In this document: in pieces, positions 1 through 64,000 of the stretch
Numbering within the stretch: position 1 is the stretch's first letter
Layout: each line of letters opens with the position of its first letter
Origin: Streptomyces sp. MUM 2J
GTDB taxonomy: Bacteria > Actinomycetota > Actinomycetes > Streptomycetales > Streptomycetaceae
DNA length: 64,000 bases
NCBI RefSeq assembly: GCF_022414535.1
Contig: NZ_JADWYM010000002.1
Coordinates: forward strand, 1-64,000
Reading direction: 5' to 3'
The notes under the pieces: model-generated
The model's database searches: none
The model's input: only the letters and a program-made list of their open reading frames with translations
What the model was told of the DNA's origin: nothing
Translations under genes and position numbers: made by a program

Positions 1-113
1 CCAGGGCCCAGCCGCCCGGCACCGGCGAATCCCCAAACCAATGATCCGAACCTGGAACAGGCCCTAGCCCGAACCCGCTGCACATGGCGGCCTACCAGTA
101 TGAAGGAACTTGT

Positions 114-545
114 ATGCACGAGTATACGAGTAGCACCCGGGTCTGGGGGCTCACTTGCCCAGGATTTCCCGAAGAGGTCAGCCGAGCCCGCCGATGGACT
201 CGGGACATCCTGCGCGGGTCCCCCTTAGCCGACGATGCCGAACTGATCGTGAGCGAGTTGAGCGCGAACGCGATCCTCCACACGGCGAGCGGCCTGGAGT
301 CCGGCAGGTTCCACCTGGCCCTCGCGGTCTCCGGACGAGCCATCGCCCTGTCGGTCACGGACGACGGAGGAGCCACCACGACCCCCAAGGCCGAGGAGGA
401 CCAGGCCGACGATGCCGAGCACGGCCGAGGCCTCCGCCTGGTCAGCGTGATCGCCCACCGGGTTGTGGTCCACGACAGCGACGGGGGCAGGACGGTCACC
501 GCAGAACTCTTCACGGACGGCCGCAAGGGAGAGCACCTGTGCTGA
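114..545 (+). CDS. RsbW-like ATP-binding regulator (anti-sigma type HATPase)
   Basis: Small single-domain HATPase_c protein of about 143 residues, of the class that is very abundant in Streptomyces and resembles anti-sigma kinase RsbW/SpoIIAB. Visible motifs are an N-box-like ELSANAILHT, a G1-like VTDDGG and a G2-like GRGLRLV. The ATG at 114 is preferred over the in-frame ATG at 84 because GAAGGAA lies six bases upstream of it. The gene overlaps the next gene by 7 nt (next start GTG at 539, this stop at 545), so the two are translationally coupled. Family members bind ATP and usually sequester a sigma factor or act in small regulatory modules; the target here is unknown. No sigma factor or anti-sigma antagonist lies beside it. 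Confidence 0.85.
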   Translation: MHEYTSSTRVWGLTCPGFPEEVSRARRWTRDILRGSPLADDAELIVSELSANAILHTASGLESGRFHLALAVSGRAIALSVTDDGGATTTPKAEEDQADDAEHGRGLRLVSVIAHRVVVHDSDGGRTVTAELFTDGRKGEHLC

Positions 546-922
546 GCAACGAGCCCCGCCGCGGCTACTGGTGCGAGTGCTGGACACACGATGCCGACGA
601 ACAGCAGCCGCCGGCACTCCGCGCATCGTTCGACGCCTACTCGGCACCCCAGGCAGACAGATGGGTGGCGGTCACACTCCGCACGATCTCCCCCGCCCTG
701 GACCCCGACGCCTCCGACCAGGCGTGGGCCTGGCTCTACCAAGGCCGCGTAGCTACACGGCACGCTCTACTGCGATCCGAGCCCTGTGCGGTCACCGTCA
801 CCCAGGCCGACACACGCATCACGTGGACCATCCGGCCAGTGATCTTCCTGCCGCTCGCACACCGACAAGGCGTAGAACTCCCGGCCTGCGCATACGACTT
901 CAAGCCCCACGTGCCCGACTGA
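539..922 (+). CDS. Conserved hypothetical protein coupled to the ATP-binding regulator
   Basis: Predicted 127-residue soluble protein starting at GTG 539, overlapping the stop of the upstream HATPase gene, and ending at TGA 920-922. No domain is recognised. It is Trp- and Cys-containing (YWCEC near the N-terminus), acidic in the first half and without a signal peptide or membrane segment. The tight overlap indicates co-translation and probably a shared role with the anti-sigma-like protein. The reading frame is also open far upstream, but that part runs antisense in character to the HATPase gene and is a shadow. Confidence 0.7.
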   Translation: MLSNEPRRGYWCECWTHDADEQQPPALRASFDAYSAPQADRWVAVTLRTISPALDPDASDQAWAWLYQGRVATRHALLRSEPCAVTVTQADTRITWTIRPVIFLPLAHRQGVELPACAYDFKPHVPD

Positions 923-1533
923 GTTACAACTTTCTCTACTGGTTCAAGGCACCCGGCTGCGCTCCGCTCCGCCGGGCGCGCTCCCGGCTCCGCTGCGGGC
1001 GGCGCTCCTGCCTTCGGCCCGCTCTGCCCGCGCTGCGCCGACGCGCGCCCACATGTGGATAGGGCCGGTGGCCATGAGTCGATCACCGCAGAGCGCTGCC
1101 AACGGTCAAGGCGATGCCTCCGGCGGGGGATCGGCCGGCACCGGGATGGAGGGGGCGCCGTCGTCGACCGCGGGCCCGTAGTGGTGTGCGCGGGGAGTTC
1201 CCATCCCGTCCACCGTCGCCCCAGGCAGAGCCGAGTAGACGCGGCCCATGGCGTCCAGGTCGTTCGTACAGTGGCGCGCTCTGCCTGGACACCAGGAACC
1301 ACGCCCGCTCCAGGTGTGTGGGTCGACGGCGGACGGGATAAATGGGGGGGGAGAGAGAGCGATGGGATCGTAGAAAGCGGGTGAGCGTGGCTGCGCCAGG
1401 TGTACCCTTCCCTCTTGGCGGGGATCATGGAAAGCCTTCATGAAAATTAGCTACGCCTGCCAACCCGAACCTCAATCTGTTTTTATTGGCATGCCGCAAG
1501 ATGTGTGGCGTCCATGCCGTCAGGGGGTCTCCG
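923..1533 (+). other. Intergenic region, no convincing gene
   Basis: About 610 bases between the hypothetical gene and the kinase. The first part (about 940-1060) is a low-complexity GC-rich stretch of repeated CGCTCCGC-like words. ORFs of 69-230 codons exist on the minus strand, but they lack ribosome binding sites and recognisable domains. Around 1330-1360 there is a run of G and GA repeats. The last 100 bases turn AT-richer, as in the kinase gene, suggesting that the boundary of the acquired segment lies near 1430. Confidence 0.5.
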
Positions 1534-3018
1534 ATGATTTTCATGCCCAACGTCGTCATCGGTGGCCACTACCGGCTCGTCCGGAAGCTCGGCGAAGGCG
1601 GTATGGGACAAGTCTGGTTGGCATTCGATGAGCATCTGCGCCGCCACGTAGCAATCAAGCGCATGTTCATGCCAGACTTCGACGAGATGACTCGCCGAAC
1701 ATTGCACCAACGCCTCATCAAGGAGGCGCGCAATGCAGCGCGAATTAAGCACCCTGATGTTGTCCAAGTCTTCGGAACGATCGAAGAAGACGGCGAGCCT
1801 CTCATCATCATGGAGTATCTAGAATATCCGAACTTGGCGGCGTATGTTGCCGAAAACGGGATCTTGGAGGCTCGCGCTTTCGCTCCCACGGCGCTGCGAC
1901 TGCTGAAGACGGTGCAGGAGATTCACGGCCAGAAGATCCTCCATCGCGACTTCAAGCCCGCAAATTTGCTTGTGTTTCCCGAGGCAAGCCGCATCACCAT
2001 CCTCGACTTCGGTATCTCCAGGGCGGTGGATGACACGCGGACAGTTGCCCAGGGGGCGATGGGGACAGTGGCATTCATGGCGCCAGAGCATCTGGCAACC
2101 GGAGAGGCATCAGAGTTGACCGACACATGGTCGGTCGCGATGACCCTGTACTGGGCGCTCACCGGTGAATTGCCACCCCAGCGGCACAAGATCCCGCCTC
2201 TGCAAGGTGGTACACCCACCGAAAAAGCGATCATGGGAATGTTGGCAGTTAATCCCGAACATCGCTGGACGCTGAGCAAGGCAGTCAAATACCTGAATGC
2301 AGCGTCGCGTAAGGGTGAGCTTGCGACTCGACATGCCGTGGATAAAAAACGGCTTGAGCGCAAACCTGTTTACACGGCTTGGCGCCGCGACAGCAGGAAC
2401 CGCCTAATTTCGGCCAGCGTTGCCGTTGCGGTGACAACTTTTGCCGCGATAGTAGTATCCATGAACGGTATTCATTCAGGGGCCAAGGAGTCGGGAACTG
2501 CGCCTAGGGCAGCTCACTCGCCAAGCCCCGAACCTACCCTTTCTGGAAAATCGAAAACCCCGCCGCCAATCAACAAATCATCCGTTGAACTTCTGCAAAC
2601 GGGTGGACTATTTCGGAGCGACGAAATAACGATTGACCTCAAAGATGGTTGGATCGCTAGTCGTGATGATGGCGGCAAACTGCGGGTCAGTTCCCCCTCC
2701 GGCCCTACCTACGCGATCAGGCAATACGGCAAAAGCGATCTGGATGTCGTCGCCAGAGCGGAGGCGAAAAAAACCTTCTTAGGCGTAAAGGGGGAATTTC
2801 GCTACAACCCCTGGCCCGCCAAAGCTGAAGTGACGTGGACGACTTGGACCGATTGCGGCTTTTTGGGCGGCCATAAAGTTTCTTGCCCTATTGCCTATAT
2901 GGAGCGACTCGAAAGTCAAAATCAGGCCGTCTTTGGCGTCGAAGTTCAGGGTCGCGATCCGGTCACTATTCGCCCCGATTTGGTCGATTTAATGGACCGA
3001 GTCACGCTTTCTCCATAA
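1534..3018 (+). CDS. Transmembrane serine/threonine protein kinase
   Basis: Hanks-type (PknB-like) kinase of 494 residues. The kinase domain covers residues about 12-270, with the glycine loop GEGGMGQVW (20-28), ATP-binding Lys42, catalytic HRDFKPANL starting at His137, DFG 158-160 and APE 183-185. One transmembrane helix lies at about 290-311, followed by a Ser/Pro-rich linker and a roughly 150-residue extracytoplasmic domain that I do not recognise (no PASTA repeats). Start ATG 1534 is chosen because CAGGGGG lies seven bases upstream; an ATG at 1486 is in frame but has no such site. The gene is clearly less GC-rich than its neighbours and contains TTA codons at 2779-2781 and 2989-2991, so its translation should depend on the bldA tRNA. 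Likely horizontally acquired. Confidence 0.9.
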   Translation: MIFMPNVVIGGHYRLVRKLGEGGMGQVWLAFDEHLRRHVAIKRMFMPDFDEMTRRTLHQRLIKEARNAARIKHPDVVQVFGTIEEDGEPLIIMEYLEYPNLAAYVAENGILEARAFAPTALRLLKTVQEIHGQKILHRDFKPANLLVFPEASRITILDFGISRAVDDTRTVAQGAMGTVAFMAPEHLATGEASELTDTWSVAMTLYWALTGELPPQRHKIPPLQGGTPTEKAIMGMLAVNPEHRWTLSKAVKYLNAASRKGELATRHAVDKKRLERKPVYTAWRRDSRNRLISASVAVAVTTFAAIVVSMNGIHSGAKESGTAPRAAHSPSPEPTLSGKSKTPPPINKSSVELLQTGGLFRSDEITIDLKDGWIASRDDGGKLRVSSPSGPTYAIRQYGKSDLDVVARAEAKKTFLGVKGEFRYNPWPAKAEVTWTTWTDCGFLGGHKVSCPIAYMERLESQNQAVFGVEVQGRDPVTIRPDLVDLMDRVTLSP

Positions 3019-3197
3019 CGTCAGTCGCGGAGGAAGGGGAGTTCCGGACGGTGGCAGCATTTCCGGAACGCCATTGAATGTTCATCATGCCTTGCCGACT
3101 TCGATATTTCGGGACGAAGAGGTCCAACGGTTCTTGCCCGCACCGACGTGCCAGACTTCCGTGAGGAGAACGAGCAACCAGCTCACGGGGGGCGACC

Positions 3198-3458
3198 ATG
3201 TCAACATCATTCGCTGGCTCCCTGCTTTCGCTGCTGATTCTGGTCGGGACACTCCGGCTCGCATGTGTCGTGCTCGGCCTGCATGGCCTGCTCCTCGGGC
3301 ACATGCCGGGCTGATGGCTACAGCGCCACGTTCGCCAGCCGAGACTCTGGGGAGCGGGTGCTCTCCTCGTTGCATGCGGCGGGTTCCAGCATCCGTCGTT
3401 GACAGCGGTCGGAATTGGCCTTGTCGCCTTGGGGCATGTGGTGAAGCCAACTTCGTGA
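3198..3458 (+). pseudogene. Small two-helix membrane protein interrupted by an in-frame TGA
   Basis: ATG 3198 follows GGGGGGCG at a good distance and opens a hydrophobic frame (SLLSLLILVGTLRLACVV, then LGLHGLLLGHMPG) that stops at TGA 3312-3314. The same frame continues with coding character for another 47 codons (RQPRLWGAGALLVACGG, then GIGLVALGHVV) to a TGA at 3456-3458. Both halves look like membrane segments of one protein of about 86 residues. The simplest reading is a Trp (TGG) to stop (TGA) change, followed directly by TGG. The family is not identified. A start for a separate downstream peptide is not obvious. Confidence 0.5.
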
Positions 3459-3479
3459 TCACCTGAAGGGAGATGGCTC

Positions 3480-3618
3480 GTGCCAGACGCGTGCCAGATT
3501 CGGCAGGGAGTCACGGGGAACAGCGGGGAACGAACGGGCCGCTCACCGGGTCGTCGACGCCCTTCGCCGCAGGTCAGCCCCGCAGCGCTCCCCAGATCAC
3601 CTCAGCTTCCCAAGCTGA
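3480..3618. repeat. att-like site: GTGCCAGA direct repeats and tRNA-anticodon-arm-like hairpin
   Basis: GTGCCAGA occurs twice, at 3480-3487 and 3491-3498. About 100 bases on, TCAGCTTCCCAAGCTGA (3602-3618) forms a perfect 7-bp stem with a CCC loop, identical to what I recall of the anticodon arm of a tRNA-Gly(CCC); the rest of a tRNA is absent. Direct arm-type repeats beside a tRNA-like core are the usual layout of tyrosine-integrase attachment sites. No integrase is next to it. The rest of 3459-3982 shows no convincing gene. Confidence 0.35.
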
Positions 3619-3982
3619 TGGCTCAGGCGTTGTCGTCACGGGCCGGCCGTCACAGCTTGCTCTGGTCGACGGCACCAGCAGCGTGGCTGAGGCTGGTGGG
3701 GGTGCAGCGAGGCCACGCGCGCCTAGTCGGTCGACGCGCCCGCCGTCGTGGCTGACTGTCGTCGGCTGAGGTTCAGGCGGCGCGTATCGAGGGTGCCGGC
3801 CGTCAGCCGAGCGCGGCAAAGCTGGGCCGTCTCTGGGCCGTCCGACGTCGCTCAACAGTGGCCAATGACGACCAACGACGACCACCAGGCGCACGAGTCC
3901 ACCGGCCCTGACCAGCAAAAACCCAGTTCACCAAGATCTCCGGCAAGACCCAGGGAAAGAAGAAGTAACCGGTACTGATCAA

Positions 3983-4017
3983 GCCCCCTGCCTGCGGTTT
4001 CTCCGCTGCCAGGGGGC
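3983..4017. terminator. Stem-loop terminator
   Basis: GCCCCCTG and CAGGGGGC form an 8-bp outer stem enclosing further pairing (CTGCGG with CCGCTG). No T-run follows. It lies beside the transposase relic and probably marks the end of an old transcription unit or element. Confidence 0.5.
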
Positions 4018-4235
4018 ATCTTCACGAGCGGGGCCGTCTTGGGTGGCGCCGGGCAGCGCCGGTGAGGCCCAGAGCCGTCGGCCGTGCGGATCGGCGAGCA
4101 CCCGCGCGTTCATGCCGTGCACCCACGAGTTCGTCCCCTGGCTCGTCAAGCGTGGCCGGTGGCTGTCCCGCTCGCCGGGCATGGTGGTCCGCCGTGTACC
4201 AGCGAGAGTGGCGTCGGCCACGAGCGCCCAGGGGG
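4018..4235 (-). pseudogene. Relic of an IS5-type DDE transposase
   Basis: The minus-strand frame encodes ALVADATLAGTRR, then HGMNARVLADPHGRR and LWASPALPGATQD. This follows the pattern of the central catalytic core of IS5-family transposases in Streptomyces (…DGTL…, HGxNVQVxxDPxGRLLW, SPALPGxxHD). The N-terminal and C-terminal parts of a full transposase are missing, and several conserved residues are altered, so it is a dead fragment. It lies between the accessory patch and the conserved pho locus, consistent with the edge of a rearranged segment. Confidence 0.6.
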
Positions 4236-4406
4236 CACGGCGGCGGGTCCTCCGGACCGGTGCCCGGTGGACGGCCCCCGCCCCGGCACTCCTGTGGACC
4301 GCCCGGCGCGGCCCGGTACGGCGCGGTGGGGGCGGCACGGGCGGGTGAGGGCCCCGGCGCCTTCCGGCGGATCCGGGCCCTCACCGTCGTATCCGCCCCA
4401 CGGCGC

Positions 4407-4571
4407 TCAGCCGCACTGGCAGGGGCCGCCCGACTGGCATCCGCAGCCGCACCCCGAACCGCAGCCGCACGCGCCGATCAGGGGCAGGGCCCTGATCTCG
4501 GCGGGCTGCTCGGTGGTGCGCTCCCGGGTGGGGTCGGGCGGTGCGGCGGGGGTGCTGGGGGATTCGGGCAT
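4407..4571 (-). CDS. mtpA: Cysteine-rich metallothionein-like peptide
   Basis: Peptide of 54 residues, too short for usual gene finding. The first 32 residues are Pro/Thr/Glu-rich. The C-terminus carries seven Cys in a Cys-Gly pattern (CGCGSGCGCGCQSGGPCQCG), a plausible thiol cluster for binding Zn or Cu. GAGGAGGG lies five bases before the ATG at 4571. It lies downstream of phoU on the same strand, separated by a strong terminator, and matches the position of the phosphate-controlled gene mtpA that I recall from S. coelicolor. The symbol is by that synteny; the metal is unknown. Confidence 0.75.
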   Translation of the reverse strand: MPESPSTPAAPPDPTRERTTEQPAEIRALPLIGACGCGSGCGCGCQSGGPCQCG

Positions 4572-4706
4572 GGTCCCTCCTCAAGGCATGGGTCCTGTGC
4601 TCATTGCATGCCCATCCGGCACGGCGCATCAACGGCGCACATCAGCGCGCTGCCGTCCCCCCCGCGCCTCGGCGCGCACGCCGGGGTACGGCCGGGAGCA
4701 CACGGA

Positions 4707-4755
4707 CGCCCTGAGCCCCCGCCCGCCGAACACCGGCGGGCGGGGGCTCAGGGCG
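4707..4755 (-). terminator. Terminator downstream of phoU
   Basis: A perfect 22-bp inverted repeat (arms 4707-4728 and 4734-4755) with a 5-nt loop. It lies between the end of phoU (4791) and the start of mtpA (4571). Both are on the minus strand, so mtpA either has its own promoter or depends on readthrough. Confidence 0.85.
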
Positions 4756-4790
4756 TTGTCCGAGTCCCGCCGGTGCACGACCGGAAGGGC

Positions 4791-5483
4791 TCAGACGCCC
4801 TCCACCCCGGCGACCGGCTGCTGCCCGTCCGACTGGAGTTCGTCCGCGTGCTCGCCCGTCACCAGGTACACCACCCGCTTGGCGACCGCGACCGCGTGGT
4901 CGGCGTACCGCTCGTAGTAGCGGCCCAGCAGGGTGACGTCGACGGCCGTCTCGATGCCGTGCTTCCAGCGGTCGTCCATCAGGTGCTGGAAGAGGGTGCG
5001 GTGCAGCAGGTCCATCGCGTCGTCGTCCTGCTCCAGCTGGAGCGCGAGGTCGACGTCCTTGGTGATGATGACCTCGGCGGCCTTGGCCATCAGGCGCTGC
5101 GCGAGCTGGCCCATCTCCAGGATGGTGGCGTGCAGGTCGTGCGGCACCGCCCGCTCCGGGAAGCGCAGCCGCGCCAGCTTCGCCACGTGCTGGGCGAGGT
5201 CGCCGGAACGCTCCAGGTCGGCGGACATGCGCAGCGACGTGACCACGATCCGGAGATCCGTCGCCACCGGCTGCTGCCGGGCCAGCAGCGCTATCGCCCG
5301 CGCCTCCAGGTCGTGGTGCAGCTCGTCGACCTTCTGGTCGGCCTCGATCACGCTCTCGGCCAGCTTCAGATCGGCGTCGAGGATGGCGGTCGTGGCGCGC
5401 CCGATCGCCGAGCCGACCAGCCTGGCCATCTCCACCAGACCGTCGCCGATCGAATCAAGTTCCTCGTGGTACGCGTCCCGCAT
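4791..5483 (-). CDS. phoU: Phosphate signalling regulator PhoU
   Basis: Protein of 230 residues with two three-helix PhoU repeats; the start MRDAYHEELDSIG and the motifs LRMSADLERSGDLAQH and YYERYADHAVAVAKR are typical of the family (the ExxxD metal-binding motifs occur in both halves). PhoU modulates signalling from the Pst transporter to the PhoR kinase and acts in the cytoplasm. The ATG at 5483 is preceded by AGAGAGGGA; the longer frame upstream has no homology. Divergent from phoR, sharing the PHO-box region. Confidence 0.95.
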   Translation of the reverse strand: MRDAYHEELDSIGDGLVEMARLVGSAIGRATTAILDADLKLAESVIEADQKVDELHHDLEARAIALLARQQPVATDLRIVVTSLRMSADLERSGDLAQHVAKLARLRFPERAVPHDLHATILEMGQLAQRLMAKAAEVIITKDVDLALQLEQDDDAMDLLHRTLFQHLMDDRWKHGIETAVDVTLLGRYYERYADHAVAVAKRVVYLVTGEHADELQSDGQQPVAGVEGV

Positions 5484-5667
5484 CAGGGTCCCTCTCTCAC
5501 GTCTGCAGCTGGGGTTCCGGGGGCCAGAAGACGGCCGCCAGGACCGGCTCGAACGGTTCTGCGACCGGGTCGAGACGGCCCGCGACCGGCACGGGACGGT
5601 GGTGACGTACCGGCCGTGCGAACCCCACGTTCCCACGTTCGGCCCCCGACGCGTCGGTTTCCGCCAC

Positions 5668-5700
5668 CCCGAATGAACCATCACTGGCTCTGAGGTGAAC
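5668..5700 (-). promoter_or_regulatory. PHO box (PhoP operator) between phoU and phoR
   Basis: On the minus strand the 11-nt units GTTCACCTCAG (5690-5700) and GTTCATTCGGG (5668-5678) are separated by exactly 11 nt (5679-5689), so they lie in register as direct repeats. This is the spacing of Streptomyces PhoP direct-repeat units, with a degenerate middle unit. PhoP binding here would control phoU and its own phoRP operon. Confidence 0.8.
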
Positions 5701-5773
5701 TCTGGGCGACGAGTGTTCGAGGTCGCACGCGGACGGCTGTGGCCAGTGCGGATCCCGTGCCTAACCTGGAGGC

Positions 5774-7054
5774 ATGGACGTGAACGCGGCGGTCGCCGCA
5801 GCGGCAGCGATCGCCGGGGTGCTCACCGGCGTGATCGCCATGCTGGCGTTCCGCTGGAGCGAGCGGGAGCTCAGGCGCCCGACCCGCACCTCGTTGCACA
5901 CCGACCCGGTGCTCCCACCGGGTGTGGACACCGTCCTGTCGGTCCTGCGGTCCTCCGCCGTCGTCCTCGACGAGGGCGACGCCGTGGTCAAGGCCAGCTC
6001 GGCGGCGTACGCGCTCGGCCTGGTCCGCGGCGGCAGACTGGCCGTCGAGCCGATGCTCCAGATGGCCCGGGACACGCGGCGCGACGGAGAGATACGGCAG
6101 GTCGAGCTGGACCTGCAGCGGCGCGGGGCCGGACGGGGCGAGGCCCTGGCGGTTTCCGCCCGAGTGGCCCCGCTCGGCTCCCGGCTCGTGCTCCTGCTCG
6201 TCGAGGACCTCACCGAGTCCCGGCGCATCGAAGCGGTACGCCGGGACTTCGTCGCCAACGTGAGCCACGAGCTGAAGACACCGGTCGGGGCCCTCTCGCT
6301 GCTGTCCGAGGCCGTCATGGACGCCTCCGACGACCCGGAGGCGGTGGAGCGCTTCGCGGGCCGGATGCAGATCGAGGCGACCCGGCTGACCAACCTGGTC
6401 CAGGAGCTCATCGACCTCTCCCGGGTGCAGAACGACGACCCGCTGGAGGACGCCGAGCCGGTCGGCATCGACGAACTCGTCGACGAGGCCATCGACCGCT
6501 GCCGGCACGCGGCCGGCACCAAGCAGATCACCATGGCCACCGGCGGCACCGCGGACCTCCAGGTCCGCGGCAATCGGGGCCAGCTCGCCGCCGCTCTCGG
6601 CAACCTCGTCGAGAACGCCGTCAACTACTCCCCGGCCCGTACCCGCGTCGGCATCGCTGCCCGGCGGGTTTCCGCACCCGGCGGCGACATGATCGAGATC
6701 GCCGTGACGGACCAGGGCATCGGCATCTCCGACCGGGACAAGGAGCGCATCTTCGAGCGCTTCTACCGGGTCGACCCGGCCCGTTCCCGGGCCACCGGTG
6801 GTACCGGCCTGGGCCTGGCCATCGTCAAGCACGTGGTCGCCTCGCACGGCGGGGAGGTCACGGTGTGGAGCGCAGAGGGACAGGGCTCCACGTTCACACT
6901 CCGGCTGCCGGAGGCCGGCGCGGCACGGGACCGCGCCCAGCAGCACCCCGACCTCGACGACGAGGACGGGAACGGCGACGGCCACCGTTCGTCCCCCTCA
7001 TCCCCCGACTCAAACGCGTACGAAACGCTTTCCGCCCCGGAGGTCCTTCCGTGA
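5774..7054 (+). CDS. phoR: Sensor histidine kinase PhoR
   Basis: Membrane-bound kinase of 426 residues that responds to phosphate limitation and phosphorylates PhoP. One N-terminal helix spans residues about 6-26; a PAS-like region follows (about 50-150). The HisKA motif VSHELKTP carries His165, and the ATPase domain shows the N-box NLVENAVNYS, DQGIGI, FERFYRVD and GGTGLGLAIVKH. A disordered acidic tail of about 50 residues ends the protein. Its stop overlaps the GTG start of phoP (GTGA), so the pair is one operon. Confidence 0.96.
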   Translation: MDVNAAVAAAAAIAGVLTGVIAMLAFRWSERELRRPTRTSLHTDPVLPPGVDTVLSVLRSSAVVLDEGDAVVKASSAAYALGLVRGGRLAVEPMLQMARDTRRDGEIRQVELDLQRRGAGRGEALAVSARVAPLGSRLVLLLVEDLTESRRIEAVRRDFVANVSHELKTPVGALSLLSEAVMDASDDPEAVERFAGRMQIEATRLTNLVQELIDLSRVQNDDPLEDAEPVGIDELVDEAIDRCRHAAGTKQITMATGGTADLQVRGNRGQLAAALGNLVENAVNYSPARTRVGIAARRVSAPGGDMIEIAVTDQGIGISDRDKERIFERFYRVDPARSRATGGTGLGLAIVKHVVASHGGEVTVWSAEGQGSTFTLRLPEAGAARDRAQQHPDLDDEDGNGDGHRSSPSSPDSNAYETLSAPEVLP

Positions 7055-7731
7055 CCCGTGTGCTCGTCGTCGAGGACGAGGAGTCCTTCTCCGACGCCCT
7101 GTCGTACATGCTCCGCAAGGAGGGATTCGAGGTCGCCGTCGCGGCGACCGGCCCCGATGGACTCGACGAGTTCGAGCGCAACGGCGCCGACCTCGTCCTC
7201 CTCGACCTGATGCTGCCGGGGCTGCCCGGCACGGAGGTGTGCCGCCAGCTGCGCGGTCGCTCCAACGTCCCCGTGATCATGGTGACCGCCAAGGACAGCG
7301 AGATCGACAAGGTGGTCGGTCTGGAGATAGGAGCCGACGACTACGTCACCAAGCCCTTCTCCTCCCGTGAGCTGGTCGCCCGCATCCGCGCGGTGCTGCG
7401 CCGCCGCGGCGAGCCGGAGGAGGTCACTCCGGCCGCGCTGGAGGCGGGCCCGGTCCGCATGGACGTCGACCGGCACGTCGTCACGGTCGGCGGCGCCAAG
7501 GTCGACCTGCCGCTGAAGGAGTTCGACCTGCTGGAGATGCTGCTGCGCAACGCCGGCCGCGTCCTCACCCGCATGCAGCTCATCGACCGCGTCTGGGGTG
7601 CCGACTACGTCGGTGACACCAAGACCCTCGACGTCCACGTCAAGCGCCTGCGCGCCAAGATCGAGCCGGACCCGGGCGCGCCGCGCTATCTGGTGACGGT
7701 GCGCGGCCTCGGCTACAAGTTCGAGCCGTAG
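7051..7731 (+). CDS. phoP: Phosphate response regulator PhoP
   Basis: OmpR/PhoB-family regulator of 226 residues. The receiver domain has the acidic pair at 9-10, phosphoacceptor Asp52 (LLDLMLPG), Thr79 and Lys101 (VTKPF); the winged-helix DNA-binding domain occupies the C-terminal half (KEFDLLEMLLRNAGRV, VHVKRLRAKIE). It binds PHO boxes and in Streptomyces also couples phosphate status to secondary metabolism. GTG start at 7051 overlaps the phoR stop. The canonical length makes the start secure. Confidence 0.97.
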   Translation: MTRVLVVEDEESFSDALSYMLRKEGFEVAVAATGPDGLDEFERNGADLVLLDLMLPGLPGTEVCRQLRGRSNVPVIMVTAKDSEIDKVVGLEIGADDYVTKPFSSRELVARIRAVLRRRGEPEEVTPAALEAGPVRMDVDRHVVTVGGAKVDLPLKEFDLLEMLLRNAGRVLTRMQLIDRVWGADYVGDTKTLDVHVKRLRAKIEPDPGAPRYLVTVRGLGYKFEP

Positions 7732-7760
7732 GCCGGACTCGGCCGGCCCGGGCCGGACCT

Positions 7761-7802
7761 GCCGCGAAGGGCGGCACCCCACGGGGTGCCGCCCTTCGCG
7801 GC
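7761..7802 (+). terminator. Terminator of the phoR-phoP operon
   Basis: A perfect 20-bp inverted repeat (7761-7780 and 7783-7802) starts 29 bases after the phoP stop, between convergent phoP and the lipoprotein gene. It can serve both strands. Confidence 0.85.
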
Positions 7803-7857
7803 GTTGCGGACCGCCCGGTGACCGGAGCTCCACCGTCGGGAGCTCCGGCGGCCGGGG

Positions 7858-8499
7858 CTACTCGGAGGCCGAGGCCGACGGGCTGGAGCCCTCGCCGGCC
7901 GGGGAGCCCGAGGCGGACTCCGAAGGCGAGGCCGACACGCCCTCCGACGGCGTACCGGAGGGGGCGGCGGTCGTGGCGCTCGGGACGTCGCTCGGGCCCC
8001 ACGCGGAGAAGTAGCTCGTGGCCGGGACGACGAAGGCGTTCAGGCTCACGTCACCGGTCTCGCTGAAGGTGAAGGTGACCTTCTCGACGTTGCCGTCCTG
8101 GAGCGCCTCGTTGCTGTCCGGCAGCGAGGCCGCGGCGTTGCCCTTGCCGCCGATGACGAGGGAGCCGCCGGCGGGGATGCTGAGCTTGCCGCTGCCCTCG
8201 GCGGGCTTGAGCTCGGCGGTCCGGTCGACGCCGTTCACCTTGACGGCGTCCAGGGTCTGGGGGGCGGTGCCGGTGTTGAACACGGTGGCGGAGACCACGG
8301 CCGGGCCGCTCGCATCCCGCTCGGGCTGGGTGATGACCAGCGCGTTCTGGATCTTGACGGCGCCGACGCTCGTGGCCGCGTTGTCCGGCTTGACCTGAAG
8401 GGTCTGAGCGTCGTTTCCGGCGCCGCAGGCGGCCAGCGAGGCGATCGAGACGGCAATGACGGAGGCGGCGAGGGCGCCGCGTCGAAGGCTGCTGCTCAC
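7858..8499 (-). CDS. Secreted lipoprotein, DUF461-like (copper-chaperone PCu(A)C-like fold)
   Basis: A 213-residue protein with an Arg-containing signal peptide and lipobox SLAAC, lipid-modified Cys25 predicted. The mature domain (about 30-165) resembles DUF461 proteins common in Streptomyces, related to periplasmic copper chaperones, but the Met/His copper ligands are not evident here. The C-terminal 45 residues are Ser/Pro/Glu low complexity, probably a wall-spanning linker. Convergent with phoP. Function unproven. Confidence 0.8.
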   Translation of the reverse strand: MSSSLRRGALAASVIAVSIASLAACGAGNDAQTLQVKPDNAATSVGAVKIQNALVITQPERDASGPAVVSATVFNTGTAPQTLDAVKVNGVDRTAELKPAEGSGKLSIPAGGSLVIGGKGNAAASLPDSNEALQDGNVEKVTFTFSETGDVSLNAFVVPATSYFSAWGPSDVPSATTAAPSGTPSEGVSASPSESASGSPAGEGSSPSASASE

Positions 8500-9164
8500 G
8501 GCGGCGGCAACTCCTTGAACGCAGGGTAAGGCAGCTCTCCTGGTAAAGCCGCCCTAAGGGTCTGTCAGCGGCTTCAGGTTACCGAGCTGTTCTCCGGCCG
8601 CCGCACCCGACCCTCCCCCGAGCGGTTCGGCTTCGCCCGAGCAGGTGCCCCTCGGGGGCGGGCACTGCTCACGGCGAGTGACTCGCGCGGCCACCGGAGA
8701 CACTTCGGCGCACGGCTCGTCCGCCATTCACATAAGTCGCCGTCGGGCTCCGGCCGGGATCCCGGCGAATTTTCCGTGAAGGAATGCGCGGCTCCCCGGT
8801 GTGGGAGCCGGAAATTGATCAACGCGGGTAGCGTCCGGTACTTCTGTGGCGGCCGTGATCAATTCCGGATTCGTCTCGTATCCACCGCGGAGCCACCGAA
8901 CGGAGTAGCGTAAGTCGCACACCTGGAACCGGACATTTGTGGACGTTCGGTCGTCCGGACGGGTCTCCGGGTGCGTGTGACGTACGTGTTTCACCCCGCC
9001 CGTGAAGCGGCTCCGACCTGCGAATACCCGCTTCCGCTCCCGTGGCGCAGCACGTTCCTGTTGCTGTTGTCAAGCCCCGAGATATGCCCTGACCTGCGAA
9101 AACGCCATTCAGAAGACGCTGTATCCGTGTTACCCTGGATAGCCACGGAAGGGGTACCTGTCAC
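8500..9164. other. Long intergenic region upstream of carD
   Basis: About 665 bases separate the divergent lipoprotein and carD genes. It holds no gene with coding character. It must contain the carD promoter; TACCCT at 9130-9135 is a possible -10 element. GGAAGGGG at 9147-9154 is the carD ribosome binding site. The inverted repeat at 8808-8868 is listed separately. Confidence 0.5.
8808..8868. repeat. Spaced inverted repeat with TGATCAATT arms
   Basis: Arm CCGGAAATTGATCA (8808-8821) is mirrored by TGATCAATTCCGG (8856-8868), with one missing base, across a 34-nt spacer. The spacing is too wide for a simple terminator. It may be a pair of protein-binding sites in the carD upstream region. Confidence 0.45.
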
Positions 9165-9647
9165 ATGACGTTCAAGGTTGGCGACACCGTGGTCTATCCC
9201 CATCACGGGGCCGCGCTGATCGAGGCCATCGAAACTCGCCAGATCAAAGGCGTGGACAAGACCTACTTGGTGCTGAAGGTCGCCCAGGGTGACCTGACGG
9301 TACGTGTGCCAGCGGACAATGCGGAGTTCGTCGGCGTGCGTGATGTGGTCGGTCAGGACGGGCTGGACCGGGTCTTCGAGGTGCTGCGCGCACCGTATGC
9401 GGAGGAGCCCACGAACTGGTCGCGTCGCTACAAGGCAAACCTGGAGAAGCTCGCCTCCGGCGACGTCATCAAGGTCGCGGAAGTAGTGCGCGACCTGTGG
9501 CGCCGTGAGCGCGAACGCGGACTCTCCGCAGGTGAGAAGCGCATGCTCGCCAAGGCGCGGCAGATCCTGGTGAGCGAGCTGGCCCTCGCGGAGAACACGA
9601 ACGAGGACAAGGCCGAGGCTCTGCTCGACGAGGTTCTTGCGTCCTGA
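9165..9647 (+). CDS. carD: CarD-family RNA polymerase-binding regulator
   Basis: A 160-residue protein. The N-terminal RNA polymerase interaction (Tudor-like) domain begins [13 protein letters not shown], and the C-terminal helical domain contains [16 protein letters not shown] and [18 protein letters not shown]. In actinobacteria CarD binds the polymerase beta subunit and stabilises open promoter complexes, notably at rRNA promoters. Start and length fit the family, and GGAAGGGG precedes the ATG. It is followed by ispD after about 295 bases. Confidence 0.96.
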
Positions 9648-9942
9648 CGCAGGCGCACGCTGCCCGGAACGCTTCGTACATGGCTGTCCGCGGTGCCCGA
9701 TGACGGTGAATTCCGTCGCCGGGCGCTGCGGCATGTTCGTACGCGGATGCGCCGCGTCCGTACCGTACAACGGGGGAGGTACCCCGGCACCGAGGGGAGT
9801 GATCCCCCCGGCCCTGTGCGCCGGGGCCGGGTGATCGGCTCGACCGTGGTCACGGAAAGGGTCCGGTCTGCGGTGCCCCACCCCCGCGCACTCCTCCAGG
9901 CCATACCCACGCCAGGCCGGCACACAAACCTGACAGGAACCG

Positions 9943-10698
9943 ATGTCTGACGTTTCCAGTGCTCCCCCCGCCGAGGCCGCCCGCACGGCCGTCGTGATCC
10001 CGGCCGCCGGCCGGGGCGTGCGGCTCGGGCCCGGCGCCCCCAAGGCCCTGCGCACACTCGGCGGCGTCCCCATGCTCGTCCACGCGGTCCACGCGATGGC
10101 CGCCTCGCGCGCCGTCTCCCTGGTCGTCGTCGTGGCCCCGCCCGACGGCACCGCCGAGGTGAAGTCGCTGCTGGACGGGCACGCGCTGCCCGAGCGCACC
10201 GACGTCCTCGTCGTGCCCGGCGGGGACACCCGCCAGGAGTCCGTCAGGCTCGGGCTCGACGTGCTGCCGCCGGAGTACGGCATCGTGCTGGTCCACGACG
10301 CGGCCCGCCCGCTGGTCCCCGTCGACACCGTCGACGCCGTGATCGACGCCGTACGGGAGGGCGCCGTCGCCGTCGTGCCCGGCCTGGCGCTCGCCGACAC
10401 CGTCAAGGAGGTCGAGCCGGCCGCCGTCCACGGCGACCCGGAACCGGTCCTCGCCACGCCCGAGCGGGCACGGCTGCGGGCCGTGCAGACCCCGCAGGGG
10501 TTCGACCGGGCGACCCTGGTCCGCGCCCACGGGACCGTCACCGGCGCGGTCACCGACGACGCCGGCATGGTCGAGCAACTGGGGGAGCGCGTCGTCGTCG
10601 TCCCCGGGCACGAGGAGGCCTTCAAGGTCACCCGCCCGCTCGACCTGGTCCTGGCCGAGGCGGTCCTGGCCCGCAGGAGGCTCACCGATGGCTTCTGA
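9943..10698 (+). CDS. ispD: 2-C-methyl-D-erythritol 4-phosphate cytidylyltransferase
   Basis: A 251-residue enzyme of the MEP isoprenoid pathway that joins CTP and methylerythritol phosphate. The nucleotide-binding signature [17 protein letters not shown] lies at residues 20-36, and [16 protein letters not shown] and the C-terminal [13 protein letters not shown] are characteristic. It overlaps ispF by 11 nt, so the two consecutive pathway genes are coupled. Confidence 0.96.
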
Positions 10699-11191
10699 CG
10701 CCCCCGTGGTCCCGCCGCTGCCCCGGGTCGGCATCGGCACCGACATCCACGCCTTCGAGGACGGGCGGGAGCTGTGGTGCGCCGGGCTGAAGTGGGAGGG
10801 CGAGGGCCCTGGCCTCGCCGGCCACTCCGACGCCGACGTCGTCGCGCACGCCGCCTGCAACGCCCTGTTCTCCGCCGCCGGCCTCGGCGACCTCGGGCAG
10901 CACTTCGGCACCGGGCGGCCCGAGTGGTCCGGTGCCTCCGGCACGGTGCTGCTGACCGAGGCCGCGCGGATCGTGCGTGAGGCGGGCTTCACCATCGGCA
11001 ACGTCGCCGTCCAGGTCGTCGGGTCCCGGCCGAAGATCGGCAAACGGCGCGACGAGGCGCAGAAGGTGCTGTCCGAGGCGGCGGGGGCGCCGGTGTCGGT
11101 CTCCGGTGCCACCACCGACGGACTGGGCTTCCCCGGGCGGGACGAGGGGCTGATGGCCGTGGCCACGGCCCTGGTGGTGAAGACCGGCTGA
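10688..11191 (+). CDS. ispF: 2-C-methyl-D-erythritol 2,4-cyclodiphosphate synthase
   Basis: A 167-residue trimeric Zn enzyme of the MEP pathway. Metal ligands Asp19 and His21 are in GIGTDIHAF, with [11 protein letters not shown] and [17 protein letters not shown] as further signatures and the C-terminal [15 protein letters not shown]. The ATG at 10688 lies inside the end of ispD. It is followed by cysS about 80 bases downstream. Confidence 0.96.
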
Positions 11192-11270
11192 ACCGCCCGC
11201 GGCGGCGTGGGCCGGTAGCACTTCGGACAGGGCGTCGGTCGCACCCCCCGCGGCCCACTACTCTTGAGTG

Positions 11271-12671
11271 GTGACTATTCGCCTGTACGACACCAGCGCC
11301 CGGCAGATCCGCGACTTCGCCCCGCTCACGCCGGGCTGCGTCTCGATCTACCTGTGTGGCGCCACCGTGCAGGCGGCTCCGCACATCGGGCACATCCGCT
11401 CCGGGCTGAACTTCGACATCATGCGCCGCTGGTTCACCCACCGCGGTTACGACGTCACGTTCATCCGCAACGTCACCGACATCGACGACAAGATCATCAG
11501 GAAGGCGGCCGAGCAGAACCGCCCCTGGTGGTCGATCGGCTACGAGAACGAGCGCGCGTTCGACGACGCCTATACCGCGCTCGGCTGCCTGCCGCCGACC
11601 TACGAGCCGCGGGCCACCGGGCACGTGACCGAGATGGTCGAGATGATGCGCACGCTCATCGAGCGCGGCCACGCCTACGAGTCCGACGGCAACGTCTACT
11701 TCGACGTCCGCTCCCTGCCCGGCTACCTGTCGCTGTCCAACCAGGAACTGGAGAACCTGCTCCAGCCCTCCGAGGAGGGCGAGACCGGCAAGCGCGATCC
11801 GCGGGACTTCGCCATGTGGAAGGCGGCCAAGCCGGGCGAGCCCAGCTGGGAGACCCCGTGGGGACGCGGCCGGCCGGGCTGGCACCTGGAGTGCTCCGCC
11901 ATGGCGCACAAGTACCTGGGCAGCGCGTTCGACATCCACGGCGGCGGGATCGACCTGATCTTCCCGCACCACGAGAACGAGATCGCCCAGGCCCGCGGCT
12001 TCGGCGACGCGTTCGCCCGCTACTGGGTGCACAACGCCTGGGTCACCATGAGCGGCGAGAAGATGTCCAAGTCGCTCGGGAACTCCGTCCTCGTCGCCGA
12101 GATGGTCAAGCGGTGGCGGCCCATCGTGCTCCGCTACTACCTGGGCACCCCGCACTACCGCTCCACCATCGAGTACAGCGAGGAGTCCCTGCGCGAGGCC
12201 GAGGCCGCCTTCGCGCGGATCGAGGGCTTCGTGCAGCGCGTCACCGAGCTGGCCGGCGAGACCGTCGATCCCGCCGGCCGGGTGCCGTCCGCCTTCGCCG
12301 AGGCGATGGACGACGACCTCGGCGTCCCGCAGGCTCTCGCCGTCGTGCACAACACCGTCCGGCAGGGCAACAGCGCGCTGGCCGCCGGCGACAAGGACGC
12401 CGCCGTGGCGCGGCTCGCCGAGGTCCGGGCCATGCTCGGCGTCCTCGGGCTGGACCCGCTCGACGAGCGGTGGGCCGCCGAGGGCGACCGCGGCGCCGAA
12501 CTGCACGGAGTCGTCGACAGCCTCGTACGGCTCGTCCTCGACCAGCGCGAGGCCGCCCGCGCCCGCAAGGACTGGCCGACCGCGGACGCCATCCGCGACC
12601 GGCTGGGACAGGCCGGGCTCGTCATCGAGGACGGCCCGCAGGGCCCGCGCTGGAGCCTCGGGGCGCACTGA
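11271..12671 (+). CDS. cysS: Cysteinyl-tRNA synthetase
   Basis: Class I synthetase of 466 residues that charges tRNA-Cys. The Zn/active-site motif YLCGATVQA is followed by HIGHIRSG (HIGH), and the KMSKS loop appears as [10 protein letters not shown]. The C-terminal DALR-type helical domain is present. There are tandem GTG codons at 11268 and 11271. The second is chosen to give the usual [11 protein letters not shown] start, but the first is equally possible. Confidence 0.95.
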
Positions 12672-12784
12672 GCCGGACCCCGGAGCAACAGGTCCGCAGA
12701 AGATCGACAGTGCCGTCCGGGCCTCCGGGCGGCACACTTCACAGACGTACGTACGACAGCACACGACAGACAGGTAGGTCAGTC

Positions 12785-13726
12785 ATGGCCGCGAACAACC
12801 GCCGCATGTCCGGCAAGAAGGGCGCGCAGGTCGGCAGCGGCGGCAAGCGGCGCCGGGCCTTGGAGGGCAAGGGGCCGACGCCCCCCGCCGAGATGCGCAA
12901 GGGCCACCCCAAGCAGCGCGCCGCCCAGTCCAAGACGCGCCGTGCCCAGGGACGTCCGCAGCAGCGTCGCGGCGCCGGCCGGTCGACCGCCGAACTCGTC
13001 GTCGGCCGCAACCCCGTCGTCGAGGCCCTGCGTGAGGGCGTGCCCGCCACGACCCTCTACGTCCAGCAGTTCATCGACAACGACGAGCGCGTCCGCGAGG
13101 CCCTCCAGCTCGTCGCCGACCGGGGCGCGGTCAACCTGATGGAGGCCCCCCGGCCCGAGCTCGACCGCATGACGAACGGGCTCAACCACCAGGGTCTGGT
13201 CCTCCAGGTCCCGCCGTACGAGTACGCCCACCCCGAGGACCTCGCCGACGCCGCCGCCGAAGCGGGCGAGGACCCGCTCATCGTCGCCCTCGACGGGGTC
13301 ACCGACCCGCGCAACCTCGGTGCCGTCGTCCGTTCCGTCTCCGCCTTCGGCGGCCACGGCGTCGTCGTCCCCGAGCGGCGGGCCGCCGGCATGACCGCCG
13401 GCGCCTGGAAGACGTCCGCCGGCACGGCCGCGCGCACCCCCGTCGCCCGCGCCACCAACCTCACCCGGGCGCTGGAGGCGTACCAGAAGGCAGGGATCGT
13501 CGTGGTCGGGCTCGCCGCCGACGGCGAGGTCGAACTCGGTGAGCTCCAGGCGCTGGACGGGCCGGTCTGCATCGTCGTCGGCAGCGAGGGCAAGGGCCTG
13601 TCCCGGCTGGTCGGCGAGACCTGCGACTTCCGCGTGCGCATCCCGATGCCGGGCGGCGCCGAGTCGCTCAACGCCGGTGTCGCGGCGGGTGTCGTGCTGT
13701 ACGAGGCGGCGCGCCGCCGCGCCTGA
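12785..13726 (+). CDS. rlmB: 23S rRNA (guanosine-2'-O-)-methyltransferase RlmB/TrmH family
   Basis: A SpoU/TrmH-family methyltransferase of 313 residues. A basic, disordered N-terminus of about 65 residues ([19 protein letters not shown]) precedes the substrate-binding domain (GRNPVVEAL) and the knotted catalytic domain with motifs [25 protein letters not shown] and [18 protein letters not shown]. It methylates ribose of 23S rRNA using S-adenosylmethionine. ATG 12785 lies a little over 100 bases after cysS and may be in the same transcript. Confidence 0.93.
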
Positions 13727-13766
13727 ACCCGCGTTCGCGGAGGTCACCCACACGCGCGGTTCGGGG

Positions 13767-13798
13767 CTGTCCGGACAACCTTGACGGGGTCCGGACAG
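13767..13798. repeat. Paired TGTCCGGACA palindromes upstream of the DoxX gene
   Basis: TGTCCGGACA (13768-13777) is a perfect palindrome, and TCCGGACAG (13790-13798) repeats most of it, so that CTGTCCGGA and TCCGGACAG also make one larger inverted repeat around TTGACGG (a -35-like hexamer). The position, 47-78 bases before the DoxX-like gene, suits an operator. Confidence 0.5.
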
Positions 13799-13844
13799 AT
13801 CCGGCGGGTCAAAGCAGTGTCCTAAACACACGTCACTCGGTTAG

Positions 13845-15482
13845 ATGAGTGTGGACACCAGAACACCCCGCACACCCACGGGGGACCGCTCGTCGGGATT
13901 CGACGACGCTCCCGCGCTGAGCATGGTGAAGGTGCCGAGCGACCCGGCGCAGATCATCGTGAACCACGCGAGCTTCCGCGTGCAGCTGGGCGCGTCGGCC
14001 AAGCGCACCCAATCCCCGCGGGTCGCGCGGCACCCGAGTGCCACCGACGACACCGCCCGTATCCCCCTCGCCGGTGCCACGGCCGGCCGGACGCCCGCCG
14101 CCGGCGCCCGCCGCCGCCCCGTCGTCTGGAGCGGCAGGTCCGCCCCCGACGACACCGGCGCCCACCGCCTCCTCCAGGCCGTGCGGGCCGGCAGCGTCGG
14201 CCACGACGAACCCGCCGACGCCGGAGCCACGCAGGTCATCCCCCGCGTCGACGGAACCGACCCGGGCTACGGCGATCTGGACGCCACCGTCGAGACCCCC
14301 GTCGTCGGCGCCCAGCGCACCCCTGTCGACGCGTCCGGCGCCCGGCTGCTGCCCGCCATGCGCACGGTCGGCAGCGCCTACGAGGAACCCGGTTACGGCG
14401 ACGGGGAGTTCGAGGACTTCGACGAGACCGACGACGCGCGGTCCCCCGCCCACGGCAAGCGGCACGTCGACGACCCCGCCCGGCACGCCTACTACCCGGG
14501 TCGCCGCATGAACCTCGGCGTCGTCCTCCTCCCGCTGCGCATCTTCCTCGGCTTCATCTCCGTCTACGCCGGCATGGGCAAGCTCTGCGACCCCGTCTAC
14601 TTCGACGGCGGCAAGCGAGGCTCCATGGTCACCTGGCTCAACACCCTGCACCCCTGGCAGGTCGCCGAGCCCCTGCGCCAGTTCGCCCTGCACCACCCCG
14701 TCGGCTCCGGCCTGGTCATCGCCTTCCTCCAGGTCGTCGTCGGGGTCCTGACCGTGCTGGGCTGCTGGCAGCGGGTCGCCGCGGTGGTCGGTGCGCTGCT
14801 GTCGGCCGCGCTCCTCGTCACCGTCAGCTGGAAGTCCGTTCCCGTCTACGACACCCCCGACATCATCTACCTGGCCGCCTGGTCGCCGCTGATCATCGCC
14901 GGCGCCCCGGTCTACTCGATCGACGGCCGCCTCGCCGCCAGCGCCTGGCGCCGTCTCGGGCCCCGCTCGGACATCTGGGAGCTGCGCCGGTACGTCCTGC
15001 GGCGCGGCGCCCTGATCACCGCCATCGTCACCGGTCTCACCCTGCTCCTCGGGTCCCTCCTCGGCGGTGCCGTCCGCGACTCCGACCGGGTCGTCGTGCC
15101 GGGGCCCGGGGAGGCCCCGCGCAACGAACTGCCCGGCTCCCCGCTTCCGCAGGAGCCCGGCAGGCAGCGGCAGACCAGGTCGCCCTCCGCGGCCACCACC
15201 CCCACCCAGGACGCCACCTCGGCCGCCCCCGCCACGGAAGCCGCCACCGCGCCCGGCGCGACCCGCGGGCCCGGTACGGCCACCACCGGCGCCCCCAGCC
15301 AGACGCAGGGCACCACGGGTCAGGCCCCGCCCCAGCAGTCCTCGCCGGCCGGGCAGGCGCCCAGCACCAGCTCCGGCCCGACCTCCGGCGGCACCGCCAC
15401 CAGCGGCACGTCCGGCGGCGGCACCGACCCCGGCCCCTCCTCCTCCGACCAGTCCGGCCTCGTGGGCGGCCTGTTGGGGTAA
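13845..15482 (+). CDS. DoxX-family membrane protein with long cytoplasmic and tail extensions
   Basis: A 545-residue protein. Residues 1 to about 215 are charged and disordered. About 220-420 form a DoxX-like four-helix membrane core (RMNLGVVLLPLRIFLGF, VIAFLQVVVGVLTVLGC, VVGALLSAALLVTVSW and a helix near GALITAIVTGLTLLLGSLL). The last 120 residues are a Pro/Ser/Thr/Gly-rich, probably extracytoplasmic tail. DoxX proteins are associated with quinone or redox functions, but the role of this large actinobacterial type is unknown. Possible operator at 13767-13798. Confidence 0.85.
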   Translation: MSVDTRTPRTPTGDRSSGFDDAPALSMVKVPSDPAQIIVNHASFRVQLGASAKRTQSPRVARHPSATDDTARIPLAGATAGRTPAAGARRRPVVWSGRSAPDDTGAHRLLQAVRAGSVGHDEPADAGATQVIPRVDGTDPGYGDLDATVETPVVGAQRTPVDASGARLLPAMRTVGSAYEEPGYGDGEFEDFDETDDARSPAHGKRHVDDPARHAYYPGRRMNLGVVLLPLRIFLGFISVYAGMGKLCDPVYFDGGKRGSMVTWLNTLHPWQVAEPLRQFALHHPVGSGLVIAFLQVVVGVLTVLGCWQRVAAVVGALLSAALLVTVSWKSVPVYDTPDIIYLAAWSPLIIAGAPVYSIDGRLAASAWRRLGPRSDIWELRRYVLRRGALITAIVTGLTLLLGSLLGGAVRDSDRVVVPGPGEAPRNELPGSPLPQEPGRQRQTRSPSAATTPTQDATSAAPATEAATAPGATRGPGTATTGAPSQTQGTTGQAPPQQSSPAGQAPSTSSGPTSGGTATSGTSGGGTDPGPSSSDQSGLVGGLLG

Positions 15483-15540
15483 CCCGGCCGGTGGGCGGCA
15501 TCCTGGGCGGGCCCACCGGCTGAACACCATCGCCCACAGG

Positions 15541-15590
15541 ACGAGGCCCCGCTCTTCGACGAGCGGGGCCTCGTTCGTCGAAGAGCGGGG
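15541..15590. terminator. Bidirectional terminator with two mutually exclusive hairpins
   Basis: ACGAGGCCCCGCTC (15541-15554) pairs perfectly with 15561-15574. The overlapping segment CCCCGCTCTTCGACGA (15547-15562) pairs perfectly with TCGTCGAAGAGCGGGG (15575-15590). Only one hairpin can form at a time. The site lies between the convergent DoxX and nucleotidyltransferase genes. Confidence 0.8.
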
Positions 15591-15771
15591 CGGGTGCGAC
15601 GGCGTGGGGTGAGAGGGAGCCGGCAGGTGCCCGGTGGTGCTTGCCGCGGGTCACCCCGGGCGGTTCCGGAGCCGCGGGACGTGGGCGCGCACGGGGTGTG
15701 CGGGTCCGCGTGGGGCCGGCGCGGGGGAGGCCACGGGGACCGGCGCGCCGGGCGGGGCCGGCCGGACGGTG

Positions 15772-16503
15772 TCAGCGGCTGAGTGCCGCCAGTTCCCTGG
15801 CCGCCTCCGTCAGGTCCTTCGCCGTGTCGATCGCCCGCCAGTACGCGCCCTGCGGGATCGGGAACCCGGCCAGGCGCCGCTCCCGGGCCAGATGCGGGAA
15901 GGTGGTCCGCTCGTGGTCGCCACGCTCGGGCAGCAGCGCCGCGAACTCGGGGGAGAACACGTAGACACCCGCGTTGATCTCGAACGTCGACGGCGGTGCC
16001 TCGATGAAGTCGGTGATGTGACCGAACCCGTCGGTCTGCACGGCGCCCCACGGGATGCGCGGCCGGGCCAGCGCAAGGGTCGCCACCGCATCGCGTTCGG
16101 TGTGGAAGTCCGCCATGTCGCGCAGCGAGAAACGGGTCCAGATGTCACCGTTCGTCGCGTACCACGGCCGGTCCGCGTGCGGGAGACGGGCAGCCGCGTA
16201 CTTCAGACCGCCGCCGCGGCCGAGGGGTTCGCTCTCCACGACCGTCGTCACCCGGACCGGCAGATCCGCCGTCCGGAGCCACTTCTCCAGCACGTCGGCG
16301 AGATGGCCGCAGGAGACCACGACGTCGGTGACGCCCTCCTCGGCGAGCCAGACGAGCTGATGGCCGATGATCGGCGTCCCCGTCCCGGGGATCTCGACCA
16401 TCGGCTTGGGCCGGTCGTCGGTGTACGGGCGCAGTCGGGAGCCCTGGCCCCCGGCCAGGATCACGGCTTGCGTGGGGCGGGACGCGGCATGCGGATCGGT
16501 CAT
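15772..16503 (-). CDS. Sugar-phosphate nucleotidyltransferase
   Basis: A 243-residue enzyme of the mannose-1-phosphate guanylyltransferase/glucose-1-phosphate thymidylyltransferase type. The signature is AVILAGGQGSRLRPYTDDRPKPM near the N-terminus (here split as AGGQGSRLRP and DRPKPM), with the metal-binding NGDIW and a Lys-bearing core. No hexapeptide-repeat domain is present, so it is the short form. It makes an NDP-sugar from NTP and sugar-1-phosphate; the sugar cannot be told from sequence. Upstream, in the same direction, is the small secreted protein gene. Confidence 0.9.
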   Translation of the reverse strand: MTDPHAASRPTQAVILAGGQGSRLRPYTDDRPKPMVEIPGTGTPIIGHQLVWLAEEGVTDVVVSCGHLADVLEKWLRTADLPVRVTTVVESEPLGRGGGLKYAAARLPHADRPWYATNGDIWTRFSLRDMADFHTERDAVATLALARPRIPWGAVQTDGFGHITDFIEAPPSTFEINAGVYVFSPEFAALLPERGDHERTTFPHLARERRLAGFPIPQGAYWRAIDTAKDLTEAARELAALSR

Positions 16504-16619
16504 GCCCGAAGCGTACGCGGCGCCCCGCCGGCGGCCCGAGCCGCCGGCGGTTCTCCCGTACCGCCGTCACCGTCGTCCGCCCCGGGCGGTCCGGGGCGCA
16601 CGGGGCGTACGGATGGACG

Positions 16620-17078
16620 TCAGTGGTGGGCCGCCAGGACACCCGAGGCGAACGACGTGTCACAGACCGGCCGGGCGAACGACTGGGCGCGGGAGGGGCC
16701 GTACACACGGACCGCGGCGCGGCCCAGAGCGCGGGCGATGGACGCACAGTGCTTCGCCAGGGACGGGCGGCCGTTGACGGCCTGCTGGAGATGGGTCAGG
16801 GCCACGCCCGGATCCTTCTGCTGCAGCTCGGTCAGCAACTGGTCGCGCAGCACGTCCTGCGGAGCGCGCGGGGCGGCGTTCTTGGCGTCGCTCGCGACCG
16901 AGACGTCCGTCGCGGCGAGCACCGAGTCCTGGGGGTTCCCCGACCAGTTGACCCGGGTCACGGCGAGGGTTCCGGAGAGCACCAGGACGACGGGCAGGAC
17001 GAGGGCGAGGGAGCGGCCGATCCGGCGGGCTGGGCCCCGGTGGCTGCGACGCGTCTGTGGGGTGGTGGAGTGCTTCAC
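16620..17078 (-). CDS. Conserved membrane-anchored or secreted protein
   Basis: A 152-residue protein with a basic N-terminus (residues 1-22) and one hydrophobic segment SLALVLPVVLVLSGTLAV, a signal or anchor. The extracellular part has two Cys (HCAS and PVCD) that could form a disulfide. I recognise it as conserved among streptomycetes, but no function is known. It lies upstream of the nucleotidyltransferase on the same strand, with a gap of about 115 bases. Confidence 0.75.
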   Translation of the reverse strand: MKHSTTPQTRRSHRGPARRIGRSLALVLPVVLVLSGTLAVTRVNWSGNPQDSVLAATDVSVASDAKNAAPRAPQDVLRDQLLTELQQKDPGVALTHLQQAVNGRPSLAKHCASIARALGRAAVRVYGPSRAQSFARPVCDTSFASGVLAAHH

Positions 17079-17216
17079 GCGTGTGAGGGTAGCGCCCGGT
17101 AATGATTTGGCGACATTTAGTCACCGGTTCGAGGGATGGGGAGGTGCTGATTTCGGGGTAACGGGTTGACGCGTACCGCTCGAAACGTCCGCTATGCCGG
17201 GGTATTTGTGGGCAAC

Positions 17217-17254
17217 GGCAAGGGGCCCCGCAGCAGCCTGCGGGGCCCCTTGCC
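17217..17254 (-). terminator. Terminator of msiK
   Basis: A perfect 17-bp stem (17217-17233 with 17238-17254) with a CAGC loop, 40 bases beyond the msiK stop. Confidence 0.85.
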
Positions 17255-17293
17255 GTCAATACGGGTGAACTGCCCGGGTCTTCTTCCCCGGTG

Positions 17294-18382
<1,089 letters not shown>

Positions 18383-18443
18383 GGTGAATGGGCCCCCTTC
18401 TACCGGCAGGAACGTGCCGGACGATCCGTTGTAGGAAGGTGGT

Positions 18444-18455
18444 AGGTGTAGTCCA
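18444..18455 (-). promoter_or_regulatory. Candidate DasR operator (dre) upstream of msiK
   Basis: AGGTGTAGTCCA matches the dre core TGGTCTAGACCA at 9 of 12 positions and is a mosaic of the two dre sites at 38837-38866 in this window. It lies in the msiK upstream region, suitable for GlcNAc-responsive control. Confidence 0.5.
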
Positions 18456-18600
18456 CTCGCGTGAACCGAATCAGGACGGTACCCGGCTCCCACCTGGTCT
18501 GTCAGCACCTGGACCCCTGTGAACTTCGCGGAAACTTTCGACAGAGCCCCCTCGGGACGTGGGTACACTGCACAGGCGCGTGGGCCCCGCCCGCGCGCCT

Positions 18601-18674
18601 GCCTCCTTAGCTCAGCTGGTTAGAGCGCCGCTCTTGTAAAGCGAAGGTCGTCGGTTCGAATCCGACAGGGGGCT
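18601..18674 (+). tRNA. tRNA-Thr(TGT)
   Basis: The 74-nt cloverleaf has acceptor arm GCCTCCT/AGGGGGC, D-arm TAGCTCAGCTGGTTAGAGC, anticodon loop CTTGTAA giving anticodon TGT (Thr, codon ACA), and T-arm GTCGGTTCGAATCCGAC. CCA is not encoded. TACACT at 18564-18569 may be the -10 element. A terminator follows. The gene borders the decayed island, so it may have been the original integration site. Confidence 0.95.
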
Positions 18675-18694
18675 CCGAGAAGCAGCAGAGTGTG

Positions 18695-18734
18695 GCCCCG
18701 GAACGCCCAGGTCAGGGAGGTTCCGGGGCTTTTT
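18695..18734 (+). terminator. Intrinsic terminator of tRNA-Thr
   Basis: GCCCCGGAAC (18695-18704) pairs with GTTCCGGGGC (18720-18729), followed by TTTTT. This is a classic rho-independent terminator, unusual here in having a T-run. Confidence 0.9.
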
Positions 18735-19172
18735 GTGAGGTCGGCCCCAACATGACTACACCTTGCCTACAGGCTCGATGCACCCTCACTGCTGGAGTCG
18801 ATCTCCTAAAACTCTCCCAACCGATCACTGCAATCGTGCAGGTCATCCGGGATACCAGCAGCCCCCGCCCTCCACGGGGAGGATGGGGGCGCCCGCGCCG
18901 GGAACGTCACTGGAGGGGGCACCATCCTTGTGACGCCCGGCACGACTGTGGGGATGGCCAGCGGCCGATCCTCAAGGGTAGACAATCTTGGGCTTCGAGG
19001 AGCCCGGTGATCAATGGGCCAGTAGTGAACATCACTCGTCCGTTCAGCGGCCCGCCCCCTGATCTGCCGTCGGGCGGGCCGCCCCCGTCCCCACGCCTAC
19101 GGCCTCACCCGATGGCCAGCGCAGGGAGCGTGAGGCGGCCGTCCCCTACGGGGCAGGGACGCCCGCCGGTCT
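18735..19172. other. Gene-free region downstream of tRNA-Thr
   Basis: About 440 bases with no convincing gene. The first 120 bases are noticeably lower in G+C. GGCCCGCCC (19049-19057) pairs with GGGCGGGCC (19072-19080) and could terminate the minus-strand operon that ends at 19173. No duplicate of the tRNA 3' end is visible that would mark an att site. Confidence 0.5.
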
Positions 19173-19334
19173 CTACCGGCCGTAGGGGCCGCGTGAGTAC
19201 GTCTGCTGCGGGACCGGCACACACCGCTGGGCGTGGACGTGGACCGTCGTGCCGGCGCCGCTCGCACTGTGGTGGTCCACCGCCACGTACTTCTGTCCCG
19301 GCCGGATCGGCTTGTCGCAGCGCACGCAGATCAT
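19173..19334 (-). CDS. Small zinc-ribbon-like protein
   Basis: A 53-residue peptide starting MICVRCDKPIRPGQ, with one CxxC near the N-terminus, further Cys and His residues (VHVHAQRC) and a basic, Tyr-rich end. The paired Cys/His suggest a metal-binding knuckle. Its ATG overlaps the TGA of the upstream 110-residue gene (ATGA), so it is co-translated. Such small proteins are typical of integrated actinobacterial elements. Function unknown. Confidence 0.6.
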   Translation of the reverse strand: MICVRCDKPIRPGQKYVAVDHHSASGAGTTVHVHAQRCVPVPQQTYSRGPYGR

Positions 19335-19663
19335 CGCGTCTCCCGCATCAGTCGCGTCCACGCCAGCCCGGTCTCGCACTGGCCGACGTCGTCCACGCAC
19401 TGCTCGCACTCGGCGACGTGGGCCTGGAGCCCGCGGTTCGCCGCCTGGTGGGTGCAGGCGCGGCATCCACGAGGGTAGGTGTGGAAGTGGCCGTCGAGGA
19501 GCCGGTGTCGGCGCTCGCCGAGGTCGACGGCGGTCTCGGCCGTGAGCGGCGTATCGCACCACACGCACCCGGCGCCCCGCTGCTGGGCCTCGGTCTGCTC
19601 GTCCAGCGATGGCACGTCCAGCGACCTCTGAACCGTGGACGTGACCTCGGTGGGGGTTGTCAC
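19331..19663 (-). CDS. Hypothetical Cys/His-rich protein of the island
   Basis: A 110-residue soluble protein with several CxxC motifs (CVWC, CRAC, CEQC) and flanking His residues (HFHTYPRGC and HVAECEQC), suggesting one or two zinc-binding knuckles. It overlaps both neighbours by 4 nt (ATGA), the middle of a three-gene translationally coupled set. No family recognised. Confidence 0.65.
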   Translation of the reverse strand: MTTPTEVTSTVQRSLDVPSLDEQTEAQQRGAGCVWCDTPLTAETAVDLGERRHRLLDGHFHTYPRGCRACTHQAANRGLQAHVAECEQCVDDVGQCETGLAWTRLMRETR

Positions 19664-19893
19664 CGCACAGCCTCCAGTGACCGCCGCGGCATCGTGACGC
19701 CGTAGCCCAAGGCCTGCGCCAGCTCGGCAAGCAGCCGGTCGGCGTCCGCGCGGGAGAGGACCAGGTCGGTGTCGCCGCGGTGCTCATCGAGGGCGTACAG
19801 GGCGATCGGCACGCGTACCTCGCCCGTGTCAGCGTCAGAGCTGGGCGGTTCGTCGCGCCGTGTGGACGCGTGCAGGCGGGCCGGGACTGTCAT
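19660..19893 (-). CDS. Hypothetical small acidic protein of the island
   Basis: A 77-residue soluble protein with an acidic first half (DADTGEVRVPIALYAL) and a helix-forming LSRADADRLLAELAQALGYG. It overlaps the next gene by 4 nt. The start at 19893 is the first gene of the small operon, downstream of an inverted repeat that may be its operator. No family recognised. Confidence 0.65.
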   Translation of the reverse strand: MTVPARLHASTRRDEPPSSDADTGEVRVPIALYALDEHRGDTDLVLSRADADRLLAELAQALGYGVTMPRRSLEAVR

Positions 19894-19959
19894 GTCGTGA
19901 CCCCGTTTCAGTAGGGGAACAGGAACGGACAGTCACCGTAAGAGCGCACACGCACGAGG

Positions 19960-19980
19960 AGGGGGACAAAGTGTCCCCCT
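19960..19980. promoter_or_regulatory. GGGGGACA inverted repeat within a TGTCCC array
   Basis: AGGGGGACA (19960-19968) and TGTCCCCCT (19972-19980) form a perfect inverted repeat. TGTCCC recurs at about 19980 and 19990, giving three copies of the half-site in one strand. It lies between the XRE regulator stop (20001) and the small operon (starting 19893), so it is either a terminator or an operator. Confidence 0.5.
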
Positions 19981-20000
19981 GTCCCCGGCTGTCCCTCTGG

Positions 20001-21230
20001 TCAGACCGTGACCACACCAACCGCCTCGGCCAGCTGACTCGCCTCTCCGCGCATGGCGCGCGGGGCACTTCGCCACAGGTCCGCGGCCACATGCCGGGCG
20101 GACGGCGTGAACGCGACCGTCTCAGCGCCAATCCGGTGCGCCATCTGCATGACGTGCAATGCGGCCGTTCGATCGCCGCGTTGCAGGTGCCCGCGCGCGA
20201 CCTCCACCCACAGGCGGGCCCGGCGCTCCACGGACGGCATCACGTCGGGGTCGATGTCGTCCGCGAGACCGATCGCCTTCTGCGCCTTACGCAGGTCGGT
20301 CGCAACGGAGACCGCGTGGAAATCCACGTTGGCCCGGCCGAACACCGTGCTCGGGTGCACGTAGCTGGCAGGCAGGCTCTTCGCGACCTGGTCGCCCTTG
20401 TCCCAGTACCGCCAGGCGTCCCCCTCCCGACCCTCGCGGGCGGCCGTCACCGCGGCGTGCAGCTGTAGCGCGCCGTAGATGCCGCGCCAGTCGTTGGGGG
20501 CGTCGTCGAGATGCGGACGGAGGAGGCCAGCGGCCTCGTCGACGACGCGCAGCGCCTCCTCCGGGTAGGCCGTCTCCCGCAGGATGTTGCCCATGTTCCA
20601 GGCAGCGGCAGCTATGGCGGCCGGCTGGTCGGCGTCCTGCGCCGCAGACAGGGCACGGTCGGCGACGACCCACGCCAGTTCAGCCGGGGCGACGTAGGCG
20701 GTTGCCTGGCCGGTGAGCCGGTAGACGTCGGACAGGGCCACCAGCGCGGCGCGCCGGTCCGGCCCGTCGAGGGAGCGCACCGCGGCCTCGGCGTCCCGGA
20801 TCAGCCCCGGGAGCAGCGAGCCCACCTCGGTCCGGTTGCGGCTGGAGGTGTGCCACAGCCGCCAGCTCTGGTCCGCACGACCCTGGAGGACGGCGGGGTC
20901 GGCGGGCGTGGTGCCATGGGCGGCCACGGTGCGCTGCATGACGGCGGCCCAGATGTCCGGCATGACGGGGTGATTCAGCCGGCCGAGCGGCACGCTGGCG
21001 GCCGGGGCGTTCTCGGCGCCGGTGATGACGGACAGGTCGTGCACCTGGAGCGCGGAGGCCAGGGCCAGCAGGAGCTGATGGCTGCGCAGTTCGCGCTCGC
21101 CGCTCTCGATCTTTTTGAGCCAGTCGGGGCCGCGCCCGCACAGCTGGGCAAGGGCGCCTCGGGACATACCGCGGGACTCTCGCAGTACCTTGATCCGCTC
21201 GCCGACGCTGAGGTCTCCTGACAGGTCCAC
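20001..21230 (-). CDS. XRE-family transcriptional regulator with TPR-like C-terminal domain
   Basis: A 409-residue protein. The N-terminal helix-turn-helix (residues about 8-70, with MSRGALAQLCGRGPDWLKKIESGER) binds DNA. The rest is alpha-helical with TPR-like repeats (ALVALSDVYRLTGQATAYV, AAAWNMGNILRETAYPEEALR), a layout common in Streptomyces regulators that sense small molecules or peptides. The GTG at 21230 is preferred because GAGGGG lies six bases upstream; an in-frame ATG farther upstream adds a residue stretch without homology. It lies within the decayed tRNA-linked island. Confidence 0.8.
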   Translation of the reverse strand: MDLSGDLSVGERIKVLRESRGMSRGALAQLCGRGPDWLKKIESGERELRSHQLLLALASALQVHDLSVITGAENAPAASVPLGRLNHPVMPDIWAAVMQRTVAAHGTTPADPAVLQGRADQSWRLWHTSSRNRTEVGSLLPGLIRDAEAAVRSLDGPDRRAALVALSDVYRLTGQATAYVAPAELAWVVADRALSAAQDADQPAAIAAAAWNMGNILRETAYPEEALRVVDEAAGLLRPHLDDAPNDWRGIYGALQLHAAVTAAREGREGDAWRYWDKGDQVAKSLPASYVHPSTVFGRANVDFHAVSVATDLRKAQKAIGLADDIDPDVMPSVERRARLWVEVARGHLQRGDRTAALHVMQMAHRIGAETVAFTPSARHVAADLWRSAPRAMRGEASQLAEAVGVVTV

Positions 21231-21345
21231 GCGTGCCCCCTCGGGTGCCGGTGCTGATGTCGCCAGAGTACGGCGGCCGTCAATCCCGGGCATGACGAAA
21301 GGGCCCCCTCCCGGCCCGCAGGCCGAGAGGGGGCTCACCGATCGT

Positions 21346-21582
21346 TCATCCCAGGATGTGGCCCGGTAGCCACGCACCCACCACGCCCATCCCCGTGGGC
21401 ACCACCACACATAGCGTCCGGAACAGCCTCGGGTGCCGGCGCGCCCAGGGTCGGATCCACTCCGAGAACGTGTCACCCGGCCGCCGATTCAGGACGCCCC
21501 GCGCCTCGAACCCCGCCCACAGCGCCACCAGCAGACCGAGCGCGGCCAGCATGCCGCCCCACACCACGTCCATCCCGCTCAC
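21346..21582 (-). CDS. Small membrane protein (holin-like topology)
   Basis: A 78-residue protein with two hydrophobic segments (MLAALGLLVALWAGFEA and TLCVVVPTGMGVVGAWLPG) flanking a basic loop (RRPGDTFSEWIRPWARRHPR). This is the size and topology of phage holins and of small membrane proteins of integrative elements, but there is no direct proof. The ATG at 21582 overlaps the preceding gene's stop (ATGA). Confidence 0.6.
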   Translation of the reverse strand: MSGMDVVWGGMLAALGLLVALWAGFEARGVLNRRPGDTFSEWIRPWARRHPRLFRTLCVVVPTGMGVVGAWLPGHILG

Positions 21583-21905
21583 GACCGGCCGCCGTCCGGC
21601 AGCTGGCCCTCAACATGCGCGATCCGCACCTCGTGGTCGGCGAGGCGCTCGTCATGCTGCCCCAGCCGGGCCATCACCCCCGGCCGCGCCGGAACACCGG
21701 GCCGCTCCTCGGCGCCCGCCCAGTCCTCCCACGCCGCGTCCACCCGGTCGGCGATCCGCAGGACCGCCCGGAGCACCCGCCACAGCAGCGTGCCCAGACC
21801 GGCCAGCGCCGCGGCCGCTCCGACAGGGGGCTCTTCCTCCGAGCAGCACGAACGCCCCGGACGGTGATCCGTCCGGGGCGTTCCGGCATCCGGGGGTGAC
21901 GGCAA
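21579..21905 (-). CDS. Hypothetical coiled-coil-like protein, start uncertain
   Basis: The open frame is 108 codons, but its first third cannot all be coding, because a strong terminator hairpin (21850-21883) lies inside it. The convincing part runs from LAGLGTLLWRVLRAVLRIADRV (a hydrophobic or amphipathic helix) through MARLGQHDERLADHEVRIAHVE, a likely coiled coil. GGAGGAAG lies just after the hairpin, but no standard start codon sits at the right distance in this frame; GTG 21776 is one candidate. The end overlaps the next gene by 4 nt, supporting translation. Confidence 0.5.
   Translation of the reverse strand: MPSPPDAGTPRTDHRPGRSCCSEEEPPVGAAAALAGLGTLLWRVLRAVLRIADRVDAAWEDWAGAEERPGVPARPGVMARLGQHDERLADHEVRIAHVEGQLPDGGRS
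21850..21883 (-). terminator. Terminator after the integrase relic
   Basis: A perfect 15-bp stem (21850-21864 with 21869-21883) with a TGAT loop. It lies 80 bases beyond the integrase relic on the minus strand and probably ended that gene. Confidence 0.8.
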
Positions 21906-21962
21906 CCGGGCCGGTCGCTCGCGGGTCGCGCGGCGCCTGAGCAGGGGGTTCGTGCGGCCGAT

Positions 21963-22075
21963 GACGTCGCTCCGGGGCCGGAGGGCACGTGCGTGTGGAC
22001 GTCCGTCGCGATGCCGATCCGGCGGTGGCCGGGGATCTCCCTCACGACGCGCGGCGCGCCATCGGCCGCCGGTGA
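21963..22075 (-). pseudogene. Relic of a tyrosine-recombinase (integrase) C-terminus
   Basis: Minus-strand translation gives APRVVREIPGHRRIGIATD followed by VHTHVPSG. This parallels the last catalytic block of Streptomyces phage-type integrases (PRVVMEILGHSxIxxTMDxYTHV). The LGH histidine is kept (PGH), but the nucleophile Tyr is replaced by His. No upstream catalytic Arg region remains. It lies in the same orientation as the island genes and about 3.4 kb from tRNA-Thr. Confidence 0.55.
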
Positions 22076-22176
22076 GCGGCGTGGCGCCGCGGCCGCCGTA
22101 CGAGGACCGGGGAGCCGGGCTCCGGCGCGTGTCACGGCGCCTGGTCGGCGGACCGGGCGCCAGGCGGCCGGACAGG

Positions 22177-22473
22177 TCAGCCGTGCTGCAGCGCGGCGAG
22201 ACCCTTCTGCATGTCCTCGCGGTTCATCACCGGCTGGATCTCGATCTCCGCGCCGAGTTCCTCGAAGAGCGGCTCGGCGATGGTGGGCAGGACCGAGCTG
22301 TCCGCCATGTCGAAGACGAAGGTGCACGCCCGCCCGCCCTCGCTGGGGCCGAAGTAGGCCGCCTCGGGCTTGAGCCGTTCCATCGTCGACTCCATGACCT
22401 TCAGCAGTGTGCCGTTCTTGACCGCCTCGTTCGAGACCTGGGTGTCCATCCGCGCTCTGAGCATGACCCTCAT
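22177..22473 (-). CDS. Conserved hypothetical protein (DUF3303-like)
   Basis: A 98-residue soluble protein with a strong GGAGGAAG ribosome binding site before the ATG at 22473. The sequence RMDTQVSNEAVKNGTLLKVM then PEAAYFGPSEGGRACTFVFD and MNREDMQKGLAAL resembles small alpha/beta-barrel-type (dimeric ferredoxin-like) proteins such as DUF3303. No catalytic motif is known. It is separated by a repeat-bearing intergenic region from the next gene. Confidence 0.75.
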   Translation of the reverse strand: MRVMLRARMDTQVSNEAVKNGTLLKVMESTMERLKPEAAYFGPSEGGRACTFVFDMADSSVLPTIAEPLFEELGAEIEIQPVMNREDMQKGLAALQHG

Positions 22474-22657
22474 CGCACTTCCTCCTTCCGCCCGCCGCTG
22501 CCGGCGCGGCCTGGTGCGCGCTCGCTGGGACAGGGGGACGTCCTTCCCAGGCTTTCCCCGAGTGATCGGGCCGGCAAGATCTGCTCCTCCGTCCGTGCCG
22601 CCCGGGTGGGCCGACCGGGTCGACGGGCCGCATCGCCGGGGCGGCGTCCGCCGCCGG

Positions 22658-22715
22658 CATCGATCGCCTGACATCGATCGGAGGGCATCGATCGGAGGGC
22701 ATCGACGCCGGAGGG
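22658..22715. repeat. Four tandem CATCGATCGGAGGG-type repeats
   Basis: Units begin at 22658 (CATCGATCGCCTGA), 22672 and 22686 (CATCGATCGGAGGG, identical) and 22700 (CATCGACGCCGGAGGG). Each contains the palindromic ATCGAT or its variant. The array lies about 190 bases upstream of the 98-residue gene's start, in an intergenic region of about 294 bases. Confidence 0.7.
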
Positions 22716-22767
22716 CGGCGCGAGGGCGGTCCCCCAAGGAGCCCCGGGGACCGAGGGGCCGCCCGGA

Positions 22768-23007
22768 TCAGCGGGCGGCGTCGTCGAGGACGTTGCCGTT
22801 CGAGCAGTTGTTCAGGGGATCGCCGGTCCACCCGGACGCGCTGGGCACGACGGACAGTTCCTGGGCACAGACGTGCGCTGCGCTGAAGTTCCAGTTGTTC
22901 GCGGCGTTGACGCCCTCACCGAAGGTGCCGTCGTCGTCGGCGTGGGCAGGTGCGGCCATGGCCGCGGCGGCCAGAGCCAGCACGGCAGTCGTGATGATCT
23001 TTCGCAT
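22768..23007 (-). CDS. Small secreted peptide
   Basis: A 79-residue precursor with a clear signal peptide (MRKIITTAVLALAAAAMAAP, cleavage after AHA) and a mature part of about 55 residues with two Cys (AHVCAQE and NNCSNG) likely to form a disulfide. I recognise the pattern VNAANNWNFS…NGNVLDDA as a conserved streptomycete secreted peptide of unknown function, distantly chaplin-like in size but without the chaplin motif. Confidence 0.7.
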   Translation of the reverse strand: MRKIITTAVLALAAAAMAAPAHADDDGTFGEGVNAANNWNFSAAHVCAQELSVVPSASGWTGDPLNNCSNGNVLDDAAR

Positions 23008-23088
23008 GCCCGGCGCAACGATCAGGGCGAGGGGAGGGTACGGGCTCACGACGCGCATGTCTCCGTCTGCGCGCGAGGGCGAAGGCCG

Positions 23089-23784
23089 ATGTCGGTCACC
23101 GGGTGGGGGAGTGCGGCGTGGGTGAATCGCGTCATGCGAATGAACCGGGCGCTGCGCGGGGCGGGGGCGGGGGTGTGGGCGTACGTCCGCAGTGCTCCCG
23201 GAACCTACGTGTGGCTGGGGGTCCTGTTCGTGACGACGGTGGCGCTGCACCGCATGTCGCCGGAGTTCGAGCGGGAGTTTCTGCGGGCACGGTCGACGAA
23301 CCTCAGGGAGCTGGCGAGCAACCCGGTGCGGGTGCTCGTCGCGAGCGCGATGTGGATCGCCGGGGGGCGCTGGCTGCCGTACGCCGTGCTGTACAGCGTC
23401 TTCCACGCGCAGGCGGAGCGCTGGCTCGGCACGCTGCGCTGGCTCGCCGTCTGTGCGGCGGCGCACGTGCTGGCGACGCTGATCAGCCAAGGGGCACTGC
23501 TGGTCGCGATCCGGGCCGGGCTCGTGCCGTCCACGGCGGTCGACACGATGGATGTCGGGGTCAGCTACGCGCTGGCGGGTGTCGTGGGGGTGCTGACGTA
23601 CCGCGTTCCGGCGCCCTGGCGGTACGGGTACCTGCCGGCGGTGCTTCTCGTGTACGGCGCTCCTCTGGTGCTCCGGCCGACCTTCACCGATCTCGGGCAC
23701 GTCGTCTCCGTGCTGATCGGGCTGGCGTGCCGGCCCCTGGTGCCGGGGCCTCGGAAGAACCACGAAACCCGAAGGAGACAGTGA
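23089..23784 (+). CDS. Rhomboid-like membrane protein
   Basis: A protein of about 231 residues with roughly six hydrophobic helices (YVWLGVLFVTTVALHRM, VRVLVASAMWIAGGRWLPYA, LRWLAVCAAAHVLATLI, VSYALAGVVGVLTYRV, LPAVLLVYGAPLVLRP, HVVSVLIGLAC). It resembles the rhomboid-like proteins of actinobacteria. The motif DVGVSYALAGVVG keeps the position of the GxSx serine as VSYA, and a late H is present, so proteolytic activity is possible but unproven. Starts at 23089 or 23134 are both possible. Confidence 0.7.
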   Translation: MSVTGWGSAAWVNRVMRMNRALRGAGAGVWAYVRSAPGTYVWLGVLFVTTVALHRMSPEFEREFLRARSTNLRELASNPVRVLVASAMWIAGGRWLPYAVLYSVFHAQAERWLGTLRWLAVCAAAHVLATLISQGALLVAIRAGLVPSTAVDTMDVGVSYALAGVVGVLTYRVPAPWRYGYLPAVLLVYGAPLVLRPTFTDLGHVVSVLIGLACRPLVPGPRKNHETRRRQ

Positions 23785-24046
23785 CGGGTGGCACGGGTAA
23801 CCGTCCCGGCCAGCGCCGTGCAGCGGTGCCGTGCCGTCCGTTTCGGAGTGTCGTTCGGATCGTCCGTGCCGTCCGCGCCCTTCGGCGGCGCGTTCCGTCC
23901 GGTGCCGTGCGTGTCGGGGCGGTGTTCCGGCGGGCCAGCGGCGGTGGGTCCTGCGCAGGTGCGGCGGATCTGCGGGCCGGAAGGTGACAGTGGCGGCATC
24001 TTCCCTGGTCCGCGCACTTGTCAGAGGCGGGGTGCAGCATGGGGGC

Positions 24047-24721
24047 ATGGCAGGTGCGAGGAACGGCAGGGGCGTGAAGGCGGCTCGGCGGCCGGAGGTG
24101 AGGCTGCCGGAGTTGCAGGAGCACGGTGGGGGCGGGCTGGCGCCCGACGGGGACTACGACGGGCTGGAGTTCCGGGACGCCGATCTGGGGGGTCAGGACG
24201 GTGCAGGGGCCCGGTTCATGGACTGCCGGCTGGCCGGGTGCGGCCTGGACGAGACCCGGTTGCGGCGGGCCCGTCTCCTGGACTCGGTGCTGACCGGTGT
24301 GCGAGGGGTGGGTACGGATCTCGCCGAGTCGACGCTGCGGGACGTGGAGGTGGTCGACGCCCGGCTGGGCGGGACGCAGATGCACGGCGCCGTGCTGGAG
24401 CGGGTACTGGTGCGCGGCGGCAAGATCGACTTCCTCAACCTGCGCAAGGCGCGCCTGAGAGACGTCGTCTTCGAGTCCTGCGTGCTGGTGGAACCCGATT
24501 TCGCCGGGGCACGCCTGGAGCGGGTGGCGTTCGTCGACTGCGCGGTGAAGGGCGCGGACTTCGGGGAGGCGGTCCTGACGGACGTGGATCTCCGGGCCGC
24601 CGCGCCGCTGGAGATCGTCCGGGGCGTGGACCGGCTGGCCGGTGCCGTGATCAGCACGGCTCAGCTGCTGGACCTGGCGCCGGTGCTGGCGGCGCAGCTG
24701 GGCGTCAGGGTGGAGGACTGA
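24047..24721 (+). CDS. Pentapeptide-repeat protein
   Basis: A 224-residue protein dominated by A(D/N)LxX-type pentapeptide repeats (FRDADLGGQDGAGARFMDC, TRLRRARLLDSVLTG, LRKARLRDVVFESCV, ADFGEAVLTDVDL), expected to form a right-handed quadrilateral beta-helix. Some family members mimic DNA and protect gyrase, others are of unknown function. No toxin or transport partner is adjacent. ATG 24047 is chosen as the first start with coding character; the open frame extends upstream without it. Confidence 0.8.
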   Translation: MAGARNGRGVKAARRPEVRLPELQEHGGGGLAPDGDYDGLEFRDADLGGQDGAGARFMDCRLAGCGLDETRLRRARLLDSVLTGVRGVGTDLAESTLRDVEVVDARLGGTQMHGAVLERVLVRGGKIDFLNLRKARLRDVVFESCVLVEPDFAGARLERVAFVDCAVKGADFGEAVLTDVDLRAAAPLEIVRGVDRLAGAVISTAQLLDLAPVLAAQLGVRVED

Positions 24722-24811
24722 GGGGGCGGCCGGCCGGGCGGGCGGCCACGGCGGGCGGCTCCTTGGGAGGAGGGCGGGTGGGGAGGGGCCCGGGGACGGG
24801 CGGGGCGCGGG

Positions 24812-25312
24812 TCAGGGCAGCCGGGGGAACCTGGCCTGGAGGGTCCAGATCGCCGGGTTGTCCGCGAGCTCCTCGTGCAGGTCGCACAGGTCGGCGACCA
24901 GGTCGTGGAGGAAGTCGCGTGCCTCACGGCGCAGTTCGGCGTGGGAGAAGGTCAGCGGGGGGTCCTCGGCCGGCATCCAGTCGGACTCGATGTCGACCCA
25001 GCCGAAGCGGCGCTCGAAGAGCATGCGGTCGGTGGACTCGGTGAAGTCCAGCTCCGCGCGCTGGGGCCGGGAGGCGCGGGAGCCCGCCGGGTCCCGGTCG
25101 AGGCGCTCCACGATGTCGCACAGGGCCCAGGCGAAGTCCAGCACGGGCACCCATCCCCAGGATGTGGACAGTTCGCGGTCGGCCCGGGTGTCGGCGAGGT
25201 AGACGTCCCCGCAGAACAGGTCGTGGCGCAGGGCGTGGACGTCCGCGCGCCGGTAGTCGGTCTGGGGCGGGTCCGGGAAGCGGGTGGAGAGGGCGTAGCC
25301 GATGTCGAGCAC
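24812..25312 (-). CDS. Conserved hypothetical protein
   Basis: A soluble acidic protein of 166 residues if it starts at GTG 25312 (MLDIGYALSTRFPDPPQ). It is rich in Asp and aromatic residues (WGWVPVLDFAWALCDIVE, FGWVDIESDWMPAED), with a C-terminal helix. Seen as conserved in Streptomyces; no domain recognised. The N-terminal region overlaps the opposite-strand upstream region of the peptidase gene. The start has no clear ribosome binding site. Confidence 0.7.
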   Translation of the reverse strand: MLDIGYALSTRFPDPPQTDYRRADVHALRHDLFCGDVYLADTRADRELSTSWGWVPVLDFAWALCDIVERLDRDPAGSRASRPQRAELDFTESTDRMLFERRFGWVDIESDWMPAEDPPLTFSHAELRREARDFLHDLVADLCDLHEELADNPAIWTLQARFPRLP

Positions 25313-25349
25313 GCAGGTGATGGTGTCATGCCCGCATAGGATCTCAGGC

Positions 25350-26756
25350 GTGTCCCGATTCGCGCCCGTTGTCCCCGCCGCCCTGCTCGTCCTCGCCCTG
25401 ACCTCGTGCACGGGTGCGCCGGGCGGTGGGGGAGTGCACGGCACCCCTGGCGGCACGGGGGTGCGCGACCCGTACTTCCCCAAGGCGGGCAACGGTGGCT
25501 ACGACGTCGGCCACTACGCCCTCGACCTCACCTACGACCCCGCCCGCCACCACCTGACCGGCACGGCGGAGATCACGGCGAAGGCGGCCGAGGACCTCTC
25601 CGCGTTCGACCTGGACCTGAAGGGCCTCACGGTGGAGGCGGTCACCGTGGAGGGCAGCCCGGCCCGCTTCCACCGCGCCGGGCAGGAACTGACCGTCCGC
25701 CCCCGCCGCGACCTCGACCGGGGCGAGACCTTCCGGGTCACGGTCCGTTGCGCCGGCACGCCGCTCACCCTGACCGACCCCGACGGCTCGCAGGAGGGCT
25801 GGCTGCGCACCGCCGACGGTGCGCTGGCGCTGGGGGAGCCCACGGGGTCCATGACGTGGTATCCGGGCAACCACCACCCCTCGGACAAGGCGTCGTACGA
25901 CATCTCCGTCACCGTTCCGAAGGAGCTGACGGCCGTCTCCAACGGGGAGTTGCGCGGGGAGACGACCCACGACGGGACGAGGACCTTCGTCTGGCACACC
26001 GCCGAGCCGATGGCGAGCTACGTCACCACGCTCGCCATCGGCCGCTTCGACGTCTCCCGGCCCACCGTGGGTAGGAGGCGGCTGCCGGCGTACGTCGCCG
26101 TGGACCCGGTCAGTGCTGCGGACAGCGAGGAGGTGCTCGGGCGGCTGCCCGAGATCATGGACTGGCTGGAGCTGAACCTCGGTCCGTACCCGTTCTCCTC
26201 CACCGGCGTGATCGTCGACCGCGAGGACGACGCCGGCTACGCCCTGGAGACCCAGAACCGGCCCGTGTTCCCCGGGCCGACCGACATCCGCACCCTCGTG
26301 CACGAACTGGCCCACCAGTGGTTCGGCGACTCGGTCACACCGAAGAGCTGGCGGGACATGTGGCTCAACGAGTCCTTCGCGACGTACGCGGAGTGGCTGT
26401 GGTTCGAGGACCACGGGGGCGACACCGCCCAGGAGACCTTCGAGGAGCTCTACGACCACGGCGAGGACGAGTACGAGGACCTGTGGGACTTCCCGCCCGC
26501 CGAGCCGAGCAGCGCCGCGCACATCTCCGACTCCCCGGTCTACCAGCGCGGCGCGATGGTCCTGCACAGGATCCGGCAGACCGTCGGCGACGACGCCTTC
26601 TACGACATCGTCCAGGGCTGGGCCACCGCGCACCGCCACGGCAACGCGGACACGGACGACTTCACCGCGTTCGTGGAGCGGCAGGCGCCCGACGAGGACT
26701 TCGCCGGAGTCTGGGAGGACTGGCTGTACGGCGACGGGAAGCCGGGCCGCCCGTGA
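25350..26756 (+). CDS. Secreted M1-family metallopeptidase lipoprotein
   Basis: A protein of about 468 residues with lipobox LTSC (Cys20), then a Gly-rich linker and an aminopeptidase N-type domain. Zn ligands are in HELAHQW with the second Glu in NESFATYAEWLW, and a GAMEN-like exopeptidase loop is replaced by YALETQNRP, as in the short secreted M1 members. It probably cleaves N-terminal residues from peptides outside the cell. GTG 25350 gives a proper signal peptide start. It ends convergent to the M4 protease gene. Confidence 0.9.
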   Translation: MSRFAPVVPAALLVLALTSCTGAPGGGGVHGTPGGTGVRDPYFPKAGNGGYDVGHYALDLTYDPARHHLTGTAEITAKAAEDLSAFDLDLKGLTVEAVTVEGSPARFHRAGQELTVRPRRDLDRGETFRVTVRCAGTPLTLTDPDGSQEGWLRTADGALALGEPTGSMTWYPGNHHPSDKASYDISVTVPKELTAVSNGELRGETTHDGTRTFVWHTAEPMASYVTTLAIGRFDVSRPTVGRRRLPAYVAVDPVSAADSEEVLGRLPEIMDWLELNLGPYPFSSTGVIVDREDDAGYALETQNRPVFPGPTDIRTLVHELAHQWFGDSVTPKSWRDMWLNESFATYAEWLWFEDHGGDTAQETFEELYDHGEDEYEDLWDFPPAEPSSAAHISDSPVYQRGAMVLHRIRQTVGDDAFYDIVQGWATAHRHGNADTDDFTAFVERQAPDEDFAGVWEDWLYGDGKPGRP

Positions 26757-26807
26757 CGGGCGGCCCGGCGCGGCCTCACGGCGGGAGCCGAGCCCGCCGG
26801 CCGGAGT

Positions 26808-26835
26808 CCGCTCGCGGCGCTAGTGCCGCGAGCGG
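26808..26835. terminator. Bidirectional terminator between peptidase genes
   Basis: CCGCTCGCGGC (26808-26818) pairs perfectly with GCCGCGAGCGG (26825-26835). It lies between the M1 peptidase stop (26756) and the M4 peptidase stop (26844). Confidence 0.8.
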
Positions 26836-26843
26836 CAACGGCA

Positions 26844-28484
26844 CTAGTTGACGTTGACCGCCGTCCAGGCCGCCGCGACCGCCGCGTACTCCGCGCCGCC
26901 CGACCCGTAGAGGTCGGCGGCGGCCTGCAGGGTGGCGACGCGGGCGTCCGCGTAGTCGGTCGTGGAGGTGAAGTACGTGGTCAGGGCCCGGTACCAGATC
27001 TGGACGGCCTTGTCCCGGCCGATGCCGGTGACGGTGGAGCCGTCGTAGGTGGGCGAGTCGTAGCTGACGCCGTTGATGGTCTTCGCGCCGCTGCCCTCGG
27101 ACAGCAGGTAGAAGAAGTGGTTGGCGACGCCGGACGAGTAGTGGACGTCGAGGCGGCCGACGCGCCTGGACCAGTAGTCGGCGGAGCCGCCGTCCTTGCT
27201 GGGCTTGTCCATGTAGCGCAGCGGGGTGCCGTCGCCGTTGATGTCGATCTTCTCGCCGATGAGGTAGTCACCGACGTCGGTGGAGTTGTTGGCGTAGAAC
27301 TCCACCGAGGTGCCGAGGATGTCGGAGGTGGCCTCGTTCAGACCGCCGGACTCGCGGCGGTAGTTGAGGCCGGCGGTGGCGGCGGTCAGGCCGTGGCTCA
27401 TCTCGTGGCCGGCCACGTCGAGCGAGGTCAGCGGCTGGGTGTTGTTCACGCCGTCGCCGTAGGTCATGCAGAAGCACGAGTCCGACCAGAAGGCGTTGAC
27501 GTAGGCGTTGCCGTAGTGGACGCGGGAGTAGGCGGCCTTGCCGTCGCCGCGGATGCCGGTGCGGTTGAAGGCGTTCTTGTAGAAGTCCCAGGTGACCTGG
27601 GCGCCGTAGGCGGCGTCCACGGCAGCGGTCTGGCGGTTGGAGACGGTGCCGTCGCCCCACTTGTCGTCGGCGTCGTGGAAGAGGGTGCCGGTGCCGCTCG
27701 TGCCGCCGTTGAGGTCGTACGTCGTGTGCCCGCCGCGACCGCCGTCGATGAGGTCGTAGCCGCCGGAGGCGGAGGCGGTGGTGCCCAGGGTGACGGTGCC
27801 GCTGTACTCGCTGGTGCCGATGCCCGTCTCGACGGCCTCGTAGGAGTACAGCTCCTTGCCGCTGGTGGCGTCGGTGATGACGTGCACCTCGCTCGGGGTG
27901 CCGTCGTGCTGGAAGCCCTTGACCACGGTCTCGTAGGCGAGGACGGGCTTGGTGCCGGCGGCCCAGACGACCTTGCGGGCGCTGGACGCGGTGGCCCTGG
28001 CGGCGGCGCCGTGGTCGGCGGCGGCGGCCTTCAGCGCGCCGGACTTGGCGGCGGTGACCGGTATCGCCGCGTTGGTCGACGGCACGGAGATCCGGACCGT
28101 GGTGGCCTTGCTGGTGCTCTTGAGCCTGCCGCCCTTGGAGTGGGTGACCAGGTCGCCGCCGAGGACGGGGAGCCCGGCGTAGGTGCGCTCGTAGCGGGTG
28201 TGGACGGTGCCGTCGGCGTCCTTGACGACGTCCCGGACGGCGAGCTTCTCCTGGCTGCCGAGTCCCAGCTGGCGGGCGGTGGCGCCGGCGGCGTCCTGGG
28301 CGGACTGGAGTGCGGCTGCTCGGGCGGAGGGGGAGAGGCTGAGGGGGGTGGAGGGGGTGCGCTGCCCGGGAGCCGCGGTGGCGGCGCCGTTCTGCAGGGC
28401 GAGGACCACCATCGCCGCCGAGCCGATCAGGGCGGCGGCGCGGAGCGTGGTGGTACGGGCGATGCGGGGGGACTGCTGTCTCAC
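26844..28484 (-). CDS. Secreted thermolysin-type (M4) metalloprotease precursor
   Basis: A 546-residue precursor. The signal peptide (TTLRAAALIGSAAMVVLA), FTP/PepSY-type propeptide (GLPVLGGDLVTHSKG, VHVITDATSGKELYSYEAV) and catalytic domain are in order. Zn motif HEMSHG with the third ligand in GGLNEATSD, and the active-site DVHYSSGVANHFFY. It is a neutral secreted protease. GTG 28484 is chosen because GGAGA lies just upstream; the longer frame extends into untranslated sequence. Convergent with the M1 peptidase gene. Confidence 0.95.
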   Translation of the reverse strand: MRQQSPRIARTTTLRAAALIGSAAMVVLALQNGAATAAPGQRTPSTPLSLSPSARAAALQSAQDAAGATARQLGLGSQEKLAVRDVVKDADGTVHTRYERTYAGLPVLGGDLVTHSKGGRLKSTSKATTVRISVPSTNAAIPVTAAKSGALKAAAADHGAAARATASSARKVVWAAGTKPVLAYETVVKGFQHDGTPSEVHVITDATSGKELYSYEAVETGIGTSEYSGTVTLGTTASASGGYDLIDGGRGGHTTYDLNGGTSGTGTLFHDADDKWGDGTVSNRQTAAVDAAYGAQVTWDFYKNAFNRTGIRGDGKAAYSRVHYGNAYVNAFWSDSCFCMTYGDGVNNTQPLTSLDVAGHEMSHGLTAATAGLNYRRESGGLNEATSDILGTSVEFYANNSTDVGDYLIGEKIDINGDGTPLRYMDKPSKDGGSADYWSRRVGRLDVHYSSGVANHFFYLLSEGSGAKTINGVSYDSPTYDGSTVTGIGRDKAVQIWYRALTTYFTSTTDYADARVATLQAAADLYGSGGAEYAAVAAAWTAVNVN

Positions 28485-28701
28485 TCGGTCTCCTAGGTCG
28501 CTGGCCTCGTGGTTGAGGCTCAGGTGGGGCACAGAGTTAGCGGCGAGTGAGGAGAGAGTGGCACCTGCTCCGTTCATTTGACAGAGGGCAGTCAAGATTT
28601 TACGTGTTCGTTTCCGAATGGCGGTGCTGCGGATCCGGTATTCGGACGACTGAAGGGCTCGTCAACTTTCTTTCAATTCAGCGGAGTTGGGCCGTCGAAT
28701 G

Positions 28702-29397
28702 TCACACCCGAATAGCGGATCCGCCCGTGCGGTCAGAAATGCGCGCTTTCGCCGAGCAGCCGCGCCAGGTCCGGCAGCCGAACCGGTCCGGGAACGGCGG
28801 GAGTTCCTCGCGGGACCATCGGCGCCAGGCGGGGATCCCGCCGGCGGCGTGCGCGGCGGTCGGCTGGGGGCCGGCGGGTTCGCGGCGCGGGCCGCGGGTG
28901 ATGTACGGGTGCTCGTGCCGACGGGCGGGAACGCCGCTGTGGGTGAAGTAGCTGTGGGTGAAGGCGTGTTCCCGGGTGCACAGCAGTGGGCCGGGCTCCA
29001 GGTCCGTCCAGCCGGTCGCCTCCCGGAGCTCGCGCAGCGCGTCCGCGCGCGGGCTCCCGCCGGCCCCCGGGCCGCCGCCGGGCAGCGCCCGGTGGTCGCC
29101 GGCCCCGACGTTGTCGTAGCGGAGGACGAACACGGCCCCGTCGGGGCGGAGTACCGGGATCGGCCACGGCGACGCGGGCGGCGCGGCGCGGTGCCGCGCA
29201 GGGGCGGCACCGCCTTGCGCGGCACCGCGCGGGGACGGCCCGGCTGCCGGTCCGGCGGTGACCGCCTCACCCCGTGTGGCCTGGCCGTCCGGAAGGCCGG
29301 GGCCGGGGGGGTGTTCTCCGGGACGGTCGGTCGCACGCCGGTCCGCCCGGCGGCGCGGAAGAGGTGGGAGCGGGACGGAGGGGTGTTCGAGGATCAC
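28702..29397 (-). CDS. Nudix hydrolase-like protein, probable C-terminal frameshift
   Basis: The core RPDGAVFVLRYDNVGAGDH, the box GGGPGAGGSPRADALRELRE with ATGW, and the WRRWSREELPP region identify a Nudix domain. The box reads RELREATGW, so one of the two catalytic glutamates of REUXEEXGU is Ala. Around 28780 the homologous C-terminus continues in the next frame (VRLPDLARLLGESAHF, stop at 28733), while this frame runs on without family resemblance to 28702. The N-terminal 70 codons have poor coding character, so the true start is unsure. Possibly inactive. Confidence 0.6.
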   Translation of the reverse strand: MILEHPSVPLPPLPRRRADRRATDRPGEHPPGPGLPDGQATRGEAVTAGPAAGPSPRGAAQGGAAPARHRAAPPASPWPIPVLRPDGAVFVLRYDNVGAGDHRALPGGGPGAGGSPRADALRELREATGWTDLEPGPLLCTREHAFTHSYFTHSGVPARRHEHPYITRGPRREPAGPQPTAAHAAGGIPAWRRWSREELPPFPDRFGCRTWRGCSAKARISDRTGGSAIRV

Positions 29398-29424
29398 ACG
29401 GGCACGGTGACCCGGGGGACCGCG

Positions 29425-29455
29425 GAGCCCCCGGCTGATGTCCGGCCGGGGGCTC
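29425..29455 (-). terminator. Terminator of terD
   Basis: GAGCCCCCGGC (29425-29435) pairs with GCCGGGGGCTC (29445-29455), 15 bases past the terD stop. Confidence 0.8.
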
Positions 29456-29469
29456 TACCGCCGACGTCC

Positions 29470-30045
29470 TCAGACGTTGACGCCGAAGTCCTGGGCGATG
29501 CCCACCAGGCCCGAGGCGTAGCCCTGGCCGACGGCGCGGAACTTCCACTCCGCGCCGTTGCGGTAGAGCTCGCCGAAGACCATGGCGGTCTCGGTCGCGG
29601 CGTCCTCGGAGAGGTCGTAGCGCGCGATCTCGGCACCGCCGGCCTGGTTGACGATCCGGATGTAGGCGTTGCGGACCTGGCCGAAGTTCTGGCCGCGGTT
29701 CTCGGCGTCGTAGATGGAGACCGGGAAGACGACCTTGTCGATGTCGGCCGGCAGGGCGGCCAGGTCGACGTTGATCGCCTCGTCGTCGCCGGCGCCCTCG
29801 CCCGTGCGGTTGTCGCCGGTGTGGACGATCGAGTTGTCCGGGGTCTGCTTGTTGTTGAAGAAGACGAAGTGCTGGTCGGAGTAGACCCTGCCCTGCCCGT
29901 TCACCGCGATCGCGGAGGCGTCGAGGTCGAAGTCGGTGCCGGTCGTGGTGCGGACGTCCCAGCCGAGGCCCACGGTGACGGCGGTCAGGCCCGGAGCCTC
30001 CTTGGTGAGCGAGACGTTGCCACCCTTGGACAGGCTTACAGCCAT
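29470..30045 (-). CDS. terD: TerD-family stress/tellurite-resistance protein
   Basis: A 191-residue cytoplasmic protein of the TerD/TerE/CABP family, beginning [18 protein letters not shown], with calcium-binding acidic motifs DFDLDASA and [12 protein letters not shown] and the usual C-terminal [16 protein letters not shown]. Streptomyces carries many paralogues, some of which affect differentiation; a tellurite role cannot be inferred from sequence. Monocistronic, divergent from arfB. Confidence 0.92.
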
Positions 30046-30278
30046 GGGGAGTCCTTTCCCTTGAATGCGTACGGCATGAAGCTACAGCTACCGGTAAGAA
30101 CGCCGAGAGGGGTGCCGCAGGTTCCGTGCGGCTTTACTTTCTTTACCTTCCGGGTGGTGCGGGCCCGCTCGCGCTGCGCTCCGGCCGCGTCCGCGGGCCC
30201 CGCGGCACCGCCGCACCCACCGCACCCGGGGGCCCGCCGCCGATATCGGGGTGACGCGGACCGGATCGGGGCGCGACC

Positions 30279-30716
30279 ATGGACGGCATGTCCGGTCCCT
30301 ATGTCATCCGCGGCTCCGTCGCGCTCCCCGAGGCCGAGCTGATGTGGCGCTTCTCGCGATCCTCGGGGCCCGGCGGACAACACGTCAACACCACCGACTC
30401 GCAGGTGGAACTCCGGTTCGACCTGGGCGGCACCGGGTCCCTGCCCGAGGTGTGGAAGCAGCGCGCCCTCCAGCGGCTCGCCCCGCGCCTGGTCGACGGG
30501 GTCGTCTCGGTGCGGGCCTCGGAGCACCGTTCCCAGTGGCGCAACCGGGAGGCCGCCGCCGTGCGCCTGGCCGCACTGCTGGCCGAGGCGACGGCGCCGC
30601 CGCCCAAGCCGCGTCGGCCCACCCGCATCCCCCGTGGGATCAACGAGCGGCGGCTGCGGGAGAAGAAGCAGCGCGCCGACGTGAAGCGGGGCCGGTCCGG
30701 GCGGGACTGGGGCTGA
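30279..30716 (+). CDS. arfB: Peptidyl-tRNA hydrolase ArfB/YaeJ (ribosome rescue)
   Basis: A 145-residue protein (142 if started at ATG 30288) with the release-factor domain 3 motif GPGGQHVN (GGQ at residues 32-34) and the basic C-terminal tail INERRLREKKQRADVKRGR that enters the empty mRNA channel of stalled ribosomes. It hydrolyses peptidyl-tRNA on ribosomes stalled without a stop codon. It has no release-factor codon-recognition domain. Confidence 0.93.
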   Translation: MDGMSGPYVIRGSVALPEAELMWRFSRSSGPGGQHVNTTDSQVELRFDLGGTGSLPEVWKQRALQRLAPRLVDGVVSVRASEHRSQWRNREAAAVRLAALLAEATAPPPKPRRPTRIPRGINERRLREKKQRADVKRGRSGRDWG

Positions 30717-30739
30717 GTCACCGGGGACGGGGCGCCCCC

Positions 30740-30766
30740 TGTCACATTCCCCGTCCCGCGTCCGTC
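30740..30766 (+). promoter_or_regulatory. ECF41-type autoregulatory promoter
   Basis: TGTCACA (30740-30746) and CGTC (30763-30766) separated by 16 bases match the promoter pattern known for ECF41 sigma factors. It lies 50 bases before the ECF41-like sigma gene, so autoregulation is predicted. Confidence 0.75.
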
Positions 30767-30816
30767 TTGTCGGTGAGGGATCGCACCGACAAGGACCGAC
30801 GAAGGGCTGAGGACGG

Positions 30817-31731
30817 ATGACCGGGCACGCAGAGGACGGGAACGAGCTTCTGGTTCGGCGGTTCGAGGAGCACCGCGACCGGCTGCGGGCCGTCGCCCAC
30901 CGGATGCTCGGCTCGGCCGCGGAAGCCGAGGACGCCGTGCAGGAGGCGTGGATCCGGCTCGGGCGCTCCGACGCCGGGCGTATCGACAACCTCGGCGGCT
31001 GGCTGACGACCGTGGTCGGCAGGGTCTGCCTGGACATGCTGCGCTCGCGCGGCTCGCGGGCCGAGGAGCCGCTCGACTCCACCCTCGCGGCGCCTCTCGC
31101 CGAGGCCGGCACCGGTCCCGAGCAGGACGCGCTGCTCGCCGACTCGGTAGGCGCCGCCCTCCTCGTGGTCCTGGACACGCTCACCCCCGCCGAGCGGCTC
31201 GCGTTCGTGCTGCACGACCTGTTCGCCGTGCCGTACGAGGAGGTCTCGGCGATCCTCGGCCGCAGCCCCGCGGCGGCCCGGCAGCTGGCGAGCCGGGCCC
31301 GTCGACGGGTGCAGGGCGCCCCGGAGCCGCAGGCCGACCCCGCCCGGCGGTGGCGGATCGTGGAGGCCTTCCTGACGGCCGCGCGGGACGGCGACTTCGA
31401 AGGGCTGCTGCGGGTGCTCGACCCGGACGTGGTGGCCCGTACCGAGGCCGGGGTGAACGCGGGAGCGGCGGCGGTGGCCGCCGGCGCCATGACGTACGCC
31501 CGGCTCGCCGGGGTCGCGCGGCCGGCGCTGGTCGACGGCTGCCCCGGCCTCGTCGTCCCGGCCGGCGGGCGGCCCGAACGCGCTCTGGCCTTCACCTTCG
31601 TCCGCGACCGCATCGCGGTCATCGAGGTCGTGCTCGACCCGCAGCGGCTGGCGCGCATCGGGATCCACCCCGTCCCGGACGCCTTCGGGACGGGGCCGGG
31701 GCGGGTGCAGGACGGCCCGGACGAGGCGTAG
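30817..31731 (+). CDS. ECF sigma factor, ECF41/SigJ type with SnoaL-like domain
   Basis: A 304-residue protein. Sigma region 2 (FEEHRDRLRAVAHRMLGS, then EDAVQEAWIRL) and region 4 (LTPAERLAFVLHDLFAVPY, EVSAILGRSPAAARQLASRARRR) are followed by a fused NTF2/SnoaL-like domain (about 180-290) with the DGDFEGLLRVLDPDVV motif. In this family the C-terminal domain replaces an anti-sigma factor and tunes activity. ECF41 genes usually sit near carboxymuconolactone decarboxylase or oxidoreductase genes; here none is adjacent on the same strand. Confidence 0.92.
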   Translation: MTGHAEDGNELLVRRFEEHRDRLRAVAHRMLGSAAEAEDAVQEAWIRLGRSDAGRIDNLGGWLTTVVGRVCLDMLRSRGSRAEEPLDSTLAAPLAEAGTGPEQDALLADSVGAALLVVLDTLTPAERLAFVLHDLFAVPYEEVSAILGRSPAAARQLASRARRRVQGAPEPQADPARRWRIVEAFLTAARDGDFEGLLRVLDPDVVARTEAGVNAGAAAVAAGAMTYARLAGVARPALVDGCPGLVVPAGGRPERALAFTFVRDRIAVIEVVLDPQRLARIGIHPVPDAFGTGPGRVQDGPDEA

Positions 31732-31792
31732 GACGGCCCGGAGCGGTGCGGTGACGGGCCGGAGCGGGTCCGTGCCGTTCCCGCCCGCCGGT

Positions 31793-32311
31793 TCACCTCA
31801 GCTGCCGGTACCGCCCCCGGAAGTAGGTCAGGGGTCCGCCGTCCGCGCTGGGCACCCCCGCCGTCAGGACCCGTCCGACCACCAGGGTGTGGTCGCCGGC
31901 CGGTACGCGCTGCTCGGTGCGGCACTCCAGGGTGGCCAGCGCGCCGCCGACCAGGGGGGCGCCGACGGCCTCGCCGCGGACGTAGGGGATGTCCTCGAAC
32001 AGGAGGCGGTCGCTGACGCGGCCCTTCATGGCGAAGCGGCCCGCGATGTGGCGCTGGCTCTCGGAGAGGACGGAGACCGCCCACAGGGGCTGCTCGGCGA
32101 GCAGGTCGTCCATGCGGGCGCCGGTACGCAGGCTGACCAGGACGAGCGGCGGGTCCAGGGAGACCGACATGAATCCGGTGGCCGTCATGCCGACGTCCTC
32201 GCCCAGCGGGGCGTTCGGGTCGTCGGGGTCGAGCGGCGGCTCCTGCGCGGTCACCAGGACCACGCCGGCGGCCAGCCGGGACAGGGCGGCACGGAACTCG
32301 TCGGCGGTCAC
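31793..32311 (-). CDS. Flavin reductase-like (FMN-binding split-barrel) protein
   Basis: A 172-residue protein with FRAALSRLAAGVVLVTA, MTATGFMSVSLDPPLVLVS, FAVSVLSESQRH-like sequence and LLECRTEQ, typical of NADH:FMN oxidoreductases that supply reduced flavin to monooxygenases. GTG 32311 is chosen; the open frame continues upstream through 24-bp repeats, but that extension is low complexity. Convergent with the sigma gene. Confidence 0.85.
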   Translation of the reverse strand: MTADEFRAALSRLAAGVVLVTAQEPPLDPDDPNAPLGEDVGMTATGFMSVSLDPPLVLVSLRTGARMDDLLAEQPLWAVSVLSESQRHIAGRFAMKGRVSDRLLFEDIPYVRGEAVGAPLVGGALATLECRTEQRVPAGDHTLVVGRVLTAGVPSADGGPLTYFRGRYRQLR

Positions 32312-32340
32312 GCCCTCAGCATGCCCCGCGGGTGCGGAAA

Positions 32341-32436
32341 GGGAGGGGGACGACAGGGCGGGGCGGGAGGGGGAGTACGCGGCGGGGCGGGAGGGGGAGG
32401 ACGCTGCGGAGCGGGAGGGGGACGAGAGGGCGGGGG
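32341..32436. repeat. Four tandem 24-bp repeats
   Basis: Units at 32341, 32365, 32389 and 32413 each start GGGAGGGGGA and end GCGGGGC or close variants. The length is a multiple of three, so the open frame reads through as an eight-residue repeat SPSRPAAY-like on the minus strand. They lie directly upstream of the flavin reductase start. Confidence 0.85.
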
Positions 32437-32631
32437 GAGTTTTCAGCACGCCGGAAACGCTAGTCTCCGCCGCACGGCACACACATCGGTCCCCGGCCCG
32501 AGACGGGACCTAGGACTCCCGGCGGAACAGGCGTCCCCGAAAGTCCGCCGCGTACCGCATACTCGCGAAGGGCGTGTTCAATTGGCGCACGGGAGAAACA
32601 CAGAAACTGCACTCAATTGTTCACCTTTTAC

Positions 32632-32647
32632 TGTGACTTGAGTCACA
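32632..32647. promoter_or_regulatory. Crp-type palindrome upstream of cdgB
   Basis: TGTGACTTGAGTCACA is a perfect palindrome of the form TGTGA-N6-TCACA, the textbook CRP operator, and fits the GTG-N8-CAC core bound by Streptomyces Crp. It lies 143 bases before the cdgB start in an otherwise AT-richer promoter region. Confidence 0.6.
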
Positions 32648-32661
32648 AGTGCCATTAATTG

Positions 32662-32676
32662 TTGACCCTGTGTACC
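32662..32676 (+). promoter_or_regulatory. BldD box upstream of cdgB
   Basis: TTGACCCTGTGTACC matches the BldD consensus nTnACnCWGnGTnAn at all fixed positions but one. cdgB is a known BldD target, and BldD is itself controlled by c-di-GMP. Confidence 0.65.
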
Positions 32677-32789
32677 GAGTGGGCAGCGCGCTGTGATTCA
32701 GTGGCTGAGACGCCGTAATCACACTTCGAGGACAGTACGCCGATACATGACCCTTTGAATCGCTGCGAGGTCTCGGGGGGAGGGCGAGC

Positions 32790-34496
32790 ATGGAGACCGA
32801 GTCGGAGCCCTACGTCCGTCTTGCGTCCCTGCGGCAGCTGCACCAGGCCATGGCGGACATGAACACCGCACGCAGCCTGGCCGACACACTGCAGACCGTC
32901 GCGGACGGCGTCGTCACCGCCCTCGGTTACGAGCTGGCGTGCGTGAACCTCGTACGGCCGGACGGCGACCTCGTCGTCGCCGCCTTCGCCGGGAACGCCG
33001 CCGCCGAGGCCCTCATCACCGGCCGGGTCGGATCCCGCGCGTCCTGGGAGCGCCGGCTGAGCATGGGCGAGACCTGGGGCGACCTGGTGTTCATCCCCCA
33101 CACCGAGGGCTGGGTCCTCGACGACGACGACGTACCGCAGTGGTACACCGACGGCCCCGCCCCCCGCTTCGAGGACGAGTGGCACCCCTCCGACCGCCTC
33201 TTCGCCCCCATGTACGCCCCCGGTGGGCAGGGCAACCCGCACGGCGAGCTGGTCGGCGTCCTGTCCGTGGACCGGCCGCGCAACGGCCGCCTGCCCGGTG
33301 CCTGGGGTCGCGAGGCCCTCCAGATGTACGCCTTCCAGGCCGCCATCGCCGTCAGCAACGCCCGGCTGCGCAGCAACATGCAGCGGGCCCTGGTCCGCCT
33401 GGAGCGCGAGCAGCAGGCGCTGCGGGCCAGCGAGGAGAGCTTCCGGCAGGCCTTCGAGTACGCCCCCTCCGGTATGGCCATCGCCGAGATGGGAGGCGAG
33501 CAGCACGGGCGGATCCTGCGCACCAACGACGCCCTGTGCCGGCTGCTCGGACGCCCCTCCTCCGCGATGCGCCGCTACTCCTTCTCCGACCTCGTCCACC
33601 CCGAGGACATAGGCACCCTGCTGCGCACCTCCGCCGAGGGCGGCCGGGCGGAGCTGAGGCTGGGACGCCGGGACGGGACGTACGTCTGGGTGAGCCTGCG
33701 GAACTCCGTGGTCGCCGACACCGCCGACGGCCCCCGCTTCCTCCTCACCCACGTCGAGGACATCGAGGAGCGCAAGCGCCGCGAGCTCCAGCTCGCCCAC
33801 CGCGCCTCCCACGACTCGCTCACCGGTCTGCCGAACTCCGCCGAGCTGCGCTCCCGCCTCGCCGCCCGCCTGTGCCGCCGGCCCCAGACCGCGCACCCGG
33901 CCGCCGTGGACGCCTACGAGGCGTACGAGCCCTTCGAGGCCCAGGAGGCGTACGAGTTCCAGGACGCCGCCCACACGCACCCGGCCGCCTACGACACCGG
34001 CGGCCACGGCTTCGACCTCCGGCCCGGCGCGGAGCCCTACGACGCCTACGACCACCACGTGCACACCGTCGCCCCCGAGGGTGAACGGGATGACGGGACC
34101 AAGGGGCTCGCGGTGCTCTTCTGCGACCTCGACGGCTTCAAGTCGATCAACGACCGGTTCGGGCACAACGCGGGCGACGCGGTCCTCATCGAGGTCGCGC
34201 GCCGCCTCTCGCGCGGGGTCCGCGACGGCGACACGGTCGCCCGGCTCGGCGGTGACGAGTTCGTCATCCTTGCCGACGGGCTCGGCCGGGCCGATGCCCA
34301 GGACCTCGCCGTACGGCTGCGCAGCGAGATCATCCAGCCGATCCGCGCCGAGGGCAGGGCCGTGCGCGTGGGCGCCAGCTTCGGCATCGGATGGGCCCAC
34401 TGCGGCATGACGGCGGACGAAGTGCTCAAGTCTGCCGACGAACGCATGTACGTCGAGAAACGATCTCGTCCCAAACAACACAGACGTGCGGGATAG
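32790..34496 (+). CDS. cdgB: Diguanylate cyclase CdgB (GAF-PAS-GGDEF)
   Basis: A 568-residue cytoplasmic protein. A GAF domain covers about residues 1-190, a PAS/PAC pair about 210-335 (SEESFRQAFEYAPSGMAI, DGTYVWVSLRNSVV), and a GGDEF domain the C-terminal part with GGDEF at 487-491. The inhibitory I-site RDGD is present at 478-481, five residues before it, so product inhibition is expected. A 60-residue Tyr/Glu/Ala-rich insertion (about 365-430) splits the start of the GGDEF domain. It makes c-di-GMP from two GTP, controlling development through BldD. Confidence 0.93.
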   Translation: METESEPYVRLASLRQLHQAMADMNTARSLADTLQTVADGVVTALGYELACVNLVRPDGDLVVAAFAGNAAAEALITGRVGSRASWERRLSMGETWGDLVFIPHTEGWVLDDDDVPQWYTDGPAPRFEDEWHPSDRLFAPMYAPGGQGNPHGELVGVLSVDRPRNGRLPGAWGREALQMYAFQAAIAVSNARLRSNMQRALVRLEREQQALRASEESFRQAFEYAPSGMAIAEMGGEQHGRILRTNDALCRLLGRPSSAMRRYSFSDLVHPEDIGTLLRTSAEGGRAELRLGRRDGTYVWVSLRNSVVADTADGPRFLLTHVEDIEERKRRELQLAHRASHDSLTGLPNSAELRSRLAARLCRRPQTAHPAAVDAYEAYEPFEAQEAYEFQDAAHTHPAAYDTGGHGFDLRPGAEPYDAYDHHVHTVAPEGERDDGTKGLAVLFCDLDGFKSINDRFGHNAGDAVLIEVARRLSRGVRDGDTVARLGGDEFVILADGLGRADAQDLAVRLRSEIIQPIRAEGRAVRVGASFGIGWAHCGMTADEVLKSADERMYVEKRSRPKQHRRAG

Positions 34497-34626
34497 TGCC
34501 CAGGTCAGCGAGTTGATGCGGTCCGGGTCACCCGATCGGGCCCACAGAAGCGGGTAGGCTCGCCCTCTGCCACACCTATCGACGCACGACCGCATCCGCC
34601 CCGCACCTGTTGAGGAGTACGAAGGG

Positions 34627-35595
34627 ATGACGCCCGGTAACAACGGCTCTGGCACGCCCGAGGACGACGACCCGTTCGGTTACCTCTACGCCGACGGCCA
34701 GGCCAAGGGCGCCCAGCCGCCCTCCAGCGGTTACGGCTACCCCAACGCGGTCAGCAGGGTGCGCACGGTCGGGGAGCGGCAGTACGGCCAGCAGCCGCCG
34801 TCCGCCCCGCCCGGCCAGCAGCCGGCTCCTCCGCACGGCCAGGTACCACCGCAGCAGGGCGGCTACGGCCGGCCCCACCCGCACTACGCCGCCCCCGAGA
34901 CGTTTCCCGGCGGCGCCCCCTCCGGCCCGCAGCAGCAGAGCGGGCACCCCGGCGGCTCCGGCCGGGACCGTGGCCCCAACACCAAGGGCCTGCTGATCGG
35001 CGCGGTGGCGGTGGTCGCGGCGGTCGTGATCGGCATCAGCGTCGCCATGATGAACGGCGACTCCGGCGGGAACCCGGGCGGCGCCCAGGCCGCCCCGACC
35101 CAGTCCCAGGCGCAGACCAGCGACTCCAGCCCGTCGGCGAGCAGCAGCGCTGAGCCGGATGCCCCGCTGCCGACCATCGCCGCCAAGGCGCTCCGCCTCG
35201 GCGGCAGCGCCGCGCTGGCCTCCGACGTCCAGGGCGCCCAGTCCGACGGCGGCATCTACGTCGGCAACCTCGACCAGGTCGGCTCCTCGGTGACCTGGAC
35301 GGTGAACGGCATCCCCCAGGACGGCGTCTACACCCTCTTCGCGCGCTTCAGCGCGACGGGCGAGGACCAGTCGATGACGCTCACCGTCAACGGCAAGGAG
35401 TTCGGCAGCAAGCTGAACCTGGGCAACTTCACGCACGCCGCCGACGGCGACTTCGCCAAGGGCTGGACGCAGACCTACGCCTGGCCGACGCTGGCCAAGG
35501 GCACCAACACGATCTCGCTCTCCTGCGCGGACGGCGACAAGTGCAACGTGCTCCTGGACCAGTTCTGGCTGAAGTCGGGCCAGGTGACGAGGTAG
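34627..35595 (+). CDS. Membrane-anchored carbohydrate-binding-like protein
   Basis: A 322-residue protein. Residues 1-115 are Pro/Gln/Gly/Tyr-rich and disordered, one transmembrane helix covers about 120-140 (GLLIGAVAVVAAVVIGISVAM), a Ser/Thr/Pro linker follows, and the C-terminal 140 residues resemble CBM6/CBM35-like sandwiches (GGIYVGNLDQVGSSVTWTV, YTLFARFSATGEDQSMTLTV, NVLLDQFWLKSG). It probably binds a glycan at the cell surface. It may belong functionally with the amino-sugar genes next to it. ATG 34627 has GAGGAGTACGAAGG upstream. Confidence 0.8.
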   Translation: MTPGNNGSGTPEDDDPFGYLYADGQAKGAQPPSSGYGYPNAVSRVRTVGERQYGQQPPSAPPGQQPAPPHGQVPPQQGGYGRPHPHYAAPETFPGGAPSGPQQQSGHPGGSGRDRGPNTKGLLIGAVAVVAAVVIGISVAMMNGDSGGNPGGAQAAPTQSQAQTSDSSPSASSSAEPDAPLPTIAAKALRLGGSAALASDVQGAQSDGGIYVGNLDQVGSSVTWTVNGIPQDGVYTLFARFSATGEDQSMTLTVNGKEFGSKLNLGNFTHAADGDFAKGWTQTYAWPTLAKGTNTISLSCADGDKCNVLLDQFWLKSGQVTR

Positions 35596-35599
35596 CGCC

Positions 35600-36529
35600 T
35601 CAGGCCGCGCTGGCCTCCGCCGTCACCGCGACCTGCCCCAGCAGCCGGTCGTACGTGCCGCGATCGAACTCGCCGGCCGCCGGGGCCGCCACCGTCGCCG
35701 CCGACAGGGCGACGGCGCGGGCCAGGCGGTCCGGCCACGGAAGGTGCTCGACCAGGCCCGACAGCAGGCCCGCGACCGCGGAGTCGCCCGCGCCGGTCGG
35801 GTTGCCGCGCAGCCGGGCCGGCGGGACAGCGTGCCAGTGCCCCTCCGGCGTGGCCGCCAGGAGGCCCTCGGCGCCGAGCGAGGCGACCACCGTGCGGGCG
35901 CCGCGGCGGCGGGCGTCCCGCGTGGCGCGGACGGGCTCGTGGGAGCCGGTCAGCTCGGCCAGCTCCTCGGCGTTCGGCTTGATCAGGTCCGGCCGGGCCG
36001 CCACCGCGCGGCGCAGCGGCTCCCCGCCGGTGTCCAGCAGGACGGGGACGCCCGCGGCCCGGGCCGTGCGGACCAGGCCCGCGTACGCGCCGACCGGCAC
36101 GCCCGGCGGCAGGCTGCCGCACAGGGCCACCGCGGCGGCCGGTGCCAGCAGCTCCTCGTAGACCTCCTGGAAGGCGGACCACTCGCCCGGGGTGATCGCC
36201 GGACCGGGCTCGTTGAGCTGGGTGGTGTCGCCGGACCGCTCGTCCACGACGGCTATCGTGCGGCGCGTCACGCCCGCGACCGGCACCAGGGCGTCGACGA
36301 TCCCGGGCGCCGCCGTGAGCTGCTCCTGGACGACCCGCCCGGTGGTGCCGCCGATGAAGCCGGTGACCGTCACCTCGTGGCCCAGGGCGGACAGCACCCG
36401 CGCCACGTTGAGGCCCTTGCCGCCCGGCCGCTCCGTGACCTCGGAGACCCGGTGGGAGGCGTGCGGGCGCAGGGACCGCACCCGATAGGTGATGTCGAGA
36501 GCGGTGTTCAGCGTGACCGTGAGGATCAC
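35600..36529 (-). CDS. PfkB-family sugar-phosphate kinase (1-phosphofructokinase type)
   Basis: A 309-residue kinase. PfkB signatures GGKGLNVARVLSALGHEVTVTGFIGG and NPTGAGDSAVAGLLSGL (catalytic Asp in GAGDS) place it with 1-phosphofructokinase or tagatose-6-phosphate kinase. GTG 36529 starts the ILTVTLNTALD motif. It is downstream of nagA and nagK on the same strand, about 120 bases beyond nagA. This suggests a role in the amino-sugar or ketose-phosphate pathway; the substrate is unknown. Confidence 0.88.
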   Translation of the reverse strand: MILTVTLNTALDITYRVRSLRPHASHRVSEVTERPGGKGLNVARVLSALGHEVTVTGFIGGTTGRVVQEQLTAAPGIVDALVPVAGVTRRTIAVVDERSGDTTQLNEPGPAITPGEWSAFQEVYEELLAPAAAVALCGSLPPGVPVGAYAGLVRTARAAGVPVLLDTGGEPLRRAVAARPDLIKPNAEELAELTGSHEPVRATRDARRRGARTVVASLGAEGLLAATPEGHWHAVPPARLRGNPTGAGDSAVAGLLSGLVEHLPWPDRLARAVALSAATVAAPAAGEFDRGTYDRLLGQVAVTAEASAA

Positions 36530-36651
36530 CTGGGCCGACCTCCCCCGGGAATGCGCGTGCTGGCGTGGCTTCCGCCGGACCCGATCATGCCAAAGAGACG
36601 GCGGTCGGCCCAGCCCCCGGGTCGGCCACCGTCTCCCGACGGGCGGATGAA

Positions 36652-37863
36652 TCAGCCCAGTTCGGGGGCAACCACCCAGACTCCGCGCCGCATCACGCCC
36701 CGCACGTCGAAGGCGCGGTCCAGCAGGACCAGGTCGGCGTCCCTGCCGGGCTCCAGGGAGCCGACGCGGTCGGACAGGCCGAGCAACCGGGCCGGGTTGG
36801 CCGACAGGGCCGCGACCGCGTCCCCGACCGGCAGCCGATCGACCGTCACCGCCCGCTTGAAGGCGCGGTCCAGGGTGAGCGTCGACCCTGCGATGGAGCC
36901 GCCCTCCACCAGCCGGGCGACGCCGTCGGCGACCTCGACCTCCAGCGGGCCGAGCATGTAGCGGCCGTCGCCGAAGCCGGCCGCGTCCATCGCGTCGGTG
37001 ATGAACGCCACCCGCTGCGCGCCCTTGTGGCGGAACGCCAGTTCCAGTGCGGCCGGGTGCAGATGGACGCCGTCGTTGATCAGCTCGACGGTGACCCGCT
37101 CGTCCTGGAGCAGTGCCGCGATCGGGCCGGGGGCGCGGTGGCCGAGCGCCGGCATCGCGTTGAACAGGTGGGTGGCGACCGTGGCGCCCGCCTCGATCGC
37201 CTCCACGGTCTGCTCGTACGTGGCGTCGGTGTGCCCGATCGCGGCGATCACGCCGTGCTCGGCGAGGAGCCGCACGGAGTCGGTGCCGCCCGGCAGTTCG
37301 GTGGCGAGGGTGACCATCCGCGCCTGCCCGCGCGCCGCGTCGATCAGCTTGCGCACCTCGGCCGGGTCCGGGTCGCGCAGCAGTTCCTCGGAGTGCGCGC
37401 CCTTGCGGCACGGCGAGATGAACGGTCCCTCGAAGTGGATGCCCGCGATGTCGCCCTGCTCGGCCAGCTCGCTCAGCAGCCCGGCGCGGTGGGTGAGGAA
37501 GTCCATGTCGCCGGTGACGGTGGAGGCGACCAGAGTGGTGGTGCCGTGCCGGCGGTGGGTCTCGATGCCGGCGAGGACCTCCTCGACGGTGCCCGACGTG
37601 AAGGAGGCGCCACCGCCGCCGTGGTTGTGCAGGTCGACGAAGCCCGGGACGATCCAGTGGTCCCGTACGTCGAGGAGGCGGGCGTTGCCCGGGGCGGCGG
37701 CGGCGATGCGGGCGCCGTCCACGACCACCCGGCCGGCGGTGACGGTGCCGCTGGGCAGGACGACGTTCGCGCCGGACAGGATCAGGGGGGTGCTGTCCGC
37801 TGCGGGCTGCGGGACACCGGTGGTCTCTCGCGCAGTTGCCCGCGCCCCTGGGGCGGTTGCCAT
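36652..37863 (-). CDS. nagA: N-acetylglucosamine-6-phosphate deacetylase
   Basis: A 403-residue amidohydrolase-fold enzyme that converts GlcNAc-6-phosphate to glucosamine-6-phosphate. Metal and substrate motifs are VDLHNHGGGGASF, GIHFEGPFISP, IGHTDATY, THLFNAM and the catalytic Asp in FITDAMDAAG. The start at 37863 overlaps the nagK stop by one base (TGATG). It follows a 35-residue Ala-rich leader typical of streptomycete NagA. Confidence 0.94.
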   Translation of the reverse strand: MATAPGARATARETTGVPQPAADSTPLILSGANVVLPSGTVTAGRVVVDGARIAAAAPGNARLLDVRDHWIVPGFVDLHNHGGGGASFTSGTVEEVLAGIETHRRHGTTTLVASTVTGDMDFLTHRAGLLSELAEQGDIAGIHFEGPFISPCRKGAHSEELLRDPDPAEVRKLIDAARGQARMVTLATELPGGTDSVRLLAEHGVIAAIGHTDATYEQTVEAIEAGATVATHLFNAMPALGHRAPGPIAALLQDERVTVELINDGVHLHPAALELAFRHKGAQRVAFITDAMDAAGFGDGRYMLGPLEVEVADGVARLVEGGSIAGSTLTLDRAFKRAVTVDRLPVGDAVAALSANPARLLGLSDRVGSLEPGRDADLVLLDRAFDVRGVMRRGVWVVAPELG

Positions 37864-38807
37864 CAGGCCGTTTCCTCCTTGCGGTCGGTGGTGTCGAGGA
37901 GATCCCAGGCCAGAAGGCCCGCACCCAGGCATCCGGCCGTGTCCCCGAGGGCCGCCGGGACGACGGGCGGCAGCTTCTGGAAGGTGACCCGCCGCCGGAC
38001 GGCGTCCCGCAGCGGTGTGAACAAGGTTTCCCCGGCCTCGGCGAGTCCGCCACCGATGACGATCATGCCGGGGTCCAGCAGGGTGAGTGCGGTGACCAGG
38101 CCGTCGGCGAGGGCGTCCACGGCCTCCTGCCAGATCCGGACGGCGTTCGGGTCACCGGACGCGACGGCCTTCGCGCAGTGGGCGGCGTCCGCCCCCGGGT
38201 CGCCGACGGCTGTCGCCCAGGCCTCGCTGACGGCCGCCGCCGAGGCGTACCGCTCCAGGCAGCCGTGCTGCCCGCACGGGCACGGGGCGCCACCGGGGCG
38301 TACGACGACGTGGCCGATCTCGCCAGCGAAGCCGTGGGCACCGGCCTCCACCCGGCCGTCGATGCCGATCGCGCCCGCGATGCCGGTGCCGAGGGGGACG
38401 AAGAGGAAGCGGTCGGCGCCTCGGCCCGCACCGATGCGGCCCTCGGCGAGTCCGCCCGCGCGCACGTCGTGGCCCAGGGCGACCGGGATGCCGCCGAGCC
38501 GCTTCGCCAGCAGGACGCGCAGTGGCACGTCGCGCCAGCCGAGGTTGGCCGAGTACGCGGCGATGCCGTGCCGTTCGTCGACGATGCCGGGCACGGCGAC
38601 GCCGGCCGCGCTCGCGGGCTCGCCGAACCGCCGCTCGCCCAGGGTGCGCAGTTCGGTGGCGAAGCCGAGGACGGCGTCGACCACCGCGTCCGGTCCGCGG
38701 TCGCGTCCGGTCGGCCGGCGGGCCTCGTGCAGCAGCTCGCCGTCCGCCCCGACCAGGGCGGCCTTCATCCCGGTGCCGCCCACATCCAGCGCGATGACAT
38801 GTCTCAC
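37863..38807 (-). CDS. nagK: ROK-family N-acetylglucosamine kinase
   Basis: A 314-residue ROK kinase. ATP motif LDVGGTGMKAALVG at the N-terminus, catalytic GHDVRAGGLAEG, and the Zn-binding ROK signature CPCGQHGCLE. It phosphorylates an intracellular amino sugar, feeding NagA. It is the first gene of the nagK-nagA unit, divergent from the sugar-binding lipoprotein gene with two dre operators between. The substrate is inferred from context. Confidence 0.88.
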   Translation of the reverse strand: MRHVIALDVGGTGMKAALVGADGELLHEARRPTGRDRGPDAVVDAVLGFATELRTLGERRFGEPASAAGVAVPGIVDERHGIAAYSANLGWRDVPLRVLLAKRLGGIPVALGHDVRAGGLAEGRIGAGRGADRFLFVPLGTGIAGAIGIDGRVEAGAHGFAGEIGHVVVRPGGAPCPCGQHGCLERYASAAAVSEAWATAVGDPGADAAHCAKAVASGDPNAVRIWQEAVDALADGLVTALTLLDPGMIVIGGGLAEAGETLFTPLRDAVRRRVTFQKLPPVVPAALGDTAGCLGAGLLAWDLLDTTDRKEETA

Positions 38808-38836
38808 GGGGACAGTGTGGACCGAGGACCCGCAAG

Positions 38837-38866
38837 AGGTCTAGTCCACTTGCATGGTGTAGACCA
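38837..38866. promoter_or_regulatory. Two DasR (dre) operators in the nagK/SBP divergent promoter
   Basis: AGGTCTAGTCCA (38837-38848) and TGGTGTAGACCA (38855-38866) are two close copies of the dre core TGGTCTAGACCA (10 and 11 of 12 matches), 18 bases apart centre to centre. They lie between the divergent genes starting at 38807 and 38912, so one DasR block can control both. Confidence 0.85.
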
Positions 38867-38911
38867 TAATCCGTTAATCGGAATTGTTGAGCGGAAGCTG
38901 AACGGCGGGCC

Positions 38912-40216
38912 ATGGGGCGGCGAGCGTTGGGAAACAGGACAGTGCGGCGGCGGCAGCGCCGAAGGACGACGGCGATCGCGGCGGGGTCCGCGCTGGGCAT
39001 GACGGTGCTCCTGGGCGGCTGCGGCCTCACCGGCGGCTCCGGGGACGTGACCCTGAAACTGGTCGCCGCCGACTACGGCGACAGCAAGTCCAACACCACC
39101 CGGAAGTACTGGGACGACCTCGTCGCGGCGTACGAGGCCGAACACCCCGGGGTACGGATCGAGGTCGGCGTCTACTCCTGGAACGACGTCGACCGCAAGG
39201 TCAAGGAGATGGTCGACGCCGGCCACGCCCCCGACATGGCGCAGATCGGCGCGTACGCCGACTACGCGGACAAGGGGCTGCTCTACCCGGCCGAACAGGT
39301 GCTCTCCATCCCCACCCAGGCCGACTTCGCCTCCCAGCTCGTGGAGGCGGGGCAGGTGCACGGACAGCAGTACGGCATGCCGTTCGCCGCGTCGACGCGG
39401 CTGCTGTTCTACAACAAGGACCTGTTCGGGAAGGCCGGCCTCACCCCGCCCACCACCTGGACCGAGCTGGCCGACGCCGCGGCCGCGCTGAAGGCGGACG
39501 GTGTGAAGTACCCGTACGCGCTGCCGCTCGGCCCGGAGGAGGCGCAGGCCGAGACGATGCAGTGGCTCCTCAGCGGCGGTGGTGGCTACACCGACACCAT
39601 CGGCTCGTACAACATCGACACCCAGCAGAACGTCGAGACGTTCACCTGGCTGAAGAACGAACTGGTCGGCAAGGACCTGACCGGCCCGGTCGCCCCCGGC
39701 AGCCTCAACCGCGCCGACGCCTTCGCCGCCTTCGCCGACGGTGACGTGGGCATGCTCAACGGCCATCCCTCGCTGATGAAGATGGCCGAGAAGAAGGGCG
39801 TGAAGTTCGGCATGGTGCCGATGCCGGGTGTGAACGGGCCCAGCCGGTCGGTGATGGGCGTCGCCGACTGGATGACGGCCTTCAAGCAGAACCGGCACCG
39901 CGAACAGGTCGGCGCCTTCCTGGACTTCGTCTACAACGACAAGAACGTCCTCGCCTTCTCCCGCGAGTACGACCTGCTGCCCGTCACCACCTCCGCGTCC
40001 TCGGTGATGACGTCGACCCCGGCCGACCGGGACCTGGAGCCGTTCCTGGAGCAGCTGCCCGTGTCCGAGCTCTACCCCGTGGGCAAGACCTCGTGGGCGT
40101 CGGTGAGCGCCGACATCAAGAAGCAGATCGGCTCCGCGGTGTCCTCCGGCGCGAGCCCCTCCGCCGTGCTGCACCGGCTCCAGGCCTCGGCGACGGCGGC
40201 ACAGAGCGCGGAGTAG
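38912..40216 (+). CDS. Sugar ABC transporter solute-binding lipoprotein
   Basis: A 434-residue extracellular binding protein. The basic signal peptide carries a twin-Arg run (RRRQRRRTT) and lipobox LLGGC (Cys37). It belongs to the MalE-like cluster 1 (SBP_bac_1/8), with the extended middle GMPFAASTRLLFYNKDLF. No permease or ATPase is adjacent, so it must use permeases elsewhere, with energy probably from MsiK. The dre sites upstream point to an amino-sugar ligand, possibly GlcNAc or chito-oligosaccharides. Confidence 0.9.
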   Translation: MGRRALGNRTVRRRQRRRTTAIAAGSALGMTVLLGGCGLTGGSGDVTLKLVAADYGDSKSNTTRKYWDDLVAAYEAEHPGVRIEVGVYSWNDVDRKVKEMVDAGHAPDMAQIGAYADYADKGLLYPAEQVLSIPTQADFASQLVEAGQVHGQQYGMPFAASTRLLFYNKDLFGKAGLTPPTTWTELADAAAALKADGVKYPYALPLGPEEAQAETMQWLLSGGGGYTDTIGSYNIDTQQNVETFTWLKNELVGKDLTGPVAPGSLNRADAFAAFADGDVGMLNGHPSLMKMAEKKGVKFGMVPMPGVNGPSRSVMGVADWMTAFKQNRHREQVGAFLDFVYNDKNVLAFSREYDLLPVTTSASSVMTSTPADRDLEPFLEQLPVSELYPVGKTSWASVSADIKKQIGSAVSSGASPSAVLHRLQASATAAQSAE

Positions 40217-40259
40217 GGGCGCGCGACGGCTGTCAGCGGGCCGCGCTACGGTGCGGCCC

Positions 40260-40493
40260 ATGGAGCAGGAACGACTGGGTGCCACGGAACGGGCCGTCCT
40301 CGCCCTGGAGCGGCGGCCCTTCCCCGGACCGGGCGCCAAGGAGCGGGCCATCCGCGAGGATCTCGGCCTGTCGCCCGTCCGCTACTACCAGCTGCTCAAC
40401 GCCCTGCTCGACGACGAGCGCGCGCTGGCCCACGACCCGGTGACGGTGAACCGGCTCCGCCGGGTGCGGGAGGCGCGCCGGGAGGAACGGTGA
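40260..40493 (+). CDS. DUF3263-family small protein
   Basis: A 77-residue protein (ATG 40260; an in-frame GTG at 40251 is also possible). The pattern LGATERAVLALERRPFPGP, KERAIREDLGLSPVRYYQLLNALLDD resembles the DUF3263 family and a sigma-factor region 4-like helix-turn-helix, suggesting DNA or RNA-polymerase binding. It lies 43 bases after the sugar-binding gene. Confidence 0.8.
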   Translation: MEQERLGATERAVLALERRPFPGPGAKERAIREDLGLSPVRYYQLLNALLDDERALAHDPVTVNRLRRVREARREER

Positions 40494-40558
40494 CCCCGTG
40501 CCGGGCCGCGTCGGCCGCGGGCCGGTTCGGAGGGGCCCGCGCCGGATAGGGTCACCGC

Positions 40559-41422
40559 ATGGGCAGTCACCATGCAGACGAGCTCCCGACCCCTACCACC
40601 CGGGCCGGCCGCGACGGGCTGAGCGCCCTGCTCGCGCGGCCCGGAAAAGCCGTCGTCGCCCTCGACTTCGACGGCACCCTCGCGCCGATCGTCCCCGACC
40701 CCGCCCAGGCCCGGGCCCACCCCGACGCGGTCCCCGCGCTCGCGGCGCTCGCCCCGCACGTCGCCGCCGTCGCCGTGATCACCGGCCGGCCCGCCGGCGT
40801 GGCCGTCCGCCACGGCGGCTTCGCCGGTGTCCCCGGCCTGGAGCATCTCGTCGTCCTCGGCCACTACGGTGCCGAACGCTGGGACGCCGCGACCGGGGAG
40901 ATCACCGCCCCACCACCCCACCCCGGCGTCGCCGCGGTCCGAGCCGAGCTGCCGGGCGTCCTGGACTCCGTCGGCGCCTGGCAGGGCACCTGGATCGAGG
41001 AGAAGGGGCGGGCCGTCGCCGTGCACACGCGGCGGGCCGTCGACCCCCAGGGCGCGTTCGAGGCCCTGCGCGCACCGCTGACCGCCCTCGCCGGCCGGCA
41101 CGGCCTCGTCGTCGAACCCGGCCGCCTGGTGCTGGAGCTGCGCCCGCCGGGCACGGACAAGGGCGTGGCGCTCACCGAGTACCTCCGCGGCGTGGGCGCC
41201 GAGGGCGTGCTCTACGCCGGTGACGACCTCGGCGACATCCCCGCCTTCGCCGCCGTGGAGAAGCTGCGCTCCGACGGCGTGCCGGGCCTGCTGGTGTGCA
41301 GTGGGAGCGCCGAGGTCACCGAGCTGACCGGCCGGGCCGACCTGGTGGTCGACGGCCCGGAGGGCGTCGTACGGCTGCTGGCGGCGCTCGCCGCTCAGCT
41401 CGGCTCGCCCCGCAGTGCCTGA
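40559..41422 (+). CDS. otsB: Trehalose-6-phosphate phosphatase
   Basis: A 287-residue HAD-superfamily phosphatase with the nucleophile motif LDFDGTLAPIVP, the second aspartate in YAGDDLGDIPAFA, and a cap domain between. It removes phosphate from trehalose-6-phosphate to give trehalose. It overlaps the 3' end of otsA tail to tail by 28 nt. Confidence 0.93.
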   Translation: MGSHHADELPTPTTRAGRDGLSALLARPGKAVVALDFDGTLAPIVPDPAQARAHPDAVPALAALAPHVAAVAVITGRPAGVAVRHGGFAGVPGLEHLVVLGHYGAERWDAATGEITAPPPHPGVAAVRAELPGVLDSVGAWQGTWIEEKGRAVAVHTRRAVDPQGAFEALRAPLTALAGRHGLVVEPGRLVLELRPPGTDKGVALTEYLRGVGAEGVLYAGDDLGDIPAFAAVEKLRSDGVPGLLVCSGSAEVTELTGRADLVVDGPEGVVRLLAALAAQLGSPRSA

Positions 41423-42789
41423 AGCTGGTCCAGGAACCACTGCGCTGGCGGCAGCGCCGTCGCCGCTGCCGCCAGCCGCTTGGCCCGCTCGGCCCGCTCC
41501 TCCGCCGGCATGGTCAGCGCCGCGTGCAGGGCCCGGGCGGTGCCGACGACGTCGTAGGGGTTGACGCCGATCGCGTCCTCCCCCAGCTCCTCGTAGGCCC
41601 CCGCCTCGTGGGAGAGCACCAGCGCGCAGCCCTCGTCGGAGACGACCGGCACCTCCTTGGCGACCAGGTTCATGCCGTCGCGGATGGGGTTGACCAGAGC
41701 CACGTCCGCCAGGCGGTAGGCGGCCAGGGAACGCGCGAAGTCGTCCTCGACGTGCAGCACGACCGGGGTCCAGCCCGGGGTGCCGTACCGCTCGTTGATC
41801 TCCGACGCCACCCGCTGCACCTCGGCGGTGTAGTCGCGGTAGACGGCCAGGTCCTGGCGGGAGGGGTAGGCGAAGGCGACGTGCACGACCCGTTCGCGCC
41901 ACTCGGGGCGGTCGTCGAGGAGCTGCCGGTAGGCCAGCAGGCCGCGCACGATGTTCTTCGACAGCTCCGTGCGGTCGACGCGGACGATGGTCCGGCGGCC
42001 CGCTCCGATCTCCTCGCGCAGGGCCGCGATCCGGTCGGCGACATCGTCCTCGTGGGCGCGGCCGCGCAGGAAGTCCGGGTCCGCACCCAGCCCGTGCACG
42101 CCGACGCGCGTGGTACCGAGCCCGCCCGCGAACTCCTCGCAGCACGCCCGGAACGCCCGCGCCCAGCGCTGGGTGAGGAAGCCGAGCCGGTCCGCCCCGA
42201 GCATGCCGGCCAGCAGCTGCCGCGCGATGTCGTCGGGCAGGATCCGGAAGTACTCCGGCGGTGCCCACGGGGTGTGGGAGAAGTGGCCGATGCGCAGGTC
42301 CGGGCGCAGGGCGCGGAGCATCCCGGGGACCAGCGCCAGGTGGTAGTCCTGGACCACGACCGCCGCGCCCTCGGCGGCCTCCTCGGCCAGGGCCTCGGCG
42401 AAGGCGCGGTTGTACGCCTCGTAGGACGCCCACTGCCGCCGGAACTCCGCGTCGAAGACCGGCTCCAGCGGCGTCTGGTACAGCAGGTGGTGGACGAACC
42501 AGAGGACCGAGTTGGCGATGCCGTTGTAGGCGTCGGCGTGGACGTCCGCCGGAATGTCCAGCATGCGCACGCCCGGCTCGCCGACCCCGCGCCGCACCGC
42601 CTCCCGATCCCCGTCGGACAGGGCCGAGCAGACCCAGAGGGCGCCCGTCTCCGGCCCGATCGCCGACAGACCCGACACGAGCCCGCCGCCGCCGCGCCGG
42701 GCGGTCAGCGAGCCGTCCTCACGCACCTGATACGAAACCGGGCCGCGATTGGACGCGACCAGTACCTCAGCACCGTCCGTGGAAGCCAT
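41395..42789 (-). CDS. otsA: Trehalose-6-phosphate synthase
   Basis: A 464-residue GT20 enzyme that makes trehalose-6-phosphate from UDP- or GDP-glucose and glucose-6-phosphate. It begins VLVASNRGPVSYQ and carries the family motifs WFVHHLLYQTPLEPVF, VQDYHLALVPGMLR, FFLHTPWAPPE-like HFSHTPWAPPEYFRIL and RDGMNLVAKEV. ATG 42789 is chosen over an in-frame TTG at 42798. Convergent with otsB, with which it shares 28 nt. Confidence 0.93.
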   Translation of the reverse strand: MASTDGAEVLVASNRGPVSYQVREDGSLTARRGGGGLVSGLSAIGPETGALWVCSALSDGDREAVRRGVGEPGVRMLDIPADVHADAYNGIANSVLWFVHHLLYQTPLEPVFDAEFRRQWASYEAYNRAFAEALAEEAAEGAAVVVQDYHLALVPGMLRALRPDLRIGHFSHTPWAPPEYFRILPDDIARQLLAGMLGADRLGFLTQRWARAFRACCEEFAGGLGTTRVGVHGLGADPDFLRGRAHEDDVADRIAALREEIGAGRRTIVRVDRTELSKNIVRGLLAYRQLLDDRPEWRERVVHVAFAYPSRQDLAVYRDYTAEVQRVASEINERYGTPGWTPVVLHVEDDFARSLAAYRLADVALVNPIRDGMNLVAKEVPVVSDEGCALVLSHEAGAYEELGEDAIGVNPYDVVGTARALHAALTMPAEERAERAKRLAAAATALPPAQWFLDQLQALRGEPS

Positions 42790-42898
42790 ACGCCTCAACC
42801 TAGCCCGGCCCGGAAACGCTCAAACGTACGGATGAGTCACACCGGCCATGCGGGCAATTCCGTATACAACCGGTGGATTTCGATGCTCTCCGGAGTTG

Positions 42899-43894
42899 CT
42901 ACGCCACCTTGCGTGACGCGTACTCGGCGATCTCGACCATCGGTGGGCGCTCCTCGGTGTCCACGGAGTAGGTGCGGGGCTCGAAACCGTCCTCGCCGCG
43001 TTCGAACTGGGTGAGGGCGGGGCGGACCAGGTGGCCGCGGGCCAGGCGCAGCTGGGCGGTGCGGTAGATGGCCGCCGCCATCCGGCCCAGCGCCTGGCCG
43101 TCCTGGTGGCGGTGCTTGCGCACCCCGACGTCCACCTGGGCGAGGGCGTCGAGCCCCACCAGGTGCAGGGAGTCGACCAGCATGCCCAGCTCCACGCCGT
43201 ATCCGACGGGGAAGGGGAGTTGTTCGAGGAGGGTCCGGCGGGCGGCGTACTCGCCGCCCAGGGGCTGCACGAATCCGGCCAGCTGCGGCCAGTGCATGTT
43301 CAGCAGCGGGCGTGCCATCAGCTCGGTGACCCGCCCGCCCTGCCCGGCCGCGCCGCCCAGCGGGCGGTCGTACATGCCCTTGACCAGGTCGATGCCGGGG
43401 TCGGTGAGCAGCGGGCCGACGATGCCGGAGACGAAGTCGGAGGAGAACTCCTTCAGGTCGGCGTCGATGAAGCAGACGACGTCCCCACGGGTGACCAGCA
43501 GCGAGCGCCAGAGCACCTCGCCCTTGCCGGGCGCGGCCGGGATGCGCGGCAGGATGTCGTCGCGGTGGACGACCCGGGCGCCCGCCGCCGCGGCCACGGC
43601 GGAGGTGCGGTCGGTGGACCCCGAGTCGACGACGACGATCTCGTCGACGAGCGGGACCTGCTGCATGAGGTCGTGGCGGATCACGGCGACGATGTCGCCG
43701 ACGGTCTCCTCCTCGTTGAGGGCGGGCAGCACGACGGACACCGACTGGCCCGTCCGCTGCTTGGCGGCCAGGATCTTGTGAAGGGGACGATCGGTCACGG
43801 ACCAGGAGCGGGTGCTCAGCCAGCGCTCGACTTCTTCCAGCACAGCCTGCGGCTCCTCACTGTTGTGATCACGCCTGGTAACCGGGTGATCCAT
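42899..43894 (-). CDS. gpgS: Glucosyl-3-phosphoglycerate synthase
   Basis: A 331-residue GT81 glycosyltransferase with LPALNEEETVGDIVAVI, SGSTDRT and the metal motif FIDADLKEF. The downstream motif HRHQDGQALGRMA is typical. It makes glucosyl-3-phosphoglycerate, the first step to glucosylglycerate or methylglucose lipopolysaccharide. It lies just upstream of otsA on the same strand, a plausible carbon/osmolyte pair. Confidence 0.9.
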   Translation of the reverse strand: MDHPVTRRDHNSEEPQAVLEEVERWLSTRSWSVTDRPLHKILAAKQRTGQSVSVVLPALNEEETVGDIVAVIRHDLMQQVPLVDEIVVVDSGSTDRTSAVAAAAGARVVHRDDILPRIPAAPGKGEVLWRSLLVTRGDVVCFIDADLKEFSSDFVSGIVGPLLTDPGIDLVKGMYDRPLGGAAGQGGRVTELMARPLLNMHWPQLAGFVQPLGGEYAARRTLLEQLPFPVGYGVELGMLVDSLHLVGLDALAQVDVGVRKHRHQDGQALGRMAAAIYRTAQLRLARGHLVRPALTQFERGEDGFEPRTYSVDTEERPPMVEIAEYASRKVA

Positions 43895-44004
43895 CTCGCG
43901 GTTCGGACGACTATCTCAACTGTCCTGGCCTTCGGTTACAGTCTTGAACAACGCTGATGACCATCGCATGTCGGGGGCCACCACGCGTTCACAACCGCAT
44001 ACCG

Positions 44005-44143
44005 CTCATCCAGAGGGGCAGAGGGACACGGCCCGACGAAGCCCCGGCAACCCCCCTGATCACCGGACTCGTTCGCGCGGGGCTCCCGGCCAGGGAAGGT
44101 GCCAATTCCGTCTCACGGCGAGATGCGCCGTGAGGAAGATGAG
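44005..44143 (+). ncRNA. SAM riboswitch (SAM-I/S-box) before the ThrC-like gene
   Basis: The conserved core is present: CTCATCCAGAGGGGCAGAGG (44005-44024) with GACACGGCCCGACGAAGCCC, GGCAACC (44046-44052), and AAGGTGCCAATTCC (44096-44109), with variable P3 and a perfect terminal hairpin (44112-44134). P1 is CTCATC (44005-44010) with GATGAG (44138-44143), which touches the ribosome binding site GAGGAGAAAGG. SAM binding would therefore hide the site and block translation. It lies 20 bases before the ATG at 44164. Confidence 0.9.
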
Positions 44144-44163
44144 GAGAAAGGGCCTCGCCTCAC

Positions 44164-45450
44164 ATGGCTGTGCAGACCGCTGCAACCTCCACCGACTCCA
44201 CCGCCGTCGACCTCGGGCCGGCCGCCGCCCTCTCCTGCCGCGAGTGCGGCCACCGCGTGCCGCTGGGTCCCCTCTTCGCCTGCGAGGAGTGTTTCGGCCC
44301 GCTGGAGATCGCCTACGACTTCTCGTCCTACGGTGCCGACGAGCTGCGCAAGCGGATCGAGGCGGGCCCGGCGAACATCTGGCGCTACGCGCCGCTGCTG
44401 CCCGTCCCCGCGGACGTGGCCGGCAAGCCCAACCTGAACCCGGGCTGGACCCCGCTCGTCAAGGCCGACAACCTGGCCCGCGAGCTGGGCGTGACCGGCG
44501 GGCTGTACGTCAAGGACGACTCCGGCAACCCGACGCACTCCTTCAAGGACCGCGTCGTCGCCCAGGCGCTGGAGGCCGCGCGTGCCTTCGGCTTCACCAC
44601 GCTGTCGTGCTCCTCCACCGGCAACCTCGCCGGCGCCGTGGGCGCCGCGGCGGCCCGCGCCGGGTTCCGCTCCTGCGTCTTCATCCCGCACGACCTGGAG
44701 CAGGGCAAGGTCGTCATGGCCGCCGTCTACGGCGGCGAGCTCGTCGGCATCGAGGGCAACTACGACGACGTCAACCGCTTCTGCAGCGAACTGATCGGCG
44801 ACCCGGCCGGTGAGGGCTGGGGCTTCGTCAACGTCAACCTGCGGCCGTACTACGCCGAGGGCTCCAAGACGCTCGCGTACGAGGTCTGCGAGCAGCTCGG
44901 GTGGCGGCTGCCGGACCAGATCGTCGTCCCCATCGCCTCCGGGTCGCAGCTCACGAAGATCGACAAGGGTCTGCAGGAGCTGATCGCGCTGGGCCTGGTC
45001 GAGGACAGGCCCTACAAGATCTTCGGTGCCCAGGCCGAGGGCTGCTCCCCGGTGTCCACCGCCTTCAAGGCCGGTCACGACGTCGTCCGCCCGCAGAAGC
45101 CCGACACCATCGCCAAGTCGCTGGCCATCGGCAACCCGGCCGACGGCCCCTACGTCCTGGACATCGCGCGCCGCACCGGCGGTGCCGTGGAGGACGTCAC
45201 GGACGAGCAGGTCGTCGACGCCATCAGGCTGCTGGCCCGCACCGAGGGGGTCTTCGCCGAGACCGCGGGCGGTGTGACCGTGGGCGTGACGAGGAAGCTG
45301 ATCGAGAGCGGCGTCCTCGACCCGGAGAAGACCACCGTCGTCCTCAACACCGGCGACGGCCTGAAGACCCTCGACGCGGTGGCCGGTACCGGTCTCACCG
45401 CCACCATCCGCCCGAACCTGGACTCCTTCCGAGAGGCTGGCCTCGCATGA
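44164..45450 (+). CDS. thrC: Threonine-synthase-like PLP enzyme under SAM riboswitch control
   Basis: A 428-residue fold-type II PLP enzyme. The N-terminal zinc ribbon has Cys25, 28, 40 and 43 (CREC and CEEC). PLP-binding Lys128 is in THSFKDR, with SCSSTGNLAGAVGAA for the phosphate of PLP. Annotated as threonine synthase by family. However, it is controlled by a SAM riboswitch and its stop overlaps the start of a MoaD/ThiS-like carrier. S. coelicolor, as I recall, has a separate thrC in a hom-thrC-thrB operon. It may therefore act on O-phosphohomoserine in homocysteine synthesis. The family assignment is firm; the reaction is not. Confidence 0.85.
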   Translation: MAVQTAATSTDSTAVDLGPAAALSCRECGHRVPLGPLFACEECFGPLEIAYDFSSYGADELRKRIEAGPANIWRYAPLLPVPADVAGKPNLNPGWTPLVKADNLARELGVTGGLYVKDDSGNPTHSFKDRVVAQALEAARAFGFTTLSCSSTGNLAGAVGAAAARAGFRSCVFIPHDLEQGKVVMAAVYGGELVGIEGNYDDVNRFCSELIGDPAGEGWGFVNVNLRPYYAEGSKTLAYEVCEQLGWRLPDQIVVPIASGSQLTKIDKGLQELIALGLVEDRPYKIFGAQAEGCSPVSTAFKAGHDVVRPQKPDTIAKSLAIGNPADGPYVLDIARRTGGAVEDVTDEQVVDAIRLLARTEGVFAETAGGVTVGVTRKLIESGVLDPEKTTVVLNTGDGLKTLDAVAGTGLTATIRPNLDSFREAGLA

Positions 45451-45722
45451 GCGTGACCGTCCGCATCCCCACCATCCTGCGCACCTACACCGGAGGCCGG
45501 GCCGAGGTCGCCGCCGACGGCGGGACCCTCGCCGAGGTCATCGCCGACCTGGAGAAGAACCACACCGGGATCTCCGCCCGGGTCCTGGACGACCAGGGCA
45601 AGCTGCGCCGGTTCGTGAACGTGTACGTGAACGACGACGACGTCCGTTTCGAGCAGGGACTGCAGACGCCCACGCCGGAGGGGGCGGGCGTGTCGATCAT
45701 CCCGGCGGTCGCCGGCGGCTGA
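45447..45722 (+). CDS. MoaD/ThiS-like sulfur carrier protein
   Basis: A 91-residue ubiquitin-like protein (VTVRIPTILRTYTGGRAEV, RRFVNVYVNDDDVR, GAGVSIIPAVAGG) ending in Gly-Gly at residues 90-91, the site of thiocarboxylation. ATG 45447 overlaps the ThrC-like stop (ATGA). Relatives carry sulfide as a C-terminal thiocarboxylate for molybdopterin, thiamine or cysteine (CysO) synthesis. Its co-translation with a PLP enzyme suggests it donates sulfur to that enzyme. The mature terminus is already GG, so no protease is required. Confidence 0.9.
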   Translation: MSVTVRIPTILRTYTGGRAEVAADGGTLAEVIADLEKNHTGISARVLDDQGKLRRFVNVYVNDDDVRFEQGLQTPTPEGAGVSIIPAVAGG

Positions 45723-45787
45723 CCGGGCGCGCGTCCTCGCGCGCGATCTCGTTGCTCTCGGTGACGAGATGACGAAGAGTTCACCGG

Positions 45788-45822
45788 ATTGCCCTCTCCG
45801 TGAGAGAAGCGGAGGGGGCAAT
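45788..45822 (+). terminator. Terminator of the ThrC-like/MoaD operon
   Basis: ATTGCCCTCTCCG (45788-45800) pairs with CGGAGGGGGCAAT (45810-45822) with one mismatch, 66 bases past the MoaD stop. Confidence 0.75.
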
Positions 45823-46039
45823 TCTGCGTGATTGAGCACGGTACAGTTGGGGAACGCGCTCCCGATCCGAGAGTTCGGGGGCCATCGGATCCTGCCGTCG
45901 GTCCGTCAAGAAGCAGCCAAACTATGCGCCGCAAACGCGCCTTTTGCGCCTTTCGCCCCGCCCGACTTGACCTGAATTCAGCCGAATTCTCGGCACATTC
46001 CGGACGGCGTCCGTCCAGAATTCTCGTCCGATTGACCTG

Positions 46040-46067
46040 TTGCAGACGGCAGTTGGGCAGATACATT
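46040..46067 (+). promoter_or_regulatory. Candidate promoter of scoF with long 5' UTR
   Basis: TTGCAG (46040-46045) and TACATT (46062-46067) are separated by 16 bases. They would give a 5' untranslated region of roughly 105 bases before the cold-shock gene, as is usual for csp mRNAs. The rest of the 45723-46178 gap, apart from the terminator, is without a gene and lower in G+C. Confidence 0.4.
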
Positions 46068-46178
46068 CAGCCGCGGTCGACGCGTTCCGGCGCACGCCCC
46101 CGACGACTGGGGGGTGAGGTCTGACCCGGATTCGCGAAGTGCGGATCTGTGCAAGGGCCAGTAATAGGGGAGTTAGGC

Positions 46179-46382
46179 ATGGCTCAGGGCACCGTCAAGT
46201 GGTTCAACGCGGAGAAGGGGTACGGCTTCATCGCGGTCGACGGTGGTGCGGACGTCTTCGTCCACTACAGCGCGATTCAGATGGACGGCTACCGCACCCT
46301 GGAAGAGGGCCAGCGGGTCGAGTTCGAGATCTCGCAGGGCCAGAAGGGTCCGCAGGCCGACATGGTTCGCGTCACCGCCTGA
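46179..46382 (+). CDS. scoF: Cold-shock protein (CspA family)
   Basis: A 67-residue single OB-fold nucleic-acid chaperone with RNP1-like KGYGFIAV and RNP2-like DVFVHYSAI, beginning [13 protein letters not shown]. It melts RNA secondary structure at low temperature. The symbol scoF follows S. coelicolor synteny next to groEL2. The start at 46179 follows AGTTAGGC. A leader of over 100 bases precedes it. Confidence 0.93.
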
Positions 46383-46394
46383 ACATTTCAGGAC

Positions 46395-46427
46395 GAAGGG
46401 CCCGCACCCGCAGGGTGCGGGCCCTTC
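46395..46427 (+). terminator. Terminator of scoF
   Basis: A perfect 15-bp stem (46395-46409 with 46413-46427) around a GCA loop, 12 bases past the stop. Confidence 0.85.
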
Positions 46428-46537
46428 GCGCTGTCCGCACGCGCCGGCCTGCCCGTGGGCCGCCCGCACCCGGCGGGCACGGGCGGCCCCCCGTCACCCG
46501 GCCGCCACCCCGCAACGGGCCCGCTTCGCGGGCGCGC

Positions 46538-46600
46538 CTTGCACTCGGACCGGGCGAGTGCTAATCATTGGCGTTAGCACTCTGAAGGTGAGAGTGACAG
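46538..46600. promoter_or_regulatory. Tandem CIRCE (HrcA) operators upstream of groEL2
   Basis: CTTGCACTC-N9-GAGTGCTAA (46538-46564) and TTAGCACTC-N9-GAGTGACAG (46574-46600) are two HrcA-type operators 9 bases apart. The CIRCE consensus is TTAGCACTC-N9-GAGTGCTAA. The first has 7 of 9 in its left arm and a perfect right arm; the second has a perfect left arm and 5 of 9 in its right arm. Confidence 0.85.
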
Positions 46601-46619
46601 CGAAGGACCGGGTCGGTGA

Positions 46620-48350
<1,731 letters not shown>

Positions 48351-48381
48351 TCGGCCTCCGGCCGGTCGACCGTCCTTCGGA

Positions 48382-48420
48382 CCGAGGGCGGCACTCCCCG
48401 CAGGGGGGTGCCGCCCTCGG
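48382..48420 (+). terminator. Terminator of groEL2
   Basis: CCGAGGGCGGCAC with GTGCCGCCCTCGG pair as a 13-bp stem with an inner CCCC/GGGG extension, 32 bases past the stop, between convergent genes. Confidence 0.85.
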
Positions 48421-48455
48421 GCGTTCCGGGAGGTTCGGGGGTTCGGGAGGCGGTG

Positions 48456-49298
48456 TCACTCGCCCGGCGTCGGGGACGCGGCGGGGGTGCGGCCGGCCAG
48501 GACGTCCTGGAGCCGCCCGGTTCCCTGCTGCACCGCGGCGTTCACCGAGTCCTGGTCGCCGCCGTCCGGGCCGCCTGCCGTCACGGTGATCGCGTTGTTG
48601 CCGACGCGCACGACGCCGACGTCGAGGGTGAGGGTGGTGGGCTCCCCGTCGGCCGTGCCCTGGACCGTCACCTCCAGCCCCTGCCGTGCGTCGCCCTCCT
48701 TCGGCAGCGAGGTCTCGATGACCTGCACGGTGCGTGTGCCGCCCCGGGAGTCGGTCGCGGTGAACTGGTCGCACGTGTCGGGCAGGGACGCCAGCCACTT
48801 CATCGAGTCGTCCAGAGCCTTCTTGTCGTACGCGGCGACCTGGTACAGCAGGCGGGAGTCGCCCTCCTCGAAGCCGGTGAGCGCGGATGCGCCGGAGGGC
48901 TTGCCGAGCAGGTCCTCGCTGTAGAGGCCGTCCAGCAGCCGCTGGCAGTCGGCGGCGTCCGCCTTGGCGGTGAGGAAGGCGTCGACGTCGACCTTCCCGG
49001 CGACCAGGTCGTCCTTCCACTGGTCGGCGTCGTCCACCTGCTGCCAGTCCCCCTCGATGTCCGCCTCGGTGATCAGCGCCGCCTTCGCCCCGGCCTCGGT
49101 GAGGGGGGCGGAGGCCGAGGCGGAGGACGTGGCCCGGGCGGCGGGTGCGGCGGCCCGGGAGGTGGCCGCGGCCGGGGAGGCGGTGGCCTGCGCGCTCGTG
49201 GTCTCGTCGTCGCCGTTCGAGCAGGCCCCGATGGCCAGCAGGGCTCCCACCGCCACGGGCGCGGCGAGGACGCGGGCGGGGCGGAACGGGCGGGTCAT
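48456..49298 (-). CDS. Secreted lipoprotein of unknown function
   Basis: A 280-residue lipoprotein with lipobox AIGAC (Cys26), an Ala/Ser/Thr-rich linker (about 30-67) and a globular domain (TEADIEGDWQQVDDADQW, DSRLLYQVAAYDKKALDDSM, TLTLDVGVVRVGNNAIT), ending in a Pro-rich tail. It resembles actinobacterial lipoproteins of the PknH-sensor-like type, but this is tentative. GGAGGT lies before the ATG at 49298. Confidence 0.8.
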   Translation of the reverse strand: MTRPFRPARVLAAPVAVGALLAIGACSNGDDETTSAQATASPAAATSRAAAPAARATSSASASAPLTEAGAKAALITEADIEGDWQQVDDADQWKDDLVAGKVDVDAFLTAKADAADCQRLLDGLYSEDLLGKPSGASALTGFEEGDSRLLYQVAAYDKKALDDSMKWLASLPDTCDQFTATDSRGGTRTVQVIETSLPKEGDARQGLEVTVQGTADGEPTTLTLDVGVVRVGNNAITVTAGGPDGGDQDSVNAAVQQGTGRLQDVLAGRTPAASPTPGE

Positions 49299-49672
49299 GG
49301 CGGGACCTCCTGGTGAACGCGGGGCGATGTCACCAGCGCACCACCGCCCCGGACCGTCCACCAGCGCTCGCGACCGTCCGGGTGAGGGGCCGTCCGGCCC
49401 GGGCCGGCGGCCGGGGCCGGACCACCCGCCGTCCCCGCGCGACCGCCTGAGCGGCTCGGGCCCGCGCCCTCCTGAAGGCTCCCGGGGGGCGGGAGGGGGA
49501 GGGCGCTGCCAGGACCTTGCCCCCGCGACGGACGGGTGAGTGGCACGGATCACAGCGCAGGGAGGTGTGGGGGCGGAATGCGGGTCGCCGATACTTCCGT
49601 TCACTTAAGCAGGTGCAACAATGCGCGTGCACATACTGTTCGGTCTGCCTGTCGCCCCACGAGGAGCCCCAC
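49299..49672. other. Divergent promoter region
   Basis: About 374 bases between the lipoprotein gene and the oxidoreductase gene. The left two-thirds are GC-rich without a gene. The stretch 49585-49640 (CTTCCGTTCACTTAAGCAGG and after) is AT-richer and probably holds the promoter of the oxidoreductase. No operator is recognised. Confidence 0.4.
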
Positions 49673-50803
49673 GTGACCTCCACCCCCGACGCCGCCGCCT
49701 CGCGCGCCGCCGAGATCCTCTCCCGACCGGTCTCCCTCAACGGCCTGACCGTGCCCAACCGCATCGTCATGGCGCCGATGACGCGGATGTTCTCCCCCGG
49801 CGGTGTCCCGGGTGAGGACGTGCTGTCGTACTACGCCCGCCGTGCCGCCGCGGGCGTCGGGCTCATCGTGACGGAGGGCACCTACGTCGGGCACGAGTCG
49901 GCCGGCGAGAGCGACCGGGTGCCGCGGTTCAGCGGTACGGAGCAGCTCGCCGGGTGGGCGAAGGTCGCCGACGCCGTGCACGCCGCGGGCGGCACGATCG
50001 TCCCGCAGCTGTGGCACATCGGCATGGTGCGCAAGCCGGGCCGGGCGCCGTACCCGGAGGCCCCCGCCGTCGGACCGTCCGGGCTGCGGCTCGACGGCAC
50101 CGAGGGCACCGGCCGGGCGATGACGCAGCAGGACCTGGACGACGTCGTCGACGCCTTCGCCCGGGCCGCCGCCGACGCCGAGCGCATCGGGTTCGACGGG
50201 GTGGAGATCCACGGCGCCCACGGCTACCTGATCGACCAGTTCCTGTGGTCCGGCACCAACCGCCGGACCGACGCCTACGGCGGCGACCCGGTCGCCCGCA
50301 CCCGCTTCGCCGCCGAGGTCACGGCGGCCGTGCGGGCCGCGGTCTCCCCGTCCTTCCCCGTGATCTTCCGGTACTCGCAGTGGAAGCAGGAGGCCTACGA
50401 CGCCCGGCTCGCCGGGACTCCGCAGGAGCTGGAGGCGATCCTGGCCCCGATCGCCGCGGCCGGCGCCGACGCCTTCCACGCCTCCACCCGGCGCTACTGG
50501 CTGCCGGAGTTCGAGGGCGCCGACCTCAACCTGGCCGGCTGGACGAAGAAGCTGACCGGCAAGCCGGCCATCACCGTCGGCTCGGTCGGCCTGGACGGCG
50601 ACTTCATCAAGGCCTTCCAGGGCCAGGGTGCCGAGCTGGGCGACCTCGACAACCTCCTCGACCGGATGGAGCGCGACGAGTTCGACCTGGTCGCCGTCGG
50701 CCGGGCGCTCCTCCAGGACCCGCTGTGGGCGCAGAAGGTGCTGGCGGGCCGCTACGACGAGCTGAAGCCGTACGACGCCGCCGCGCTGAAGACGCTCAGC
50801 TGA
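49673..50803 (+). CDS. NADH:flavin oxidoreductase (old yellow enzyme family)
   Basis: A 376-residue FMN TIM-barrel enzyme. It has LTVPNRIVMAPMTRMF, IVTEGTYVG, LWHIGMVRK (catalytic His), GFDGVEIHGAHGYLIDQFL and the typical NRRTDAYGGD. It reduces activated alkenes or xenobiotics with NAD(P)H; the substrate is unknown. GTG 49673 is chosen because GAGGAG lies six bases upstream. Confidence 0.92.
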   Translation: MTSTPDAAASRAAEILSRPVSLNGLTVPNRIVMAPMTRMFSPGGVPGEDVLSYYARRAAAGVGLIVTEGTYVGHESAGESDRVPRFSGTEQLAGWAKVADAVHAAGGTIVPQLWHIGMVRKPGRAPYPEAPAVGPSGLRLDGTEGTGRAMTQQDLDDVVDAFARAAADAERIGFDGVEIHGAHGYLIDQFLWSGTNRRTDAYGGDPVARTRFAAEVTAAVRAAVSPSFPVIFRYSQWKQEAYDARLAGTPQELEAILAPIAAAGADAFHASTRRYWLPEFEGADLNLAGWTKKLTGKPAITVGSVGLDGDFIKAFQGQGAELGDLDNLLDRMERDEFDLVAVGRALLQDPLWAQKVLAGRYDELKPYDAAALKTLS

Positions 50804-50978
50804 CCCGTCACGGGTCCGGCGACGGCCGGGGCGCGTCCCGCGCCCCGGCCGTCCGCTGTTTCCCGGCGGGGCGGCGCCATCCCACGGCAGCGGGACGCGG
50901 GCGAAGCGCCGGCGGTCCCGGCCGCGCCGGGCGCCGGACCGGGCGGGACGGCGGCGTGCGGCGCCAGGGCTGCCGCCG

Positions 50979-51560
50979 TCACGGGCTGCCCATGGGCTCG
51001 ATGTCCACCTTCACGGGCGTGCCCCACACCCGCAGCACCTCGTAGTCGGTGAACTCGTGCACGAGCCGGTACGCCGTCGCCGCCCGCGGCCCGCGCCGCT
51101 GCGCGGCCAGGTAGAGCTCGGCCTCGCGGCGGTCGTGGCGCGGTGTGCCGCACAGCTGCCACTCGCGCCCGTTCCACATCTCCGGCAGCCAGCGCTGCTG
51201 CGGCTGCGGGCGGTCGCCGCGGACGCCGTAGCGGGTCGGGACCCGCTCCACGGCCCCGGCCGGCTGCCGGGGCCGGGCGTAGGCACCGTTGACCTCCGAG
51301 CGGCGGGCGGCACGGCGCCGCGTCTCACACAGCAGGCACAGGTCGGGGGCGCTCTCGTCGACGGGGCCGGTCGGGTGCTCGGCGCAGCGGGTGCGGGCGG
51401 CGGCACCCGTGAGGCCGTCCTCCAGCAGGTCCAGGGCCCGCCGCAGATCCGCCCCGACCTCGTGCAGCCGGGCGTCCGGCGTGTCGGCGGACAGGGACTC
51501 CCCGTGCTCCCCGAGCAGCCGGAGGGCGCGCCCGAGGGCGGTCAGCTGGGCATGGTTCAT
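50979..51560 (-). CDS. Hypothetical protein coupled to the PTS transporter gene
   Basis: A 193-residue soluble protein with one CLLCETRR motif and another Cys in RTRCAEHPTGPV; the rest is basic and Trp-rich (RWLPEMWNGREWQLCGTPRHDRREAELYLAAQ). Its ATG at 51560 overlaps the PTS gene's stop (ATGA), so it is the last member of the murR-murQ-PTS operon by translation. No domain recognised. Confidence 0.7.
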   Translation of the reverse strand: MNHAQLTALGRALRLLGEHGESLSADTPDARLHEVGADLRRALDLLEDGLTGAAARTRCAEHPTGPVDESAPDLCLLCETRRRAARRSEVNGAYARPRQPAGAVERVPTRYGVRGDRPQPQQRWLPEMWNGREWQLCGTPRHDRREAELYLAAQRRGPRAATAYRLVHEFTDYEVLRVWGTPVKVDIEPMGSP

Positions 51561-53095
51561 GGGGCCAGTGTGCGCGACCGCGGACCACGGCCACCACCGC
51601 TTCCGGTCCGGTGCGCGTCCCTCGTGGTGCGGGCGGCCCCGTCCGGCCGGAACAGCGCGTACGTCGCCACGAAGCCCACCGCGTACCCGGTCAGCAGACC
51701 GCCCGCGTAGATGGCCGCCGTCTCCGCCGGCCCGCGGTTGCCCGCCAGCAGCGGGAACAGGGCCCAGCCCGACGGTCCGATCGCCGTGGCGCCGACCCGG
51801 TCGCCGAGCATGGCGAACAGGCCGATGAAGGCACCCCCGGCCGCCCCGCCCGCGCACGCCGTCAGGAAGGGGCGGCCGAGCGGCAGGGACACCCCGTAGA
51901 CCAGCGGCTCGCCCACGCCCAGCAGTCCGGCCGGCAGCGCGGACCTGATGGTCGCGCGCAGGGAGGCGTCGTGGCGGAGCCGGACGTAGACCGCCAGGGA
52001 CGCGCCGACCTGCCCCGCGCCCGCCATCGCCAGCACGGGGAGGAGGGCGGTGGCGCCCTGCTCGTCGATGAGGGTGGCGTGGAGGGGGATCAGCGCCTGG
52101 TGCAGGCCCAGCATGACGAGGGGGAGGAAGAGGCCGCCCAGGACCAGGCCCGCGACGGCGCCGGTCGTCGACAGCAGCCAGGTCGCCCCCGTGCCGATCG
52201 CGGTGGAGACCGCCCCGGCGGCGTACATCAGGCCGTAGAGCGTGGCCAGGCCCGCGACCAGGACCGTCACGGTGGGGGTGAGGAGCGTGTCGAGGGCGTC
52301 CGGGAAGCGGCCCCGGCACCACTTCTCCACGTACGTCCCGAGCAGCGCCGCCGCCAGGGCGCCCAGGACGCCTCCCTGACCGGGGGAGAGGGCCACCCCG
52401 AACACCGTCACCTTCGCCACGCCGGGGTAGACGACCACCGCGGCGACCGCGCCGCCCAGCACCGGGGTGCCGCCGAACTCCTTCGCCGTGTTGTGCCCGA
52501 CGAACACCGCGACGAGCGCCATGAACGCCGACGCCACCGCCGCGAGCGCCGGGGTCAGGCCCGGCAGCAGGCCGGCGTTCACCAGCAGCCCGTTCAGGCC
52601 GGCGAGGATGCCGCAGCCGACCAGAGCCGGGATGAGCGGCACGAAGACGTCGGCGACGCGGCGCAGGGCGAGCTTGAGCGGGGTGGCGTTGCGCCGCCGC
52701 CGCTGCTCCCGCAGCCGTGCGCCGCGCGCCGCCAGCGCGGGCGCCGTCCCCGGCCGGGCCGGCACCCCGCCCCGTGCCGTCCCCGTCCCCGCCGCGACCG
52801 ACTCGCCCACCGCCGGGGGCAGCACAGCCGCGCCTCCGGGTGCCGGGGCGGTCAGCGCCTCGACCTGCGCCGTCACCGCCGCCACCGTCCCCGGGCCCAG
52901 GACCACCTGGCAGCCTGCGTCGGCCACCACGCCGAGCACTCCGGGCACGGCCCGCAGCGCCTCCTCGTCGACGAGCGACGGGTCGGCGAGCGCCAGGCGC
53001 AGGCGGGTCATGCAGTGGGCGACGGACGTGATGTTGGCGGTGCCGCCGACCAGCGGGAGGATCGCGGCGGCCGTCTCACGGGGATGGATGCGCAC
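51557..53095 (-). CDS. PTS EIIBC transporter, MurNAc type
   Basis: A 512-residue permease. The EIIB domain has the phosphorylated Cys28 (SVAHCMTRLRLALAD). A Pro/Ala/Gly-rich linker of roughly 80 residues leads to an EIIC domain with about ten hydrophobic helices (VADVFVPLIPALVGCGILAGL, LLGVGEPLVYGVSLPLGRP). No EIIA is fused, so it depends on a separate Glc-type EIIA (Crr). Next to murQ this suggests MurNAc uptake with phosphorylation. Start GTG 53095 lies 16 bases after murQ. Confidence 0.85.
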   Translation of the reverse strand: MRIHPRETAAAILPLVGGTANITSVAHCMTRLRLALADPSLVDEEALRAVPGVLGVVADAGCQVVLGPGTVAAVTAQVEALTAPAPGGAAVLPPAVGESVAAGTGTARGGVPARPGTAPALAARGARLREQRRRRNATPLKLALRRVADVFVPLIPALVGCGILAGLNGLLVNAGLLPGLTPALAAVASAFMALVAVFVGHNTAKEFGGTPVLGGAVAAVVVYPGVAKVTVFGVALSPGQGGVLGALAAALLGTYVEKWCRGRFPDALDTLLTPTVTVLVAGLATLYGLMYAAGAVSTAIGTGATWLLSTTGAVAGLVLGGLFLPLVMLGLHQALIPLHATLIDEQGATALLPVLAMAGAGQVGASLAVYVRLRHDASLRATIRSALPAGLLGVGEPLVYGVSLPLGRPFLTACAGGAAGGAFIGLFAMLGDRVGATAIGPSGWALFPLLAGNRGPAETAAIYAGGLLTGYAVGFVATYALFRPDGAARTTRDAHRTGSGGGRGPRSRTLAP

Positions 53096-53111
53096 CCTGA
53101 GAGCGTGCGGC

Positions 53112-54047
53112 TCAGCCCCTCGCCGCGGCCAGCGCGGCACGCAGCCGGCCGCCGGACTCCACCAGAAGGCGGGCGGCCGTCGGGCCGTCGACACCGGCCA
53201 GCAGGGCCAGGACGGCGATCTTCACCTCGCCGCCGGCGGCCTCCAGCGCCGCCTCGACCTCGTCCTCCCCGGCCCCGGTGGCCAGGGCGACGATCCGCCG
53301 GGAGCGGGCGCGCAGCTTGTCGTTGGAGGCGCGGACGTCGACCATCAGGTTCCCGTAGGTCTTGCCCAACCGGATCATCGTGATCGTCGACAGCATGTTG
53401 AGGACCAGCTTCTGCGCCGTTCCGGCCTTCAGCCGGGTGGAGCCGGTGACGAGTTCCGGGCCCACCACGACCTCGATGCCGTGCTCGGCCGCGGCCGCGA
53501 GCGCGCTGCCCGTGTTGCACGACAGCCCGATCGTCAGGGCACCGCGTGCGCGGGCGTGTTCCACTGCGCCGACGGCGTAGGGGGTGCGGCCGGAGGCGGA
53601 GACGCCGACCACGCTGTCGTCCGGGGTCAGCCCCAGGGCGTCGAGGTCGGCCCTGGCCAGCTTCCCGGAGTCCTCGGCGTCCTCGACCGAGGTCAGCATC
53701 GCCCGCGGACCGCCCGCGATCAGGCCGACGACCTGCGCCGGGTCGGTGTTGAAGGTGGGCGGGCACTCGGAGGCGTCCAGGACGCCCAGCCGGCCCGCGG
53801 TGCCCGCACCGGCGTAGAGGAGTCTCCCGCCGCGCCCCATGCGCTCGGCGACGGCGTCGATCGCGGAGGCGATCTGCGGGAGGCACCCGGCGACCGCCGC
53901 GGGCACGGTGGCGTCCTCGGCGTTCATCAGGCGGGCGAGGTCCAGGGTCGGCAGCAGGTCGATGTCGGCGAACTCGGGACGGAACGCCTCGGTGGTGAGG
54001 GCGGAGAGTTCGGTGAGGAGGTCGCGGGGGCCGGGGGTGGAGGTCAT
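53112..54047 (-). CDS. murQ: N-acetylmuramic acid-6-phosphate etherase
   Basis: A 311-residue SIS-domain lyase that splits the lactyl ether of MurNAc-6-phosphate to give GlcNAc-6-phosphate, which NagA then deacetylates. Motifs GAGTAGRLGVLDASECPPTF, VGVSASGRTPYAVGA and EVVVGPELVTGSTRLKAGTAQK are diagnostic. ATG 54047 is chosen; the frame open beyond it is non-coding. Downstream of murR by 108 bases. Confidence 0.94.
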   Translation of the reverse strand: MTSTPGPRDLLTELSALTTEAFRPEFADIDLLPTLDLARLMNAEDATVPAAVAGCLPQIASAIDAVAERMGRGGRLLYAGAGTAGRLGVLDASECPPTFNTDPAQVVGLIAGGPRAMLTSVEDAEDSGKLARADLDALGLTPDDSVVGVSASGRTPYAVGAVEHARARGALTIGLSCNTGSALAAAAEHGIEVVVGPELVTGSTRLKAGTAQKLVLNMLSTITMIRLGKTYGNLMVDVRASNDKLRARSRRIVALATGAGEDEVEAALEAAGGEVKIAVLALLAGVDGPTAARLLVESGGRLRAALAAARG

Positions 54048-54155
54048 GAGGGAGCGGCTCTTTCTGGGTGCGGTGAGATGTCCGTCCCGGGCTCGGGTGG
54101 CTGCGCGACCGGCCACACGAGCCCGCGGCGACCCGGAACCCGCCGGGCCTGCGGG

Positions 54156-55031
54156 CTACTTGCGGTGCCGGTGCGCCAGTGCCTCGTACGACGCCGCGAG
54201 CGCCGGTGCCGCGGTGTCGTACGTCCGCTGCGCCACGCCCACGAAGAGGCAGTCCACGACCAGCAGTTGGCTGGTCCGCGAGGACATCGCGGCGGGGCGC
54301 AGCCCGGTCTCCCGGGAGGTCGAGGTGGTCAGCACGTGGTCGGCGTACTGGGTGACGGCGCTGTTCGGCCGCCCGGTGATGGCGACGGTGGTCGCGCCGT
54401 GCTCGAAGGCGACCCGCAGTGGTTCGATGACGTCACCGGTGGAACCGGAGTGGGTGATGGCGATCGCCACGTCCCCGGAACGCAGTTGGACGGCGTTGGT
54501 GACGGCGAGGTGCGGATCGCCGTGGGCGTGGGCTATCAGCCCTATCCGCAACAGCTTCTGGGCGAGGTCCTGGGCGACCAGTCCGGAGGCGCCGATGCCG
54601 TACACGTCGACACGGCGGGCGGCGGCCGCGGCGGTGACGGCGGCCCCGAGCTGGGCGGTGTCCAGGCCGGCGGCGGTGTCCGCGAGGGTCTGCCGCTCCT
54701 CGCAGGCGAGTTTGGCGACCACGTCGGCGATCGGGTCGTCGACCGAGATGCCGGGGGTGATGGTGGGCGCGCGGCCCGACTGCTGCTGGGCGGCGAGGCC
54801 GGCCAGGGCGAGGCGCAGGTCGCGGTAGCCGGGGTAGCCCAGGAGGCGGGCGGTGCGCACGACCGTCGCCTCGCTGGTGCCGGTGCGTTCGGCGAGGCCG
54901 GTGACCGTGAGGGCGGCGCAGCCGGCGGGGTCGTTCGCGACGGCCTCGGCGACGCGCTGCACGGAGCGGGTCATCGTGGGGGCGAGCGTGCGCACCTTGG
55001 AGGTCAGCGCGCCGCCGAAAATTTCCTTCAC
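54156..55031 (-). CDS. murR: RpiR/MurR-family regulator
   Basis: A 291-residue protein with an N-terminal HTH_6 domain (LAERTGTSEATVVRTARLLGY) and a C-terminal SIS domain (GIGASGLVAQDLAQKLLRIG, ITHSGSTGDVIEPL). It likely senses MurNAc-6-phosphate or a related sugar phosphate and controls murQ and the PTS gene. GTG 55031 is preferred because AGGAG lies 11 bases before it; GTG 55043 has only one base between the purine block and itself. Confidence 0.9.
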   Translation of the reverse strand: MKEIFGGALTSKVRTLAPTMTRSVQRVAEAVANDPAGCAALTVTGLAERTGTSEATVVRTARLLGYPGYRDLRLALAGLAAQQQSGRAPTITPGISVDDPIADVVAKLACEERQTLADTAAGLDTAQLGAAVTAAAAARRVDVYGIGASGLVAQDLAQKLLRIGLIAHAHGDPHLAVTNAVQLRSGDVAIAITHSGSTGDVIEPLRVAFEHGATTVAITGRPNSAVTQYADHVLTTSTSRETGLRPAAMSSRTSQLLVVDCLFVGVAQRTYDTAAPALAASYEALAHRHRK

Positions 55032-55097
55032 GTCCCGGGTCACTCCTGAAAGGTATTTTCGGCTCGGGTCGGGGTCAAGAGCGCGCACAATGGGGGG

Positions 55098-55481
55098 ATG
55101 GATCCCGTCAGCCCCCTGGAACAGGCCCTGCACGCGGCGCGCGCCCTGGTGCTCGCCGATCTCGTCGCGCACGAGGTCGCCGAGGCGGACGTGGTCTCGC
55201 TGGTGGAGGAGTCCGTCGCCCAGCGGCGCTGGTGGGTCGAGCAGTGGCCGGAGGGCGCCGGTTTCGTCGCGGGGCTGGTCGCCCAGGACGTGCAGGACGC
55301 CCTGCTGGACCGGTACGGCCGCTGGCCGCTGTGCCCGGTCTGCGGCGCCGGCGATCCGCACGCCCTGGAGGTCGAGCCGGAACTGGGGCCCGACCCGCAC
55401 TGGGTGTGTCACCAGGCGGGTGTGAAGGTCGCCGCGGTGGGATCGCTGGGCGGGGCGGTCGGCGGGGCGCCCCCGTCGTGA
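55098..55481 (+). CDS. Hypothetical protein with CxxC zinc knuckle
   Basis: A 127-residue protein with a helical N-terminal two-thirds (EQALHAARALVLADLVAHE, DVVSLVEESVAQRRWWVEQW) and a treble-clef-like CPVCGAGDPHALEV…WVCHQAG C-terminus. It overlaps the next gene by 4 nt (GTGA). Conserved in Streptomyces; function unknown. Divergent from murR, sharing about 66 bases of promoter region. Confidence 0.8.
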   Translation: MDPVSPLEQALHAARALVLADLVAHEVAEADVVSLVEESVAQRRWWVEQWPEGAGFVAGLVAQDVQDALLDRYGRWPLCPVCGAGDPHALEVEPELGPDPHWVCHQAGVKVAAVGSLGGAVGGAPPS

Positions 55482-55780
55482 CCGTCTACATCGATCCGCC
55501 CAGCTGGCCGGGGCACGGCCGCCTCTGGTCGCACCTGGTCAGCGACAGCTCCTACGGCGAACTGCACGCCTTCGCCGCCCGGTTGGGCGTGCCGCCGCGG
55601 GCCTTCGAACGCGACCACTACGACATCCCCTCCCACCGGTACGCCGACGCGGTGGGCGCGGGCGCGGTGGAGGTGAGCAGCCGGGAGGTGGTCCGGCTGC
55701 TGCACGGTGCCGGGCTGCGCCGGCGCAAGCGCCGCGCCGTCCCCGGCGGGACACCCGGCGCGGCGCAGGACGCCCGTTGA
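55478..55780 (+). CDS. DUF4031-domain protein
   Basis: A 100-residue protein starting VTVYIDPPSWPGHGRLWSHL, with HLVSDSSYGELHAFAARLGVP and DHYDIPSHRY typical of the DUF4031 family. GTG 55478 overlaps the stop of the preceding gene (GTGA). The family has no assigned biochemical role; conserved His and Asp residues suggest a metal or nucleotide site. The C-terminus is highly basic. Confidence 0.85.
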   Translation: MTVYIDPPSWPGHGRLWSHLVSDSSYGELHAFAARLGVPPRAFERDHYDIPSHRYADAVGAGAVEVSSREVVRLLHGAGLRRRKRRAVPGGTPGAAQDAR

Positions 55781-55888
55781 GCCGGCCGCGCGGCGCCCTC
55801 CGCGCGGCGCCCCGGCACTTCGAGGAGGAGGTGCCGGCGGGGGGCGCCGCGGACGGGCGCGCCCCTCGCGGCCGGTGCGGCGGAGCCG

Positions 55889-57010
55889 TCACCGGCGGCG
55901 CACGTACAACCGCAGCCCCGGTTCCAGGTCGTGCTGTTCGCGGGCCGTCCGTTCCTCCTCCACCGTCACCCGGGTGAATCCGGCCCGCTCCGCCACCCCC
56001 TGCGAGGCGCCGTTGCCGTCGTCGATGGCGGCGCACAGCAGCCGTACGCCGTCCCGCTCCAGTGCCCAGTCGGCGAGCGCCGTGAGCGCCTCGCTCGCGT
56101 AGCCGTGGCCGCGGGCGGACTCGGCGAGGTCGTAGCCGACCTCGGCCCGCTGCTCGTCGTCGGGTGCGCCGTGGAATCCCATGCCGCCGACGGCCCGCCC
56201 GTCCTCCTCCCGCACCAGGACGAAGAGCCCCCACTCCGGGCGGTGTACGCCCGCCTCGTACGTCTTGACGACCATGCCGGCGGCGTCGCGGGTGCCCTGG
56301 AACGGGCCGTCCTCGACCCAGGCGAAGCCGCCGTCGCCGCCGAGGACCAGGTCGCGGGCGGCGGCCGGGGTGACGCCGTGCAGGGTGAGGCGGCCGGCGG
56401 GGACGACGGGGGGCAGGTACCAGTGCCACCGGGTGACGGGGGCGCGGTCGGGCAGGTCGGCGCGGCCGGTGGCCCACAGCAGGGTGGGCCAGGCGGCGGG
56501 GCCGGGCCGGACGTGCGGGAAGAGGTGGGTGAGGACGTCCTCGGCGAGTCCGGCGGGCGGCTCGTAGGCCAGGCCGAGCCCTTCGGCGATGTCGTGCGTG
56601 TGCAGCAGCACTTCCGTGACGCCCATCGCGGCGAAGCCGGCGCGGTCCGCGCCGCGGAAGGGGAACGGGTGGAAGGCGCGGGCCTCGCGGGGCGCGGTGC
56701 GCACGGCCGCGGCGAGCAGGGCGCCGGTCGTCGCGATCACCTCCAGGACGTCCGCGTTGTCGGCCGGTTCGAGGCCGTCCTCGCTGCCGTCGAAGGTGAT
56801 CTCGAAGGGGGCGTACCGGTTCTGCACCCGGCCCGCCAACTGGCCCGCGTAGGCGATGAGATCGCTCGCGATGTGCTCGGCCGTGTGCCGGCAGCTCCAT
56901 TCCAGCCGGCCGGCCCGGACCCCGTCCCAGTCCCGGCCCGCCGCCGGCCGCAAGGTCTCCAGGCAGCTCCCGACGGCCTGCTCCACCTGATCTCCGCCCA
57001 CGATGCGCAT
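55889..57010 (-). CDS. Fusion of a DinB/MDMPI-like domain with a GNAT acetyltransferase
   Basis: A 373-residue protein. The N-terminal half (WSCRHTAEHIASDLIAYAGQLAGRVQ, LLHTHDIAEGLGL) looks like a mycothiol-dependent maleylpyruvate isomerase or DinB-like four-helix bundle, with the metal-type His residues in RHTAEH and HTHD. The C-terminal half is a GNAT domain (VGGMGFHGAPDDEQRAEVGYD, SARGHGYASEALTALADWAL). The fusion is coupled in one chain; function unknown, perhaps detoxification through mycothiol. ATG 57010 is the first start. Confidence 0.85.
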   Translation of the reverse strand: MRIVGGDQVEQAVGSCLETLRPAAGRDWDGVRAGRLEWSCRHTAEHIASDLIAYAGQLAGRVQNRYAPFEITFDGSEDGLEPADNADVLEVIATTGALLAAAVRTAPREARAFHPFPFRGADRAGFAAMGVTEVLLHTHDIAEGLGLAYEPPAGLAEDVLTHLFPHVRPGPAAWPTLLWATGRADLPDRAPVTRWHWYLPPVVPAGRLTLHGVTPAAARDLVLGGDGGFAWVEDGPFQGTRDAAGMVVKTYEAGVHRPEWGLFVLVREEDGRAVGGMGFHGAPDDEQRAEVGYDLAESARGHGYASEALTALADWALERDGVRLLCAAIDDGNGASQGVAERAGFTRVTVEEERTAREQHDLEPGLRLYVRRR

Positions 57011-57037
57011 GCGGGCAGCGTAGGCGGGCCCCCTCGG

Positions 57038-57682
57038 TCAGGGCGACAGCATTTCCAGCTCGGCGGTGAGGTTGCGGCGGGCGGTCGCGGCCCAGTTCTC
57101 CTGACCGTACGGAGTCCTGAACAACCGTGGCAGGTCCAGGAGTTGGCGCAGGATCGCGGCGCGGCCGGAGCGGAAGAGGTCGCTCGGCACGAAGTGGTAC
57201 TCCTCGCGCACCGCCGCGGTGTAGGCGGCGTACGCGGCCGGCGGCGCGGCGAGGATCGCCAGGTCGGCGTCGCACAGGACCTGGCCGTCGCGGTCGTCGT
57301 CGGCGGGGTCGTGGGTGACGGTGAGCCGGACCAGGCGGGCGACCTCGTCGGTCCTCGCCCGTGGCACCCCGGCCTCGGCCAGGGCGCGTTCGGCGAGGCG
57401 GGCGGAGCGTTCCTCGTTCTCGGACCGGTCGGGCAGGTAGACCGCGTCGTGGAACCAGGCCGCCAGGCGCACGGCGCCGGTGTCGGCGGCGTACCCCGCC
57501 AGCACGTCGATGTGGTCCAGGACCGCGGTGAGGTGCGTGAGCGTGTGGTAGTGGCGCTGCGGCTCCTGCCAGCGGGCGAGCAGGTCGTCGGCGTAGGGCG
57601 ACGGATCGGGGCCGGAGGCCCGGTCCCGTGCGTCGAGCAGGGTGCGGGCGAAGCGTGCGCGCAGGGCGTCGAGGTCGGCCAT
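57038..57682 (-). CDS. HD-domain metal-dependent hydrolase-like protein
   Basis: A 214-residue protein with an HD-superfamily core. RHYHTLTHLTAVLDHI supplies the first His, LAAWFHDAVY the HD pair, and CDADLAIL a late Asp. It resembles predicted metal-dependent HD phosphohydrolases near tRNA or nucleotide metabolism. It lies upstream of the fusion gene on the same strand with a 27-base gap, so the two may be co-transcribed. Substrate unknown. Confidence 0.88.
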   Translation of the reverse strand: MADLDALRARFARTLLDARDRASGPDPSPYADDLLARWQEPQRHYHTLTHLTAVLDHIDVLAGYAADTGAVRLAAWFHDAVYLPDRSENEERSARLAERALAEAGVPRARTDEVARLVRLTVTHDPADDDRDGQVLCDADLAILAAPPAAYAAYTAAVREEYHFVPSDLFRSGRAAILRQLLDLPRLFRTPYGQENWAATARRNLTAELEMLSP

Positions 57683-57819
57683 GCGGACATTGTGCCGCCG
57701 GTGCGACCCGCGCCGGGGCGCGGGTTCCGGCGCCGCGTGCGGCCGTAAGGGGGCGACATGTCCGCGGCCGGGCGCGGAGGGTGGGGCCTGTGGCGCGGGG
57801 TGCGGGCGTACTCTTGAAT

Positions 57820-57831
57820 TGGACTAGACCT
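57820..57831 (+). promoter_or_regulatory. Candidate DasR operator (dre) upstream of cutC
   Basis: TGGACTAGACCT matches 10 of 12 of the dre core TGGTCTAGACCA. It lies 34 bases before the cutC start, overlapping a promoter-like TTGAAT (57814-57819). Confidence 0.65.
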
Positions 57832-57864
57832 GTAGCCGCCGTCGACGACCATGAATGGGGTCCC

Positions 57865-58569
57865 ATGAGCAAGCGTGCAGTCCTGGAGGTGATCGCACTC
57901 GACGTCGAGGACGCGGTCGCCGCGCAGGCCGGAGGTGCGGACCGGCTGGAGCTGGTCGCCGACATGGCCGCCGACGGGCTCACCCCGTCCGTGGTGACCT
58001 TCGCCGGGATCCGTGCCGCGGTCGACATCGGCCTGCGTGTGATGCTGCGGCTGGCGGACGGCTTCGCCGCCGGGGACGTCCCACGGCTCGCGGGCGTCGC
58101 CGGGGAGCTGAGGGCCGCCGGGGCCGAGGAGTTCGTGCTCGGATTCCTGGACGCCGACGGCGCGGTGGACCTGGCGGCCGTCGAGCAGGTCGTCTCGGTG
58201 CTGGAAGGGTGCCGCTGGACCTTCCACCGCGCCATAGACCGCGCCGCCGACCGGGACGCGCTGCGCAAGGCGCTCGACGGACTGCCCGGGCTGGACACCT
58301 ATCTGACGGCCGGGTCCGCCGACGGCGTCGACGACGGGCTCCCCACCCTGCTCGCGGAGGCCCGGCTGCGCGGGGAGCCGGGGTACGAGCCGCAGATCCT
58401 GGTGGGCGGCGGGCTGCGGCTGGACCATGTGCCGTACCTGGCGGCCGCCGGGATCGACGGCTTCCACATCGGCGGAGCCGCGCGACCGGGCGGCTGGGCG
58501 GGCCCGGTCTCGGCGCAGGCGGTCGAGGAGTGGCGGCAGGCGCTGGACGCGGGCACCCCGGTCGCCTGA
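57865..58569 (+). CDS. cutC: CutC-family protein
   Basis: A 234-residue TIM-barrel protein with the start LEVIALDVEDAVAAQAGGADRLELV and WTFHRAIDRAADRDAL, TAGSADGVDDG and GGGLRLDHVPYLAAAG. The name comes from a proposed copper-homeostasis role that is weakly supported. A dre-like site right upstream suggests a link to GlcNAc metabolism instead. Confidence 0.88.
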   Translation: MSKRAVLEVIALDVEDAVAAQAGGADRLELVADMAADGLTPSVVTFAGIRAAVDIGLRVMLRLADGFAAGDVPRLAGVAGELRAAGAEEFVLGFLDADGAVDLAAVEQVVSVLEGCRWTFHRAIDRAADRDALRKALDGLPGLDTYLTAGSADGVDDGLPTLLAEARLRGEPGYEPQILVGGGLRLDHVPYLAAAGIDGFHIGGAARPGGWAGPVSAQAVEEWRQALDAGTPVA

Positions 58570-58701
58570 CCCGACCGGTCCCGCACCGCACGGGGCGTGC
58601 GACCCGCCCGACGCCGGCGCCCCCGGCGCCCGGTGGGTGCCGCCGGGTGCCACCGGGGTCCGGGCCGGTGCTGCGGCGGCGTGCCGGAACCGCGGTGGCC
58701 G

Positions 58702-60765
58702 TCAGGCCAGTTGAGGCGGCAGCGGCGCCGCGTGCGTCACGACCAGCCCGGACACCGCTCGGGTGAGGGCCACGTACAGGCGACGCAGGCCGGTGCGCTC
58801 GTCCGGTTCGCCGTCCACCACCGCCTGCGGTTCGTCGAGAACGACATAGTCGTACTCCAGGCCCTTGGCCAGGGACGCCGGGACCAGGGTCAGCCGGGTC
58901 AGCTCGGTCGTCTCCTCACCCGGAGCCAGATACCCGATCCCCGCCGCCGTCAGGGCCGCGGCGAGTGCCGGGACCCGGGCGTCGGCCGCGATCAGGCCGG
59001 TCGAGCCCTCGTTGCGGAGCAGCTCCGCGCAGGCGGCGACCACGTCGGCGGTCTCCGCCACGGTGCGCAGGTCGAAGAACCCCGGGTTCTCACGGACCGA
59101 GGCCACCGGCGCGAGCCCCGGGGCGATGTGCGGCAGCAGGCGGGAGGCGTAGGCGATGACGTCGGTGGGGACACGGAAGCCCGCCGTCAGCTCCTCCACC
59201 ACCGCGTCCGACTTGCCCAGGTGGGCCAGTGCCTCACTCCAGCTCCGCGTCGCCCAGGGCGTGGTGCCCTGCGCCAGATCGCCGAGGACGGTCGCCGAAC
59301 CGGTGGTGCAGCGACGGCCCACCGCCCGGTACTGCATGGGAGACAGATCCTGCGCCTCGTCGAGCACCACGTGCCCCAGGGAGTGCGTGCGCCGGACCAG
59401 GTCGGCCGCCTCGTCGACGAGGACGGCGTCCGCCGCCGACCACTTCGCCGACCTCACGCTCCGCGCCGGCCTCGCCCAGAGGACGGCCTTCTGCTCGTCC
59501 TCGCCGAGCACCCCCCGCGCGTGCTCGGCGAGGAACGCCGCGTCCGTCAGCAGGCGCAGCACGAGCTTCGCCGGGTCGACGGCCGGCCACAGGGCCTTCA
59601 CCGCCGCCTTCACCGCGCTGTTGCGGGCCACCGCGTCCTGCACCCGGTCGTCCGGCGCCTCGCCCGAGCGCTCCATCTGCACCAGCACGGCGTGCGCGAT
59701 ACGCTGCGGCAGGGCCTCGCGGGCGGCACCGTAGCGGATGTCGCGGTCGAGCAACTCGCGGACGATCTCCTCCAGTTCGCAGGCCGGAACCCGCCACCGC
59801 CGCGAACCGCGCACCACGACGACCGGCTCGGTCGGCAGGGCCACGTGCGAGCGCAGCGCCCTCCTGAGCACCTCGGCCATCCGGGCGTCGCCCTTGACGA
59901 GCGCCGCGGCGGCCCCGTCCGTACCGCGCACCTCCACGTGCGCCACCAGGTCGTCGACCGTGGCCTGCTGCACGCTCAACTCGCCCAGCGCCGGCAGGAC
60001 CTGCTCGATGTAGTGAAGGAAGGACCGGTTCGGCCCGATGACGAGCGTGCCGGTGCGGGCCAGCCGCTCCCGGTGGGCGTAGAGGAGGTAGGCCACCCGG
60101 TGCAGACCGACCGCGGTCTTCCCGGTCCCCGGGCCGCCCTGCACACACACCGTGCCGCCCAGCCCCGACCGCACGATCTCGTCCTGCTCGGGCTGGATGG
60201 TGGCGACGATGTCCCGCATCGGGCCGACCCGCGGACGTTCGATCTCCTGCTGGAGCAGCTTGCTGGTACGGGCCGCCTCCCCCGGGTCGGACAGGTGCTC
60301 GTCCTCGTACGCCGTGAGCTCGCCGCCGGTGTAGCCGAAACGGCGGCGCAGCCCGACGTCCATCGGGTCCTTCTTCGACGCCCGGTAGAACGGCTGCGAC
60401 ACCGGCGCACGCCAGTCGATCACCATCGGATCGCCCTCGGCGTCGTGCACGTGACGGCGCCCGATGTAGAAGCGCTCGCCCCGGGCCCCCTCGGCCTGCT
60501 CCGCGCCGGGTGCGTGCAGGTAGTCGAGCCGGCCGAAGAACAGGGGCGTGCCGCTGAGGTCGGCCAGGGCCTTGATCCGCTCGTCGATCTGGTGGGCCAG
60601 CGCCTTGGCGTTCACCCAGTTCGCGGTCACGTCGCTGATGTCGAGCGCCTCGACGTCCTCGCGCATCGCCCGCAGAGCGGCACGTGAGGAGGCCAGGTGG
60701 GCTCGCTCGCGCGCGAGCGGGTCGTCAAAGGGCGCGGCGGTGGTCGCGGCGGCGGGCGTGGACAA
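58702..60765 (-). CDS. helD: HelD-like RNA polymerase recycling/UvrD-family helicase
   Basis: A 687-residue SF1 ATPase. The N-terminal coiled coil (about 15-60) precedes Walker A GGPGTGKT (210-217), with HVVLDEAQDLSPMQYRAVG as Walker B and AGFRVPTD and LYVALTRAV further on. HelD proteins release RNA polymerase from DNA. TTG 60765 is chosen because GGAGG lies eight bases upstream and the frame before it lacks coding character. Confidence 0.85.
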   Translation of the reverse strand: MSTPAAATTAAPFDDPLARERAHLASSRAALRAMREDVEALDISDVTANWVNAKALAHQIDERIKALADLSGTPLFFGRLDYLHAPGAEQAEGARGERFYIGRRHVHDAEGDPMVIDWRAPVSQPFYRASKKDPMDVGLRRRFGYTGGELTAYEDEHLSDPGEAARTSKLLQQEIERPRVGPMRDIVATIQPEQDEIVRSGLGGTVCVQGGPGTGKTAVGLHRVAYLLYAHRERLARTGTLVIGPNRSFLHYIEQVLPALGELSVQQATVDDLVAHVEVRGTDGAAAALVKGDARMAEVLRRALRSHVALPTEPVVVVRGSRRWRVPACELEEIVRELLDRDIRYGAAREALPQRIAHAVLVQMERSGEAPDDRVQDAVARNSAVKAAVKALWPAVDPAKLVLRLLTDAAFLAEHARGVLGEDEQKAVLWARPARSVRSAKWSAADAVLVDEAADLVRRTHSLGHVVLDEAQDLSPMQYRAVGRRCTTGSATVLGDLAQGTTPWATRSWSEALAHLGKSDAVVEELTAGFRVPTDVIAYASRLLPHIAPGLAPVASVRENPGFFDLRTVAETADVVAACAELLRNEGSTGLIAADARVPALAAALTAAGIGYLAPGEETTELTRLTLVPASLAKGLEYDYVVLDEPQAVVDGEPDERTGLRRLYVALTRAVSGLVVTHAAPLPPQLA

Positions 60766-61038
60766 GGGGGTGCCTCCGGAAGGCCTGTCACGGGGGGTGA
60801 CGGGGGACGACTTCTGGGACCGTCCGGTTACCGACCGGGCGGCGGCGCTCCGGTGAAGGGAGGCGGGCAAGAGCGGAGATTCTAGGCGACGGGCGGAAGG
60901 CGCGGCCAGCGTATTTCCCGGCCCGCACGGGCCGTCGGCCCCTAGGGGACGCGGGCCGGACCGCCCCGGGGAATCACCGGGGCCGGAGCATCCCCCGGAC
61001 CGATGCGGTCCTTATGTCGGAAATACCACCATGGAGAC

Positions 61039-61236
61039 ATGAGTGCAGCGACCCTGTCCCCCGCCCCCGAGCCCGTCCGTCCGACCGGCGCCACCTCTGT
61101 CGTCGGGACCCACCGCCACCCCCTGGGCGACGCCCTGCGCGCCGTCCGGGTCTTCGTCCGCGCCGCGTTCGACGTGATCGTCCTGGGCGAGTACGGGGAG
61201 GAGGCGGGCGTACGGCGCCGAGGGCGCCCTGAGTGA
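61039..61236 (+). CDS. Small conserved hypothetical protein
   Basis: A 65-residue soluble protein: a Pro-rich start, then LGDALRAVRVFVRAAFDVIVLGEYGEEAG and a basic tail. I recognise the pattern as conserved next to the XPB helicase in Streptomyces. GAGAC and GGAGAC lie before ATG 61039. Function unknown. The hydrophobic stretch is short for a membrane helix. Confidence 0.75.
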   Translation: MSAATLSPAPEPVRPTGATSVVGTHRHPLGDALRAVRVFVRAAFDVIVLGEYGEEAGVRRRGRPE

Positions 61237-61445
61237 CCCCGGCGCGGCGCCGCCGTCCGGCATGCCCCAGCGCCCCGCCGGCCGCCGGGTGCTGCCCCGG
61301 CCACGACGCCGGCCGGTCCACCGCGCCGGGCCGCCGCTGCCTCCGCGCTGCCGTCGGCGATCATCCCGCCGCCGCGATCCGGCACCGGGTGTCCCGCACC
61401 TCCCCGCCAGGAACAGCTCCCTGGCCTGCGGCGTTCCCGCCGCCC

Positions 61446-63089
61446 TCACACCTCCCCGGCCAGCAGCTCGTCCGCGTCCACGATCCGGTAGGCGTACCCC
61501 TGCTCCGCCAGGAACCGCTGCCGGTGCGCGGCGAAGTCCTGGTCGATGGTGTCCCGGGCCACCACGGAGTAGAAGTGGGCCTGGTGGCCGTCGGACTTCG
61601 GACGCAGCACCCGGCCCAGGCGCTGGGCCTCCTCCTGGCGGGAGCCGAAGGTGCCCGACACCTGGACGGCGACCGTGGCCTCCGGCAGGTCGATGGAGAA
61701 GTTGGCGACCTTCGACACGACCAGGACGCTGATCTCGCCCTCCCGGAACGCGTCGAAGAGCTTCTCCCGCTGCGCGTTGGAGGTCTCGCCCTTGATCACC
61801 GGCGCGCCGAGATGCTCCCCCAGCTCGTCCAGCTGGTCGATGTACTGGCCGATGACGAGGATCTGCTGGCCCGCGAACCGGCGGACGATCGCCTCGGTGA
61901 CCTTCCGCTTGGTGTCCGTCGTCGCACAGAAGCGGTACTTCTCCTCCGTCTCGGCCGTCGCGTACGCGAGCCGCTCGGAGTCGGTCAGGTTCACCCGGAC
62001 CTCGACGCAGTCGGCGGGCGCGATGTAGCCCTGCGCCTCGATCTCCTTCCACGGCGCGTCGAACCGCTTCGGACCGATCAGGGAGAAGACGTCGGACTCC
62101 CGCCCGTCCTCCCGCACCAGCGTCGCGGTCAGGCCGAGGCGGCGGCGGGCCTGGAGATCGGCGGTGAACTTGAAGACGGGGGCGGGCAGCAGGTGCACCT
62201 CGTCGTAGACGATCAGACCCCAGTCCCGGGAGTCGAACAGCTCCAGATGCGGGTAGACGCCCTTGCGCCGCGTCGTCAGCACCTGGTACGTGGCGATGGT
62301 GACGGGCCGGATCTCCTTCCGCGTGCCGCTGTACTCGCCGATCTCGTCCTCGGTCAGCGACGTCCGCCTCACCAGCTCGTGCTTCCACTGCCGCGCCGAG
62401 ACCGTGTTGGTGACGAGGATCAGCGTCGTCGACTTGGCCTGTGACATCGCCCCGGCCCCGACCAGCGTCTTGCCCGCGCCACAGGGCAGGACGACCACAC
62501 CGGACCCGCCGTGCCAGAAGTTCTCCACCGCCTGCTTCTGGTACGGCCGCAGGGCCCAGCCGTCCTCGTGCAGCTCGATGGGGTGGGCCTCGCCGTCGAC
62601 GTACCCGGCGAGGTCCTCCGCGGGCCAGCCCAGCTTGAGCAGGGTCTGCTTGATCTGGCCGCGTTCGGACGGGTGCACGACGACGGTGTCCGGGTCGATC
62701 CGCGCGCCGACCAGCGGGGCCACCCGCTTGGAGCGCAGCACCTCCTCCAGCACCGGCCGGTCGGTGCTGGCCAGCACCAGCCCGTGCGCCGGATGCTTCA
62801 GCAGACTGAGCCGCCCGTAGCGGTCCATCGTCTCGGCGACGTCGACGAGCAACGCGTGCGGCACGGGGTAGCGGCTGTACTGCACCAGCGCGTCCACCAC
62901 CTGCTCGGCGTCGTGGCCGGCCGCCCGCGCGTTCCACAGCCCGAGGGGTGTCACCCGGTAGGTGTGGATGTGCTCGGGTGCCCGCTCCAGTTCCGCGAAG
63001 GGCGCGATGGCGCGACGGCACGCGTCGGCCTGCTCGTGGTCGACCTCCAGGAGCAGCGTCTTGTCCGACTGGACGATTAGGCAGGACAC
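61446..63089 (-). CDS. DNA repair helicase XPB
   Basis: A 547-residue SF2 helicase related to archaeal and eukaryotic XPB/Rad25. Walker A LPCGAGKTLVGAGAM, DEVH (Walker B, VYDEVHLLPAP), LTATLVREDGRE, and motif VI QEEAQRLGRVLRPK are present, with the N-terminal damage-recognition-like domain. It unwinds DNA in repair. The start is GTG 63089 with GGAGG ahead. Its first residues (MSCLIVQSDK) differ from the NGPLIVQSDK-like start I recall, next to the serine integrase. It may have lost its native start and promoter. Confidence 0.93.
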   Translation of the reverse strand: MSCLIVQSDKTLLLEVDHEQADACRRAIAPFAELERAPEHIHTYRVTPLGLWNARAAGHDAEQVVDALVQYSRYPVPHALLVDVAETMDRYGRLSLLKHPAHGLVLASTDRPVLEEVLRSKRVAPLVGARIDPDTVVVHPSERGQIKQTLLKLGWPAEDLAGYVDGEAHPIELHEDGWALRPYQKQAVENFWHGGSGVVVLPCGAGKTLVGAGAMSQAKSTTLILVTNTVSARQWKHELVRRTSLTEDEIGEYSGTRKEIRPVTIATYQVLTTRRKGVYPHLELFDSRDWGLIVYDEVHLLPAPVFKFTADLQARRRLGLTATLVREDGRESDVFSLIGPKRFDAPWKEIEAQGYIAPADCVEVRVNLTDSERLAYATAETEEKYRFCATTDTKRKVTEAIVRRFAGQQILVIGQYIDQLDELGEHLGAPVIKGETSNAQREKLFDAFREGEISVLVVSKVANFSIDLPEATVAVQVSGTFGSRQEEAQRLGRVLRPKSDGHQAHFYSVVARDTIDQDFAAHRQRFLAEQGYAYRIVDADELLAGEV

Positions 63090-63116
63090 ACATACCTCCG
63101 CAGATAGGGTCGTCTC

Positions 63117-64000
63117 GTGACAGAAACAACGCCTGTCACAGCACGGGCTATGCCCCGTGCCCGACGCCGGAAGGGCGTCCCGGCCAGCGCGCCGGGGATG
63201 CGCGCCGCTATCTATGTTCGCCTATCGCGCGAAACCGACGAGACGACTTCGCCGGAACGCCAGCGCGCGGCCTGTGAAGCGTTGTGCGAGGCACGCGGCT
63301 GGGAGGTCGTGGCCGCCGAGGAGGACATCGACGTCTCGGGCTTCTCGCGTGGGCTCGACCGGCCGGGACTGCAACGCATCCTGACCAAACTCGCCGAGCT
63401 GGACGTGATCGTGTTCTTCAAGATCGACCGGCTTGCGCGCTCGACGGTCGACTTCGCGGAGATCATGCGACTCGCCGAGCACCAGAACGTGGCGCTCGCG
63501 TCGGCGACGGAGCCGTTCGACCTCACGTCGTCCATGGGCCGGGCCATGGCGAAGGTCATCGCGGTCTTCGCCGAGCTGGAGTCCGACACCATCGGGATGC
63601 GGGTGTCCAGCGCGCACGAGCACCTGCGCCGCGAGGGCCGCTACACCGGCGGTCGGGTCCCGTACGGGTACATGGTCGTCCCCAACCCCAACGGGGAGGG
63701 CAAGGTCCTCGCGGTCAACGAGGACGAGGCCGAGACGATCAAGCGGATCGTGGAGCGGATCCTGGCCAAGGACTCGCTCATGCAGATCATCAACGATCTC
63801 AACAAGGAGGGCGTCCCGTCGCCCGGCCACTCCTCACGCCAGACCACGGGCAAACGCAGCGACTCCAAGCAGTGGTACACGACGACGCTGCGGAGCTTGC
63901 TGGGCAACCCCCAGTTGCTCGGCCAGGTCATCGAGGACGGAAAGCCGATCCTGCGGACGGACGGCCTGCCCCTGGTCAACCGCCCGCCGATCCTCGACAA
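63117..64000 (+). CDS. Large serine recombinase (integrase), 5' part, runs off the window
   Basis: GTG 63117 opens a frame with no stop to 64000 (294 codons). The N-terminal catalytic domain has AAIYVRLSRETDETTSPERQ (nucleophile Ser37), IDVSGFSRGLDRPGLQRIL, and FFKIDRLARSTVDFAEIM with the catalytic Arg residues; the recombinase domain follows (GGRVPYGYMVVPNPNGEG, TTTLRSLLGNPQLLGQVI). It belongs to the phiC31-type integrases. It is divergent from XPB with only 27 bases between start codons. Confidence 0.92.
   Translation, partial: MTETTPVTARAMPRARRRKGVPASAPGMRAAIYVRLSRETDETTSPERQRAACEALCEARGWEVVAAEEDIDVSGFSRGLDRPGLQRILTKLAELDVIVFFKIDRLARSTVDFAEIMRLAEHQNVALASATEPFDLTSSMGRAMAKVIAVFAELESDTIGMRVSSAHEHLRREGRYTGGRVPYGYMVVPNPNGEGKVLAVNEDEAETIKRIVERILAKDSLMQIINDLNKEGVPSPGHSSRQTTGKRSDSKQWYTTTLRSLLGNPQLLGQVIEDGKPILRTDGLPLVNRPPILD

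Follow-up and report, generated by a model that had tools for sequence, protein, structure and literature searches.

A SAM riboswitch-linked MetM/MetO-type gene pair as a probable thiocarboxylate route to homocysteine in Streptomyces sp. MUM 2J

We analyzed a 64,000-nucleotide stretch of DNA from Streptomyces sp. MUM 2J (hereafter the window), in which a riboswitch and two genes follow one another on the forward strand. The riboswitch is a SAM-I (S-box) aptamer at 44003..44145 (+), matching the full Rfam model RF00162 (positions 1-108) with 78.2 bits against a gathering threshold of 44.4 (E 1.1e-16). It is followed at 44164..45450 (+) by a metM-type gene for a ThrC-like PLP enzyme of 428 residues, which scores 271.8 bits against the thrC model TIGR00260 (NCBIfam cut-off 167.1) and 231.4 bits against Pfam PALP. 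The metO-type gene at 45447..45722 (+) encodes a MoaD/ThiS-like sulfur carrier of 91 residues ending in AVAGG (Pfam ThiS, 59.2 bits). The two genes share an ATGA at 45447..45450 (+): its first three bases are the metO start ATG (45447-45449) and its last three the metM stop TGA (45448-45450). An earlier note on this DNA had described a SAM riboswitch ahead of a threonine-synthase-family gene whose stop overlaps the start of a Gly-Gly-ending carrier, and this arrangement is confirmed in every part.

A family 2 glycosyltransferase gene lies upstream on the opposite strand, and metO is followed by a cold-shock gene and then a GroEL-like gene; with a glycosyltransferase and a cold-shock protein as its neighbors, metM has neither hom nor thrB next to it. 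Inspection of the open reading frames by eye revealed no cysM or JAMM/JAB protease gene beside 45447-45722 and no recognizable moa gene beside metO. Elsewhere in the window, an msiK RNA motif (RF01747, 60 bits) was found at 18388-18447 (-); a tRNA gene (18601-18674) lies about 150 bases away.

RF00162 lies directly upstream of metM in 80 of 80 loci, which are the top-ranking ones among at least 590 candidates. As the best of so many, these loci represent close relatives: their MetM proteins are 82-95% identical to that of the window, and all come from Streptomycetaceae. Across a wider set of 41 metM loci, comprising that of the window and 40 from a sample of the phylum, the riboswitch was recognized at 25, and each of the other 16 has at least 1021 bases of upstream sequence. 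Seven metM-metO pairs (L015, L016, L018, L019, L034, L036 and L037) showed no RF00162 match in ~1.5 kb upstream. At hom-linked thrC genes, no RF00162 match was detected in the 10 scanned of 21 loci, the scan of one of them (L002) covering only 123 bases before hom. The accessible part of PMC12452182 deals with thrC/hom and glycine riboswitches of Bacillota.

Immediately 5' of the metM start, the sequence at 44130..44163 (+) may fold into a hairpin that covers the ribosome-binding region and is a putative expression platform. Judged by eye, this hairpin would compete with the aptamer stems for their 3' strands, and the expected OFF response to SAM does not follow readily from it. Taken whole, 44000-44185 has a minimum-energy fold no better than that of shuffled sequences (z -0.39, 70 of 200 shuffles as good), and the fold of 44130-44185 reaches -20.4 kcal/mol (z -1.85, 8 of 200 shuffles as good).

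The carrier gene is likewise conserved beside metM. Of the 80 top-ranking loci, out of at least 590 candidates, 79 have metO downstream of metM; at the remaining one (L106) the contig stops 76 bases beyond the metM match. The four-base overlap recurs in 21 of these 79 loci, and the remaining gaps measure 13-275 bases. Because the linkage of riboswitch and carrier recurs throughout these best 80 loci, it is not a matter of chance. In the wider set, metO adjoins metM at 29 of the 41 loci, and the 12 without a visible metO include one (L175, genome G013) whose sequence ends 124 bases after metM. None of 20 hom-linked thrC loci has a metO beside it, and hom stands beside thrC in all 20 (L002 being the source of the query). 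The C-terminal Gly-Gly is invariant in all 21 aligned carriers, namely 20 of the 23 metO found and CysO. Against TIGR01687 the window MetO scores 37.9 bits, below the cut-off of 49.5, which amounts to a family-level resemblance to MoaD. The solved proteins closest to it are 4n6e_B and 3dwg_C, which are carriers of the CysO type rather than MoaD.

To place MetM among its relatives, we built a tree of 81 proteins, with 51 MetM-type, 21 hom-linked ThrC and 9 other ThrC-like rows. The MetM-type rows, drawn from 41 loci (including that of the window) of the 54 genomes with MetM and from 10 of the best 80 loci, all form one clade with support of 100/100. The 21 hom-linked ThrC rows form a clade of their own, also at 100/100, and MetM falls outside it; the separation of riboswitch-linked from hom-linked ThrC homologs, which the earlier note had put forward as a check, was thus borne out. 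The joining of long branches among the 9 other ThrC-like rows leaves the closest outgroup of MetM uncertain. Mapped on the tree, the absence of a visible metO needs three changes, only one of which is forced by well-supported branches.

MetM and hom-linked ThrC share a fold, a PLP lysine motif and 52 positions that are conserved alike at 95% or more between the 51 MetM and 21 ThrC rows, whereas 18 positions are conserved at that level but differ. The differing positions include (MetM numbering, MetM/ThrC) N225/S, R227/N, Y230/R, A258/G, S259/N and A321/R; some of these substitutions presumably fall within the site for the substrate phosphate. K128 of the SFKDR motif (codon at 44545..44547, +), presumably the PLP-binding lysine from its role in the family, is kept in at least 95% of the rows of either group. 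Near the N-terminus, a zinc-ribbon-like set of four cysteines (C25, C28, C40 and C43; 44236..44292, +) is invariant in all 22 MetM proteins aligned and, from this pattern, may bind zinc. The motif is missing from the hom-linked ThrC of the same genome, the other ThrC rows having been cut to the matched span. An AlphaFold model of MetM (mean pLDDT 83.4) has threonine synthases as its nearest PDB structures, and the nearest solved sequences are threonine synthases as well. Many of the top structural alignments have an rmsd of ~12 Å, so the placement of domains in the model is unsure; the nearness of the model to threonine synthases would fit an enzyme making homocysteine as well as one making threonine.

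The genome that contains the window (G000) has a second thrC at G000:C37:67458-68444, between genes for homoserine dehydrogenase and a GHMP kinase, in agreement with the earlier note, which mentions another thrC next to hom and thrB in S. coelicolor. A search of the genome with MetM returned this ThrC (38% identical, 167 bits) and then four weak matches of at most 28.4 bits. Markers of other homocysteine routes were sought in the same genome: the best MetX match, at 26.3 bits against a model cut-off of 500, did not rise above noise, and there was no match to a homoserine acyltransferase of the HTS/MetA family or to HcyBio/DUF39. The PF01053 family is represented by three strong matches and a fourth barely over the cut-off. 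One of the strong three exceeds the NCBIfam cut-off for cystathionine gamma-synthase (679 bits against 513), another exceeds that for cystathionine gamma-lyase, and the third is nearest to methionine gamma-lyase but below its cut-off. Because no acyltransferase for acylhomoserine was found, the cystathionine gamma-synthase-like protein is left without a known substrate in this genome; an unrecognized acyltransferase may exist.

Four ThiS-family carriers are encoded in the genome, namely MetO and three others. The carrier on contig C9 is CysO-like, 56% identical to MetO, and ends in GGMV where MetO ends in GG; its locus (L005, 898-2900) also holds a cysM-like gene of the cysteine synthase family, with a JAB-domain protease-like gene near. 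The carrier on C38 sits between genes for ThiG and a DAO-type oxidoreductase and is assigned as ThiS on that ground, and that on C33, of 88 residues, is a MoaD-like member of the ThiS/MoaD family. A MoeZ-like protein of 392 residues with ThiF and rhodanese domains is encoded on G000:C11, and two other ThiF matches exceed the cut-off. Mycobacterial MoeZR sulfurates both MoaD and CysO, as stated in the available part of PMC3227635.

The distribution of MetM was surveyed in 149 genomes of Actinomycetota, taking at least 380 bits as MetM grade (the next match reached 221.7). Matches of this grade occur in 54 genomes. Other routes were detected as MetX in 58, HTS in 19 and HcyBio in 37; a MetX call here means a best match of at least 371 bits, as none attains the model's 500-bit cut-off, control genomes included. 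MetM occurs together with MetX in 13 genomes, with HTS in 3 and with HcyBio in none, and one genome of the window's own genus (G104) carries both MetM and MetX. None of the three other markers is present in 38 of the 54 MetM genomes, compared with 10 of the 95 without MetM; put the other way, such a marker occurs in 16/54 against 85/95 (Fisher p 7e-14, relatedness ignored). This co-occurrence pattern had been named in the earlier note as a check on its proposal and came out in its favor: MetM genomes do not always keep a full conventional pathway, yet 16 of the 54 carry a second-route marker. Ten of the 149 genomes (G021, G027, G033, G034, G044, G057, G078, G083, G113 and G142) have none of MetM, MetX, HTS and HcyBio, and these may be auxotrophs, incomplete genomes or users of a further homocysteine route.

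MetY/HcyS of Wolinella succinogenes makes homocysteine with a protein thiocarboxylate supplying the sulfur, as MetM/MetO would, but uses O-acetylhomoserine and a MetY-type enzyme instead of a ThrC-like enzyme with O-phosphohomoserine. CysM/CysO with Mec+, a mycobacterial system, similarly pairs a PLP enzyme and a dedicated MoaD-like carrier; it differs from MetM/MetO in that the enzyme, as in the C9 locus of this genome, belongs to the cysteine synthase family and has a JAB-domain protease-like gene near. The closest counterpart is found in Streptomyces albulus, which we take to have a sulfur carrier gene beside metM, as here. MetM/MetO of S. albulus was published by Hasebe et al. 2024 (AEM 90:e01247-24, through PMC12172450). 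According to the accessible part of PMC12172450, MetM is a novel homocysteine synthase of Streptomyces with O-phosphohomoserine as its substrate; it prevents methionine auxotrophy, and S. albulus metM has a SAM riboswitch upstream. Genus, ThrC-like enzyme and upstream riboswitch are the same in the two organisms as far as the published description goes, and no difference between the two systems is known. The same part of PMC12172450 reports a cyanobacterial gene, annotated as encoding a sulfur carrier, with 47.25% similarity to S. albulus metO.

We conclude that the window pair, taken as a whole, very probably constitutes a MetM/MetO route to homocysteine (probability roughly 0.94), and we are less sure of the donor step, a thiocarboxylate on MetO, taken alone. 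The candidate thiocarboxylate route of the earlier note, which was read from sequence, is supported by the separate clade, the distribution and the published MetM/MetO; as that system appeared in 2024, the homocysteine proposal appears right but was already known. On this route the MoeZ-like ThiF-rhodanese protein encoded in the genome would probably adenylate the C-terminal glycine of MetO and convert it to the thiocarboxylate. MetM, with its PLP, would then remove the phosphate from O-phosphohomoserine and take sulfur from the MetO thiocarboxylate, giving homocysteine, a chemistry modeled on the published enzyme. Homocysteine would be methylated by methionine synthase, and threonine itself would come from the separate hom-linked ThrC. 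When SAM is plentiful, the riboswitch is expected to turn the metM/metO pair down. Several observations weigh against the MetM/MetO route, namely the presence of MetX in 13 and of HTS in 3 of the 54 MetM genomes, the retention in this genome of the protein that passes the cystathionine gamma-synthase model (679 bits, cut-off 513), and the lack of a recognized riboswitch at 16 and of a visible metO at 12 of the 41 loci, one of the latter ending after 124 bases.

One variant keeps the product but changes the donor, with MetM making homocysteine from O-phosphohomoserine and free sulfide and MetO dispensable or accessory. PLP sulfhydrylases commonly use sulfide, and metO is missing from beside metM at 11 of the 40 loci that extend far enough to show it. 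However, metO adjoins metM in 79 of the best 80 of at least 590 loci, the remaining one being cut by a contig end, a carrier of the MetO type is present elsewhere in all 11 genomes without a linked metO, and the 2024 work on the S. albulus pair reportedly showed thiocarboxylated MetO to be the sulfur donor. We consider this variant unlikely.

That metM encodes a second, SAM-regulated threonine synthase, with the neighboring carrier doing another job, is very improbable. Its product does exceed the cut-off of the TIGR00260 thrC equivalog, threonine synthases are the closest to it among solved sequences and folds, and a cyanobacterial relative, 51.6% identical to its Streptomyces counterpart, had threonine synthase activity in vitro (PMC12172450, in the part available). 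However, the MetM clade stands apart from hom-linked ThrC at 100/100, 18 positions are conserved differently at 95% or more, the riboswitch is found at 80/80 metM loci (the best 80 of at least 590) against 0/10 hom-linked thrC loci, the genome already has a hom-linked thrC, and MetM is distributed in a manner complementary to the other homocysteine routes. On tree, riboswitch and distribution, we rejected a duplicate threonine synthase.

We also rejected, as having next to no probability, a carrier that is simply the MoaD of molybdopterin synthesis with an incidental place beside metM, to which the carrier's family-level likeness to MoaD (TIGR01687) would point, because the genome has three other ThiS-family carriers (on C33, C38 and C9), the metM linkage is conserved and the nearest solved relatives are CysO-type; a role in molybdopterin only, which the earlier note had raised against its own proposal, is accordingly unlikely.

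Of the 11 loci with enough sequence and no adjacent metO, eight belong to one family, f12, and the eight f12 metM loci (L022, L024, L025, L027, L035, L039, L167 and L168) form a single clade at 100/100. The f12 loci have neither an adjoining metO nor a recognized SAM riboswitch. In all 11 genomes without a linked metO (8/8 in f12), a JAB/JAMM-like gene, 29-44% identical to the copy in the window genome, is found close to the best carrier match, and in 6 of the 11 (3/8 in f12) cysM is close by as well, which is the CysO arrangement. Flanks of at most 1.5 kb were searched, so a missing cysM may sit further away. A twelfth genome, G013, has the same carrier set but its metM is at a contig end, and a control genome with metO next to metM (G006) has the CysO set too (L192). 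Weaker carriers occur elsewhere in nine of the 11 genomes (all but G048 and G003), so an unlinked MetO is possible there. We tentatively suggest, while holding it somewhat doubtful, that in lineages without a linked metO the MetM enzyme draws its sulfur from CysO, with a single carrier supplying the synthesis of cysteine and homocysteine alike, and that metO arose, or was lost, as a specialized copy of this shared carrier. A MetM-CysO shared carrier was not found in a literature search that reached Hasebe et al. 2024 through PMC12172450.

MetM still scores as a threonine synthase in its family model, so automatic annotation can hide the route. The presence of MetM in Acidimicrobium ferrooxidans, an actinomycetote, can now be asked about directly. 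The accessible part of Price et al. 2018 (PMC5764234) places this organism among those with a homocysteine route then unknown. The MetM route is widespread, with a match at E 1e-80 or better in 189 of 296 genomes of a class sample and a MetM-grade match in 54 of the 149 genomes of the phylum sample. Together with its carrier, MetM would explain how Streptomyces can synthesize methionine without an acyl-homoserine step, by diverting an intermediate of threonine synthesis.
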